From Serpula lacrymans var. lacrymans S7.9 (Eukaryota; Basidiomycota; Agaricomycetes; Boletales; Serpulaceae), in the NCBI RefSeq assembly GCF_000218685.1, contig NW_006763290.1, positions 2,112,871-2,176,870 of the forward strand: a stretch of DNA of 64,000 nt, given 5' to 3'. Below are positions 1 to 64,000 of this stretch, piece after piece. Positions within the stretch are counted from its first letter, which is position 1. Each line of letters starts with the position of its first letter. Position numbers and translations under genes: made by a program. Under the pieces are notes generated by a model. The model was not told the DNA's origin, ran no database searches, and was given only the letters and a program-made list of their open reading frames with translations.

Positions 1-1913
1 GGAAATATGTATCTAGCCAAAATAGGAACTATACAGTGGTACAGCATAGCAAAACACAGAATAAAATAAGCATTTGCATATTTTAAAGCTAATAGAGCAA
101 TAAATAACTTTTGATGCAATTATAGAATACTTTCTAGAGAGAATTGTTTTAACCTAGGTGCATATGGGACAGGACCTAATCAGATATGGGATGAGACCTA
201 GGTGTATATGGGACAAGACCTAATGTGGGATGAGACCTATGCACATATGGGACAAAACCTAGGCATTACTTGGGAACTTGATATTTCATTCCAAGGCCTG
301 TCAGTGATAAGGGCAGCAGTAATAGTGGATAACCTTTGAGTGTGGCACTAAAAATGATGTAACATTGTACAGATGTGGGTTCTGGCATTGTTGAAGGTCT
401 ACAGAATTATTACAGGGACTATGTTGTCTGTTTCAGTTCTTGCAAATTGTAACAATTGTTGCCAATGTTATTTCAGAAGAAGGCAATAAACAGCTTCTGG
501 CATAACAGGGACTTAAGTCTTGATTCCTTCAATATCAATTCTCAGCATTTTTAAACATCCAACCATAAGTTCAGAAGGTCTGCTGGCATCTGTGTTCTCA
601 TACTTATTTGTTGGTTACTGGGTGCAATCATTTTATTCTGGAGATCCCCATATATGATGAAAATTTCTGATTGTTTGTCCAAGAAGTGGAGTTCCTGATG
701 AATTACATTGAGGTTGACTTATGACTTCTATAAAGATGTAGTGTGCTCCACTTTTAGTGGGAGTAGAGAAGCCTTTTAGCATAATAGCATTGACTTATGC
801 TCTAGTTGTTGATAAGAGATTTTGTTGGGTATTGTAGTTGTCAACCAATTCCTTCTACAAGTTGAAGCTAATACAAAATGGTGACACTATAGACCACTAC
901 GTTCAGTAATTTTGTTTTTTATACATCTGGCCTCGCTATCTTGAATTCATATATAAACATCAGTGTGAGTTTATTGTGACTGAGAATATCTGTGGAGATG
1001 AAATCAAGGGTGCTGATTTTAGTAGCATATAGGTCTTTTCTAGTTAGGCTGTCGTTTAGTCTTTTGTCATTTCTTTCTTAGACTGGGTGCATTTGCATTT
1101 AATTTTATTGTAGCTAGTGTAGTTGCACTCTGATCTTTATCTAGCTTATCTTGTACAGTGACCATAGTAGCTTATTGTCAACAATATTGAAAAATAAATA
1201 TTAATGTTGTCAGATTTGGGCAGACCTAGCATTTTAAGGAGTTGTTGGCTTAGCTGCAGATACATTGTTGAGTGGTCCTCTGAATTGTTTATCAAATGAG
1301 GTTTCAGGTCCTCTAGAATTCAAAGGAATAGCTATTCTATTAGTTATTTGAAGATATTGCCTTTCTCAGATGATTATATATATATAAATACATTCCCAGA
1401 TTACACTATAGTCCCAAATGTAATAGCTAGAAGAATTTTAGAAGTGGCAGTTAGGTAAGTTTGACTGGGTTTGACTGGGTTTTGTAAGGATATTCCTGGG
1501 TTGTCAGTGGAAAATTTTGTTTGAAAATATTGTTACAGTGATGTTGAGATAAAAGTAGGAGCTACACTTATATAGTTATAAGTACAAAGCATATAACACA
1601 AATATAACACACTGAATGGATAGGGTCACCAACATTTAGCAAATGTATTTTGGTAGTAAGATCCTCAACTTCTGTAATTGTGGACTTGTTCTTTGAGGAT
1701 CCAAATGCTATGGTTTTGGTGTATATTTCTTGGTATTTATACATTTAAAATGATAGTTTTCTTAAAATGGTGAATTTTGTACTGTTGTTGGCTCCAGGGT
1801 ATTGTTTATAGTGTTGCCACAGTTTGGTTATAGATGGGTTTTATTTAGTTATTATTAGTTAAGCCCTAATCTGGTTTATAAAATTTATAGAAACCACAGT
1901 TTCAGTTTAATAT
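1..1913. other. AT-rich intergenic DNA without a recognisable gene
   Basis: No open frame of useful length or recognisable protein similarity is visible on either strand. The stretch is AT-rich with short homopolymer runs and contains the tandem repeat listed at 153-263. It ends at the TA target duplication of the mariner-like element. I see no RNA gene or regulatory motif that I could defend. Confidence 0.6.
153..263. repeat. 22-bp tandem repeat, about five units
   Basis: Five consecutive units start with CCTA and contain ATATGGGA(C/T)(A/G)(A/G)GA. Four units are exactly 22 bp and the fourth is shortened to 17 bp. Units alternate between CCTAGG and CCTAAT starts, suggesting a 44-bp higher-order unit. 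Looser relatives (TATGGGAC, TGTGGGATAA) are scattered around 5460-6110. Confidence 0.75.
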
Positions 1914-1915
1914 TA

Positions 1916-2016
1916 CAGCTGATTCGCAAAACATTGGCTGCACCAACTTTTTCTCTCGTGTCTGTTTTAGTTTAGTTATATGATCTGAATTCCAAAAATG
2001 GAAATAATGTGGAATC
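1916..2016 (+). repeat. Left terminal inverted repeat of the mariner-like element
   Basis: About 101 bp, matching the reverse complement of 4907-5008 at roughly 85% by eye. Shared blocks include TTGGCTGCACCAACTTT, ATATGATCTGAATTCC and GGAAATAA. It starts directly after a TA dinucleotide. Confidence 0.85.
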
Positions 2017-2067
2017 CCAGCAGCTGCAAACATGTAACCCATCAATAACACTTTGCTATTGACTACC

Positions 2068-3068
2068 ATGCCCTACAGACAGATCAGCAAGGATATCAAG
2101 GAGCGCGCTCTTTGGTTAATAGAGCATAACTACATCCCATCTGACATCTGCAACATTTTTGGCATCTTTGAGTGTTCCCTTTGCCACTGGCAGGCCAATC
2201 AAGAAGCATTTGGCTCTGTAGCACCTCCTATGTACCCCACTCAAGGCCGCCCATATATCCTTGATGCAAACCAAGCCAAGAGGATATATTCGCTGCTTGA
2301 AGACACCCCAGAGATGTACCTGGACAAAATTCAAGACTGGTTAGCCCTTGCACATGATGTGCACATATTGAAGACCGCTTTTTTCAAACATATTAGAGAT
2401 GCAGGGCTAACTTATAAGGTTCTACAAAAAGCAGCAGCAGAAAGGGATAACAATTTGAGGGAGAAGTGGTTGAAGGACATCAATACACACTTTACAGCCA
2501 GCAGTTTGCCATGATTGACAAAACCAGCAAGGATGACCGGACAATTTATCAACACTACAAACGGGTGCCCAAAGGTCGTGCTGCGGTTCAGGCTAATTTT
2601 GCTTGGGGAGAACACTACAGTTTAGTAGCAGCACTCACACTCAACAGATATCTGGCCATGAATGTAGTCCACAGTTCTGTCAATGGTGAGGATTTTTTCG
2701 ATTTTATTGTAAATGATGTGGTACATTTTTTTTGTTTATATTTATGCTCATCATTCTAACAAAATGAATGCTGTTTGTGAAGTTGTAGAAAGTGTAGGGT
2801 GTGTGTTGATCTTTTTGCTGCCATACTCCCCAGACTTGAATTCAGTTGAAGAGAGTTTTAGTTGTGGTACAATTTTCTCTTTTTAGCTTACGTTTTAGGC
2901 TAACACTTGGTTTTTTTAGTCAAAAGCTGGATCCACTGTAACTATGTTTGCATTCAAGAACATGAATATCCAAAAGTCGCTTTGCTTGAGGCTGTACATA
3001 CTGTGACAGCTGACAAGGCTCAAGAGTGGTTTACACACTCCAGATATAATGTAGAAACTGTATTTTAG
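2068..3068 (+). pseudogene. Tc1/mariner (IS630-like) transposase, frameshifted
   Basis: The first frame starts at ATG 2068 (MPYRQISKDIKERALWLIEH) and gives a helix-turn-helix region with the linker typical of fungal Tc1/mariner transposases. The frame is lost near 2490-2510 and continues in a second frame with AMIDKTSKDDRTIY, the region of the first catalytic Asp, where the usual following Glu is replaced by Lys. A third frame holds LPYSPDLNSVEESFS, the third acidic residue of the DDE/DDD triad. The segment that should carry the second catalytic Asp is missing around 2700-2760. The C-terminal end (HEYPKVALLEAVHTVTADKA) is readable up to a TAG at 3066. It belongs to the TIR-bounded element 1914-5010 and cannot make active enzyme. 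Confidence 0.85.
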
Positions 3069-3663
3069 TGTATGTTGGCCATTTTCTGTGTAAAAATGCA
3101 CAAAACAATATTGTATTGTCCGATTACGGGTGTAAATGAGTGTATGTAAGACTAAATATGGTGATCTTTCTTATATCTATGGTAGGCCTTCAAAACACGA
3201 GCCCATGCAAGAGGCTTGGATCCTGCTTCCCTATACTGTTGTTCTGTAACAGCCTCCAGATTGTCCCACCATGAAACCCAACCAATCCAAGCTACTTTTG
3301 ACATCTTCACCAAGCTTTTACAGCTCACAAAACAACAAGAGGCTGCAAGATTCAATTAGCAGGGATGACAAATGGTTTGTTCCTTCAATTTCTTCTTTTT
3401 GTGGGCTGGATCTGACAAAATGCGACTCTAAACCATGCATACCCATGCCCATACTCATTCCTAGACTAACGCACATTCCCGCACTCATTCCCACACTCAT
3501 TCCCACATATATTCTGACAAAACCGGATAAACCCGGTCTCTGCCGAAGCAGCCATTGTTCTCCATGGAGCATAGCCACCACTCTATGGAGTAACCATTGT
3601 TCTCCTAGGAGTCATTATACTGTAGTGAGTAGCACCTCTGACTATAAGTAGTAGGGGGTTTAG

Positions 3664-3673
3664 TATAAAAATA
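3664..3673 (+). promoter_or_regulatory. TATA-like box of the LTR promoter
   Basis: TATAAAAATA lies 16 bp upstream of the leader block that begins GTTTCTATAG. The same box is at 6398-6407 in LTR copy 2. In Copia-1 (51180-56424) it has become TATAGGAATA in both LTRs. Transcription probably starts in the leader block. This is inferred from position. Confidence 0.45.
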
Positions 3674-3711
3674 CCTCAGTCGTTTCTATAGCCTCTTGGG
3701 CAGCGGCTGAA

Positions 3712-3763
3712 GTATGTTACATTACATTTATTAGAGATCACCTTAAACTAACATCAATTGTAG
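3712..3763 (+). other. Intron-like 52-bp segment inside LTR copy 1
   Basis: Starts GTATGT, has a branch-site-like CTAAC 13-17 bases before its end and closes with TTGTAG: the size and signals of a fungal spliceosomal intron. The base before it is A here and G in the other copies (CTGAA versus CTGAG). A second copy of the flanks without the segment lies at 3789-3828, joined at 3818/3819. Confidence 0.6.
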
Positions 3764-4733
3764 TTTCACTTAGGTAAATAATAAAGTTGTTTCTATAGCC
3801 TCTCGGGCAGCGGCTGAGTTTCACTTAGGTTTATTATATTCCACCCATTGGCATACCAAATCCCATTGGAAAAGCGGTTAAAGGGTTGTAACCAACAAAT
3901 GGAGAGAATGCAAGAGGATTAGCAGATAGATTGAAGTAGGGAAAATGCATTGAGGATGGGAGTGGTGCGGTGGTGGTTTTTGCAGCAGGAGATCTGGGGG
4001 GCCTCTTTTCTGTCAAGGTATGTACCTTCAACGCTTGTTTTACTTTGAACAACAGTGATCCAGTAGGGATTTTTTCAAGTGTAGTATCACCTTTCAATAT
4101 AGCAGTGGCCCAAACCATACAGTGGGGGTGTGTCAGTTCAAAATGTAGGTCACCAGCCCAATGGTGGAAGCATGCAATGCTCTTATGCATAATGCACAAG
4201 CCAGGCTTTTATTTGTTCAGTATCTTACTAGCTAAATCCTCTATTTCGACGTCTAGCTTCTGCTCAAACATTGTGATGCGTATGCTAAACTAGTACACCA
4301 GACTATAATCACTTTTTCCGTAGTCAGTCCACCCTCAACTTCCTAATCATACTTGTTCTCACCTTCAATCTGAGTGGCCTGTGCAACAGACAGGGGCTGA
4401 AGCAGGAGCAGGGGGTAGAGGGATGAGAATGGCCAGTTTGATTGGCAGAACAGCGGGTTTAATTGGTGGCCTATGCACCAGTGGATATGGTGGGTAGATG
4501 GCTTGAATATCGGCCTCATCCAGGCTATCCTCACTGTTGGGCATATCTTGGAGGATAGAGATGGGAGGGATGGTGTTAGGATCACTATTACTAGCTTGTA
4601 AGTCAATGATTCACAAAATGAGAAGGGTAAAACGGCACTTACAACCTTGGAGCAAGATCATGACATGGCGGCAGCAGGGAGCTTTATTCTTGAGTGTAAG
4701 GAATCATTTCTAAAGAGTGGCAGTGGCAGCACC

Positions 4734-4884
4734 TAACAATGTGACGAAATTCTCATTAGCAAACAGTAGGGACTTTATACTACAAGGAACATGATAGACT
4801 GCAGCTGCTAACAATGTGACAAGATTCTCATTAGTAAAGAGTAGAGACTTTATACTACAAGGAACATGCTAGACTGCAGGCTGC
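4734..4884 (+). repeat. Tandem duplication, two 75-bp units
   Basis: Units at 4734-4808 and 4809-4884 both read TAACAATGTGAC, then ATTCTCATTAG, then GACTTTATACTACAAGGAAC and AGACTGCA. They differ at only a handful of positions. The duplication lies just inside the right TIR of the mariner-like element. Confidence 0.85.
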
Positions 4885-4906
4885 AGCACACTATAGTACA
4901 TACTAG

Positions 4907-5008
4907 AGATTCCACCTTATTTCCTTTTTTGGAATTCAGATCATATTACTAAGCTAGAACAGACGCAAGAGACAAAGTTGGTGCAGCCAACATTTTCCAA
5001 ATCAGCTG
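4907..5008 (-). repeat. Right terminal inverted repeat of the mariner-like element
   Basis: Reverse complement of the left repeat at 1916-2016, ending in CAGCTG followed by TA at 5009-5010. The first 80 bp are the best conserved part. Confidence 0.85.
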
Positions 5009-5259
5009 TAACTTATCACTGATTTCAAACTAGGACAGCACTTTTTTTGCTTATGCTACTTCTCTTACCAGTCAGGTTGATGAAACTATTAGTCATCTGC
5101 AAAATGTTCTCACTCAGATAAGTTCTTTCTATTTGTTCTCCACCAGTGTCTTTGTCATTGCTAAAATCCTCATTCTTCACTCACTATTAGTGCCTATTAG
5201 CTCCCAAGTGCTAAGCCATTGGACTTTACTAGATGATCAAAGCTGACAAGTAAAGGTTG

Positions 5260-5440
5260 GGATATTAGAATAGTCAAGGTCAAATCCTATTAGCCTTGTT
5301 AGACAACATACATCCTGAGTTGGTATTGGACAAAGGCTAGTAGCTCAGTTGGTAGAGCACCACTATATATAGGTAGAGGTCCTGGGCTCAATCCCCAGCT
5401 GGTCCACTTTGCTTTTATGCACTCCCTGTGGTCAGGTGAC
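5260..5440 (+). mobile_element. tRNA-derived SINE, copy 1
   Basis: The core 5335-5406 has tRNA character: a box-A-like TAGCTCAGTTGGTAGAGC and a perfect T-stem CTGGG/CCCAG around a 7-base loop. The acceptor stem needs several G-T pairs and the anticodon loop is ATATATA. A second copy with the same upstream (GCCTTGTTAGACAACAT) and downstream (CTGGTCCA, TTTGCTTTT) sequence lies on the minus strand at 43740-43935. Conserved flanks beyond the tRNA part point to a dispersed SINE, not to two tRNA genes. Confidence 0.7.
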
Positions 5441-5881
5441 ACTTAGAGGTTACATGCTAAAATCTAATATGGGACAGGCCATTTCAAGTTAGGCTTATTA
5501 AAGTTATCCCAAGTGGATTTAGCTGTGTGTATGGGGTAGTTATGTAGGTCACATCCCAGATATTAGTATATATTAGACTAGTTTGATACTAAGACACTAA
5601 TATATACAATAAGTAACTCTCTTATTTGTCACTTATATGTGTATGGTTGTATAACTTTTGCTGAGCATATTCAGATCTTCAAAAGCCACATAGGATTTTT
5701 CTATGGTTCTCCCCAATTGAAAATATGATATTCTAACTACACAATGGTGCCCTCCATAGTCCTCAATAACAATATGAACTCTGCCTAGGTAACATGGTCT
5801 CATAATTAGTACCTCAAACATATCACCTCATAAGGCTTTATTCTAGGCCTAAATATATATAAGATGGGACTTAAGTACATA

Positions 5882-6019
5882 CACTGTGGGGATTGACTTA
5901 TATGAGCTCAGCTTATATGCTGAAGATATTGGATATCTGTGTTTTGATTGGCTGAAAAAAGCTAAAATTGAATATTTTCAGCATATAAGCTGGGCTTATA
6001 TAAGTCGATCCCCACAGTG
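5882..6019. mobile_element. 138-bp MITE with CACTG termini
   Basis: The left end reads CACTGTGGGGATTGACTTAT and the reverse complement of the right end reads CACTGTGGGGATCGACTTAT. The repeat continues for about 42 bp per arm (AGCTTATATGCTGA at its inner end) with four mismatches. ATA flanks both sides (5879-5881, 6020-6022), a 3-bp duplication. CACT termini with a 3-bp duplication are the hallmark of the CACTA superfamily, to which fungal Plavaka elements are related. It has no coding capacity, so it would depend on transposase from elsewhere. Confidence 0.8.
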
Positions 6020-6229
6020 ATATGGGATAAGACATTACTCTATACATGTGGGATAATGTCCAAGTGCATATAGAATGAGACCTTTATACATGTGGGAGAA
6101 TATATATTTTAATACATGGTATGGCATAGGCTCTTTCTTCACTTGGGATAAAATTTAAAATAGTGTTGGATTTTAACTGATGAATTAACAAGTAGAGAGA
6201 AACAAACAAGACAATATAGGTGAACTACG

Positions 6230-6570
6230 TGACAAAACCAGATAAACCCGGTCTCTGCCAAAGCAGCCATTGTTCTCCATGAGCATAGCCACCACTCCAT
6301 GAAGTCACCATTGTTCTCCTAGGAGCACAATTGTACTCCTAGGAGTCATTATACTATAGCAAGTAGCACCTCCAACTATAAATAGTAGGGGGTTTAGTAT
6401 AAAAATACCTCAGTCGTTTCTATAGCCTCTTGGGCAGCGGCTGAGGTATGTTACATTACATTTATTGGAGATTACCTTAAACTAACATCAATTGTAGTTT
6501 CACATAGGTAAATAATACAGTTGTTTCTATAGCCTTTCGGGCAGCGGCTGAGTTTCACATAGTTTTATTA
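6230..6570 (+). mobile_element. Solo LTR of the Copia-1 family (copy 2)
   Basis: 341 bp from TGACAAAACCAGATAAACCC to GTTTTATTA, matching LTR copy 1 and the Copia-1 LTRs. The flanking pentamers (CTACG, CTTAT) do not match, so it may have formed by recombination between different insertions, or the flanks have diverged. It has TATAAAAATA at 6398-6407, the intron-like segment at 6446-6497 and the intron-less second copy at 6523-6562. It carries a private variant, CACATAG for CACTTAG, in both copies of the duplicated part. Confidence 0.9.
6446..6497 (+). other. Intron-like 52-bp segment inside LTR copy 2
   Basis: GTATGT at the start, CTAAC near the end, TTGTAG at the end, preceded by GGGCAGCGGCTGAG and followed by TTTCACATAG. 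The second copy at 6523-6562 joins CTGAG directly to TTTCACATAG (6552/6553). Confidence 0.65.
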
Positions 6571-6708
6571 CTTATTACATTGCTACTACTCAACTAGGTG
6601 TTTTATCAACTTGTATTCTCAAACTGCTCTAAATAAATATATTTGGCATCCTACAAATTTAACCTGGGCTTTGGCTTACATTGGTATGGATGTAAAATGA
6701 TGGTACAA

Positions 6709-7044
6709 TCAGTCCTGAATCGAACCACTGAGCAGTAATAATATTGCAGGCGTACTGCATGTAAAGATAGGTCTGGAACAAAAAGTGTGTGCCATGCAAT
6801 CATATGGTGAGTCAGATCTAATACTCCAAGTCCTCAGAGTGCTAGTGTATACCGCACATCTTTGAAGGTGAACTAGTTGTCGAAGACCCTGGATATCTTC
6901 CTCGGCTTGATGGCATCCTTGAACGGCAGCTATGAGATCTGCTTTGTACATCTGCAGCTGCATCATATATTGCCAATATTGCTGCTCAGCAGCTACCTTT
7001 TCAGCAAAGTGTTCATCCCGAGAGGTGTAAACAAGAGCCAGCAA
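6709..7044 (-). CDS. Unrecognised coding fragment with coiled-coil character
   Basis: The minus strand reads roughly DEHFAEKVAAEQQYWQYMMQ, LQMYKADLIAAVQGCHQAEE and DIQGLRQLVHLQ, a helical, Gln/Ala/Leu-rich stretch likely to form a coiled coil. The frame is open further upstream of 7044 with PPTDITRLLALV. No ATG start is evident, so this is best read as an exon or gene fragment. It lies downstream of the other minus-strand pieces at 7769-13563 and may belong to the same gene. I do not recognise the family. Confidence 0.35.
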   Translation of the reverse strand: MLALVYTSRDEHFAEKVAAEQQYWQYMMQLQMYKADLIAAVQGCHQAEEDIQGLRQLVHLQRCAVYTSTLRTWSIRSDSPYDCMAHTFCSRPIFTCSTPAILLLLSGSIQD

Positions 7045-7768
7045 GCGGGTGATGTCTGTGGGTGGTTTCAGAAATTCTTCCCTCAGTGGACTACAATGAA
7101 ACTGAAGTACAACATTAGCTCACAAGATTGTGGATATCAACAGTGAATATACCTGGGAAGCTGACGGTTCAGTTGTAGGTGCAGCTGGAGTCGGTGAACG
7201 AGTTGTTGATTGAAATGGACCTTTAGTAAATTATATCAGTGGATGGATCTCCTAGCACCAGCTCGTAACATTGTGATCGTAGCCTGGCCTGAATGTATTC
7301 TTGAAAATCAAGTGACTGAAATTGAGATTGGTATCTGATTATCTGATTAGGTCAGAACGGCCCCAGTTGGCCCATTGGAACAGTGCTCTTAGAGCTTGAC
7401 ATATTTGAAGCTTGAATGCTCCACCACTGTGACAGCTGGGGCAGTACTCGGATTTTGAATGTATTCTCTGAGATACTCCAATTCGCTCTATTTTCTGAAT
7501 AAAGGGAATTATAGCAGTGATAGCCAAGCAAATTATGGAGACTTATCTATAGACTGAGCTTCACTGTCTACTTACGGTATCACCTGGCTCCCCTGTCTGA
7601 AGCTGGACAACTTTGAGAAGTTGATAATAGCAAAATTCACCACTGACACTGTATGGCTTTTTACTGGTCAAGTCAAGCTACAACTATATGACCACGCTTC
7701 AGATGCATTGGAAACAATAATATGAATTATACAATGCAAGGGACTTCTCAAAAGGCACAACATAGACG

Positions 7769-8120
7769 CTACTGTACACACCGTGAATGATCCACAACCA
7801 GGTCCTTCAAGTATAGGTGATGGGGTGTAAAAATGGACATAATAAAGATTCTGAGCAGAGAAAAAGTAAAATCATCAACCGCGCCTTTGATTAGTAGTAC
7901 CTTGTGCTCTTGCATGCTCCATATTTTGCCTCCTAGCACTCCTTTTAATACCAACATCATTTGTCCAGCCCCTATTAATAGGAGTAGGACTGCGCCCCCT
8001 CGTCGAGTTTGAACGCCTTCCTGACGGGTTTGCACGGCCTCTGGGAGTTGAATTAGGAATAGCTCTCTCTGTCACATTCCTGCTTCTGCCAGAGTGCACA
8101 CTAACAGATCTAAAACTGGT
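7769..8120 (-). CDS. Basic Arg/Ser/Gly-rich fragment, unrecognised
   Basis: The minus frame starting at 8099 (ATG) reads GRSRNVTERAIPNSTPRGR, then RSNSTRGRSPTP and a further Arg-rich tail: a disordered, positively charged segment. It sits between other minus-strand exon candidates. Nothing identifies a function. It could be a real disordered domain of the neighbouring gene or a chance open frame in a moderately GC-rich patch. Confidence 0.3.
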
Positions 8121-8255
8121 GGGGGACGGGCATCGGGGATCATAATCACTCTCACTACTATGATACCAGGAGTTGTACCTGAGAAGAGCGGTGTCTGTGA
8201 TGCCGTTGGAAAGGTAAAGAAGTAGCTCTTTCCATATCCCATTCCAATCTTGGCA

Positions 8256-8568
8256 TCATCCGTTCTGTATGAGAGAAGTTGAGTGAAAGGAAGTCAGAGG
8301 GGGAGAAGCCAAAGGGGATAAAGAAGTTAAAGGAGACAAAGTAATTGAAAGCGGAGAATTGGGGAAAGACAGGATAAGTTCTTCTTGAGGTGACTCCGGA
8401 AGACCAAACATCAGTTTATTACTGACATCCATGAACACTTCTTTGACTTTTGGGAGAAGATCGCGATCAATATCTATTTGATAATGTCGAGGGATAGATG
8501 GATCATCTAATGCAGACATAATATTGTTGATAGCACCGGTGATCTGATCAAATGCATCTTCCAAGCGT
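8256..8568 (-). CDS. Exon candidate of an unrecognised gene (helical segment plus Ser/Pro/Leu tail)
   Basis: The minus frame reads EDAFDQITGAINNIMSALDD then RDLLPKVKEVFMDVSNKLMF, followed by a Ser/Pro/Leu-rich end. Just upstream is a plausible intron running from GTGTGC to TTGCATAG on the minus strand (about 8614-8681), which would link it to the exon 8682-9387. The joint carries an in-frame TGA near 8570, so the gene looks broken here. Function unknown. Confidence 0.4.
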
Positions 8569-8681
8569 CAAATGGCAGGTCCGTTTTCCTCTGCACAAGG
8601 ATATACAAGCTATGCAAAAAAAGAAGAAAAAATGAATTAGTAAACTCTCACAATGAACGAAAGTCAGCAAGCACACCGCAT

Positions 8682-9387
8682 GAGTAGAATGATTCAGATC
8701 CACGTTGCGCGGGTAAATCACGTGAATATTGACGTCAAACTGGCCAGTAAACATCATGCTGTCATGAAACACCACACAGGGACTAAGCAGGCTAGTCTCC
8801 ATGAGACCACCCATTACACTCCCGTGCAATATCTCATCATCCATCTTCGGTGGGCAACTTGGAGGCTGGTATGAATGTTCCACAAGGTTGATAATAACCC
8901 CAGCTAGTAGGTGAGGATTCCTGTGTAGCATTTTGGCAACCTTGCGCTTGATGTCTGGCAACGACTGCGAGAAGGCGACCTCAAGGCAGAGCAAGTTGAG
9001 ATGAAGCAACCCTGCAACTCCGTCACGGGAACGTATATTCAGCGTTACAATACCATCCAGTACTAAGCCCTATTTTGGATCAAACTTCATCGGCCCCAGC
9101 CCGGGCCCATCTATCCTTGTTGTGCCCCAATCAATACACCCGTATACATTACATGGGAGAACAAGAGCAAAATATTGCTGAATCCAATTGATCATTGCAT
9201 TGTGAACCGGGTAAGGTGCGGTCATTCCTAAGATCTTGGTGTCGTAGTCATAAGTCCATCTAATGTAGCATGAGCTCCAAGCCAGGTAAGGAAAGCCTTG
9301 TGGCTGGTGAGAGTAATTACCTGAGCATTCGGTACTCTGTGCGACCTTTGGTGAGATATTTTTGTAATCAATGGTACTATGCCCCAT
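8682..9387 (-). pseudogene. Exon of an unrecognised gene with an in-frame stop
   Basis: A continuous minus-strand frame runs from 9387 (GHSTIDYKNISPKVAQ) to about 8682 (IHVIYPRNVDLNHST) with one interruption, a TAG at 9070-9072. Both halves are in the same frame and read as folded protein (for example DGIVTLNIRSRDGVAGLLHL and FSQSLPDIKRKVAKMLHRNP). A GT-AG intron at 9388-9467 (80 bp, phase 0) connects it to the upstream exon 9468-9848. The family is not recognised. One stop in an otherwise clean long frame suggests recent decay. Confidence 0.45.
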
Positions 9388-9467
9388 CTATTACAAACGA
9401 CTTGATAATGAACAGAGAAAGTGACGGTCATTCAGGAGAGAACAAGTAAAAGAATACTATACTTTAC

Positions 9468-9848
9468 TTTATAAACAGGCCTTTTGAATAGTGGAATGTT
9501 TGACCAGTCAAAAATGTCTGGTGGAATCTTGACTGATTCCCCTTCTTTCTGTGGTTGAGTCCTTGGCCTTGCCAGTGACTCCTTGTTGTCATCCGCAATA
9601 TTTCTTTTGACTTGGGAGTACTTGGTATAGTCCCCGTGTTGTTTTATTCTGGATGTGCCATAACAGAAGCATATTTTGCTGACAGGCAACAGGGGTGAGG
9701 TAAGTTTCAAGTTGTTAGGACTGGGGAATGTAGGGCTAGCAGCTCTTTTCAACCCGAAAGGTTGTAATTGAGCTGTAGGTGTAGGTAAGGAAGTGTGCTG
9801 AAGTAAGCTATTAGATGAGGTGGAGAGAGAGAGAGTAGTTTTTTGCAT
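9468..9848 (-). CDS. Exon of an unrecognised gene (Ser/Pro-rich, then charged)
   Basis: The minus frame begins at ATG 9848 (MQKTTLSLSTSSNSLLQHTS) and runs to FDWSNIPLFKRPVYK, where a GTAAAG donor at 9467 ends the exon. The matching acceptor (TTTGTAATAG) is at 9388. The first half is Ser/Thr/Pro-rich and probably disordered. The second half is rich in charged residues and is reused as the start of the conserved-looking exon 8682-9387. This ATG could be the start of the gene, or an internal Met of a longer one that includes the pieces up to 13563. Confidence 0.4.
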
Positions 9849-10389
9849 GTTGTTGACAGTGCCACTAGTACTGACTGGCCTGGGTATAAGTGGAGGCGTA
9901 AATTTGAAAGAGGGGCCTCTCAGTCTGAACCCTTGTATGGAATGAATTTATTCCGTCCTCGCATCTTATACTGCACTTAGGCCCGGCCAGTGACACCACA
10001 GACAACATATTTTGGGTATATTTATTCGCATTTGTAAATGGGAAATGGATTCCATATATATCTGAATAGCCCCCTAGCATGCAATTTGAAATTGATTAGT
10101 ACCTGAATCAAACCCAGTCACTGGGCCATACCAGCACGAGCTTTTAGACTCAAACTTGGGACTGGAACTTGAACGTACACCAAGCAACATTTATCATATA
10201 ATAATATCCAGTAATTCATTCTGACAAGGGAAAGCCTGAAAGGGACCTCAGACTATACCTTGCACAAGAGTAAAGTCCGAACGGTAAAGGAATAGGAAAG
10301 AGGTGAGAGGAGGGACTGATAGATCATAGGCGTAGGCTGCTGTTTACACAAACAGGACTAAACATGTGGGCATATCAGCAAGCTGAGTA

Positions 10390-11038
10390 CATTGTAAACT
10401 ATGATGAAGCCAGGAAGTTATCCATGAACTTGTAGTGAAATTGAGCGTCTTTTAGCTTTTCTTGCAGTCTCCGTGTCAACGTGGTAATATTGACTTGGAT
10501 TTCATGATCAATATCCTCATCTGTATGGTCACAAATATCAGAAAGCCCGGTGTTGAATCTGCACTGTAGTATAACCTTCGCCTAGAACAAAATCAGTAAT
10601 GTGCAATGTAGGTCATACTGTTAAATACATACAATTGCAGCAATAGAAATGATGACACTAGGGTTTAGAACATTGCTTATAAAGGGATTGTAAGGATTAG
10701 CACAGTCCCTCAATGTTGTACGAGGATGGCCCCTTCCGGTATATTTCGTCAGCTTTGCTAGGATGAGTACCAAGTCTGGTGACTGAAGATAGTTATCCTA
10801 GAAGGAATATAATCATATAATTGAGGGTCATTAACAGAACATCAGATAACTGATAATGTACTCCAGTACCAAGGTAGCTGTTATCTTTGAGTTTGGCTTG
10901 AACCCGTTTTCTTATCTCTTCAGGAAGGGGGGCGCAATCATCACTGAAAGACAGATACCTGAAGGGCCTCTTCCCATCAGATTTGGTGAGATGAGCCCCA
11001 TTGTTTGGTTCCATTACTTTTTCTACTTTTCTTCGCAC
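10390..11038 (-). CDS. Exon candidates of an unrecognised gene
   Basis: Two conserved-looking minus-strand stretches. Around 11020-10860: EPNNGAHLTKSDGKRPFRYL followed by PLPEEIRKRVQAKLKDNSYL. Around 10780-10440: LAKLTKYTGRGHPRTTLRDC, CANPYNPFISNVLNPSVII and DHTDEDIDHEIQVNITTLTR. Short AT-rich gaps between them look like introns. Composition suggests real protein, but no family is recognised. They share strand and spacing with the other pieces of the 6700-13600 region. Confidence 0.4.
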
Positions 11039-11176
11039 AGTATTGCAAGATAAAAATAAAGAAGCCTCTTGATAAAGCTAGCACAATCACTATTAGTTTT
11101 GATTTATCAGTAGTATTACCTGGGAGGATTCTACAAACATTGGTCAAATGTATCTTGTTCATGCAATAATCTGACG

Positions 11177-11635
11177 TCAACTAGTCAGCAAATTGTGAGG
11201 ATCATGTTCAGTACATACACTTTCCAAATTCAAGACCTGCTCAATCAGTATCAGAAGGTGCTTAGGTGCTTTAGGGAACTGGCAATTACCACTACCAACA
11301 AGTGTTTGAACTGCAAGATGAAATGCATGATAGGCAATGGTCACAGCAGAACTTCCGGAAGCCAGGAAGTCTTCATATGAAAGAATCAAGGGATGGTATT
11401 GGCAAGCATGCTCAAGCACTATACGGGTTATACCATGTGGCACATCCGTAAGGAGCTCTCCGGCATTGCCCTCCATGCAGTATGTACCTAAAGTGTGAGT
11501 TGAGGGAGTTAAATTCTGCCCCGGGTAAGTGATAGAACTGTAGTTGGATGTTGCTGGCATATATATTTCATCATGATCTAGTATTCCTAAGTCCTTGTTT
11601 GTGGTATGGGTGATGTGCTGCTGGTATTGAGGCAA
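11177..11635 (-). CDS. Unrecognised coding fragment, about 150 codons
   Basis: An open minus frame whose middle reads HGITRIVLEHACQYHPLILS and SYEDFLASGSSAVTIAYHAF, ending at a TAG at 11177. It could be the C-terminal end of one gene, with 11688-13563 as its upstream disordered part. There is no ATG at the 5' edge of the frame, so it is likely an internal or terminal exon. I do not recognise it. Confidence 0.35.
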   Translation of the reverse strand: MPQYQQHITHTTNKDLGILDHDEIYMPATSNYSSITYPGQNLTPSTHTLGTYCMEGNAGELLTDVPHGITRIVLEHACQYHPLILSYEDFLASGSSAVTIAYHAFHLAVQTLVGSGNCQFPKAPKHLLILIEQVLNLESVCTEHDPHNLLTS

Positions 11636-11687
11636 AGTACTGTCAGAGACTGAAAAACCTGAAGTTATTTTTTGGTGTATTTTGAGA

Positions 11688-12239
11688 TCAATGATGCAAC
11701 ATACTGATGGAAGAACAACATTCTTTGAAATGTGAATCTGAGGGTATGTCTGCCCACATTGCAGGAGTTAAATTATCGCATTCTGGTAGGGAGGACGGCC
11801 AGCTTTCATTGGGAGCGCCATGAGACTCACAAGAAAATGACGGAAGTGTCCCACACTCAGAGTGTGGCAGTTGTGCTACGTTAAACGGAACTTGGTTATG
11901 AGGAAGATTCAAAGATGAAGGAATGCGCAAATTGCCTGAGGCTGAATTAGAGTCAGACGAGTTAGTTAGTTGGGGAGAACTACATACAATCTCTGGGTAA
12001 TAAATGATAATACATCTCTGTTCTTCAAACAAGTTAGAGGTAGCACTGCTGCTGCTTTTAGCATAAGACTTAAAAAAGTCAATTGTCATATTGTCTACTC
12101 CACGGTTTTTAGGCATGAGAAAAGAGGGTGGAGTGTGCTTAGACTCATGTTCGCATATTTGAGGAAGGGTAGTGTTGCCGCATGAATCCTGGGATCCAAA
12201 TAACTGCAACTTAGTACCTTGACCTTGAAGTGTGAACAA
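11688..12239 (-). CDS. Ser/Asn/Pro-rich coding fragment, unrecognised
   Basis: A 183-codon open minus frame rich in Ser, Pro, Asn and His (for example NSSDSNSASGNLRIPSSLN), typical of a disordered fungal regulatory protein. It lies between similar low-complexity frames at 12426-12950 and 13000-13563. Its downstream end (SISMLHH) is followed by AT-rich sequence. No domain is visible. Confidence 0.35.
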   Translation of the reverse strand: MFTLQGQGTKLQLFGSQDSCGNTTLPQICEHESKHTPPSFLMPKNRGVDNMTIDFFKSYAKSSSSATSNLFEEQRCIIIYYPEIVCSSPQLTNSSDSNSASGNLRIPSSLNLPHNQVPFNVAQLPHSECGTLPSFSCESHGAPNESWPSSLPECDNLTPAMWADIPSDSHFKECCSSISMLHH

Positions 12240-12425
12240 TGATGATGGTAAGTTGTCCTCCAGAGAACAATGCCTCTCTGGGATGGCCTGGGATAACCCA
12301 TGATACTCGAAACCGCAATCATAATAGCCTGGTTGATATTAAGAAAGCTGTGGCTGTGAATAAGATGGGCCAGATTTCTTCTGGAGGATACTGTTGGTTA
12401 TCAGAGGAGTGTGATAACAAGATGA

Positions 12426-12950
12426 TCAACAATGAGAAGGCGGTTGTGAGCATGCATCATGCAATGGTAGGCCACTCGACACTCCTTGGGAGATGGTGTC
12501 AGTTGCATGAGCATTAATACTATGGTTGGGATAACAGTAACCCTGTTCATATAATTGAATGTGGTCCGGATCAAGAGAGGTTGGCATCAATGGTGTCTGT
12601 GGTGATTGGTAGTGATCGGGGTAATATGAGTCTAAATCTGGCATCAGCACTGGCCAGGGGTCATTGCATGAAAACTCCGGTAGCCAACTCAAAGACACAG
12701 CCTGTATCTGGGGTTCGGGATTGTTTACACAGAATCCATGATTTTCAAGAGATTGTTCAGGTCTTTGGGAGATGACATGGGGATCCAACCTGAATACATC
12801 ATCAAGATTAACTTGACCTTCTCCCTCCAGTGGGTCTGTGGAAGTAGCTACCCCAACTTGCGGATGAGTGGGCCATGCAGTGCGAGGAAGGTGAAAACCA
12901 GGGTTGATACTAGTTCCACCACAGAATCATATAGTGTCGGGGAGTTTTGA
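12426..12950 (-). CDS. Acidic/Pro-rich coding fragment, unrecognised
   Basis: The minus frame is open from about 12950 to a stop at 12426. It contains VGVATSTDPLEGEGQVNLDD, DVFRLDPHVISQRPEQSLEN and PDLDSYYPDHYQSPQTPLMP. Composition suggests a disordered, possibly transcription-factor-like region. This is inference from composition only. It is separated from 13000-13563 by a short AT-rich gap that could be an intron. Confidence 0.35.
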
Positions 12951-12999
12951 ATGGGAGATACTACAAGTTAGGTTTAAATTACCTAGAACACTGAGTCAA

Positions 13000-13563
13000 T
13001 CAACTACCAGTAAACTTGATTACTATACAACCTTGCTGAAATGACTTGGATGCATTGGAACAGCCAGCTGTGGTATTTGTGTACTGCTGCGTATGGAGGG
13101 TGGACCGTTCTGCATTATAATTGCTGGAGGTAGTAATACTATCACGACCATCACAGTGAGTGCCAGTGCCACTGGACACTAAGTAGTCTGACTCAAATGA
13201 TGTTGCTGGCATTGGCAACTCTGACTTGGAGTCGCCGGATGGTCTGGCATAGTAAAGGGCACGGTGGTGACACTCAGACTTGGAGTCATCACCGCGCTGC
13301 AGTGCTGAAGGTGACAAACTGCTGTGATGATAACCACTCGTAGCTGAGTCGTCTGACCCGGAGTTGGAAGGCTCAGAGACAAACGGAAACTCTGGCAACA
13401 AATGCCAGCAGCTGTTGTGCCTGTTGTGCATGATAAGGCTGATAGACGTTGGAGGGACGGTTTGAGTTTTGGGAAATATTTGACTCAAGTGCCGCCACGT
13501 CACTGATAAGCAACAATTTAAAGCTTCAAGGGATTGCATAACTGGAGAACTTGAAATGATCAC
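13000..13563 (-). CDS. Ser-rich coding fragment, unrecognised
   Basis: 187 codons open on the minus strand, Ser/Thr/His-rich (for example SEPSNSGSDDSATSGYHH), starting near 13563. A donor-like GTTGTA lies near its 3' end, so the last residues may be intron read-through. It may be the 5'-most exon of the minus-strand gene region ending near 6700. No domain recognised. Confidence 0.35.
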   Translation of the reverse strand: MIISSSPVMQSLEALNCCLSVTWRHLSQIFPKTQTVPPTSISLIMHNRHNSCWHLLPEFPFVSEPSNSGSDDSATSGYHHSSLSPSALQRGDDSKSECHHRALYYARPSGDSKSELPMPATSFESDYLVSSGTGTHCDGRDSITTSSNYNAERSTLHTQQYTNTTAGCSNASKSFQQGCIVIKFTGS

Positions 13564-13569
13564 GATGCA

Positions 13570-15060
13570 GGTGAGGTAAACACAATGTGAGCTCCTTTTC
13601 TTTTAAATTAGCTCCAACGGTGTTTCTCTTCCTGGTCCTAAAAAGCAGGGTTAGAGCCTGATAGGGTATAACAAGAAATAGAAGCCTTTAAGTGCCTGCA
13701 TTACATGGAAGGACAACACTATTACAGGTGGAATAGTGATGACACATATGGGTGGTACGTACTCTCCTGAGGCTATGCCATGCACTTGCTCCAATATCAT
13801 CTGAGTTAATTTGAATGCAAGGATAATTGATAACTAGGAAGTCAGGGCCGGATTTATACGCTACGGTCAGGGATTGCAATTGAGTGCACCATACATCATG
13901 ATTTGGTTCAACTCAGAATTGCCTGCTTCTAGCAAGCCTCCGAGTCGGCGGTCAGTAAGTTGGATTCAAAAGTCCATCAACATCAAGTGGGATAAGACAA
14001 ACTATGAACCCAGATCATACCCTGAGCTATGGTAGTAAGCCATCAACTTGATCCAGGAGATAGTATGGCTTCAAGTTCCGAATCCGAGTCATTGTGATAG
14101 CAACTTTTTGAGTTGTGTTTTTGTCGCCGCAATCCGCTTCGCAATGTTGAAAATTTTTGTTGGGGTAGGGCTGAGTACTACCACATTATTACTATATGGA
14201 TAACTTGGATCAAATCCTTGGTGACTAGTACTGTATGCACAATTATCCTGGCGGCTTGGAACTCCATGAGAACATGAACAGCTTCTGACAATCTGTTAGC
14301 ATAGTACTAATATGGGCAAATGACCGCGTCAGACGGGATATAATTTGGGCTGCTGTGCCACTACTATAGCTACCAGCCTGCCAGTGAGTGACCCGGAATT
14401 GTCATATTCAAATCAAGGAGTGGAGCTCTAGTAGTACCAGCTAATTCAATTCCTATCACCAGCTTCAGTTGTGATGAAATGACATTACTAGAAATCAATT
14501 GAAGAAACACTTTCCTAGTATACTAGTACAGAGACTCGACTGCCTGTCCCTGAAGAGCACCTAGTAGTAAGATTACTTTCCTTCTTGCTGTTCTCAGAGC
14601 CAATAACCTGAATTGAAAGACCACATACTTTGTACCACTTGACGTGTTTGATTCCAAGCAACTACCACAAACCTGTGCATGGAATTCTGGTGAACAATAA
14701 TACCAACTTGAATGTCACCAAATGGTAAGACAAACTTTGATCTATGGAAATTCTCTATCTGATTCACCAAGCCAACATTACTCTAATGCTGCCTGTGCTA
14801 TTCAGGTGGTTATTATAGTCATGATCACTACAGACAGAGCCGCAGCATAATAGTACTAATGCTAGCAGTGTGAGGAAAAGCGGATGAGGGCATCCAAGCC
14901 AGTGCTGTGGTGATTCACTATGGTTTGCAAGTGACACAGATAATGGTCTTAATAGCAGCTAGCTCTAAGTAACTATTTGGTCAATGACTCAGATATTCAA
15001 CTTGAACTTCAGGGACTGTTCAAGTTCCGAGTCCGAGTTGACAAATTATGACATTTGTTT
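13570..15060. other. No gene recognised
   Basis: Only short frames on either strand, none with recognisable similarity. Base composition is mixed with no clear repeats. I see nothing supportable until the tRNA-like sequence at 15078. Confidence 0.5.
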
Positions 15061-15077
15061 ATAGTATGAGAAAACAT

Positions 15078-15149
15078 GCATTGGCCAGGGCTTGAACCTG
15101 GGACTCCAGCTTTCATGGTCTGGTGCTTTACGAACTAAGCTACCAAGGC
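15078..15149 (-). other. tRNA-like sequence, probably tRNA-derived repeat or pseudogene
   Basis: On the minus strand 72 bases fold as a near-tRNA: acceptor GCCTTGG/CCAATGC with six of seven pairs, D-stem GCTT/AAGC, T-stem CCAGG/CCTGG with loop TTCAAGC. The anticodon arm CCAG/CTGG cannot be given both a 5-bp stem and a 7-base loop, so it is unlikely to be a functional tRNA. It is related in style to the SINEs at 5260 and 43740 but clearly a different sequence. Confidence 0.5.
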
Positions 15150-15330
15150 GTACTTGGAAAGCATACTGATTGGTTGCATGCCCAGAAGGTCCAGAATCAC
15201 TGTACACGGGTGCGGATTCCATTGTGTTGTGATAGCCTCCCTCACCCGTGATAGAGTGATGATGGGTTACATAATGGTAATGGCACTAACATAGATTACA
15301 TCTCATAACTATTCTCGGGCTGACAAACAG

Positions 15331-16427
15331 ACTGTGTTTTCTAGTTGGCATGTCATATTCAATGAATCCGGAAAGGTACAAAAGGATGACACTGCTCCCT
15401 GGAACACAGACACTAGCACAGATCAGTGGGAGGGACTCATTCCAGAGAATGCTCACTATCCAGACCAAAAAACATTGGAGGAGGATGATCCTGACCCTCG
15501 GATCCGAGATCCAAATGAATTGCAAATGGAACCACATCTCCAAGAGATGTTCCACAAGCAATGGAACCATATCAGCATGAAGATGTTCCAAGAGCAGTGT
15601 GGCAATACCTCCGTGGAGACGTTCTGAGAGCAGTGGGAGCACCTGATCAGCTAAGACACCCTCCACAACAGTCTCTACAACCAAGACCTGAACACTGGCC
15701 ATCTTCAGAATGGAAAGCCAAAGTAGAGTTACAGTCAGTGGGAGGACAGCCCCTCAACATACAGCCAGCTGATGTGGAAAAAGTCCGAATACAGCTAGAC
15801 AGCCTGTCCATTGGATCAGCTTCTGGAAGGCATACAACACCTCCAAGGAGTCATCCAACACCTCCGAGGAGTGATTCAACACCTTCAGGAGTGAGTGGGG
15901 CAACAAATACACAAATGCATCTACTCCCTGGAGTACCTGCACAAGTTCCTAAAAGAGCAGTCATGCCTGCTGAAGTCCTAGGAGTACGCAGAAGCAGTCG
16001 CCAGACCCGTCCTGCAGACAAAAACCGAGATTATCAAAGGACTCTAGATGAGGAACAGTCTCAAAAAGAGCAGCAATGAAAACTCCATGGAGAAACCTAA
16101 CACTCCTGAGGTTCATGAAGAAACATCTGATACAGAGGAGACATTCTTTGCTGGAATAGCAAGTACTGGTCCATCTAACACAGACCTTCCAAGGACACTA
16201 AAGGAAGCCTTATCACGTCCGGATGGAGAATTATGGAAGTCTGCCTTGGAGGAGGAACTCCTAAGTCTCAATACTAATGCAGTATATGACACTGTTCCAC
16301 TTCCGAAGGGAGGGAAACCCATCACATCAAAACCTGTGTTCCGGATCAAGTTTGATCAAAACGGAAACATTGAGAAATACAAACTCCGGATTGTTGCACG
16401 AGGTTTTACTCAAAGGGAGGGGATAGA
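15331..16427 (+). mobile_element. Internal pol fragment of a Copia-1 family element
   Basis: This block matches 53696-54767 of the complete Copia-1 element over its whole length. Shared stretches include NESGKVQKDDTAPWNTD, WEGLIPENAHYPDQ, QPLNIQPADVEKV and TNTQMHLLPGVPAQVPKRA. It covers the spacer between integrase and reverse transcriptase and the first RT motif (FRIKFDQNGNIEKYKLRIVA, ending at TQREGID). Frameshifts near 15570 and 16070 break it. Homology stops abruptly at both ends with no LTR, so this is a truncated fragment, not an insertion with its own ends. Confidence 0.88.
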
Positions 16428-16752
16428 CATCGACAGTCTGGCATGCCGCTATACATGAGGCGTCTTTTTGACTTGTCATGATTAACCTTGATAATCACTG
16501 TTAAGCTACGCTAAACTGCAGCCACTTGGATGTCCACGTGTCAACTCCGCCTGGTAATGCAAGGGTCTCCCTGTTATCCTGATGCATGTTATGTGATTTG
16601 AGGAAGGAAAGGGGACGTGCCTGTTTGATGCCTTTCATATATGCTTTGGTCAGGTATTTTTGTTCAGTTGACACTAATAATGTTTCATTAATATTTGCAA
16701 CTTCAACTGATTGTACCATTCTCTTTCAACTTGTGCTTGGTATGCTAAGACT

Positions 16753-17217
16753 TCATCTCCATGTGGTGTTTGATGTAGCATGTGGTGTTCGAGGTATGTG
16801 AAGAATCTCATGAGGGATTTGAAGTGTTGCTGTGGGCAAGCAAATTTCTCGGCATGATTGAGGAGAGATGTGCAAACTATGGATAGGTTGTAATGCATGG
16901 ACAGCATCAATGGTGGTTAAACTGAAGGAGTCTGCATTGGGGCAGGATAATGCTGTTGTGTCAGAGCATCGAGCTGGTGTGAAGTACCATAACTCTATAT
17001 ATTCTATATCCTCATCCTCTAATTTTTGTAAAGCATAGGTTGAAGGGCAATCAAGGATGTAGGATGGGATTGCACCATTATCATCAAAGACTTTGACTTT
17101 AATTTTCCCTTTGTTGGGAACGGGAGCTGGTTTTGGCGGTTGAGGACTTGGAGAATGATTTTGAGAGCTGGGATTTGGATTATCTAATGGTCTGGAGGCA
17201 GGTTTTTTGCTCTCCAT
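16753..17217 (-). pseudogene. Unrecognised transposon-associated protein fragment
   Basis: Minus frame from ATG 17217: a Pro/Ser/Lys-rich start (SPSPQPPKPAPVPNKGKIK), then VKVFDDNGAIPSYILDCPST and EDEDIEYIELWYFTPARC. The acidic segment ending in ELWYFT resembles proteins I associate with basidiomycete retroelements, but I cannot name the family. A second minus frame over 16674-16910 (HMLHQTPHGDEVLAYQAQVE, then REWYNQLKLQILMKHY) looks like its continuation after a frameshift near 16890. It sits directly next to the copia fragment ending at 16427. Confidence 0.4.
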
Positions 17218-17364
17218 GTAGCTGCCAGATTTTCTGTTGCTTTGTCAAATGTGAGTTGTAAGATCTGCATGAGTGAATTTCTTGCTTTATTGTATTCGGG
17301 TAATGTAAAATCTAATTGGTTCTGTAAATAGTGTGGCATAGTGTATTTGTTGTAAGGGAATGCA

Positions 17365-17658
17365 CTTTAGACAACCACTTTGACAGGTCTCTTAGCCCTA
17401 ACATATTCTACTAAGGTATGGGGCTAAATACTCAAATTCCCATGATCTATGATGGTCTATTATAGTGTTTGGAGGGAGTTTCCCGTCTCCTACTATACTG
17501 ATACTTGGGATTAGACCTTGAGATATACAATGGGATATTCCCTGGTACTAGTACAAGTGGGAATATCCCACTAATTATTATATATCATAGGGTTTCAGGG
17601 GTCTTCTTTTGGTGGCCTGTTCCCTTAGTGGCTTTTTTTATCAAGGGATCTTCCCTTG
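17365..17658 (+). repeat. Left TIR of the Mutator-like element
   Basis: Starts ACTTTAGACAACCACTTTGA or one base later. It matches the reverse complement of 19067-19306 but contains about 50 bp extra near 17405-17470 not present in the right arm. Confidence 0.85.
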
Positions 17659-19066
17659 GTGGTATTTTTCCAAAGTGGACTTTTCCCTTGGTTGTGTTTT
17701 CCCTCAGTGGCCTTTTACCTTGAAGGATTTCCCCTTAATTGCATTTTCCTTCAAGAAATATAGCTCAAGAAAAATAATATAGGTTTATCAGCCATTGTTT
17801 ATCCTGTTTTAACACAGTAGGAAAAGTAATATATATTTATATTTATTTGCATGATATCCAACAGCTACTTTTCAGAGTTTCATTTGTATTAAAGTTGCAA
17901 AAACTAGTAGGGAAAACCTTTTCCTATAATTTAAGTGCAACTTGGGAAATTTCCTAATGTTGCAAAATTTAGTAGAGAAATTCCTAACAGTGATTATCTC
18001 TTCCTCTAATGTAAGAGCTTTTAGCCTCAATGCTATAGCAGTAATAATCAAGCTAGTAGTCCCCTAAATATGAATGACTTAAGTCAGAGCCATGTCTCCC
18101 AGTTATGTAATTGCACAAAGTCACATTAAAGGCTGTTTTGTTCAAAAGTTAAAAGGCCAACTAATATATAGCTTGGTATAATTTAGTGAAGTCACAGGAG
18201 GAGTGTTTTTTGTATTTTTATTTTCTTAGGCAAAATATCTTTGATCCATAGTCAGCCAAGCTCCAGTGCAAATTAAAGCAAAGTCTAGAAAATCAAAAGA
18301 ACTTATTATTCTGCTTTGTTTGCAATAAAAATATACACTTTTCAAAAATCTTAGCTATTGTAGTAATGAATAAGGATAGAGGATGGAATAAAATATACAC
18401 AATTTATTATTGGCAGCATTGATCCTGTAATAAAGATGGGAACAGCCCATTTAAAATGGCCCATTAGTATTGCATTATTTTCTCTTTCTAATAATGATTA
18501 GCCTATCACCTATTTGGAGTATTTTCTTGCTGGCATAAATTATCTTTCACTAATATGGGATGTTTCATTGAAAGTTATCTTATTCCCCTAATAAAACATG
18601 AGAATAGCCCCTGCTAATGTTCTGTTAATAGTGGTTCATTGACATGGGAACAATTTGTTGCCTATCATGCTTTGCACTCTCTTGCTAGAGGCATGTCTCA
18701 CAAATTATCACAGTAGTATCTGTCATCTTTAATATCATCATATATCAGGAAAATAATTTTTGAGTATGTATTTCCCTGCCTATATTGGGGCACTCCAATC
18801 CTGGATATAATAAACAATGAAGAAACAAGAATCAACTATTACTTATATGGACTATTAATTGAGATTATCCCATGATCAAAATAAAAAACCCCACATCTAG
18901 ACAGCACATAGCTCATTTCTTCTCAGGGGCACTCCTAGTAAATTGTGGAATATGTTCTTGCTTGTGTGAATTATTCCATAATTTGGGCAGAAATAGTCCA
19001 CTACTTTTTTTAAAAATCTCTTTATATATTGTGATTCATTTGGGAGATTCTCAAGAAGAAATTACT

Positions 19067-19306
19067 AAGGGAGTATCCCTTGATAAAAAAAGCCACTAAG
19101 GGAACAGGCCACCAAAGAAGGACCCTGACACCCTGTAACATATGACAATTAGTGGGATATTCCCACTTGTACTAGTACCAGGGAATATCCCATTGTATAT
19201 TTCAAGGTCTAATCCCAAGTATCAGTATAATAGGAGATGGGAATCTCCTACTTAATATGGGAAACTTGTTAGGGCTAAGAGACCTGTCAAATTGGTTGCC
19301 TGAAGC
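19067..19306 (-). repeat. Right TIR of the Mutator-like element
   Basis: The reverse complement starts GCTTCAGGCAACCAATTTGA and follows the left arm almost base for base over the last 180 bp. It is flanked outside by AAGGGAATGCA. Confidence 0.85.
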
Positions 19307-19317
19307 AAGGGAATGCA

Positions 19318-21038
19318 TAATTTGTAAAAATGAAAAAGGAGTGAAAAAAAATGAAAGAATATAGCTAGTATCTTGTTATTTGTTGTAACCAGTTATTGAG
19401 GTTGCAGAAAAAGAGGTGACAACACGACCCTTATGCTGGACTAAAGGCTATATTCTATTAGTGCCACCCGTGCTGGATGATTCTCTAGAATTTCAACATA
19501 ATGATGCTGACAAAGCTCTATCTTTATTTTATTATCGTTGTACTCATTTCCTTGCTGGTGAATATCTTTTTTCCTTTATAATTGTAGTTACCACATTCAC
19601 AGTGATGTAACCTCATATGGGATTAGTATGTTTTTGTATGTAAGGATGAAACTGAAAGATCTAAGGTTTTTTGAGAATCAACCCAACATACACACCATAT
19701 TATTAAGGGAAAACAAGATAGAATTAGGATGTTGATTATGATGTTAACTAAGTTTCTATCCTGTCTATGTCAGTATCTTCATGGTCCAATATCCTAGAGT
19801 CCAAGTCTACACCTCCATCTTCTTCAGCTTCTACATTATCTATATGGTGAAACACCTTGAACGTCTACTGCTTGATTGAACATTCCTCCTTTTTCTAGAT
19901 TCCTTCTTGCATTGATTGCTCAAATACTGCTTGGCAAGCTTGATAGTGGTGCAATCATTTTGGAAGTGTGCTAACAAAGGGTGCCAATGGCAAGCCTAGG
20001 ATAGTTGTAAAACAGCAACAATACATTATATAATAATTAACTCACTATTCTGAATAGATTTTCAATATCTTTTGGGGTTTGGTTATAATATTCAGCTTGA
20101 AGGTTGAGGCAAACATGGTGAACAAGATCCCAAACAGAGGACTGAATTTTGAGGTACGCAGCCTTATTGTCAATTAACCCCATGGCTCTATGTAACCTGT
20201 CCGTCCCTTCATTTATGGCTAGACCCTTTGGTTTTGAAAAAGTGTGTATTCTTGGCTTCAAAGCATATATTAGTTGCTTTTATCACCTTATCTGTATATA
20301 GAATATAAGCCAGTGAAGCCATGCAACAGTTATCAATAAATGCACCTCTCATCTTTTGTAATTTTTCTTCCAGTTTGCTGTTCTTATCTTGTAGAACTTA
20401 TTTTGTTACCAGTCTTGTAGTGGTAGTAGTTTTCATACTCTTGCTCATTCCCGCTTGCTGAGAGGTTGGAACAAGTGCAGTTGTAAGGGTGGAGGCCACG
20501 TTCAACAAGGACCCTGAAAGAGAACAAGTGATTAGGAAAATTTGAACCTGGAGCAAGCATTTATATAGCCATGCATGGGTCAACACCATCTTGTTAAACT
20601 TCAATGTTAACTTGGTGACATGGTAGACTTGGTGAGTCCATTATGTCCTGAAAAGGATATGACTGAGGAAAGTCATGATGATTGATGGCCAAACACAGCC
20701 CAGAATTGACAACAGCTGAGTGATATCATGGGATATTGTCAATTTTTTGTAGGATTGGCCATGGTAATGACATTTAAAGCAAGCACTTACCAACTACATT
20801 TCCAAATCCAAATCCAAATACTGGTCCTATCCTTCTCATGCCCAAGCAAAAACCTACTGGATTACCAAGACTTTGTATGCACTGTGGGCAAGTTGTTAGT
20901 GCAAGGACAGAATTGAGGCACAGGAGATTACAAGCCCCCCATTGTATTATAGCTTCTTTTCCATACCTGCAGAAGTTAATCAATAAGGATAATGGATTAC
21001 AAAAGTAATCTACACTTCAGATACAACCTGAACCTTGA
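19318..21038. other. Mostly featureless; short unrecognised minus-strand fragments
   Basis: At 20037-20261 the minus strand reads LAINEGTDRLHRAMGLIDNK and SSVWDLVHHVCLNLQAEYYN, which look like real protein, probably an exon of a decayed gene. A second short frame at 20398-20604 may be upstream of it. I recognise neither. Nothing else is supportable here. Confidence 0.35.
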
Positions 21039-21446
21039 ATGCCAACAGAGGGCCCAGTGATGGAAGAGGAGCCAATGAATATTGCTGACAAGCTTCATAA
21101 CAACGTTGAAGAGTTTAATGGGAATGGAGATGTTAAAATAGGAGGGGCAGGTAGGGAAGTAGATGTCGGATTAGACAGAGTAAGGCAACAAATAGTAAGT
21201 TATGTGATGCACAGTATTGGTCAAAACTGGAGCTACAAAGTGTGGGTGGACAACAACAATGGAGATAAGATGGAGGATGAAGAAACTTGTGAATACAAGA
21301 CAGATGCTGATGCCAATAGTACAAACAGCAACTTTGAGATGACTGAAAATAGGGAGGGGGAGAATGGGGATACATGTTCTGAATCACTGGTATGGATCAA
21401 ACTGGCAGAGTCAATAGAGCAGCATTTATTAGTACTTGGCAAGTAG
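21039..21446 (+). CDS. Acidic hypothetical protein, 135 codons
   Basis: Starts at an ATG (MPTEGPVMEEEPMNIADKLH) and runs to TAG at 21444-21446. The protein is strongly acidic and Asn/Gly/Glu-rich (for example NNGDKMEDEETCEYKTDAD). No domain is seen. A following plus-strand stretch, 21538-21765, reads LPYVFKTEPLPSWKTVKSRV, faintly like the region upstream of Plavaka catalytic domains, but too weak to call. It could be an exon of a decayed transposon gene. Confidence 0.3.
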   Translation: MPTEGPVMEEEPMNIADKLHNNVEEFNGNGDVKIGGAGREVDVGLDRVRQQIVSYVMHSIGQNWSYKVWVDNNNGDKMEDEETCEYKTDADANSTNSNFEMTENREGENGDTCSESLVWIKLAESIEQHLLVLGK

Positions 21447-21943
21447 TGCTAAAGTTGGGTTATCATGGCACTTTAAGGACTTAGATTGGTGTCAATTTTC
21501 CAAGCGACAACTTGAGCAAAAGTAACAAACTCATCCTATGTGCTTGAGCAATGAAATATGGTTGCACTTGACTGAGAATGTTTTCAAAAGTCTGCCATAT
21601 GTTTTCAAGACAGAGCCTTTGCCAAGCTGGAAGACAGTGAAGTCCCGTGTTGCCTTTCTTGCAGGCCTGGATCTAGTGTTGTACGACTATTGTTCACAGT
21701 TTTGCTGCTGCTTTGTGGGTCCAAATGTGTCTCTGCAAAGATATCTATACTGCAAAACTTTGTGATATAATGGTAATGGACAACCTAAACAAAAATACAT
21801 CTACATATTATTAATTCCCTGGCCGGCTGGTGGGTCTGTACAGAGATAAGGACCTAGCTCAGATGCAGTCACATATATTATGGACAAGACTGTATATTGG
21901 TGGCTTCTGGGCAAATCTGTTGTGGTACATGGTAAGTAGCTAT

Positions 21944-22324
21944 CGTTACAATACACAATTTTTGGACCTTTAAATTTCATTCTCCACTTTAACTTTCTTT
22001 CGTAACATTCACACACTGTGCCATGCAGCACTTTCCATTTTGTTCAAACTCCACTTTCTCACACTGCACTGCTTTCCTTTATTCTTAGCTATAAGTCTTT
22101 CATGCAGTGGTGCTGGTCACACGGGCTGTGCCCTATGACATCATCAGCCACTGCCTTCATTAACTGTATAGTACACATGTACAAATAGTCTGTAGTAGTA
22201 TAAATACCCCAATAGATCCAGACAACAAACTTGGTCCTACCATAAGGGAGATTATCCTCTCCTCCACTCACCACTCTCTGCCTGTCTTGTTGTGCGCCAG
22301 AGTATACAAACTTTGGTTATCACA
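21944..22324 (-). mobile_element. Solo LTR of family B, copy 1
   Basis: 381 bp on the minus strand, matching the copies at 45978-46392 and 49367-49778. Shared blocks include TTTTGTTCAAACTCCACTTT, CAGCCACTGCC, TATAGTACACATGTACAAAT and CCAGAGTATACAAACTTT. The outer ends have drifted (CGTTACAATAC, GGTTATCACA) and no target duplication remains. A further partial copy of its terminal part is visible around 22500-22545. Confidence 0.8.
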
Positions 22325-24180
22325 TTAGGACTTGCTCTTATAACTCTCTTGCACTTTGTGCAAACCTGGACCACAGGGTTAAGTGGAAGTCTTTCAGTTC
22401 CTCAGTGAGTCCTCCCATTGAATACCATCAACCAACTCCCTCCTATCTTTGAGTCTACTAACCTACTACTTCATCTTTACTTCTTCTTGAGTATCTGGCT
22501 GTGTGCACGGTGCACCAGAGTCTATCAACTTTGGGGTATTGTCACACCAGCCAGGTCAGTAAAGACGCAAATACTGCAGTCACCAAAGACAAAAGTTTGT
22601 CCTGGAAGCAGTTCCACAAAGCCACTCTTAGGATGGTTGCTTCTATGCAATAGCACAGGTGGCCACACAACCACAATGATATGCATGTCAGATTCTGGTC
22701 AGGTCTCTTTTGATACACTAGCACAAAAAGTGCTACTTATATACTAATTGCAGCAATGCAGTAGATGATACTGTCATATTTGTGCCATAGGCCAGGAAAT
22801 TGAAACCTCCAAACAGTCAGAAACTCCCACATCTGAACTCCCAAATCTTTAATCTTCCTGGAATTATGCTCCTCATATTCTGCAAAATTCAGAATGAAGG
22901 GCATATATTTACAGTACAGATGGCTGATCATGAAATTACATAGATGAGAAGAAAAATGAGCATATGTGTATGATGAGTGATATACAAAACCATGGCCATA
23001 GTAAGATGAATTTAGACAGTCACATGTACAGCATCAGAATGAATAATGATAACAACAATGTTCCAGATGCCTGGAGGAAGCAAGGAAACCATCCAAGCCA
23101 AGCCAACCACCATTAGAGACAGCCACTGTTTGTAACGACTTTTCCTCATTGTATCTGGGCTGTATAGCTGCCAAAACAGACACTGGTTGAGGCTTAATCA
23201 CTGTGGCTGATTGGGATACATCAGCATCAACATCAGCATCACTGGGGTGTGTGGTACTATTGATCAACTGGGGTATATTGGTGGTTTGTGTTTGGGTGGG
23301 CATGTTTGGGGTTTGCGGATGTAAGTACTGGTGAGAACCTGGTAAAGGGACTTAAGAAGGGTATTCTTGGTCATCCAAACTATGAACAACATCAATTATC
23401 TACCCATTCATATTCAGAGACACTCATCTTGTTTTGTTGCAGATTTTCCATTCAGAGGTCAGTGCAAGGATTGTTAAATGTAGGATTGTTGGCAGCAATT
23501 TCTTTGACAAACTGTAAGGCACAATGGAAAAAAACTTAGAGGGTACCGTGTTCCGGAGGCACAACAGTCAAAGGCATGGCAGAGCTGTAACAAACACAGT
23601 CAGCATGTAAAAAATGAGAGTCATTTGGAATGCACTTACAATAGTGAGAATGTATGCATACACAGCTAGCAGAATACATCTGGCAGACCTCAAATCCAGT
23701 AGACTAAATACTTAATCTGCTCATCCATTAACAAGGATTATCCAAATGGCCTCCTCAAAAGTCGGATGCTGCAGTAAAGCAACTATATTGCCCTAAAAGT
23801 AGTAATGAGTCGATGAACTACGGAGATTTTCAAGGAGACATACCTCCTCATCTAATACGTGAGCAAAGCTGAAACCTTGTAAGCCAGTGCAAAGATGCCA
23901 AACCATTGCCATGATCTCCAATACACCACGACACCTGGAGTTTTCAGACTAGAAGAGGTCATACAAAGCCTGACCAACATGTACATTGTTGTTTGCCCTT
24001 TTTTTCCCTTTGTCTTTTGTATGTGCAACCTCTTCCACAATAGGGGCCAGGCGTGTTTGGTCACCTGTTCTCAGGCTTTGAGGTTTGCCCTTGAAGATAG
24101 TATGCATATGACATGGCATCTGATCTTTCCAATCAACGTCCTGCATTCTCCGATGCTCTACTGAAATCCCTACATCCAAT
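22325..24180. other. No confident gene; decayed minus-strand coding traces
   Basis: Around 24179-23949 the minus strand reads EHRRMQDVDWKDQMPCHMHT followed by VEEVAHTKDKGKKRANNNVH, then after a stop SRCRGVLEIMAMVWHL. These read like protein but I do not recognise them. They may be 3' flanking sequence or captured DNA of the neighbouring helicase remnant. The rest (22330-23900) shows only short frames. Confidence 0.35.
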
Positions 24181-24184
24181 TTCT

Positions 24185-24534
24185 CTGCGTATTTATTGCT
24201 CGTTTGCTGCGGAAGTTGCTGAAATCAGAGAACGCATATGCGGGAACCAAAGGAAGCTGCAAGCGGTTCACTTATAGCTGGTTCCCTATATCTTGAGTTT
24301 GGTATAGCAAATGTGAAGTTGACGGTAATATAAGCTTGGTGAGTATTTCAGCAATTGTAATGTTCCTTGAGAGCTGTTGACAATGTTTGCACCTATAGCA
24401 ACATTTTCCAAAGTGTCATTTGATTGTGACGATGAGATCTTCCACATGAGTCTGGTAGATTGCCTTTTTAATGATGGAATCAAGGGGAGAGACGCTTGTT
24501 GCACTAAGATGTGTAAGTCTAAGTTGCTTTCCAA
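24185..24534 (-). pseudogene. Helitron helicase remnant (second copy)
   Basis: The minus strand reads NDTLENVAIGANIVNSSQGT (24427-24368), a degenerate counterpart of the segment ENIAIDAHVVNGAEGILHSV in the main Helitron helicase at 25056-24997. After a frameshift, VNRLQLPLVPAYAFSDF (about 24265-24215) corresponds to the segment RAQLPLLPAYTFTDYKVQG of the main copy. It is cut off just before the last helicase motif. This is therefore the C-terminal part of a different, older Helitron lying immediately downstream of the intact-looking one. Confidence 0.75.
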
Positions 24535-24628
24535 TTAGCCAAAATGCATGACTTATATTGTACTCCAGATGAGTGATTTCATCCAAGTGGTTAATATGTG
24601 AGTACTCATTTCAAAACTCCCCTGAGAG

Positions 24629-27600
24629 TCATTTGTTCACTTTATCGGGATTGAACCAGCGTATGATGGCCACACTTGCAAGTGATTTGGCCCTTGACAA
24701 CATTACATACACGCTCAGAAGAGTTCTGCAGGTAGCGAGGTCAACAATAACTTTGGTGAGTGATCGACCCTGTACTTTGTAATCGGTAAAAGTGTATGCA
24801 GGCAGAAGGGGCAATTGGGCGCGAGAGACATTGAGTTGTACATCAAATTTCTCGTTGTGCTAGCTGAAACGAGAAGTAGATGGGAGCACAGGAACAAGGT
24901 CAGGTGGTAGGGAAGGAGCATGGAGGTTGGAACCCGGTACGTGAATGTATGCGCATTCTGCAATTCTGTAGCCTTCATCAGATGTTGAAAATTTGACGGA
25001 GTGCAGAATGCCTTCAGCTCCATTGACTACATGAGCATCTATCGCAATGTTTTCCATGATGGTGACTTTCATGCCTGGCACAAGTGGTAGAAGACCAAGA
25101 CAATCCTTGGTTGTATTTAAAGGTACTCGCCATGTCTCACGTTGAAGACGTCGAGGTAGAGGCAAGCGGCCTACTCAATCTTTGGAGTGTTACAACATGA
25201 ACGGTTGGCCAGAATCACTTGCAAATCTTTGTGCAAGTTTGTAATTGAAGGCATCCCTTGTTTTTTTTTCAGATACTACTATAGGCGCATCCTTGAAATC
25301 AGCTAAAGATTGAACATCCATATCACGAATCAAACGCAATAGAAGGGCGTTGTAGTCAGATTGATCGTAATTACCACCTGTGCCATACTGTTGAGCACTC
25401 ATTGGGTCATTCCCATTCCAAGCCAGACCACTCCGTATTCTTGCTAAAAGGTTCACAAATTCAGGGTCGGTTGCCGCTCTCCAGTTTTTGCGGAGAATGA
25501 CGACTTGTTTGACTTGCCTCCATAACAACGCCCCATGCAGGGCACTCTGACCGTCGATGGTTTGTGCAGTATTGGGAGTTATCTGGTTGACAAGGCTGTG
25601 ACAAAACAAGGATTTCTCTTTGACAGGTCACAGTTGTCCAAAGTCGCCAGTGAATATCATGTTAACGCCTCCAAAAGGTTTACAAGCATTCAGGTGGTCC
25701 CATGCCTTTGCTTGGCTCATCCGGTGAGATATTTGGCTCAAAAGTTTGGCGGATATCATTGAAATCTCATCAATGACTAGGTATTTAATGTTCCTCCAGA
25801 TGTCCTCAAAGACTTGTCTCTTTGATTGCCACTTGGTCTGGGGCAGAAATGTCAAGGCATGAATTGTATACCCTTCAATGAGAACCGCCGTGCATCCTGT
25901 GGGGGCACTGAGCAGCAAGCTCTCTCATCATGGCCTGTACGGCGGAAAAACTCCACAATTGCTTTGATAATATGGCTTTTCCCAGCACCGCCCACACCCG
26001 CAATGTAGAGTAGTAATTGTTTGGGAGACTCTGATATGCTGTGCTGGCATACAATGGACAATGCACGCTCTTGTTCTTCATTGCCTGTGATCCCCATATC
26101 ATTCATAACGTTGTTCAGGTGTGTAGAGCCTGATATATGTGGGTCTCTATCAAAATTGTTGACATATTCAATGTTCACTTGCTCGCCAAGTGTGTCAAAG
26201 GACACATGAGGAGGCAGGTCAACACGTTGTCTGCGAAAGGGACATTGAACATTATCAGGTTCCAAGCGATTGCAGGTGGGACACTTCCGTTTGCGGTGCA
26301 CAGTCATTAAATCACCATGCATCCAGATTTCTGCAAAGTCTGCGCCAGCAACCTGGGAGCTCTTGCCATGTGGAGGTGCAAGAAATCCCGGTATGTTGTC
26401 AAGTAAGCCTACTCTCTGTGCAGCTAAAATTGCATCATTCACGTTTGCGTTTACGATGTCAGGTTCAAAAAGATCATCCTCTGCTTGTGCTTTGTCATCA
26501 GAGCTATCTGGTCCGTCAACGTCATCTGACATTCCAATGGCAAGTGCCTGAAGATCAGTTGATGTGTGCCCGGAGACATCACCATGTAACAATGAATTAG
26601 TTGGTTTTGCACATTTTTCCAACTCAAAATGATCACGAGCATCTCTGCATTCATTTTCAATGTCCATGTTGCGGATAAGCAGTCTGTCTTCTGCCCCAAA
26701 AGGATACACTTTGTATGCTTCACACCATGTTTGATTCTCATTTTTAAGATCTGTGGCCAGCCTCCAAGGTTTAAACAAACAGAGCATAACCTGGTAATAT
26801 ACAGTATTACTTTCTTCATCACTAACTGAATAGCGGGGAAGTCTGGGACCAAGTAGCAAGGGCACCAAAGGTACGTCGCAAACCCTTAACATATGAGTTG
26901 TCAGTTGTGGATGTGATGGATGCCAAGCACCTCTGTCATTTGCAGGGCGACCTCATCGCACTCGTTCACTGTTTTCAGCACCATCTTGTCCATCATCCGC
27001 GTCAAGCCCTATTCTGCAATTTTCACTGTTGATTGTAACTTTGCTTGTAATCTCAGTAAAGTGCTACAGTGACATAGACGCAAAAGGTTTGTCAATAGGC
27101 CACAAAGTATAATCCAAAAAATCACTGGCAATTGAAGGAAGACCATCTACAAAAGTTAATTGCAGGTTATCATTGCTTTCGTACGTATTTGCATGGAAAT
27201 CTGTTTCAGGAAGTTAGTCAACATTGTTATCAACATCCAGCTCATTTTCAGGTTCAGTCAGATTGCCATCATCTTCAAGTTGGACGGAATGAGAGCTGAT
27301 ATCATCCTGCACCGAAGCATTAAAGTGATTCACTATATATTTATCGGATTGTTGCCATTTGATCATTTTGAATTTATGACTCGTGTAGTGGTCACTGCCG
27401 CCCACCAAGTAACCCATCACTTGTTGGTGGGACAATTCCTGTCTAGCCATAATGGTGTTAACTGTTTTGGTAAACAAACTCTTGTTGACTGTGCTAGCAG
27501 CGGGCTGTAGACCCTGAAATTTTTTATTGTTTTGTTGAATGGCATACAACACAGCCGCCAAACCAACGTGAGTGGCCAAAGAGCTTTTCATTATGTAGTC

Positions 27601-30444
27601 AGTCACATAATAGACGAGAGCTTTAGCAGCTTCTCTAGAGCCAATGAACTTAATGTCCATATTGCAACAAAACAAGAATAACATAAGATCAGTGAAATTG
27701 TTGATACGGGGATGCAAGCATCTAAGCAAAATGGACTGAGTTTCTTCGTCTAAGTCAGTTAGAGCTCGCGTACTGCCATCAATCCACATACGGCAATGTT
27801 GATCATCACGAGGTTCACCAGGTTTCAAGTGTTTCCAACATGTATCAGTATGTTCATGCCAATTGCACTCAATTGCTAGATCTCGGACGGTTTGGCGGAA
27901 AGCAAGTGCAAAGTCCTCATTTGTCATGTTTACAGATTTCGGTTCGTCATTCAGGCAAGGGTCTGCAACGTGAGCATCACGAGGAGGTCTATGCAGAGCC
28001 TCACCTGGGGTCTCGGTATGAAGAACCTCCTCTCCAGGGAGATGACTATGGATGATAGATTCCAACCAGGTAAACATCAAAGTCTTGAACCCATCACCTG
28101 CTGACATATGGTCACGCAAGTCTTGGGGAGCTGGATTTCCTTTCAACCACAGCAACATGTGGCAATGAAGGGAACCACGGCCTTGCGCCTCAACCACCCC
28201 ATAGTGAGCGAGACATGTACCAAAAAGGCCAGCACCACGACCATATCTTATGACAATGGACAAGAACACTTTAATGAGTGTGTCAAAAAAGATCGCAGCA
28301 GGGCCGGGGTTATTGGCCACAAAAATTCCACGCTCAAAAGCAGTCATGTCTGCCCATTGTTCAGGAGTCAGGCCAGCTACAACACCAAGCAAAGGATTAA
28401 AGATATCAGCCGGGTTTGACATCAGAAACAAGGCTGGGGTGCAAAAATGCTTTATCAATGAATGTATTTCATTACGACGACACAATTTGTACCCAAAACT
28501 ACCCTTCAGGTCTTTAGCTGCATGTTTCAAACACTGGAGCAACTTCAAGGCTTGTTTCTGTTGCCAGTTAGAGGGCTGTGTGTTTGGATTACGCTCCCAG
28601 GCAGCAATCATGTTAGTGAGCAGTGGCCCGACAGATTGCATTTTGTCCAAGATGGAATTGCGCTCACGTTGGGTGATAGTGAATGAAGTGTTCTTGTTCA
28701 CTTCAGCCTTTTGTATAATGTTCCAGCAAACATATGCAAAATGTGGATCTTTTTGGAAAGGAGATTCATGCTGTCTCAACAAATTTCTCACTTGCCTCTC
28801 GAAAGATATCCGTTGGTTAGGTCTGCGGTTTGGCTCATTGAAACCACCAATGCCCCATGGGTCCAAATTTGAAAACAAGTAAGTGAGCAGCCCAGGATCT
28901 TGGTTGTTTATGAAGTGGGAACCACTTTGCATTTTCAGAAACTGCCCACCATCAATAACACGGGCCAAAGCTTTGGCTTTCATAACTTTCAAATTACGAG
29001 GGGTGTAGTCACCAGATGTATAACCAATAGCGTCCATCACGAGAGGATCCATGGCAGGATTTGTAGTCAAGGTAAGTTCAGTCCCATCCATGATGTCAGG
29101 GTGCATGTCTCGTTGAGCAGTATAATTGGCTGTCGTGGCATCTGCACCTTGGTCAGAATCCAACTGACAGATCTCCACAGCAATGGGAACAGCTTCTACA
29201 ACACTGTTCTCGACTTCAGGGTACAGATCGTCAAGGTTACCTTCACTAAAAGACACGCCTGCAATTTTATACCAAACATTGTTTGCCACTAAAAACTCAA
29301 TCAAACGATGAACCCGCCTTTTTGAAACAAAAACAGGCCAAAGAACAGCAACATTTTCACGAGTTGGTTTAACATTCCATCCTACAAACAAAGCGCACAT
29401 TGTGTTGGCAATCTCTGCACCATCAGGGGGTAAAACAGTTCGCAAATGAACAGAGTCTTGAGGCATTACAGCAACATTGCCTCGGATATATTTTTGCGAC
29501 AAACACATATTCGAGCCATACAGGGGGCTATCTTTCTTGTGGGCAAAAAGGTGTGACAACTTGGTGGCGGAAGCACGAGAGACCAATGAAGTATCATAAA
29601 GAGTCGCATTATCCCAATCTGCCGATACAAGCAGCGGTAACTCAGGAATAGCATAATACTGGAAATTCGCAATGGCATCCAAAGGCTGCTTCTGATAATT
29701 CACCAGGGAATGATGACATGAATGACAAAGTTCGAGATGACCAAGATGTGTAACATCTTTGAGGGCTCTGATATCAAGAAAGGCACGGTGATACAATTGA
29801 AAGTCATAAGTGGTGGGATGTGTTGCACGTGGCAGACAAGGATTTTGTAGCAACTCGAGATATATAGAGGAGGCATGTACCCTCAAGAGAGAAGCTCGTA
29901 CATTGCTGTGCGAACATACTGCACAAGGAAAATGTTCCTGCTGCTCGAATCCCATCTGATCTTGCCACTCTTCGATAATAAGCTTACGCAAATCATCGGA
30001 AGCGAGCTGTGGAAAAGAGTCGTCTTCAGCTGTTTGAGGTATGTGGCGCTGGTGACGTCTGGATTCTCGCAAGGAACAAAGTTGTGAGGCACGCTCATTT
30101 GCAGGATCAACAGGATCCGCAGGTAGTTCATGTTAAATGGACGGTGGATATAGAGTTCGATCTCTCCGTAACGCTTCAAAAAGAAATTGCCAAGGTAAAC
30201 ACTGCAAATGGCAAACATGATTTTGTAAATCCCAAAATATCCATTGTTTCTTGTCACTGGACCGGAAAGTAATGCCATGTGTTGCAGCAATAGTACGAAG
30301 GTCTGCAACCCTTAAAAATTCATGGAATGATTCATAAAATGTATTCCAATCAGGGAAAATGACAGCAACTAATCGGCCATCGGGCCAAAGGTCACGAGAG
30401 TGAATGATTTGTTGTGCAAGAAGCACATCATGGAACTTGAACAT
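24629..30444 (-). pseudogene. Helitron Rep-helicase, with one frameshift and several stops
   Basis: From ATG 30444 (MFKFHDVLLAQQIIHSRDLW) one frame runs to about 25900, interrupted only by stops at about 30135, 27214-27216, 27070 and 26950. The Rep nuclease has the HUH motif (GRGSLHCHMLLWL, 28180-28145) and the two-tyrosine motif (YYVTDYIMK, near 27610-27585). The helicase follows: Walker A GVGGAGKSH (about 25998-25970), then after a frameshift near 25900 the DEISM box (about 25775), GDFGQL and the terminal motif YVMLSRAKSL. The stop at 25626-25628 and two more between 25190 and 24815 lie in the second frame. The length (about 1,900 codons) and order are as expected for fungal Helitrons. Nuclease and helicase residues look preserved, so decay is recent. 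Confidence 0.9.
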
Positions 30445-30813
30445 TTGTCTCAATCAATAGGCACTCATATAGGAGCAGCCATCATCCGTGAAGGACACAG
30501 GATCATCACTTACCAACACAGGAAGGACAACCGTTGGGGCAGGTTGGGAAACCAAGGGGGGAGACATCAGTGATAAGAACGAGAGCTGGAAACAAATATA
30601 TACTGGCAGGTGGTGCTGGTTCATCACCTATTACAGACTGAGTTGCTCCCATTGCAGAGGGTGGAAGAAAAGCGAGAGGGAAAAGATAAAAGATGAGAGC
30701 GACAAGATGGAAGATCAAATTAGCAATGCTACAAGGAATGATACGGATTAGTAATGATGTCGCAGTCAGACCGACATCCGCCCAAAACGCTCGCGACAAT
30801 TGAATTCTGGAAA

Positions 30814-30846
30814 CCTGGATCCTACGGGTCCAGGAAAAAGGGCTAA
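30814..30846 (+). other. Strong hairpin followed by CTAA (Helitron-terminus-like)
   Basis: CCTGGATCC and GGGTCCAGG pair over 9 bp around a 3-base loop (TAC). Eight bases later comes CTAA followed by T, the layout of a Helitron 3' end on the plus strand. The Rep-helicase gene nearby is on the minus strand, so this either ends another element or is a 5' structural feature. Confidence 0.45.
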
Positions 30847-30960
30847 TAAATCATTCAGTATTAATTAATTATGTAGCCTGTATTAGTAAAATAGTAGTCT
30901 GTGTCCCTGATACTCACAAAATAAGAATAATGATTTATGTAGTGGATAAATGTGATGTGT

Positions 30961-31028
30961 GGCTATAGGTTGCTTAGTCACCCAAGAGCTGACTAGCAGG
31001 TTGAGAGTTCAAATCCTGTCTGTGTTGA
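30961..31028 (+). other. tRNA-like head of the SINE-like arm
   Basis: GGCTATAGGTTGCTTAGTC has a box-A-like core, and GAGAGTTCAAATCC is a good box B about 40 bases later. The acceptor stem is poor (5' GGCTATA, 3' CTGTGTTGA). The right arm of the inverted repeat lacks the box A part. Confidence 0.4.
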
Positions 31029-31633
31029 TTTTTTTTAATCAGCCACACAATTTCCAACATCTATAAGAGCATTTACAGAGCTATATGAGGCTCTATAGAT
31101 GACAGAGGTTTCATAACAGGTTTGACCACTATAACAGCTTTATGAGTACTTATAGTGCTATAGAGCTCTATATAGCTACCCCCATTTTTCCTGATGGATA
31201 CGATATCAAAGCCATTGGAAAGGACAACGTAACACTAGAACTCCAAATGATAAAATGTTCACAAAAGTCACTCTAAAGAACGCATTATATGTACCCAAAA
31301 TGACTCAAACCCTTGTTGCCGCTGGACAAATTGACAAGTCAGGAATGTTAATCCTGCTGGATGATGGTGTCTGCACCATCACAGAACACAACAAAAGGAC
31401 AATAGTGAAAATTCCCATTCTCAGAGGCTTCATCAGGAAAAATGGGGGTAGCTATATAGAACTCTATAGCACTATAAGTACTCATAAAGCTGTTATAGTG
31501 GTCAAACCTGTTATAGAACCTCTGCCATCTATAGAGCCTCATATAGCTCTATAAATGCTCTTATAGATGTTGGAAATTGTTGTGTGGCTGATAAAAAAAA
31601 TTAACACAGACAGGATTTAAACTCTCAACCTGC
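30996..31633. repeat. Long inverted repeat (~200-bp arms) around a copia fragment
   Basis: Left arm 30996-31196 and right arm 31431-31633 are about 95% identical in inverse orientation. Shared blocks include GCAGGTTGAGAGT at the outer ends, CACTATAACAGCTTTATGAG in the middle and CCCCCATTTTTCCTGATG at the inner ends. The outer ~35 bp of each arm look like the 3' half of a tRNA with a box B (GTTCAAATC), followed by a poly-T run. The loop (31197-31430) is copia sequence. Two SINE-like copies inserted in opposite orientation, or a fold-back element, would both fit. Confidence 0.85.
31197..31430 (+). pseudogene. Copia pol fragment (region between protease and integrase)
   Basis: The plus strand reads YDIKAIGKDNVTLELQM, then VTLKNALYVPKMTQTLVAAG and IDKSGMLILLDDGVCTITE. 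This is the conserved stretch between the aspartic protease and the integrase zinc finger of Ty1/copia elements. The same region is present in the copia at 62704 (LKNTLYCLNMASILISASQI). A frameshift lies near 31255. The fragment is enclosed exactly by the inverted arms 30996-31196 and 31431-31633. Confidence 0.8.
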
Positions 31634-31757
31634 AAGGCAAGCTAGTTGCAAATGGAAGTTAGAAAGGCTTTTTGTGTTAGTAAGAACATGGTGCTTTTTG
31701 AGCCTTTTGTTTGCCTGTATGCAATAATGTGGTGGTCGGAGGATGGGTTGTTGATTA

Positions 31758-32330
31758 TTATGTGATTGGTCCAGGTGAACTGGGGTTCTTCACTAGGTCC
31801 ATTGATGATACATCTTCTCCTTCTGGCGCTGATTTGGTTCTGGGTAGTTTGAAGATGGTTAATGTAAGTCCGTTATGGTCTGTCTCACTGCAAACAAGTG
31901 CTATGGATGGGTGAGTAGTAGGGCTGTAAGACAATAGTGATGTGGTTGTGAATTTGCCCTGACGGGAGGCTGCATAAAAGGTGGTGGTTAAGCATGCAAA
32001 AACAGCAGCTGAGAGTGGGTTGGAGAGGTCAAGGCATTCACGTATCAATACTATCATGTAGATGGTTAATGGTAGACAGGGTGGTTTTTTCAAACATGCC
32101 GGGGTTAGATTTGTTGCTGTTGCCATCAGTGCTGTAAGTCTATCCTCATTGATACTCCAAGGTAGGTTATTGAGTAGGTGCCAGGCTCAAATGCCATCTA
32201 TATAATTGTTTATTGTTTTGTAGGAGTGGGTTCCAGCCATGTTTGCAATGAATATATTTCAAGGAGATTAACACTGGCAGGTGCTCTGTCAGTTTTGGAT
32301 ATTGAATGTAAGTTACAGAAGGTGTGGAAT
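31758..32330 (-). pseudogene. Tyrosine-recombinase-like protein relic
   Basis: On the minus strand, after a decayed N-terminal part (32330-32130), one frame from 32126 reads KKPPCLPLTIYMIVLIRECL, LDLSNPLSAAVFACLTTTFY, then AASRQGKFTT and LTLTIFKLPRTKSAPEGEDV. This matches the layout of the phage-integrase/tyrosine-recombinase fold found in many basidiomycete mobile genes, with the first catalytic Arg in the ARxGE-type motif (here SRQGK, the Glu lost). The part with the His-x-x-Arg and catalytic Tyr is missing, since the sequence ends near 31758. Identification is from memory of the family pattern. Confidence 0.6.
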
Positions 32331-32398
32331 ATCAGAAGGCCTGATCCATAGACCTCCTATGTTAATGGTGCCCATGCATTTATCATGACTTGATGAGT

Positions 32399-32826
32399 TC
32401 ATCCAAGATCATTGGCGGGTAAGTTGAGGGTATTGATTATTGGTTCTGTCAATGTTGATGGTTTCCACAAGAAGAAACATTTCTTGGCTTGACATCGGGG
32501 ATGTAGTGAGGAGGGGGGGGTTGATGAGGTTTGAGAACAAATGTGTGTGGAAATGGTGACAGGGGATATTTGTTGTATGAAGGTAGGGTCTTTGCAAGTA
32601 GGGGAAGCTGAGGAAGTTGATGGATTGGAATTATGGCGTATAGATGGGTGAGAAGTTGACTTGCTGTTGAACATATTTTTGATTTGGTGAGGGAATATGA
32701 GTGGGCTGTTGAGTTGGGGTAGTTATGAATGAGTCTTTGTATTTCGATTGGGATTTTAACATTGGGAAGTAGTGTTTTATGAATGCCAGGAATTTTCCTC
32801 AGCTTGGTGTGTCTGCTGGATTGCAA
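32399..32826 (-). other. Unrecognised minus-strand open frame upstream of the recombinase relic
   Basis: A Pro/Ser/Thr/His-rich frame of about 125 codons (for example SQLLTHLYAIIPIHQLPQL). By position it could be the decayed N-terminal part of the recombinase-like gene at 31758-32330. Nothing in it is diagnostic. Confidence 0.25.
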
Positions 32827-32983
32827 TCAGTTGGGCCATATTTGATGTGGATTGTACATCTTGTCTCCAATGTGATAGGGATAATGCAGTGGAAATTTTC
32901 ATTGACCTTTGAATTTCTGCTGCATCCTTTGGGTCAGGCTTTAAATACTCCTAGGTTGTCTCCATGAATCCATATGTTAGTTC

Positions 32984-33176
32984 TGTAACAACCAAGAATT
33001 TGTATACTCTGGTGCACAACTAAGACAGGCTACAATTGAAGTGATTGGCAGTGATTACCTCTTATGATAGGACTAAGTTAGTTGTGGATAACCAACAGGA
33101 GGACTCACTGAGGAGTCTCCTTGATCTATTGGGGTTTATATACATCTACAGACTATTTGTACATGTGTACTATACT
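32984..33176 (+). mobile_element. Truncated LTR of family B
   Basis: Starts TGTAACAACCAAGAATTTGT and follows the family-B LTR (45978-46392) for about 190 bp, including ACAGGAGGACTCACTGAGGA, GTCTCCTTGATCTATTGGGG and CTATTTGTACATGTGTACTA, then stops in mid-LTR. It abuts the minus-strand gene fragment 33205-34242. Confidence 0.85.
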
Positions 33177-33204
33177 GAGCAACAATGGTAAGTCAGTTCT
33201 TGTA

Positions 33205-34242
33205 CATGATTTTAGTGACTACATTACCTTGGCAATTGCGGTACTTCCAAAGACATTTTTCATGTCCATTACACCGTCAGGAAACAGAACAGGTGGGAAC
33301 ATATCATACTTTATTTGCTCTCCGACCAGTTTGGCTCCTTGTAATATTTTCAGCTCCAGAACTGAGGTCCTGTCAAACAGGACTTCAAAATAATGCTGTG
33401 GGAGACCAAATATTTTGCTGGCTTTGCCACGAATTTTGAAAATGACATCTGAACAGCCACTGCATAGCCTTTTTTGAAACTTAGATTATAAAAAAACAAT
33501 TTATTACTTTTACATATGAAATGAATGGTGTAAAACAGACATACCAGGTTGCCGAGATGCTGGCTATCCTTTGTTAAACAATGGAAGTGGATGGGAATGA
33601 ATTCATGCAGTTCTCTAATTTGCGTCTGCTCTTCCGCAAGTGCTGATGCATAGCATTTTGGAGAGTCCACTATCGGCACATCGGATCCAGCTGGCCATTC
33701 TGCTCAAAACCACAGTAAATTTACCGACATATCAACCATAATCCCATATTTCTTTGCAAGCTTCCCAATCTCCTCATCGTGAGCAATGACCTCCTTTGGG
33801 ATAGCTGATGCCCAAGCTTGTGTAGGCTGCTTTGCCTTAAGCAATGCATTGTCCCTTTTCAGCCGCCTGTTGTCATTGCGGATCTCATATAAGTGCAGTT
33901 GCGTAGCCTGAAGTGCCTGTAATGATGTTTGATTTTTATGATCCGCAGAAGGCAACACATTTACTTACTTTTCTGAGCTCTGCAATGGATGCACCATCTC
34001 CCGGCATTGCAAGTGCCACGAGATCCCCATGAGATCCTGTATATGGCTGTTATTAGATGACTGGCCCTCAGATGTGTGCTTCTTGTGGCCAGGTTCGTCA
34101 CAGCTCTCCTCCAAATCATTGCAGTCATCAGTTGTTTCTGAAAAAAAGACACAATTAAAGTTCTCTTGTTTTTCTGAGTCTGAATTGCCGTCATGTCATC
34201 TTGCACCATGTTGAGGCATCTGGCTGAGGAATGTTGGGTCAT
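33205..34242 (-). pseudogene. Fragment of a basidiomycete-type hypothetical gene, several exons
   Basis: Minus-strand exons: 34242-33961 (start of gene uncertain); 33958-33715 with a coiled-coil stretch (LYEIRNDNRRLKRDNALLKA); 33679-33545 (KCYASALAEEQTQIRELHEF); and 33475-33222, reading IRGKASKIFGLPQHYFEVLF, LKILQGAKLVGEQIKYDMFP and PVLFPDGVMDMKNVFGS. The last part resembles a pattern I associate with fungal proteins carrying domains of unknown function next to transposons (perhaps DUF6532-containing), but this is from memory. The 3' end is cut by the truncated LTR at 32984-33176. Confidence 0.4.
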
Positions 34243-34439
34243 ATCAATGCTGGGAGGGCAAACATAAATAGCAAGATTTTAAAGCAGTTGCAGCCGACTT
34301 ACATAAAATGAAACACGAGGATGCTGCATTTCTATTATGTATACGTTGTAACATGAGGATGCAGCAAGCCTTTGGTGTGTTGGCTGTATGACATTCATAT
34401 TACATCAAACACCTTTTTTCCTGTTGTTTCCACTACCGA

Positions 34440-37121
34440 TGATGTTACCATTACAGATAATCTTTTTCAATTTTGCGGTAGGAATGATGATACTCTCGGC
34501 GTAGGACGAGTAATGAGCAAAATTCGGAGTCTAATATAGATTTAATAATCAAACAAATGCGGATAATCATCCTGTCAGTCTACTCACCTACTTATCCTGA
34601 CCCAAAATCAGCCTGGCAGGCCAAATAGCAGCAGCAGCTATCAATGATGGAGGTGCAGCCAACAATCTCCACTCTAGGCATTGAATCTCAAGGAAGTACT
34701 TGGCAATTGTGCAAGCCTTCACGTCATATTTGTGTGCCTTGCTAATCCGCCTCAAGAAGTGCATTGGGCTGGGATAACTCAAATTCTAGTTGATCGTCTT
34801 CAAGACATAGCGCTCTGCTTGGAGGATCTCAGTTTTGAGTGAGATAGGTCCAAGAGTATTCACTTCCCTGAGAGATATAAGATAATCCCAGAAAGCAAGC
34901 AGAGCTGGGTGTGTCCAAGTGATCTGAGAATTGTTCGCTACCCCTGATACTGGGCCACTGGGAAGCAGAATGTCCTCTCCCGGTAGTGGATCCCAATATG
35001 ACTGCAACGGTCGCGTCATCCCAGGGTGGTATTCCACGTACAGGAATAAGAAAAGCTCCCCTAGCATAAGGAGTATCCAGATATTCCAGGACTGATTTGG
35101 AATCATATGGTGAAAATGGTACTTTGTCTGTTGTGGCATAGGGCTTAATGTTCAACGCAGTTTTAGGCAGGCAATCTGTAAAACGGGCAGAGTAAAAGTG
35201 GGGCTATTGTGTGATCCATTTGGGACAATTAATGTTGAAAGTTGCTCTAAGCCAAAAGACCACAAACCTGAGGTATCACTGTGAAAAGTGGAGAGATGTC
35301 ATAACGGGTCCTTTTAGATGGCCTTACCAAATCATTTGGAGACGGTTCTTGTGAGAGAGATCGAGCTCTACGTTGAGAAGTCCTAGCCTTGTCTGTGAGC
35401 GGTTCAGGATCTTGTATTCCGGACTTGTGTCTGTTTATTTTCCCCTGGCGTTTTTGGTCATAACTATGAAAATAAACAGACAAATATTCAAAGTCTGTGC
35501 TTTCAAAGCTAGATAAATCATCTAGCGTGAAGTAGTCCCAGTCTGTAACGCCCGGGCTTGCCCCTAGTCCTTGAGATCCTGGGCCCACGAGCCAAGCCTT
35601 CCTTGTTCCTCTGACGCTAAAGTAGGAGGATCTAAAGCAAACTTGAATAGTTTCCTATCAGAAAGGTCTAAGAATGAATTCGGTTTATTGACAATACCCA
35701 AACAAGGACAGATAGTGCGCACCAAAGTCGTATTCGCCAAAACTCGCACTGGTGTTCATCCAACTATTTGAATAACATGCAGCATTTACGAGAGCCCTCC
35801 TGTGTTCAACAAGAGACGTTGGCAAAGATAAGTGTACAATGAATTGGCACAGTACAAGAAGTGCACAACAGATAGAGCCACAATTTCTTCAACCTTTTCC
35901 GCGACAAAAAGGCAAGTGATACCGACTAGTTGCAACTTTGCAAGGGAGACAACATGTGCAGAAAGGAATTGATTGATAAGGCTAACGCACAAGAACAGTG
36001 TTTCTGGCAAAAGACGAAAACGGATGTGGACTTGGACCAGCCAGTCAGTGAAGATTCCACACATCTTCCACGCGAGCTCTTTCTGGCTTTCCATGTAGTT
36101 CGGGTTGGGCATAGTGGTAAGCTGCACATTATGAATCATCAGTGATATAGTTGATGAGTATGTCAAAACAATACGCACCTCAATCTCTTTTATGTAGTTA
36201 AAGATCTCGATCACATACTCGCTAACCATCAAAGGGTTGTGTATCCTCGGTGTCGAGGTTATCCCATTGGTCACCGTATAGATCTGCCTCTGGTTCACTA
36301 TCTGCATAAGCTTCAAGAGCAGCAGCAACTTCTTTGGCTTCCTGTTGTAACTGTTCTTGTTCGAAGAATTTCCCTTTGTCAGGGATGTCTGAGGACGTGC
36401 GCCGCCTCTTGAAGACACAATTGTCCTCAACATCATCCTCGTGCTTTGCGGGGGGCCGAGTTGGCAGGCGAGTTGGAACCTCTGATGGACAAGTCCCATC
36501 TACAATGGTTTGCAAAGCTAAACCCAAATATCTCGTCGAGACCCGGTGTGGCTGAGGTTCTGCTGAGGGAGCTGCATTGGTAGCTGGATGGTCATTGATT
36601 GCCATGGCATCTTCATCTGCAACCTTTCTGGACTCCTCCTTCACCTTGTCCAGATTCTGCCCTTGAGGTGCCACAACTGTACTTCTTGTGGCACAATGTG
36701 TTGTAGAACCTGAGACAGTGTGCAACGGTTGCCTTGTTGCAGCAACCAGGGATGGTTTTGACTTAATCACAATGCCATCAAATTTCTCCTTAACCTCCTT
36801 GACGGGAGCAGCTTCTTTCCCCTTCCCTTTGACTTCCTTAGCTGGAACGTTAGTGGTTTTGTTCTTGTTCATGAATTTTGTGACTTCTCCCAGAGCCTCA
36901 CGCTTTCCCTTCCCTTGAGCGGCAAGATCAACCTTGTTCTCATCATTACCGTTCACTTTTGCTCGAGATGCAGCGGTTGCAGCAGTAGCTCAGGTCAGAC
37001 CACCAGTTGTAGCAGTGCCAGAGCCATTCAATAATGGGGGTTTCACTCGAGCAGTAAGAGGTGATGGACGAGCATCGGCATTCTTGTTATCTTTCAGAGT
37101 TGTTGTACAAGTCGTCTGCAT
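34440..37121 (-). pseudogene. B-type cyclin pseudogene, split by a ~1-kb insertion
   Basis: Minus strand. The N-terminal half starts at ATG 37121 (MQTTCTTTLKDNKNADARPS). It is a Lys-rich regulatory region with one TGA near 36991, continuing to DNLDTEDTQP at 36230, where one extra T shifts the frame. The cyclin box then reads MVSEYVIEIFNYIKEIE, a 57-bp intron (36122-36178), TTMPNPNYMESQKELAWKMC and HIRFRLLPETLFLCVSLINQ up to SLYT at 35831. After the insertion (34834-35830) it resumes with EILQAERYVLKTIN and NLSYPSPMHFLRRISKAHKY. A TAG replaces the expected Trp before a second intron (34531-34587), then TPNFAHYSSYAESIIIPTAK. B-type cyclins activate the mitotic Cdk; this copy cannot. Confidence 0.88.
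34834..35830 (-). other. Insertion of unknown type inside the cyclin pseudogene
   Basis: This ~1-kb block separates SLYT (ending 35831) from EILQAERY (starting 34830). ACT stands at both junctions (35831-35833 and 34831-34833), compatible with a 3-bp duplication. Inside, minus frames read YATTDKVPFSPYDSKSVLEY and SYWDPLPGEDILLPSGPVSG, and at 35588-35247 LGASPGVTDWDYFTLDDLSS plus KRQGKINRHKSGIQDPEPLT. No terminal inverted repeats are evident. The family is not recognised; it may be captured gene sequence or a transposon fragment. Confidence 0.5.
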
Positions 37122-37367
37122 TACACACCGTGTCTATTAAATGAGCATGCAATGAGCAATGAAGTCACAGCAATGAGGGAGTAAAAGATAGAGAAAGCTC
37201 ACAGGAATATTTGAAACCATGAACAAGAAATGTCCGTTGAACAATAACTAGGATATGATAGACATCAGAAATGAAAAATGAAAGGTAAGCACGTTGCAGA
37301 CTGAAGCTGAAGGTGGAGAACGACGGAATATCCATACTAGGGACTGTTTGTCTGTTCCCAGTTGTCC

Positions 37368-40300
37368 TTAGGTATGCTTCGCTGGCAATTTGGACCACAT
37401 CTTCTTTGTGCGCAAGAACCAATCAGAATCAACCGTGTCAATGAGAAAGAAGTTGCCAGAAACTTTGTAGTCTGGGGCCATAGCTGCACCACAAACTATT
37501 GAACGAAGAGGGACAAACTCAGCATCTGAGCATGACTTTGCCCAAATTCGCCAGAGACCAAGGTCCTTGTCTTTGTGTTGCCGCCGACCTACTGGAGCAT
37601 CATATGGTTGAACCAGCGCAAACAGATAATCAACCTGATCAATGGTACAAATAAATAGCATGATAAGGCGAGCAAAAATCCTGGAGTCCACTGTTTGCAG
37701 TAGGACACAATCATATCATGGATGATTGTGAAACCGAGGGTTAGATTGAAGGTAATTGGTATATTGTCACCAACCGACTATAGATTCATAGTCAACTTTC
37801 ATGAAACAACATTCTGTAATCTTGTCTTCAGCCCCCAATTTGATGTGTTTCCCACCAGGGAATGCTATATTTATTTGCACTGAAAAATATGTTAAGGTAA
37901 TTTGAGAGCCTTATACGAAAGCTTGTGAATGCTGCATTATCCTTGCGTGATTCTTCCAGGCCTTGAAATGATGTTGCAGGACACTTTAAGCCTAGCAACA
38001 CATGACTCATTTTGGTGATCTTCAAGTCAACTTCATCCCCTTTGAGATCACCCATTAACTGGCTATCAAAAGCTGCTATATCCTGGCGGATAAAGCATGA
38101 CACCAGACACCAATGGTCAGCCTGAAGGATCTAAATGATAATATCAGATACAGGTTGTCCTTATAAATTAGACAGACAAACCTGTTCAGCAACGTGTTTG
38201 AAGTTTGTCCGGAATCGATAAGAATCCTTGAGTGGGCCATGTAACTGCTCGTTTGGTTTTGTTGTAGTTCCAGGTTATGCCTTTTGCTTTGATGTCTTCA
38301 AATGCATCTTTATTCATGTGTATCTCCGGAAAGTTCCAACTTTTGTCTCTAAGTACATCTGCCGCCTTTAAATATTCATGCACAAGTCTTTAATAATTAA
38401 TAAAAAATAATGATGGCGACCTACATCCATATCTTGTGAAAATAGCTTCAAAGCTTGTCTACCAGCTGCAATAGTCTCTGTCGTGTGAACTGTTAGTCCT
38501 GTATACATATCAACATCAAGGAAGAGGTGAATGCTCTTCAAAAGAAGATGTGCTGGCTTGTGTAATTGAACATCAAATACATTGTGCAAAGCAAAGATAA
38601 CCATCTAAAATAAATATCTAAAAAACAACAAAGGACGAACCATACTGATTATACCTTGGATATACCTTCATGCTTTGTTGCATCCAAAATTTCTATGCTA
38701 GCCACTCTGCCAAAATGGTTCAGATTGTACTGATCATCAAGCTGATGGGATGCTGCTTGGCCCTCTGCTTCTATCCAGAATAGAAACTCCTTCCAGAGAT
38801 GATGGCCTCATAGGCCACTATTATGTGCATGTAGCCAGTCCCAAGATAATGCTTGATGCACATCAGAGTAATGGAACCTCCAAAAGACATTCTTATCCCA
38901 TATGAGCATAATATAGCAGTATTAAAGATATTTCACCTTAACAGGACAAAGTCCACAGTTTTTGAGGACAATTTCCTTGTTTGCTGCTGTTTGCTGCTGC
39001 TTTGCTTCTAGTAATATAGATTCTGAATGAGCACTGGTCCGACGAGTAAATGTCTGTGTTGTATCTGAAAGTTTGTCCCTCGGTACAAGGCATATTGGGC
39101 ATGGAAAATTACAATTTGTCCCATGTGATGAAGGCATTGCACATCTATGAAGGATAAATAACTAGTTGATGGATACAAGGAATTTACTTACTGTTCCTCG
39201 TAGTCAGCAGAAAGTATCAAAATAATAGGGAAAAGATAAAGAACATCACCCTCAGTGCGCTGATAATAATAGCCAGTCTTGGCGTGAAGTTCTAAAGATT
39301 CAACAACTTTTAAAAATAATTCATGCCATACAACATTCTTGAAGTTAGCAAAACTCTTTTTACCCTTATGTTCCTCATCTTCCGGCACCTGTAATGAATA
39401 ACCATTATGCTCTGTATAATAGTGTGGATTGAATAATATATACCACCGGAAGCCACCCTACAACTCTTCCACCTCCAATACCTGTACCATTTTGGATATC
39501 AGTGGGCAACTTTGCACATCGTGTAATTATGGGATAGCCCTTTACAGTCCCAAAAGAAGACAATTGTTTTATCAGCATATAAAATAAAATATAGAGGCTT
39601 TCCGCCATCTGGAAGCCTTGACTGCAACATGTACATTCATTGTATACAATAGCAAATAAGTTCAATATCACGTACTTGAATATCCCAGAAATCCCCAGCT
39701 GTCCATGGTTTATCAATGAATTGTACAAAATTGTCACCATTACATTTGAAAAGCCGTTTGGCATCAAATACAAAGTGCTCTGAGAGGTGCGGGTCCGTAA
39801 TAAGTCCAATGCCCAATCCCACAGCGAACAAAAATGAACATCAAAAGAATGGTCTTTGCCTTGATATGGTACATTGATTATAGTCTTTTCAAACTGGACT
39901 TATTTGGTGTCAGTTCTCATACACAATAAATGTGTACAATATCACAAACCGGAGTTAGGGCATGAGAAGCAATCTTCCATATCTTGTAAAGGTCAGATTG
40001 ATCTTTCAGAGTGAATGAGCCAGGTTCTCGTATACTCTGGTGAATGACCTTGACTAATCTATTTATCTGGTCTTTATTTGATGCTGCTTCAAGAGCGACC
40101 TCCGCAAATTCAAAGTCAACCCGGGATTTGAATAGCTGCCACAGACATGAGTTTTTGATGCGTGCTTTGCCAGAAAATCCACATTTGAAATCAGAGAAAT
40201 GGTCCACTTTTGCAGTGCGGCCACGTGTAGGGTGGTACTCAGTTTTGATATCATCTATTTGAAGACTTTCCCCCATGAAGTTCAGCCCGACAGAGGGTGC

Positions 40301-40737
40301 GTCATGAAAACAAGATGATCCTGTAAAGATAAAATAGTAACAACCGACAAGCACCAGACTGATATATACCTACCATAGTTATCTTCTACATCAACATTGG
40401 TGTTGGTGTTTTCCCATACATGTTTTGACAAAGATCCCACTGCAAATTGCTTCTCTAGTTTTTTCGCTAAGCAGAAATGTTAATGAGTGCTCAGTTTCCA
40501 TGTCAGACTGATTTGCCTACCTTCTTTTTTTTCTTTCCAAAGCTGCTTGTCTAATTGAAGGTCTTGCGCCAAATCTGCCATCCGCTTTATACATGTTGCT
40601 TTGTGTCTGGGGAGGCCCATAGGCTTGAAATGTCCCCCGCAGGAAGGGCAAGCTTTGAGGCCATCATCTTGATTGTCGAGAGCAATAGATTCTGTGTGGA
40701 GATACACATTGGGAACCTTTTGCTTGTCCTTTGGCAT
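37368..40737 (-). pseudogene. Plavaka-type (CACTA-related) transposase with N-terminal zinc finger, decayed
   Basis: The minus-strand gene begins at ATG 40737 (MPKDKQKVPNVYLHTESIAL) and carries a zinc-finger-like C-x2-C-x10-H-x4-C motif (CPSCGGHF then LPRHKATC, 40653-40591). A GT-AG intron of about 55 bp follows. Later exons read IKTEYHPTRGRTAKVDHFSD and ASNKDQINRLVKVIHQSI (40260-40020), FVFDAKRLFKCNGDNFVQFI and DKPWTAGDFWDIQ (39780-39680), LIILSADYEEQ-like sequence at 39190-39240, CPICLVPRDKLSD (39100-39060), KSWNFPEIHMNKDAFEDIKA (38350-38280), and at the C-terminal end YKVSGNFFLIDTVDSDWFL (37480-37410). This series is characteristic of basidiomycete Plavaka-type transposases. Many frames are broken in the middle. 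Confidence 0.8.
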
Positions 40738-40739
40738 TT

Positions 40740-42051
40740 TTATCAAGGAGTTGTTGATACAGAGTTGTTGAGGATAGAGCTTGAAGCCAGTACAGATATA
40801 CAGTTATGGGCAAAGCTGACTATGTACAGACAGATTGAAGGACATCATCATTGGTGAGAGCAAATTGATGCGGACACAATGCGGTTGCCATCTGGTTGCA
40901 ACCAAACCGGCTGACTGTTAGTAAGCTACACTGCTTGCACGCTGCTCATCACACCAACCCAATCACGTGCTCTTGCAACCAGTATAGGAAATCTCCGGCA
41001 GCTATAGCTGTCATAGAAGACATAGAAATGTGCTTGGCTATATAGCAAATGGGTTTTCCTTGATTCTAATCCATCAACATTCAGAAAACCACCTATTTAA
41101 AGAAGCATAATCTTTTCATGAACTAGTGCTACATTACAAGCCCATACTTTCATGAAATTCCTGATGTGAGGTAGCATGCTCACATGTCAACAAATTATGC
41201 ATTACAAATATCTCTGTAGACCTCTGATAGAGGTGGCGCATTTTCTCCCTTCCGCAGAGGTTGAGCCAGTTTAGCTGTGTAGACTACTAAACTACTAATT
41301 AGACGCGTTGCGCGGGAGCCACAGGTGTGCGAAACGAACTACGCGACGCGTCTGATCACGTGTGTAGGCTTTAAGAGTTTTCCGGCCGAAAAGCCTGAGC
41401 AACGGTTGACAGGATGTAGCCTATGATATGACCGATACGAGCCATAATTCCATATGTGACCCTATACCGCTCATATCTCACATCGTCCTTGAGGATCATC
41501 GTATGCGGTTGGCAGATTTTTCATCTTAATGATCTACCTTTTGATTGACACGTCTTTTAGCATATATTTCTATAGATCACATTTCCTTGAGACCGTCCAC
41601 ACTCTTCCACAGCATCTCAAAATTAATTTTTTCCTCGTCAGCACAGTTCAAGGCCATGACCTTTTCGAAATTTGGTCGACGGTAATGCGTTGTTATTGTT
41701 CCGATCAAGGTTTCACTCACATTGCCGCCTTTACGCTCTTTATCGTGCTGCCGAAGTACTAGCCTTGATGGATGTCAACCGTTCCCAAATTGACCTTCTT
41801 ACGTGGGCAGTTTCTCTGCAAGCTTTACGTTGACATGTCCAGACCAGCATATCAGTTCCTTTCCGTCCATCCCCCATGAGCATTCGAGACTTATGCATTA
41901 ACTGCTAGGTTTCCGCCATGCACACTTGGGCTAGAGCTTTTTTACTCATCTTCCTGTCAAGCCGCTCACCACATTTCCACTATTTAATCCGCAATCCTTT
42001 TAAGCTACTCTCTCATTAGATCACGCCTTAATCAGTATCTCAGTTTTGTAA
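40740..42051. other. Intergenic region, CpG-richer than its surroundings
   Basis: No gene is visible. From about 41230 the sequence becomes noticeably richer in CG dinucleotides than the transposon DNA on both sides. It contains two ACGCGT boxes and a CACGTG, then pyrimidine-rich stretches before the ATG at 42052. This looks like the 5' region of the exonuclease-like gene. Confidence 0.5.
41303..41362. promoter_or_regulatory. Inverted pair of ACGCGT boxes plus CACGTG
   Basis: AGACGCGT (41301-41308) and ACGCGTCT (41346-41353) form an inverted repeat about 37 bp apart, and CACGTG follows at 41357-41362. ACGCGT is the MluI cell-cycle box bound by MBF in yeasts, and CACGTG is a bHLH site. They lie about 700 bp upstream of the exonuclease-like gene. 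A regulatory role is inference from motif identity. Confidence 0.4.
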
Positions 42052-42983
42052 ATGACTGCGAAGTATCCCATCCCTCATAGTGACCAGTTCCTTGCCCTCT
42101 CCTGCACAAATGTTGGAGTTGGTCCCGGTGGCACCACTGCAATGTTAGCGTCAGTAACATCAATCCACTCTCCTTTTGTGCCCTCTCATTTTAAGCCAAG
42201 CCGGCTCATGTACTCTTTTTTCAGGCGCGTGTCTATAGTCAACTACAAAGGTGATGTTGAACTCGACGTATATGTTATCCCGACGATGCCAGTCAGCGAT
42301 TATCGTACCTCGACGACTGGTATTGAATCTGTACATCTTCTTCCTCGTATGTCATAAAGCTATATATATTCTTTGCCAACGACACTCAACATGGATCAAA
42401 TTGCTGTATCTTGGGTCTACCAGCATGTGCGAGTAGATTTGATATTGTTCAGCAGCATGTTGCGAACCTCATCAAAGGCAAAGTGCTGGTTGGTCATAGC
42501 CTTTGGAACGACCTTGCTGGTACAGGACTATTGTTCCTAAGAGTACCACGATCTAATTTTTTTTGCCGTAGTTCTCGGTATTCCTCACCCTGCTGTAACA
42601 ACACGTGATGTTGCTCTTTATCAGCCTTTTCGCAGCGCTCTTCGTTCTCCCAACCAGATAATAGGCCTGCAAACTCTTATGTGGCACCTCATGTGCCGTC
42701 GTTGCCAGGATGGGCAACTACATCCTGTGAGTAATCTTGACCATTCTGTCTTCTTCATTGCTTCAGAGAATGGCTAATCAACGTATCGCGCGGATGCCTT
42801 TGCGCCATGGGTTCGTCTTGCTAAATAATCAAAACTTATCACCTATTTCGCTTTAAGGTGGAGAATGCACGTGCTTCACTCGACTTGTACCGTTCTGTCG
42901 CAACGGATTGGGAAGGTGCGATTTCCAAAGGGAACTGGCCTTCTATGCTTCCTCCTAGCACATTTTCGAGGTGCTATCTATAG
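42052..42983 (+). CDS. REXO4-like 3'-5' exonuclease-fold protein with substituted active site
   Basis: Five exons can be joined without any stop: 42052-42149, 42225-42346, 42424-42519, 42572-42726, 42858-42983 (198 codons). All four introns begin GT and end AG (75, 77, 52 and 131 bp). The protein reads FLALSCTNVGVGPGGTTAML, RVSIVNYKGDVELDVYVIPT, MPVSDYRTSTTGIESVHLLP, KGKVLVGHSLWNDLA and VENARASLDLYR, the layout of the REXO4/ISG20 DEDDh exonuclease family. The family needs D and E in the first motif (DCE), but here it is SCT. The Asp of the last motif (VEDAR) is Asn and its His is displaced. Only the motif-II Asp (WND) remains. It is probably catalytically dead, yet has an open frame, unlike every other multi-exon gene here. 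The fourth intron is the least certain. Confidence 0.78.
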
Positions 42984-43453
42984 CCTGAACATAGTTATGT
43001 CACTGTCGCTGCACTTGAAAGCGTGACGATCTTTCACTTATTATGTGTATATCACTTCGGTTTGTTTTTAATTTACATATCCTTTACTTCGAAGCTTCCC
43101 GGTCTATCTTTGCTCTCCAACCCCAACATTCTAGTACCTACATCATTGGTGGACTCCAGCTCTATCCACCACCATGATGACTGTGTTTCCTTCATGGTCA
43201 GATAATTTTATGTCATATAATATATCCCTGGAAAGTCCAATTTCTTCACATTCTGTACGAACTAGGAATAATCAGGCCTACATTATGAAAATTTTAGTTT
43301 AAACAATAACAGGAGGAAAGAATAAGTAAAATGTACCCTCAGTCATATACACCAACTGAGGGAATTGAATGAACAAGAATAGAAGCTATATATGAGAAGG
43401 AATAAATCATGTGTGGTTGGAATGTCTTCTGTATCGCAAACCTAAAATGTACA
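42984..43453. other. No gene; candidate LTR of the adjoining copia tail
   Basis: On the minus strand, TGTACATTTTAGGTTTGCGA begins at 43453 directly after the copia tail at 43454-43680, where a 3' LTR is expected. The far end cannot be fixed because no second copy is visible. A short inverted repeat, CCCTCAGT/ACTGAGGG, lies around 43337-43364. The first 200 bp after the exonuclease-like gene show nothing. Confidence 0.35.
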
Positions 43454-43680
43454 CTCCAACAAACTCCTCCTGGACACAGAGATCATTTCAGTCCCATGTG
43501 ATTTTATAAGGATGCAAAGGTTTTTGCTGGTAAGGCTTTTGTGAAAGCATCTGTTAAACTATGCTTTGTATTTATATACTGGATGGTGACTTGTTTTGAA
43601 TGCTGTTTGTGGATATAATGGAAATAAATATCTATTTGTTTGGTTTGTGTGTGGAATGAGGGTCATTGCTAAGAACACAT
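43454..43680 (-). pseudogene. 3' end of a copia RNase H region
   Basis: Minus strand: VTIQYINTKHSLTDAFTKAL then PAKTFASL and, after a stop, NHMG. This is the C-terminal end of a Ty1/copia RNase H (the xLADxFTKALPxxxF pattern). It is followed on the minus strand by a purine-rich stretch and the LTR-like start at 43453. Upstream it breaks off at the SINE (43740). No other part of this copia is present nearby. Confidence 0.7.
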
Positions 43681-43739
43681 CAGGAAAAAAATGACATCAC
43701 TATGTACCACTCTGTAGTCCATGTAGCCAAGGTAACACA

Positions 43740-43935
43740 GTTCTCTTTGTAATAATCCACAGTGGACTCAGAGAGTACAGAAAAGCAAATTGGACCAGCC
43801 AGGGATTGAACCCAGGACCTCCTGCCTATGTATGGCGGTGCTCTAACCAACTGAGCTACCAGCCCTTGGATATCACCACTCAGTTGCACAATGTTGTCTA
43901 ACAAGGCCCAGGCTTTGACATTGACAATTCCAACA
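43740..43935 (-). mobile_element. tRNA-derived SINE, copy 2
   Basis: The minus strand carries GGTAGCTCAGTTGGTTAGAG (box A) and GGGTTCAATCCC (box B) in a 72-base tRNA-like core at 43791-43866, with a clean T-stem. The anticodon loop is ATACATA and the anticodon stem has a mismatch. Upstream TTGTTAGACAACAT and downstream GGTCCAATTTGCTTTTCTG match the copy at 5260-5440. Confidence 0.7.
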
Positions 43936-44189
43936 CTTCCCCCCCCCCTTTTGTAGCACAATGTAATACCTACCCAAAAGAGTACCACTACAAATCACTA
44001 CAGTGCTCAATGTAATCCCACTGAAATACATAGAGCTACCAGTCTGTAGCGCAGTAGCATTACATGTTTCTATATATTGGTTGTACCACCAGCCCTCAGA
44101 GCCAACCTAATACACAGTAACCGGGTATTTGGAATTGTACAAATGCGGGGTCATAAATATATTCAAGCAACCACAAAAGAACACAGCAT

Positions 44190-45540
44190 GTTATCTACTC
44201 CAGAACCTGATCATCCTCCCTGCTGACAGTGAAGCCCTCTTCATCATCCACATCACCCTCTTCCCCCTCCTCCTCTATAGCACTATTGGCCAGATACTCT
44301 TGTAATGCCGCTTTGAAATGACATGCCTGCAAGGCCAGGCCCTTGTGATGTCCAATGGATTTGGCACCTGCATGAAAGCTGAAGTGAACAAAGTTAGTGC
44401 AACCAATGACTGTCGCAAAAAGAAGGAAGTGTTACTGTGCGGCATCATGCCAGCTTTGGTGCATCCTCCCAAGCATATTATACTCAGCTGTTTGTTTACT
44501 GAACTCTTTCAAACAGACCAAATGACTATAATAAAATTTGCCATAAGCAGCGGCAGTGAAAGTAACTTCTTCCCAAATTCCTGTTGCCCACTCATCTATA
44601 GCACATTCAAATCTGTAAGGTCATGAAGAAAACAGTAGTTATACATTAGGATATACTGCAACATTATGATAAGCACTCACCGTGGTAAGAATCAAAGCCA
44701 CTATCTCCAATGAGACAGGGTTGGAATACTTGTGGTAGGCCACACCCTTGTCATTGCAGTTGGCGAACCACATGTCATCTAATATAATTTGAATTATTCC
44801 AGCCTTATACAGGCCCTTTTGGGCCTTCAGATCCTGCTCAATAGTCAGTAAAATGTTGAACCATAGGTAGATAAACTCACTTTGTAAACAAACAATACAT
44901 TTTCCTTCATGTCCATCGCCAGTTGGCAATTCTGTGCGATAACCTTTGGAGATGAGCTTGCACGGAATCCATAATAAGTGCCAGCTCGACCATGGACTTT
45001 TGTCTTGAGTTCCATCTGGACATGTGATGTCCTCTTTATGATCTGAGTATTGATGGAGCAATGTCAGCAATCCAACAACACATGAATAATTCACATACCA
45101 ATTTTAAGATGTCCGGGGTTAGAGCCAGGTTTAAGCTGGCTCTAACCAGGCACCTGAAAACTGCAATGGTAAATTGTAGGACTTCTTTTGGTGTCTGGTG
45201 CATAATTGCAAACCTGACTACAGCTGGGCTGTGAAGGAGTCTCTATGCTGGGGGCCTTGGTGGCCTGGGTATCTGCTTCATTGTCAGTGTTGTTGTCTGA
45301 CGGACTCACAAACAGTTGGCACTTGTGGCCAATGCTGACGGATGCAGTTTCTTCTTGGTCTGAAGCCCTGTGAAAATCTTCAGACAGGGCCTGACAAAGT
45401 TTGGGGAGGGGGAAAAAGCTGAGAGAGTGCAGGCAAAGAACCATGGGAGCCATTTGCTGATCAAGAAAAGTGGGAATTAGCAGAATGGTTAATGAAAAAT
45501 CTGGGACAAGGACATACCAACACATTTTTGAACCTGCCAA
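44190..45540 (-). pseudogene. Unrecognised basidiomycete-type gene (possible DUF6532-like end)
   Basis: Minus-strand pieces: 45540-45170, Ser/Thr/Asp-rich (TEADTQATKAPSIE-type composition); 44860-44640, reading LKAQKGLYKAGIIQIILDD, MWFANCNDKGVAYHKYSN and PVSLEIVALILTTV; and 44470-44200, reading FFLLRQSLVALTLF-like and, in another frame, LALQACHFKAALQEYLANSA followed by an acidic tail. The middle part matches the pattern of a family I know only as a domain of unknown function in mushroom genomes. Introns with GT-AG ends probably separate the pieces, so it may be an intact gene in part. Function unknown. Confidence 0.4.
45117..45147. other. Perfect 12-bp stem-loop
   Basis: GGTTAGAGCCAG and CTGGCTCTAACC pair perfectly around the 7-base loop GTTTAAG. 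It lies within the minus-strand gene region 44190-45540, between its exon-like pieces. No poly-T follows on either strand, so it is not an obvious terminator. Confidence 0.6.
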
Positions 45541-45977
45541 TTGTATGTTTTCACTGTCTCTTCAATCGGATTTGGATAACCAACAGTGATTTACTGCTAG
45601 ACAAAAAATAGATCATGCTTATTGTTTCATAATACTTGGTCTTTCTTGCAGCGAGTAGATAGTCTACCAAGTGGTCCTGGATGGACCTGCAAAAATGTGT
45701 TAGTGATGGGTGATCTACAGGACAATAATGGCCATATCAGGTCAGAAGAGTATGAATTGTGGATGAGAGACCCTGTGGAGATCATCAAAGACTTGATAGG
45801 AATCGTCTCTTCAAGGACTCAATGATGTATGCTCCAAAGTGTGCATATACAGATGAGAGTGCTCAGGGGCATATATTTGATGACATGTGGACAGCAGATT
45901 GGTGGCGGGAGAAACAAGTAAGTTGTCATATGGTACAATGTCTAGAGAACAATACTTAGCAGGTAATAGAGCATCAT

Positions 45978-46392
45978 TGTAACAACCAAAGTTTGTATAC
46001 TCTGGTGCACAGTGAAGACAAGAAAAGAGGGGTGAGTGAAGGAGAGGGTAATCTCCCTTAGGGTAGGACCAAGTTTGTTATGGGTAAATAACAGGAGGAC
46101 TTGCTGAGGAGTCTCCTTGATCTATTGGGGTATTTATACTACTACAGACTATTTGTACATGTGTGCTATACAGTTGATAAAGGCAGTGGCTGATGATGTC
46201 ATAGGGTGCAGCCTGTGTGACCAGCTCCACTGCGTGAGAGACTTGTAGCTAAGAATAAAAAATACAGTGCAGCGTGAGAAAGTGGAGTTTGAACAAAATT
46301 GAAAGTGCCACATGGCACAGTGTGTGAAAACTACAAAATAAAGTTAAAGTGGAGAATGAAATTCAAAGGTCCAAAAATTGTGTATCGTAACA
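45978..46392 (+). mobile_element. Solo LTR of family B, copy 2, inserted in the Plavaka gene
   Basis: 415 bp from TGTAACAACCAAAGTTTGTA to TATCGTAACA, flanked by ATCAT on both sides (45973-45977, 46393-46397). The terminal TGT.AACA pattern and 5-bp duplication define it precisely. It matches the copies at 21944-22324, 32984-33176 and 49367-49778. Confidence 0.93.
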
Positions 46393-47189
46393 ATCATACC
46401 CAACAGAGGAGTTGTGTCTCCAGTAATCTTGGCGTCGGATAAGACAATGTTGAAGGACTTTCAAGGGGACAAGTCTGCGTGGCCCGTCTACCTGGCAATT
46501 GGGGACATTGCTAAAGATGTGAGACGTGAGCCATTAAAATAGGCTATGGTCCTGCTGGGTTACTTACCTGTGGCCAAGCTGGATTATTTCAAAGAGAACA
46601 CACGGTCACTTGCTGCTGGCTATCAGATGTTCCACCACTGCATGTCAATAATGTTGAGGCCACTTGTGGCTGCTTGCAAGGACAGATTGAACATGATCTG
46701 TGCAGATGGATTGATACATCGCATCCATCCTATTCTGGCAGCATATGTGGGCAATTTTCCTGAGCAGTGTTTGATCGCTTGTTGCAAGGAAAGTTGGTGC
46801 CCTGAATGTGTTGTTTCATATGACAAACAAGGAGATATGGTTAGCTCATTATTGCGGGACCCAGTGAGAAGTTACCAGACTCTCCAACTACAAAAGCAAG
46901 GATGCAGACCTGGAGCAAACTTCCCTATACCAATATATTCAAGGGATTCACCCCTGATATTCTTCATCAGTTACACAAGGGGGCGTTCCAATATCACCTA
47001 GTCTGATGATGTTCAAGCATGATGGGTGAGGAAGAGATGGATTTGCAATTGAAAGCAATGGCCAGCTATCCAAGATTACAACATTTCAAGAAAGGCATCT
47101 CGCGGATCAGTCAATGGACAGGAAGTGAACACAAAGAGACAGAGAGGGTTTTTGTGGGCTTACTGGCAGGTGGCTTTGATGCTCAAGTG

Positions 47190-47530
47190 TGTTACGCTTA
47201 GAATGTGCAAGCCTGGTAACATTGAGTTTCTGGATGTACAAGTGGTTTCTGATAAGCCTGTTTGTGAACGGGTTTGAGACATATTTTGATGATGAAGTTT
47301 TAACTGATGAATACCAAGTTACACTGTTGAAGCGTACAATTGTATTGGAGATGGTAACTACAATACAGACATATATATGTAGTCCCTACTTGAGGGTAGG
47401 CATTTGTGTTCAACAAACAGAGATGGGTGGTACCATAATAAGTAATTGTATGTGGGAATAGTTTGGTAAATAGCGGTATGTAGCTACTCAAGAAAAGAAA
47501 TAAAGTCCATAGAGAATACAGTTCATAACA
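47190..47530 (+). mobile_element. Solo LTR-like insertion (family C) in the Plavaka gene
   Basis: 341 bp starting TGTTACGCTTAG and ending GTTCATAACA, i.e. with short inverted TGTTA/TAACA termini. It is flanked by CAAGTG (47184-47189) and TGAGTG (47531-47536), an imperfect duplication. Removing it and one flank restores the transposase frame (GGFDAQV joined to LAVAASLLD). No other copy is seen in the window. Confidence 0.65.
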
Positions 47531-48415
47531 TGAGTGCTGGCTGTGGCTGCCTCATTATTGGACTTTATTTACTATGCTCAGTTCCAAATTCACATGACAA
47601 AGACACTTACCAAATTGAATGAATGCCTCGAGGTCTTCTATGCAAGCAAGGACGTGTTCAAGGACCTTGATATAAGGTCTGACTTCAACATACCCAAGTT
47701 ACACACATTGCTCCACTATGTCAAGTTGATCAAACTGTTTGGTGCAGCCAATGGGTTCAATGCAGAGCTACCCAAGTGCCCGTATATTGACTATGCCAAG
47801 GAGGCCTATCAATCAAGGGCCATCTGGTTGCAACATCAAGATGCAATCAACTTGCAAGGCTTTTTTCTCCTGTGGCAAATTGCAAATTCTGCACTCCTTG
47901 GCTCTGAAGGTCTCAAGACAGTGGGGGTAGAGTCTGATATGACAGATTCAGAAGTAGAGGAATTGGGTTTGAACTGCACACCTGTGGGACGGGTGAGTGA
48001 TGAGGCCTACAAATCTCTAAACCGTACCAGTAGAGTAATAGCTAAGCGTTGCCTGTTGCCTGGAATAAGCGTGAACAATCTGGAGGCCCTACATGGGGCC
48101 AAGAAATTCCTCCCAAATCTCACAAGCTATCTATGGATGACCTTCCCCACTTGTCAGCTCACACCCTCTGCCATAGACCACTTTGATGTCTACAAACAAG
48201 TAGCATTTGTGGTGCCGCCAAACTTGCAAACTTCCAAAATGGGCCAATGTTTACAATTGCATTGCAGCCCCGGGTCAATAGTTTCACAAACAAGCAGGAA
48301 GGGGGCCTCACCCACCTATTTCAACATGGCTTTGGTGATCAAGAATCGCGAGGAATTTGAAGGTGGATTGAGTCTTGCTCTAGGTGGGTGCTACCGCGTG
48401 AGTTATTTTTCCTGA

Positions 48416-49366
48416 TGCAATAGTGCCATCATTATCACATGGTCAAGGAGTGGGCACTTTTCTTTTTGTGTTCTTGGTATTGTGTTAAGTAGCAATTGTG
48501 GCCATACTACCTCTTTCACATGAGTAATTTCATGAAGGTATGGTCAGACCTTATAATACATTAAACATATGTAGTATATATAATGGGAGTCAGCCTGATG
48601 AGCAACTTTATATGGTATTATATGGCTAGATTAACCTGGCACATTTCAGCAACACTGTAAGACTGATATTTGCTTATTGCCATTATAAGTCTGTTTGCGG
48701 CTTGTAGTGCATATATGGCTAGTTAGTGTTGATACTTATGGGCATGGACATAGGAGTTACATCAGGTTACAATATGAACAACGCTTGGAAATGCTTATAT
48801 GTCCAGGTAAGCTGGTAATGTAATGCTGCTTCGTGAAAAGACTATAATTCTGTTAAGAAGTGGTAATTTTACCAAAGGCTGGTGGGCTGCAATCAATAAA
48901 TATTGCCATCCCAAGTCTTCATTTTGTTAAAGTAACTATCATGATGTGAGACAAAGTTGCTTTCTATAAGTGTTATGTGAAGTTATAATGTCTTATCTGG
49001 CTAGAGTCTCATAGATGTGCTGTTATACATACAATATCATTTTGACAAACATCATGTTTTCCATTGACAGATATTATAGCATCAGGATAGTACTTGATGG
49101 TTTCCAATTAACCAATAGTGAATATACCTAGTACAAAATGGAACCTTCACTTGCAGCAAACTATGTATTTAATTAAGCCTCAGGCCTCAGGGGTTGAATC
49201 ACTGGCATTGGCTTAGCATTTGAGAGCGGCACATTTTTTCCCAGATTTTAGCAAGCGCACTACCTCTTGCTGACATTTTTTGTGAATACAAAGATGAAGG
49301 AACAATTATTCTATTCTTTGGTGTGCGTCAGCACAAAATCAGCCTTAGCATGGGTACAGCAACTTC
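48416..49366. other. AT-rich, nothing recognised
   Basis: No frames of interest, no repeats shared with the rest of the window. It probably includes the decayed 3' end of the Plavaka element (45651-48415), but no terminal repeat could be found. Confidence 0.5.
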
Positions 49367-49778
49367 TGTTACAATATACAGTTTTCGGACCTTTAAAATT
49401 CATTCTCCTCTTTAACTTTCTTCTGTAGTTTTTACACACTGTGCCATGCGGCACTTTCCATTTTGTTCAAACTCCACCTTCTTGTGCTGTGCTGCCTTGC
49501 TTTATTTTGAGCTACAAAGTATCTCACACAGTGGAACTGGTCACATGGGCTGCGCCCTACGAGATCATCAGCCACTGCCCCCATCAACTGTATAGTACAC
49601 ATGTACAAAAAACCTGTAGTAGTATAAATACCCAATAGATTCAGGAGACTCCTCAGCGAGTCCTCCTGTTGTTTACCCACAACAAACTTGGTCCTATCTA
49701 CAGGGTAACCACTCCCCTCACTTCCTTATAGCTTTGTCTGAGTTGTGTGCCAGAGTATACAAACTTTTGGTTGTAACA
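49367..49778 (-). mobile_element. Solo LTR of family B, copy 3
   Basis: 412 bp on the minus strand with ends TGTTACAATATACAG and GGTTGTAACA (as read on plus), flanked by ACTTC on both sides (49362-49366 and 49779-49783). It is close in sequence to copy 2 at 45978-46392. Confidence 0.93.
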
Positions 49779-50013
49779 ACTTCTTACTTGTTCCACCAAG
49801 ACAACAGCTTGTTTACCTCCTCAATTTTGTTGGCATCTTCAAGTAAATCCATCACACTATTGAAAAAGCCCCCAGAGTCTGTAGTGGTGTCAGTGCAGCT
49901 CATACAAAGGGCAACTTTGATCTAGTAATACATTAACAAGCAAGAAACACAATTTTATAACACATATTTGGCATACAACAATGTAGGCATAAATATCTAA
50001 GTAGGATCTAAAA

Positions 50014-50994
50014 CTACAACAAGACAACTCTGCGGGCAATTTTGTCACTGCACTCAAAGAATTTAGTGGATCTCCTGTTCATAACTATACTGTTTGTCCA
50101 TGTCTTTGCAGCACGCAAATCAGCAGTATTGTTGGTGATGTGATCTAAGTGTACACAAAACCATTTCTCGGCAGAGGACAACCAAAAGCCATGATTGAGA
50201 CCTCCACCCATAAAAGTTAAATTCTTCAGCCACCATGAAGATTGCGATGTCTGGGGGCCATTTCCTGTGTATACATTATATATCCCTGAAATAAAATCCA
50301 GCTCATCCTGGGATAGACAATCATTGATGAAAAAGCGGCTGTCTGAAGTCTGAAAAACTTGCTTTGGTTCCCTGGGATCGCTTGAGGGTCCTGATAGGAC
50401 TGCTTCCGGGGCTAAGACATCAATTGTGAAATGCCATGCAAGTCCACTTTGTAGCAAAGCAACACATCCACAACTACCAAGCAGAAGCTTGTTGTGGACA
50501 TTCTCATAGCAGGTGTAATCAATGATATCTGGTCTATAACCTCCCTTACAATATCCTAGAGTGACACAACCAGGCGGTACGGCAGCGGGAGGTGTTTTGA
50601 CTTGTAAAAAAGTGTTGAATAGTATCCCTCTTGCTACGAGCTGTAATGCAATATCTTCCAAACTGGGCCCAAAGCTGCGCCTTACACACTCCATGACAGC
50701 TGTAGAGTTACTTACACAAATCTTCCATCCTGGAGATGTTTTTGTGTTGTGAGGACCAAGTAAGTCACTATCTTTGAAATTGCCTTTGAAACAAATGGGA
50801 GTGATTGTGAAAGGGAATTCATGGTCTCGGATGTGGTCAGGGGAACAAGTATCCATGTTCCAGATAGGTGGCAAGATATCCTTATGTTCAATTGAGAACT
50901 TTTGGGAAGTGTCTAGCCACTTGCTGAGAGCTAACAGGGACAGAACTAGAGTCCAATATGAGTAACTAAAGAATAGGAATATTGGACTCTGCAA
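50014..50994 (-). CDS. Hypothetical protein of a basidiomycete-specific type, 5' end uncertain
   Basis: A 326-codon open minus frame. Its first ATG is at about residue 46 (MDTCSPDHIRDHEFPFTITP), so the true start is either there or in an upstream exon. The C-terminal third reads DELDFISGIYNVYTGNGPQT, SSWWLKNLTFMGGGLNHGFW and SIVMNRRSTKFFECSDKIAR. The SSWWxK...GGLNxGxW pattern recurs, from memory, in uncharacterised mushroom proteins often found near transposons. There are no stops or frameshifts over the full length. Its 5' edge abuts the LTR-like sequence of Copia-2 (50990-51162), which may have displaced the original promoter. Function unknown. Confidence 0.5.
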   Translation of the reverse strand: MQSPIFLFFSYSYWTLVLSLLALSKWLDTSQKFSIEHKDILPPIWNMDTCSPDHIRDHEFPFTITPICFKGNFKDSDLLGPHNTKTSPGWKICVSNSTAVMECVRRSFGPSLEDIALQLVARGILFNTFLQVKTPPAAVPPGCVTLGYCKGGYRPDIIDYTCYENVHNKLLLGSCGCVALLQSGLAWHFTIDVLAPEAVLSGPSSDPREPKQVFQTSDSRFFINDCLSQDELDFISGIYNVYTGNGPQTSQSSWWLKNLTFMGGGLNHGFWLSSAEKWFCVHLDHITNNTADLRAAKTWTNSIVMNRRSTKFFECSDKIARRVVLL

Positions 50995-51162
50995 TACTAG
51001 TCCGACATTTTGTAAACAAAGGTAAACAAATCAGCCACAAAGGCAAAATTATAGAATGCTCAGTGAATACTGAACAATAGAGAAAAAAGAATAAAGAGGA
51101 AAGTGATTTAGAAAGAAGGGAAAATAGATAGCACAACTAGGTGCATAATCACTAAAACTACA
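50990..51162 (-). mobile_element. Candidate 3' LTR of Copia-2
   Basis: On the minus strand TGTAGTTTTAGTGATTATGC starts at 51162 directly after the purine-rich AGGGGAGAG, as expected for a polypurine tract followed by an LTR. A TGCA end is possible near 50990. Without a second LTR copy the far boundary is a guess. Copia-1 has inserted 12 bp upstream of the LTR start. Confidence 0.4.
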
Positions 51163-51179
51163 CTCTCCCCTGATGCTGC

Positions 51180-51446
51180 TGACAAAACCAGATAAACCCG
51201 GTCTCTGCCAAAGCAGCCATTGTTCTCCATGGAGCATAGCCACCACTCCATGGAGTCACCATTGTTCTCCTAGGAGTCATTATACTGTAGCAAGTAGCAC
51301 CTCCGACTATAAGTAGTAGGGGGTTTAGTATAGGAATACCTCAGTCGTTTCTATAGCCTCTTGGGCAGCGGCTGAGGTATGTTACATTACATTTATTAGA
51401 GATCACCTTAAACTAACATCTATTGTAGTTTCACTTAGTTTTATTA
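51180..51446 (+). repeat. 5' LTR of Copia-1
   Basis: 267 bp, TGACAAAACC to GTTTTATTA; the termini form an imperfect 9-bp inverted repeat (TGACAAAAC/GTTTTATTA). It contains the intron-like segment (51377-51428) followed by a single TTTCACTTAG and the LTR end. The second, intron-less copy seen in the other three LTRs is absent. Confidence 0.95.
51377..51428 (+). other. Intron-like 52-bp segment inside the 5' LTR of Copia-1
   Basis: GTATGT start, AAACTAACATC branch-like motif, TTGTAG end; preceded by CAGCGGCTGAG, followed by TTTCACTTAG. If spliced, the leader of the element's RNA would lose these 52 bases before the primer binding site at 51448. Confidence 0.65.
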
Positions 51447-51447
51447 A

Positions 51448-51460
51448 GTTATGAGCCCTG
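51448..51460 (+). other. Primer binding site, complementary to the anticodon arm of initiator tRNA-Met
   Basis: GTTATGAGCCCTG is the reverse complement of CAGGGCTCATAAC, the anticodon stem-loop (CAU) of eukaryotic initiator tRNA-Met. It starts one base after the 5' LTR. Priming from an internal, half-tRNA is known for Drosophila copia and yeast Ty5; the position here supports the same mode. Confidence 0.8.
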
Positions 51461-51515
51461 GTGCGCAAAAGCTACACAGGAAATAATTCTTATTTGAAAC
51501 AGCAACCTCGGAACC

Positions 51516-54500
51516 ATGACCACAGCACACAATACATCCGCATGTCCAGTTCTCACTGGACCCAACAATTTTCAGATATGGAAACTCCGGATCATCTCAA
51601 AGCTACATCGGGAAAAGGTTCTCCAAGTTGTTACTGGAGAGGAGCTTAAGCCCTCACCAGGAAAGCCTACCTCCTTGGAGGATCCTGAAATCACCTGGAT
51701 ACTTAAGGATGAAAAGGCACATGGAATCATCCAGGATCATATCTCTGATGCCCTCCTCATGAGGACTGGAGACCTCACCAGCTCCAAGGAGTTATTTGAT
51801 AAACTTGTCTCACTCCATCAAATGTCCAACATTGCCTCGGCCTTCTATTCATTCCAGCAACTCACCAAATTGTCCTGGGATGGGATATCACCTATCCAGG
51901 ACCACATTGCAAAAATCCGGACAATTGATTCACACCTCTCCGGAATGAAACTAGGAGTTGATACCAAACTCATGGCTTTCGCTCTTCTCCAATCTCTCCC
52001 ATGCACTCCTGAATGGCAAATATTTCAGTCATCAGTAATCAACACGATTGAAGAAAATAAACTTACCTTTGATGCAGTTGAGATCCGGATCACTGCAGAA
52101 GTTGCACGACAGTCAGGGAAGGCCCCTGGAGGTTCCGAATCAGCACTTAAATCCGAGGAGAAATGGTGTAACTTCCACAAAGCCAAATCACACAACACCT
52201 CGGAGTGTCAAATACTTCAGTCAGCTGAAAAAGGTCAAAGGAAGAAGAAAAAGGAAAGACACAAGGATAAAGGAAAAGAGAAGGAAAAGGTAAATACAGC
52301 AGAGCAATCATCTGGATCTGACTCCAAGGAGGAACAAAGTTATATTGCATTGGAACATGTACATATTTCCAAGCCCCTTGCTAAACATATTCAAGCTTAC
52401 CTTGTGTCTGAACCCGATAAGACCAAAACAACAATCATCATTGACTCCGGAGCAACATCCCACATGGTCCCTCACCACTCCTGGTTTGAGCCAGGAACAT
52501 ACCATGTTCTGCATCCTCCAAGGACAATCAGTTTTGGGGATGAATCCTCTGTAAATGCTATTGGCATTGGAACAGTAATCCTACAAGCAACTGTTGGCAA
52601 AAAGGACTACAATATTGCACTGTCAAATGTCTTACTTGTGCCAAACTTCACTTTAGCACTCGTTTCTGCCCACAAATTGTCCAAAACGGGGTTAGCAACA
52701 CTTTTTCCAGCAGGGTCAAACACTTGTGAAGTTCGGCAAAAGGAGGAACTTATCCTCACTGCCTTACACAAGTGAGGACTTTATCACATCCAAGCAAAAC
52801 CCGAAATCAACCCGGAGTCAGCTTTTGCAGCAGTAGATGTAGTTTTATTGCACAGGAGAATGGGACACATTGGAATGGACTGCTTGCAACGAATGGTTAC
52901 AAAAAGACAGCTCCAAGACATAGACACCCTTACCGGAACCCCGGAGTTTTGTGAACCTTGTGCTTTAGGAAAGATGAAGAAATTACTTTTCAAGTCCACT
53001 GGAGGAAACCGAGCCAAGCACCCCATACAAATTGCGCACACAGATGTTGGAGGACCAATCAAACCAACTTCCAGGGAGGGTTTTTGGTACTGCATTATCA
53101 TTGTAGATGATTTCTCCAAATTTCCATGGATATATTTCCTAAAACATAAAAGTGAAGCACTGAAACGATACAAGTAATGGAAAGAAGATGTCCCAACATT
53201 CTTCCGGACTCATTTGGGAGAGGAAAACTTCACTCCACTATACACAGAATTCCTCCAGAGCGATGGGGGAGGAGAATATACTGGCAATGCATTCAAAAAT
53301 CAACTCCGAGGAGATGGTGTCATCCAAGAAACTACAGCTGCAGATACTCCGGAACAAAATCGCATTGCAGAACGCATGAATCAGACATTGGCTACATTAG
53401 CAACCACTATGCTCCATGATTCCAAGCTCCCAAAGTCATTTTGGGTAGATGCCATGCAAACAGCTGCATATATCACAGCACGCAGCCCAGCATCAGGACT
53501 CCATGGAAAGACCCTATGTGAAATACTGTTTAAAAGAAGAGTTGATCCAACTTTCGCCCTTTCAGATGCCAAGCATATGCCTTGATTCTGAAAGACAAAA
53601 GGCAAGGGAAGTTTTACTCCAAGGGGCACAAAGCCATAATGATTGGCTACACACATGGAAAGCAAGCCTACAAACTCCTAGACACTGAAAAACGAACTGT
53701 GTTTTCCAGTCGGCATGTCATGTTCAATGAATCCGGAAAGGTACAAAAGGACGACACTGCTCCCTGGAACACAGACCCTAGCACATATCAGTGGGAGGGA
53801 CTCATTCCAGAGAATGCTCACTATCCAGACCAAAATACATTGGAGGAGGATGATCCTAACCCTCGGATCCGAGATCCAAATGAATTGAAAATGGAACCAC
53901 ATCTCCAAGGAGATGTTCCACAAGCAATGGAACCATATCAGCATGAAGATGTTCTGAGAGCAGTGGGGCAATACCTCCGTGGAGACATTCCAAGAGCAGT
54001 GGGAGCACCTGATCAGCTAAGACACCCTCCACAACGGTCTCTACAACCAAGACCTGAACACTGGCCATCTTCAGAACAGAAAGCCAAAGTAGAGTCACAG
54101 TCAGTGGGAGGACAGCCCCTCAACATACAGCCAGCTGATGTGGAAAAAGTCTGGATACAGCTAAACAGCCTGTTCATTGGATCAGCTTCTGGAAGGCATC
54201 CAACACCTCTGAGGAGTGATTCAACACCTTCAGGAGTGAGTGGGGCAACAAATACACAAATGCATCTACTCCCTGGAGTACCTGCACAAGTTCCTAAAAG
54301 AGCAGCCATGCCTGCTGAAGTCCTAGGAGTACGCAGAAGCAGTCGCCAGACCCGTCCTGCAGACAAAAACCGAGATTATCAAAGGACTCTAAATAAGGAA
54401 CAGTCTCAAAAAGAGCAGCATGACAACTCCATGGAGAAACCTAACACTCCTGAGGTTCATGAAGAAACATCTGATACAAAGGAGACATTCTTTGCTGGAA

Positions 54501-56131
54501 TAGCAAGTATGAGTCCATCTAACACAGACCTTCCAAGGACACTAGAGGAAGCCTTATCATGTCCGGATGGAGAATTATGGAAGTCTGCCTTGGAGGAGGA
54601 ACTCCTAAGTCTCAATACTAATGCAGTATATGACACTGTTCCACATCCGAAGGGAGGGAAACCCATCACATCAAAACCTGTGTTCCGCATCAAGTTTGAT
54701 CAAAATGGAAACATTGAGAGATACAAACTCCGGATTGTTGCACGAGGCTTTACTCAAAGGGAGGGGATTGATTACCAGGAAGTTTTTGCTCTGGTTGCAA
54801 ACTTAGAGTCAATTCAAATTATTCTAGCCCTGGCAGCAAAGTACGACCTAGAACTTGATCAAATGGACGTATCCACAGCTTATCTCAATGGAGAACTTGA
54901 AGAAGAACTGTACATGCTTCCTCCAGGGGGTGTTCCTATCCAACCTGGATACTGCTGGAGGTTAAATAAATCTATCTATGGATTAAAACAAGCTGGTCGT
55001 ACATGGAACAAAACCTTTAATCGCAAGCTCCAGGAGTTTGGTTTCACAAGGCTAAATGCAGAAACATGTCTCTATGTATTCCGGGACAACAAACAAATAT
55101 GCTTTGTTGTTGTCTATGTAGATAACCTCCTCCTAGGAGCTTCATCCCAAAAATTCATGGATATCACAAAAGCCAAACTCGAATCCATATTCAAGATGCG
55201 GGATCTTAGAGAAGCAAAATACATCCTCAGAATAGAAATTCAACGTGATTGTTCAAACAAAACAATATCCCTATTGCAACGCCAATACATTGACACAGTC
55301 CTGGAGCGTACTGGAATGAAGAACTGCAAACCAGTGTGAACATCAATAGCCTATGGATCAAAACTCCTCGCAAATGCTCCAGGGGAAGATATTGTGCAAC
55401 ACGAGATGCATATTGAAGGGTGTCAAGTGTCATACCTCTCAATTGTAGGCATCCTCATGTATGCCATGCTTGGAACCCGCCCAGACATTGCCTATGTTGT
55501 TGAAATACTAAGCAGACATAGCTCAGCTCCAAGGAGCCATCACTGGGAAGCTGCAAAATGTGTCCTCTGATATCTGAAAGCAACCAGGGAAATGGAACTA
55601 CAATATGATGGCATAGATGTCTCCATGGACATGGATTTCTATGGATATTTGGATGCAGATTGGTCTGGAGACCCAGACACGTCTCGATCAACATCAGGAT
55701 TTGTTTTTATCACCATCTGAGGAGCAATCTCCTGGACAAGCAAAAGACAAAGCATGGTAGCTTTATCCTCCACAGAGTCAGAGTACATTGGATTGAGCAA
55801 TGCTGGACAACACCTTGCATGGCTTTGGACATTTTTTGAAGAAATTGGACATGCTCAAAATGGACCTACAACATTGCACTGTGACAATCAAGCAGCTATC
55901 ATTCTTACACAAGATCCACAGTTCCATGCTTGCACAAAACACATTCAATGGAAATATCATTTTATCCAAGATGACTTAGTATCAAAGGGAGAGGCAGTAA
56001 TCAGATATGTTCCTACAGGAGATATGGTTGCCGACATTCTCACTAAGACCCTCACTCACGAAAAACACTGGAAATTCTCTAAAGCTATGGGACTACGGTT
56101 GCACTCGAGTGGGAGTGACAAAACCGGATAA
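51516..56131 (+). pseudogene. Copia-1 gag-pol polyprotein, five stops and one frameshift
   Basis: Starts at ATG 51516 (MTTAHNTSACPVLTGPNNFQ). Gag ends with a zinc-knuckle variant C-x2-H-x4-H-x4-C (CNFHKAKSHNTSEC, about 52170). The protease motif is IIDSGATSHM (52440). Integrase: the HH-CC region (LLHRRMGHIGM; CEPCALGKMK), DVGGPI and VDDFSKFPW, QSDGGGEY, and AERMN. Stops interrupt at 52773 (TGA) and 53175 (TAA), with a frameshift near 53560. RT: RIKFDQNGNIERYKLRIVAR, LDQMDVSTAYLNGELEEELY and YVDN at about 55117, where the family has YVDD. Further TGA stops occur at 55337, 55568 and 55718, the last two inside RNase H (ALSSTESEYIGLSN; MVADILTKTL). The frame ends at 56129-56131 inside the 3' LTR. 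The original was a single long frame. Confidence 0.93.
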
Positions 56132-56424
56132 ACCCGGTCTCTGCCAAAGCAGCCATTGTTCTCCATGGAGCATAGCCACCACTCTATGGAGTCATTATAC
56201 TGTAGCGAGTAGCACCTCCGACTATAAGACTATAAGTAGTAGGGGGTTTAGTATAGGAATACCTCAGTCGTTTCTATAGCCTCTCGGGCAGCGGCTGAGG
56301 TATGTTACATTACATTTATTAGAGATCACCTTAAACTAACATCTATTGTAGTTTCACTTAGGTAAATAATAAAGTTATTTCCATAGCCTCTCAGGCAGCG
56401 GCTGAGTTTCACTTAGTTTTATTA
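56116..56424 (+). repeat. 3' LTR of Copia-1
   Basis: 309 bp. It lacks a block present in the 5' LTR (the sequence after CTCTATGGAGTCA) and has a short duplication (ACTATAAGACTATAAG). It has both the intron-like segment (56300-56351) and the intron-less second copy (56378-56416). The 42-bp net length difference between the two LTRs of one element is unusual. Confidence 0.95.
56300..56351 (+). other. Intron-like 52-bp segment inside the 3' LTR of Copia-1
   Basis: Same boundaries as in the other copies (GTATGT to TTGTAG). The second copy downstream joins CTGAG to TTTCACTTAG at 56406/56407 without it. Confidence 0.65.
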
Positions 56425-56429
56425 GCTGC

Positions 56430-58931
56430 ACCTCCCAAGCATCAGCTCCCCCCTGATCTAACAAGTCCCATCATCTGTCTGAACATTTCAACTTTAGGCT
56501 TTAGCCAGAGCCTTGGTCAACAAATCAGCAGGCATTTCAGCAGTGGGCAAAAAAGTGGGAGCAATTTGGCCAGAGTCAACAATATCTCTCAACCAATGCC
56601 AACATAAATCAAGGTGCTTCATTTGACCATGGTGTTCAGGATCCTTGGACACAGAGATGGCAGACTGGTTGTCAATGTGAAGGGTGGAAGGAGAAGTGAT
56701 AGGATAGCCCATTGCCTTCAGCAGATTTTGAATCCAGCAATTCTCCTTGCCAGCTTCAACAGCAGCAATATATTCTGCTTCAGTGGTGGAAAGAGCAACA
56801 ATGCTTTGAAGTTTGGAACTCCAAGAGACAGCACCAGATCCAATCTTGACAAGGTAAGCACCAGTAGAGCGTTCAAAATCCTTGTCACCACCACCATGAT
56901 CAGCATCAGAGAAAGTGGTGAAGAGTTCAGTGGAATTAGGATCAGGGCCAAGGACAAGTGGGTGATTGAGGGTGCCTTGCAAGTAGCGGAATAAGTGTTT
57001 GACAGCACTCCAGTGAGTGGGCCCAGGATTAGAATTGAATCTGGCAAGAACTCCAACAGTATGGGTAATGTCAGGACGAGTGGTGGTGGCCAAATACATC
57101 AGAGCACCAACAGCAGCAAGATAGGGAATGTCCTTCATCAGTTGCACTTCTTCTGGTGTCTTGGGAGACATATCCCTGGTGAGGCGTGAACCAGGGTCCA
57201 TGGGAGTGGACACAGGCTTGCAGTCCTTCATGCCAAAACGCTCCAGAATGTCCAGAGTGTACTGATGTTGGGAGAGGGAGATGGTGCAATTGCTGAGGTC
57301 TCTGGTGATGGAAATGCCAAGTAGGTAGGAAGTAGGGCCAAAATCACAAAGTTTGAAGTGCTGAGAGAGGTCCTTGACAGCTTGTGCAGAATTGGATGTG
57401 GATGCCAGTGTCATGTCATCAACAAAGACAGGTAGAATGATGTGCACTTTACCTCTATTAAACACATAGATGGCAGAGTCAGAGTAAGTGCGATTAAATC
57501 CGAGTTTTTCAAGCACAATGTTCATCTTCTGGTTCCACATCCTGCCTCCTTGCTTGGTCCCATAAATGGCCTTGTTGAGTTGGCAGACCAGATTATGACC
57601 ATCTTAATGAAACCCCTCTGGTTGCTGCATGTAGACCTTTACATCCATGACACCATTGAGAAATGCATGAGAGATGTCAATGAAGTGCAAATGGAGGTTG
57701 TGGATGGCAGCAATTGCAAGGATAACTCTGATAGATGAGATGCAAACAGTGGGTGCTTCAAGGAAGTTAAAGCCAGGGCACTGGTTGTAACCTTTAGCCA
57801 CATATCTGGCCTTGTAGCGCTCAATGGAGCCATCAGAGTTGCGCTTGATCTTGAAGACCCACTTGCCACCAATTTCCTTTTCTCCAGGAGGTAATTCCAC
57901 AAGTGACCAAATTCCATTGTGTTCATGAGCTTGGAGCTCCTCCATGGCTGCTTCTCTCTATTTATCTGCATCAGGACGCTTTATTGCATCTGCAAATGAC
58001 CTAGGCTCAGCAGAGTCTCCAAAGTGTGCCACTTCATCATCAACTGCCTCAGAATCACTACTATCACTGTCATCACTCTCAATGGCAGGAGTAGGTTGTC
58101 TGTGTTGAAGCTATCATGGTCTAAGTGGTCTCCTAGCCCTTGCAGGGCGTCTCAGTGCAATAGGCAAGTCAGGAGAAGGTGAGCAATGAGGAGGGTGATC
58201 TGGAAGCTCAGGAGGTTGATTCACAGGTGGTTTTGCATCAAGGTCCAAATCAGGCCCATTATCAGGCAAGTGCTGAGGTTGCTGAAGTACAGCTGGTGGG
58301 TCAATATCTCCTCCTGGACCTGGTGCAGGGACATCCTCATCCAGGCCCAAAGGCATGGGAAGCAAAGATGGAAAAGGTGGAGTAGGAATGGCAGTGGTAG
58401 AAGTCTTTTTCAAGCCAGGGAAGTAGCGCTCATCAAAGTCAGCTCTTTCAGAGATAATGGTTCGTTTGGTGGTAGGATTATAGAATTTCCATCCCTTGTA
58501 CCCAGCAAGGTAACCAATGAACACACATTTCTCCATGTGAGAGCCAAAGACACCTCTTTTATCCTTTTGCACATGCACATAAACAGTGCACCCCCAAACA
58601 CGAAGGTGTGACATGTCTGGTTTATGTCTATGCCACAATTGATAAGGAGTAGCATTGACCACTGCATCAGTGGGACACCTATTCCAGACATGCACCAAGG
58701 CACCTAGGCATTCACCCCAGAATATATTAGGCAATCCAGACTCTGAAAGCATGGTAGTGATTCTTTCAGAGAGAAGCCTGTTTGCTCTTTCTGCAACTCC
58801 ATTCTGCTGAGGCCTATTCCGGGTGGTATACTATCTGACAATGCCATGATCATCTGTGAATTGCTCAAACTCCTTGGAGATGTACTCTCCCCCTTTGTCA
58901 TCATGCAAAGCCTAGTAAATATCCATATCAA
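56430..58931 (-). mobile_element. Copia-2, truncated reverse-strand Ty1/copia element
   Basis: The minus-strand pol from the second half of the integrase (58925) to the end of RNase H (56494) is in one frame with a few stops. It is followed by GATCAGGGGGGAGCTGATGC and, beyond the nested Copia-1, by a polypurine tract and LTR-like start (51162). The 5' part (LTR, gag, protease, first half of integrase) is missing; the break at about 58931 meets unrelated sequence and then a Plavaka pseudogene. It is a different family from Copia-1. Confidence 0.88.
56494..58925 (-). pseudogene. Copia-2 pol (integrase end, RT, RNase H), four or more in-frame stops
   Basis: All parts are in the same frame. Integrase: GEYISKEFEQFTDDHGIV, a TAG, then RPQQNGVAERANRLLSER and FWGECLGALVHVWNRC. 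Then follows a Pro-rich spacer with stops near 58113 (TGA, TAG) and 57955 (TAG). RT: SLVELPPGEKEIGGKWVFKI, KARYVAKGYNQCPGFNF, a TAA near 57604, and the catalytic FVDD (PVFVDDMTLA, about 57430). RNase H: YLATTTRPDITHTVGVLARF, ALSTTEAEYIAAVEAGKENC, IDNQSAISVSKDPEHHGQMK, ending MPADLLTKALAKA. Three of the four stops could come from CAG or CGA by a single C-to-T change. The YVDD-type motif is intact here, unlike in Copia-1. Confidence 0.92.
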
Positions 58932-59052
58932 TCTTTATGGTAGTTTTAATTTTATAGTGTTTCAAATTTTGCTACCATAGGACTATAGTTGCTCTGAGAA
59001 ATCAGGAAAAACACTTTGGCTATATAGACTTTAATAGTGGATTATACTAGAA

Positions 59053-60749
59053 CCTTTGAAGAGAGCAGGTATTGAAGGAATTAATGTCACTGGGGGAGAT
59101 GGTGCTATAATGAGAGTCCATCCTACCTTGGCTTGCTATATTGCAGATTATCCAGAACAATGTCTTGTGACATGTACAAAGTACGGCACATGTCCCAAAT
59201 GCAAAAGACCTGCTTCTGAGCTCTCAGAATCTACTGCTGGGGAGCCACATACACAGACCTGGACTGAGGAAGTTATTTATGATGCTAAAGTCAATGTAAA
59301 CTCCTTCAATCAATTTTAGGAGAGGTGCAAGGAAAAAGAGGTCTCTGGTGGTGTTTACGAGCCATTCTGGCTTAACTTCCCTTATTGCGACATTCATTTA
59401 TCTGTTTCCCCCGACATTCTCCATCAATTATACCAAGGTGTCTTTAAGCATATGATGAACTGGTGCAAGAACCTTATGGATCCCAAGAAGCTTGACCAGC
59501 ACATTTCCTCCCTTCCTACTTGTTATGGTGTTTGTCATTTCAAAAATGGAATCTCTGCATTAGGCCAGATTGGAGGAAAAGAGAGAAAATATATGGCCCG
59601 CATATTACTAGGATGTTTGATTGGAAAAATACCCAGGAGCACTACATTTGCATACTGATCCCTCTTGGACTTCATCCAGATAGCACAGTATCCCACTCAT
59701 GACGACACCACTCTGGGCTACCTTTCGGATGTTTTCAACACTTTCCACAAACATAAAAATATATTGGTATGACTCAGCATAAGAGAACACCTGAATATCC
59801 CTAAATTCCACTCTCTCCTCCACTACTGCCAGTTCATCACATGGTTTGGAACCACCGACAACTACAATACTGAGATGTTTGAGTGCTTTCATATCAACTT
59901 TGCTAAAGAAGGTTAGAGGGCCTCTAATAAAAGGAATAAGGCACCACAAATGGTGACATGGCTTCTGCGTCGTGAAAAGGTGGTCGCTTTCCAAAGCTAT
60001 CTGAAAATGACCATGGATAATGAAGAAGATGAATTCCCTCACTCCAAATTCCAAGACCAAAGATATGACGTTGCCAAGTATCCTAATAAATGTCAGCAAA
60101 GCATTTTGGACATCATGGAGAAGCATCAGTGTCCTGGATATGAATCAGCACTCAAAGTCTTCCTTAACAGTAAACTAACTCACCCAAATACACATTGTGA
60201 AACCAGACTACTACCCCTTCCATTTCAAAACCTTGATATCTTCCATGGCTTCAAATTCTGTTTAGATAGCCTAGGCAATGATGTCGACCTGGAGAATGAC
60301 CAGGTAGATTCTGTTCAAGCTAGGTCAAGTGGAAAAAACAATCTATTGCCGCAGTTTGACACAGTGGTTGTGATGAGTTCTCCTGATTGTGAGGCTACAG
60401 GCATAAAAGGTAATGTTTCTCTTACCCTATGACCACAAGCACACCTAATACTAATGACTGTATTCAAGGAACAAGAATTGGGAGATTGAGAGTAATATTT
60501 AAACTATCTGAAACACTACACAGTTCCCACGCATCCCCCAATAATTGGCCAAAACATCATTTGGCATATGTAGAGTGGTATAGCAACCTCAAATCCACAG
60601 TTGAAAAGGACCACTTAATGTACTCTGTTGATAAAGAACCTCTAAACACGGAAGGTTTTCCTCCAGGAAAAATCATCCCTTTATCCAGTATCAGACAGGT
60701 TTGTCAACTTATCCCTGCTTTTGGTGGTTTGCACAATATATGTCTATGA
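59053..60749 (+). pseudogene. Plavaka-type transposase, second copy, decayed
   Basis: Starts within the gene: RAGIEGINVTGGDGAIMRVH, TLACYIADYPEQCLVTCTK, then a TAG at 59317. It continues with YEPFWLNFPYCDIHLSVSPD, ILHQLYQGVFKHMMNWCKNL and KERKYMARILLGCLIG. After a frameshift near 59640-59760 it continues with FHSLLHYCQFITWFGT-type sequence, MVTWLLRREKVVAFQSYLKM (59950), and the C-terminal domain VIFKLSETLHSS, WPKHHLAYVEWYSNLKSTVE and PLSSIRQVCQLIPAFGG (60490-60730). The same protein segments occur in the copy at 45651-48415, but the sequences differ enough to be separate families. The N-terminal third is missing, at the junction with Copia-2. Confidence 0.85.
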
Positions 60750-61260
60750 GTCTGGATGTTTGTCACAAATTTTATCTTAATAACTTTAGTAGCAAATATG
60801 CATATCAAACATTATGGTAGTCATATATAGCATTTTAATTTTGCGTCTATAATACTCTTATTGCTTTTGTTGCTCCTGTTGCTCTTATTGCTCGTATAAC
60901 ACTATGGTCGCTATTATACTATAGTTGCTCTTAAAATACTATAGGGACTTTGATTATACTATAGTTGCTCTTATAGTGCTATAAGTGCTATAGGTGCTAT
61001 AATAGGCTTTATTTGCACATATGTACAAACCCCTCTGCTATATAGCAAAAGGCTTTTTCCTGATGACCCAGCAGAAGCTGAACTAGGTTTTAGGTATTCT
61101 GGGGATCATGTTGGTGATGCTCATCATATGCTGTTAACTGATAAAAAGCTTCAGACTACTATTATGCATGTTAAAGGGCTGGTCCGCAGGGCCCGCACAC
61201 AAAAAATTGAAGTATTTATTCACAATATAGTTTGTAGATTAAATTGTATTATTTTGCAAA
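60750..61260. repeat. Degenerate tandem repeats around TATAGTTGCTCTTA
   Basis: Between about 60840 and 61010 short units such as CTCTTATTGCT, ACTATAGTTGCTCTTA and GCTATAAGTGCTATAGG follow one another. Similar CTATAG-rich wording fills the arms of the inverted repeat at 30996-31633 (GAGTACTTATAGTGCTATAG). The rest of the region has no gene. Confidence 0.55.
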
Positions 61261-61269
61261 GCTGACTTA

Positions 61270-62201
61270 AGTGACTACAGAAACCAGCTATGCAAACTGC
61301 CACTTCCATCAAGGAGTGCAAGGCTCCATTTGACAAGTCAGAGCAGTTATCAACCTCAGTAGACTTTACTAATGAGCTGTGAAGGCTCAAAGAGCATCCC
61401 TCCTGTGCAAAGCATTATCAAGTATAATCACCGAGTTTTTCTGCAGAAATGGGCTCATACTATCAAGAAGTCCCTCAATAAAGCAGTAAAATGTTACTGC
61501 TCTCCAGGATTTATTGATGACATTGAGGTGTAGTTCACCATCTAGTGAGGTGGTGGGCAATATAGAATATCTAAACAACAAGCCAAATCAGAGCAAAAAA
61601 CAATAGGAAGCAAAATAATCACTGCATACCATGGACAAAGAAATCATGCTGTCTAACACAAGAACCAATTGGTGCCCATGCTGTGTTTTGTTTGGTGGCA
61701 TACCTGTCAACAAACTCAAGCTGTTGAGGGCAAAAATTTTCACCAACAAACACCTGGTATGCAGTTTGTTTGTTCTCATCTCGCTCTGCTGCAGCATAAC
61801 TCATTTGTTTCCACACAAAGCCTTATCAGTGCAATGCTCTTGAGATAGTAATCTCTGAAGCAAGGATCCCGCATTCTTGATATAATATGGCTTGCAGCTC
61901 AGCCAATTGGATATCTGGTGTTTGGTCAATGCAGCCTGTAAGATACTGAAAACCGTCAAATACAGAAAATTATGCCAAAACTTTGCCTTACCACAATATC
62001 AAGTGCATTTAGAAGCCGGTGTCTCCATTGTTTGTCTGGAATCTGTTGTACTGTGCCTGTTTCCTGCCAAAGTTCCCAGATTTGTCGAACTGTTTGTGCA
62101 CTGACACCAGTGACACAAGCAATTGCAGTACATGTTAGCTGAGCAGACATTGTTGCAATCAGTTCCTTTGCAGGAATATGTTGTTGGTTGCCATATGACA
62201 T
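61270..62201 (-). pseudogene. Tc1/mariner-like transposase, second family, decayed
   Basis: From ATG 62201 the minus strand reads MSYGNQQHIPAKELIATMSA and CTAIACVTGVSAQTVRQIWE, a helix-turn-helix. Then follow QLAELQAILYQECGILASEI, two stops near 61820, and QMSYAAAERDENKQTAYQVF with EFVDRYATKQNTAWAPIG, the region of the first catalytic Asp (FVDE in active members, here FVDR). Further on, TSLDGELHLNVINKSWRAVT and SPFLQKNSVIILDNALHR contain the second Asp (LDN). The third acidic motif is lost before 61270. It is a different lineage from the transposase at 2068-3068. No TIRs could be found. Confidence 0.8.
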
Positions 62202-62700
62202 GGTGAGTGTTGTGTCAAATGAGAATACCCGATGTGGCGGTGGCTGGTGTCAACAGTCTTGCTACTGTGTCTGATTTCAATAGAGCCTGGGTGGAGCTGA
62301 TGTTTGTATCACTCCACATTTAAACAAACACTGTGAGTAGAGCTGAGTGGAGAACAGTCTAACAATTTGTTACCAGCTGTAAACAGAGATAGCTTATTCT
62401 AGCTGCCAGCTGATATTCTCATGCCGGTATACCAAATGCATTTATCAATCTCATGTTCTAATTTTTGGTTTGGAAGGTTTTCTGAACAAACAAAGGTGAG
62501 CAGTGGAATTGCACTCAGTCTTTAACACTGTCTGGGTGGATTAAAAAATGATGCCTTGGGCAATGATTCAGATATTGACCTGTTCATAAAGAAATTTTCA
62601 TGAGTGATACAAGATACTCAGCTGTAAAATAAAAACTACAAACTATCATTTAAGTGTATCTTCAGGCCTCAAAACATGGCCCTAATATCCTCACCAAAGC
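62202..62700. other. No feature recognised
   Basis: Mixed sequence between the mariner relic and the third copia. I looked for TIRs of the mariner and an LTR or primer site of the copia and found neither. Confidence 0.4.
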
Positions 62701-62703
62701 TCA

Positions 62704-64000
62704 TGTGTTATGCTAAAGAACACTTTGTACTGTCTAAATATGGCCTCTATACTGATTTCAGCAAGCCAAATAGACAAGGCTGGCTATTTATTGCTTATCC
62801 AAGGAATCATCTGCAAATTTCACACTCCTAGTCCTATCTGTCACGTCATAGCCCAAATCCCGGAGACTAAAGGACTCTATCATATACCGTCAGCAAACGG
62901 TACTATGAATCCAAGGGCATACCTTACAACAACTCCCACAATCAACAGGTTAAATTGTTATATTATTGTATCGGACACATATCACATAATTCCCTACAAC
63001 ACCTCATAAATTATGACTCACCCGAAGGCATAAACCTTGACATATCCAAAAAAGCGGTCTTCTGTGAACCATGCATACATGCTAAGGCTACCTGGATACT
63101 ATTTTCTAGAGCCAGTTAGACCCAAGCCAAAATCAACGATGAAAGAATTCACTTGGATGTTTGGGGCCTAGCTGCAGTTCAAGATATCAAGGGAACATGT
63201 TACATGTTAACATTTACCAACAATTATACCAGAGAAACACACCTTTGCTTACATATGACAAAGCAGAAGAGGTCATCTCCATGTACAAAAAATTCAAAGC
63301 CTGTCTGAACATTCAAAAGAACCAAGCTAAGATTGGAATCTTGAGATCTGATTGAGGTGGTGAATACACCAGCACAGATTTTGACAAATATCTGCAAAAA
63401 CAAGGAACAGTCAGAGAGTTAATAAGCCACAACTCAGCTTAGCAGAATAGTGTATATGAATAATTAAACCACACACTCATTGAACCAGCCCGAGCAATGC
63501 TATTAGGCACAAGTCTACCTAAATATATATGGGGAGAAGCATTAAAACATACAGTATAGATAAAAAATCGAGCAGCTACTAGCAAAATGTCCTATGAGAT
63601 GGTTTATGGGGCAAAGCCAAACCTTCAAGACATCCACAAGTTTGGATGCACCACCTACATGAAGGTTATTGGTGTGGCACAACTCAAACCGCGTGCCAGA
63701 GCTAGCAGATGGGTCATATTTGATATTGAGTCCAAAGCGACTGAACCGGACACCCAACTCAACAGTTACATACCCACTATGGCTGAAGCACTACAAGGCC
63801 CTCATAGAGACCAATGGCTAGAGGCTATTGGTGATAAACTAAACAAAATAAAGAATTTTCACACCTGGACTTTTGTCAAAGCGTCACCAAATGCAAACAT
63901 CATAAAATGCCACTATGTCCCTCAAATAAAATGCAGTTCTGAAGACAAGGTCCTAAAGTTCATAGTTTGGTTAGTTGAAAATGGCAACAATCAACAGCAT
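62704..64000 (+). pseudogene. Third copia element, pol fragment continuing past the window
   Basis: Plus strand: LKNTLYCLNMASILISASQI and ETKGLYHIPSANGTM (protease-integrase link); FCEPCIHAKATW (zinc finger); ERIHLDVWGLAAVQDIKGTC and TFTNNYTRETHLCLH, where a catalytic Asp position reads Asn; LRSD followed by a TGA and GGEYTSTDFDKYLQ; ARAMLLGTSLPKYIWGEALK; MAEALQGPHRDQWLEAIGDK (start of RT). Many stops and frame changes occur. The same protease-integrase segment occurs in the fragment at 31197-31430. The 3' part lies outside the window. Confidence 0.85.

Follow-up and report, generated by a model that had tools for sequence, protein, structure and literature searches.

Transposons that are copied through RNA should lose the introns that they carry, and LTR retrotransposons must avoid termination at the poly(A) signal of their 5' LTR. 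Loss of an intron via an RNA intermediate is recounted for the intron-marked Ty element of 1985 (PMC12786077). Human L1 elements can insert reverse-transcribed copies of their spliced RNA, and the resulting SpIREs have 5' deletions that run from splice site to splice site (PMC5860796). Spliced HIV-1 RNAs are described as being copied back by reverse transcription (PMC1868081), and a further report on HIV-1 concerns asymmetric LTRs (PMC9278108). Among elements with terminal repeats, foamy virus has a splice donor within the R region of its LTR (PMC3185757), the LTR elements Ogre, EVADE and Cer1 use splicing (PMC12786077), and Penelope-like elements are described as able to keep introns (PMC3846280). 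Our search of the open-access literature, with most subscription journals outside its scope, found no report of an LTR that holds an intron together with a joined copy of its exons, or of an R made by splicing.

Copia elements are described as abundant in the fungus Serpula lacrymans (PMC4905642, PMC5689174). We analyzed a 64-kb stretch of its genome (G000:C1:2112871-2176870, hereafter the window); the genome searched comprised 42.6 Mb in 29 contigs. The best reading of the LTRs described here, and one supported by their sequences, is that they carry a putative intron-bearing leader together with a retro-copied, spliced version of the same leader.

LTRs and Copia element of the window

The LTR features of the window described here lie on the plus strand. 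The long form of the LTR, read directly from the window copies, has the order U3 - E1 - intron 1 - E2 - K - E1'E2' - T, where E1'E2' corresponds to E1 followed directly by E2, with the junction at the GT-AG limits. A solo LTR of this form, copy 1 (3515..3836), has the target-site duplication TATTC on its left (3510..3514) and right (3837-3841). A putative TATA box, TATAAGTAG (3643..3651), precedes by 35 nt the probable transcription start, which is the AGTC at the beginning of the leader exon E1 (3678..3711); the homology between E1 and E1' starts at this AGTC. Intron 1 (3712..3763, 52 nt) begins with GTATGT, contains CTAAC with its A 12 nt ahead of the end, and closes with GTAG. It is followed by E2, TTTCACTTAG (3764..3773), and by a linker K, GTAAATAATAA (3774..3784), whose first letters are GT. 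The putative spliced leader copy, our proposed R (3785..3828), consists of E1' (3785-3818) and E2' (3819-3828) and is identical to E1-E2 at 41 of 44 letters. An AATAAA at 3780-3785 spans the end of K into E1'. T, the final 8 nt of the LTR and the proposed U5 (3829..3836), has the target duplication directly after it.

A preliminary description of this DNA had reported a 52-bp segment with GTATGT at its start, CTAAC inside and TAG at its end, and had stated that the leader block recurs downstream with the exons directly joined. The segment is present at 3712-3763 to the base, and E1' abuts E2' without a gap. The claim that the missing piece has exact intron limits holds for GT..AG, with the correction that the first unit of copy 1 reads CTGAA/GTATGT. 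The other three window copies read CTGAG/GTATGT, and the missing piece is therefore exactly GT..AG with a 2-nt (AG) slide.

The same arrangement had been described for the LTR at 6230 and for the 3' LTR of the Copia element, and we recovered it in both (6230-6570 and 56116-56424). The LTR at 6230..6570 is of the long form (E1 6412-6445, intron 6446-6497, E2 6498-6507, K 6508-6518, E1'E2' 6519-6562, T 6563-6570), and no exact target duplication was found around it. To its left, at 5890-6020, long inverted arms seen by eye resemble a small terminal-inverted-repeat element. A tRNA-like stretch was also noted by eye at 5341-5408, where ARAGORN makes no call; its single call in the window is a tRNA-Cys at 43791-43865. 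On the minus strand, 25852-30132 holds two large frames, one with a GVGGAGKS motif, which we take to resemble a Helitron-type helicase.

The Copia element of the window starts with a 5' LTR of the short, unspliced form (51180..51446) made up of E1 (51343-51376), intron (51377-51428), E2 (51429-51438) and T (51439-51446). The primer binding site region, TTATGAGCCC (51447..51466), presumably fits the anticodon loop of initiator tRNA-Met as a half-tRNA primer; the LTR end followed by TTATGAGCCC occurs at 141 places genome-wide with at most 3 mismatches. The coding region (51516..55339) consists of two long frames, not one, with gag of copia type and Pol_BBD in the first and SH3-like and RVT_2 domains in the second (Pfam matches PF14223, 1e-19; PF22936, 4.1e-17; PF07727, 3.1e-63; PF25597, 3.3e-18). 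Proteins of S. lacrymans are the two top matches to the gag of the element. The 3' LTR is of the long form (56116..56424), with E1 at 56266-56299, intron at 56300-56351, E2 at 56352-56361, K at 56362-56372, E1'E2' at 56373-56416 and T at 56417-56424. Copia-type gag and RVT_2 between LTRs and the 5-bp target duplications identify the window element as a Ty1/copia LTR retrotransposon. Exact 5-bp duplications also flank 28 of 40 fetched solo LTRs (spliced-only 9/12, unspliced-only 6/10, long 13/18).

The duplication GCTGC on both sides of the element (51175-51179 and 56425-56429) marks it as one insertion, yet the 5' LTR is unspliced-only and the 3' LTR is long. That the 5' LTR (51180-51446) is without the second unit had gone unmentioned in the preliminary description. 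Across 51180-56424, despite the perfect target duplication, the two LTRs differ also in U3, by indels of 21 bp and 8 bp.

LTR forms across the genome and further leader families

Three main forms of this LTR coexist in the genome, of which the long form is the commonest. We counted 349 places with the intron end-E2-K pattern of the long form and 165 with the U3 end-E1-E2 pattern of the spliced-only form (138 with a longer pattern), each with at most 3 mismatches, and 87 of the unspliced-only form with at most 2 mismatches, all by patterns that miss diverged copies. With the same tolerance of 3 mismatches, we counted the E1-E2-T junction at 543 places and the E1-intron junction at 455, numbers in fair agreement. 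A spliced unit-K-spliced unit occurs at just 2 places genome-wide, one of them truncated, against the 349 long forms.

The limits of intron removal are constant. Exact 10-mer flanks separated by 5-35 nt occur at 6 places, every one with an extra T at the junction, and those separated by 36-55 nt at 4 places, all of which are deletions of 1-14 nt within the intron that keep GT and GTAG. Intron removal with other end points was not found among exact 10-mer flanks genome-wide, and the check suggested in the preliminary description, whether deletion boundaries always fall at GT and AG, came out positive in these searches. The fetched copies, on which the next counts were made, are the first-listed places and not a random sample in the case of loci L031-L090, and the best matches to copy 1 in another set. 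The intron is 52 nt long in 64 of 65 fetched introns, and 60 of the 65 keep both GTATGT and GTAG. Introns of this length are usual for fungi; with its GT-AG ends, branch-site motif and host-typical length the 52-nt segment qualifies as a putative spliceosomal intron. Look-alikes outside LTRs are rare (3 of 128,000 fixed 52-nt segments of the window, with both strands and three registers allowed), and no copy of the intron was found outside its LTR context in the window and fetched loci, save a 16-nt chance match.

The linker reads GTAAATAATAAAGTC or GTT in 28 of 39 fetched long copies and is a close variant in the others; the sharing of K among long copies points to a single origin of the long form in the window family. 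We compared the 30-nt cores of E1 and E1' in 35 fetched long LTRs and found differences at 10 of 875 non-CpG positions versus 33 of 175 at five CpG positions, which were chosen after the difference profile had been seen. Because the differences fall mostly at CpG, E1 and E1' were probably nearly identical at insertion.

The forms do not track the U3 sequence. On a U3 tree of 87 sequences we counted 39 changes of form, against a mean of 40.6 for shuffled forms (66 of 200 shuffles at or below), and seven pairs of fetched LTRs have identical U3 with different form. A spliced-only form descended as one old lineage was rejected as unsupported on both counts.

Several individual copies depart from the three main forms. 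L082 (1324-1635, minus) is a hybrid in which a spliced-only LTR is followed by a GTAG-E2-K-spliced unit, like a template jump; in L015 (1501-1990, minus) a long LTR is directly joined to part of an unspliced-only LTR and a primer site; and G000:C1:3585911-3586016 (by match coordinates) has E1 and about 37 nt of intron, after which come a U3 end, a spliced unit and the primer site. In L014 (1501-1822) a long LTR has a spliced-only 3' LTR behind it, in inverted order, 11 bp apart and with identical U3. L011 (2048-2494, minus) is a 447-bp long LTR whose U3 contains some seven or eight 21-bp units, of which other copies have one or two more or fewer, and the 3' LTR of L107 (from about 63, minus) stops inside E1, about where the RNA 3' end might lie.

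We scanned the window and fetched loci for the plan unit - insert - unit - linker - joined unit. GT..AG limits gave 40 matches, of which 3 lay beyond the first family. With three alternative pairs of boundary letters we obtained 2, 2 and 0 matches, all within different types of repeat, and with another two pairs just the first family, in shifted registers. The three additional leaders (L030, L037 and L083, here families 2, 3 and 4, with the window family as family 1) share the plan of the window family, have unrelated exon sequences and were each seen in one copy; four families is a minimum for the loci scanned. The L030 element was found through a primer site in the flank of a fetched locus, and the L037 leader adjoins the end of a copia-like polymerase frame. 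Second copies of families 2 and 3 were not found in the window and fetched loci. The Copia membership of family 2 rests on its primer site, and family 4 was placed by its leader plan. Pfam gave no match for the L030 frame (62 aa) or for one of the two L037 frames; the other L037 frame gave an RVT_2 match of E 0.0009, which fell short of the family cut-off.

The signals of intron 1 recur in these leaders, with lengths of 52, 54, 50 and 56 nt and starts of GTATGT, GTGAGA, GTATGT and GTGAGT in families 1 to 4. The branch motif is CTTAC in two of the three further families, and L083 has no match to CTNAY. E1 ends in CTGAG or CTGAA in all four. Identity between E1E2 and E1'E2' is 40/40 in L030, 41/43 in L037 and 34/37 in L083. 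Their homology starts at the A of CAGTC or CAGAC in three families and one base earlier in L037; from the TATA box to that A there are 35 nt in the window copy and 33 nt in L030, and no clear TATA box was found within the 60 nt inspected in L037.

K begins with GTAAAT in the window family, GTACTT in L030, GTAGAT in L037 and GTACAT in L083, preceded by AG in 4 of 4, and K-E1'-E2' (55, 59, 57 and 56 nt in families 1 to 4) is thus itself an intron-sized segment. It ends in AG in three families and in AC in L083. Its putative branch site is weak, with no canonical one in families 1 and 2, which have CTGAG alone. The hexamer at the end of K, selected after K had been seen, is AATAAA or AATACA in three families and a weaker AATATT in L083. 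A letter likeness of K to T plus the primer site had suggested that K is their relic, an idea that was dropped after the K of the other families had been compared.

The exons differ between families yet match their own joined copy, and this is our main argument for renewal of the joined copy from spliced RNA and against a relic. The event had been described as one within a single family; three further leaders share the plan, and this recurrence suggests a step that belongs regularly to the replication cycle and is maintained in it.

A candidate replication cycle and its alternatives

We propose that splicing generates the R on which the first strand transfer of these Copia LTRs depends, a reading to which we assign a probability of roughly 0.6. 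Transcription would start at E1, about 34 nt downstream of the TATA box in the two families measured. Intron 1 and K-E1'-E2' would both be spliced from the 5' leader to give E1-E2-T-primer site, and in the 3' LTR the hexamer that closes K, which resembles a poly(A) signal, would place the RNA 3' end inside E1'E2'. Minus strong-stop cDNA made on the spliced leader, E1-E2-T, could then anneal to E1'E2' in the 3' end of the RNA and be extended through K, E2, intron, E1 and U3. Each round would keep the introns, as these are copied from the RNA 3' end, and would make E1'E2' anew from spliced RNA, while the spliced 5' leader would be free of the poly(A) signal. The layout suggests that the leader behind the start, in place of a contiguous R, is broken up by intron 1. 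Strong-stop cDNA that mis-lands on E1 would yield the spliced-only form and on the first E2 the unspliced-only form; the mis-landing products expected are thus both short forms, which do occur on common U3 backgrounds.

If correct, this reading would account for the long form being commonest, for the survival of the intron and for the exact limits of both short forms. A single arrangement would solve both problems set out at the beginning, with the intron in sequence templated by the 3' end of the RNA and the 5' poly(A) signal spliced away, and an intron in the LTR of an RNA-copied element could persist indefinitely. These LTRs would also hold a natural intron marker, and their forms would record strong-stop landing sites, such that strand-transfer errors could be counted from a genome. 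We consider the odds even that the elements constitute a class of their own, LTR retrotransposons whose RNA has no R at its 5' end until it is spliced, and that four or more leader families of one fungus belong to it.

Several observations sit uneasily with a splicing-made R, among them the weak branch site of K-E1'-E2', its AC end in L083 and the lack of a clear TATA box in L037. The spliced unit-K-spliced unit is found in just 2 places, which means that the intron of the 3' LTR must almost never be spliced, and this rarity of intron 1 loss from the 3' LTR is left unexplained by the proposal. Within an LTR, E1 and E1' resemble each other no more than they do across LTRs (1.23 differences within one LTR versus 1.26 between LTRs), and we detected no signal of homogenization within LTRs. 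A standard cycle yields identical LTRs, whereas 12 of 21 pairs are discordant in form.

These pairs were drawn from 100 listed of the 141 primer-site places, of which 32 had no 5' form among the at most 100 places listed per pattern, 3 were uncertain and 65 were known; for 27 of the 65 the 3' form was also known, at a spacing of up to 6.5 kb, and the others were dropped. For two rows (C8:1249850 and C10:988878) the 3' form was read from L106 and L110 with a nominal distance, in one row, scored spliced-only at either end, the 3' LTR is the hybrid L082, and one 5' LTR scored as spliced-only is the C1:3585911 hybrid. L100, with a spliced-only 5' LTR and an intron-bearing 3' LTR that includes a run of N, which may be an assembly gap, was left out. 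Among the 21 normal-length elements with both forms known, 12 were discordant and 9 concordant (6.2 expected if the ends were independent), and the shorter leader of discordant elements lay at the 5' end in 11 cases and at the 3' end in 1 (sign test, p 0.006). With all spacings up to 6.5 kb (n=27), 11 were concordant, 12 shorter at the 5' end and 4 shorter at the 3' end (p 0.077). The direction within discordant pairs is suggestive; no 5' bias was present among the fetched LTRs, with spliced-only at 8 five-prime and 10 three-prime ends, unspliced-only at 9 and 8, and long at 7 and 10.

The clearest trace of a copied spliced RNA is an insertion at G000:C3 (5' LTR L090, 3' LTR L043) with the target duplication CATAG. 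Its LTRs are identical at 215 of 215 aligned positions, and they share two letters that deviate from the other LTRs compared. Their sole difference is exactly the 52-nt intron, absent from the 5' LTR. We single out this pair because an unspliced-only form has no internal repeat that could excise the intron besides the 2-nt AG. The alternative would be two separate deletions from a long-form parent. With the GT..AG limits and the three further leaders, this pair supports the suggestion, made in the preliminary description, that spliced leader RNA was reverse transcribed and entered the LTR.

The strongest competitor, with a chance only somewhat below even, concerns the discordance alone and is compatible with a splicing-made R: 5' and 3' LTRs may have come to differ by gene conversion or ectopic recombination with hundreds of other LTRs, outside the copying cycle. 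Flanks could be compared for five pairs. The duplication is common to both ends in three (the window element, L090/L043 and L031/L032) and does not match in two (L084/L027 and L004/L110), as recombination would produce, and the U3 indels of the window element likewise favor it. It is at odds with L090/L043, where both LTRs have the two private letters and the intron alone differs, and with the direction bias of 11 to 1 in normal-length elements. Identity of LTRs at birth, expected for Ty1/copia, does not describe the 12 of 21 discordant normal-length elements; since this discordance may reflect later recombination, the window element stays in the Ty1/copia group.

It is unlikely that the long LTR goes back to a one-off founder, in which spliced leader cDNA was once joined behind the unspliced leader by a template jump, and is now inert baggage. 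A founder would explain the K common to long copies, and hence a single origin in the window family. The near absence of the spliced unit-K-spliced unit (2 places) would fit little splicing in copied RNAs, and template-jump hybrids do exist in the family (L082, L015 and C1:3585911-3586016). However, inert duplications would drift, whereas the three other leaders have unrelated exons that match their own joined copies; four independent origins would otherwise be needed, each with a K starting with GT. The intron loss in the insertion with 215/215 identical positions points instead to recent events.

Still more doubtful is an order of events in which the leader was duplicated first (E1E2-K-E1'E2') and its first unit later gained the 52-nt intron, with the other forms produced by recombination between the two E1 or the two E2 repeats. 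Repeat-mediated deletion can indeed turn a long LTR into either short form with no splicing at all: at the E1 repeats it leaves precisely the spliced-only form, and at the E2 repeats precisely the unspliced-only one. The numbers of the two (165 versus 87) follow repeat length, and the few places with a spliced unit-K-spliced unit might survive from the ancestral state. On the other side, the intron would have to enter the same leader site in four families or in a common ancestor, with upkeep of the likeness between units; L090/L043 would need two independent deletions, one per LTR, with nothing else changed; and the window and fetched loci offer no source copy of the intron, the 16-nt match aside. 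Finally, slippage of DNA at the AG microhomology, which would have deleted the segment in the second unit and in spliced-only LTRs and which finds a 2-nt AG direct repeat at the limits, is highly improbable given the full intron signals of the segment, the same GT..AG limits in four unrelated leaders and the lack of other intron-removing end points among exact flanks; together with random deletion it was rejected because the end points were constant in the exact-flank tests.

Relation to described systems

The preferred reading, an R made by splicing, differs from each of the described systems in a particular respect. The R of foamy virus serves as an ordinary R. The account of its splice donor describes no acceptor or second spliced copy in the LTR (PMC3185757), unlike the LTRs analyzed here. 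In the account of Ogre, EVADE and Cer1, splicing makes subgenomic or accessory mRNAs, and no LTR intron or spliced R is described (PMC12786077). The intron of the 1985 Ty element was placed by the experimenters according to the same source, whereas the putative intron described here is natural, lies in the LTR and is kept in most copies. Penelope-like elements have another enzyme and another type of repeat, and the retention of their introns is hypothesized to occur via antisense, self-primed copying (PMC3846280).

Deletions of SpIRE-like retrocopies should end at a functional donor and acceptor; the limits here are GT-AG, with a branch-site motif in the sequence, and may function in this way. 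SpIREs are non-LTR L1 copies and are described as generally dead ends (PMC5860796), whereas here both copies of the leader coexist in the commonest form of the LTR. The window element is also not a non-LTR insertion of this type, having LTRs, a primer site and 5-bp duplications.

Within Ty1/copia, the half-tRNA-primed group includes Drosophila copia and Ty5, and the window element shares with Ty1/copia its Copia-type gag, RVT_2, Pol_BBD, 5-bp target duplications, LTRs and a putative primer site beside the LTR. Unlike in those elements, the LTR holds a probable spliceosomal intron together with a joined copy of the exons, and the proposed R probably lacks a colinear counterpart in the start-proximal leader.
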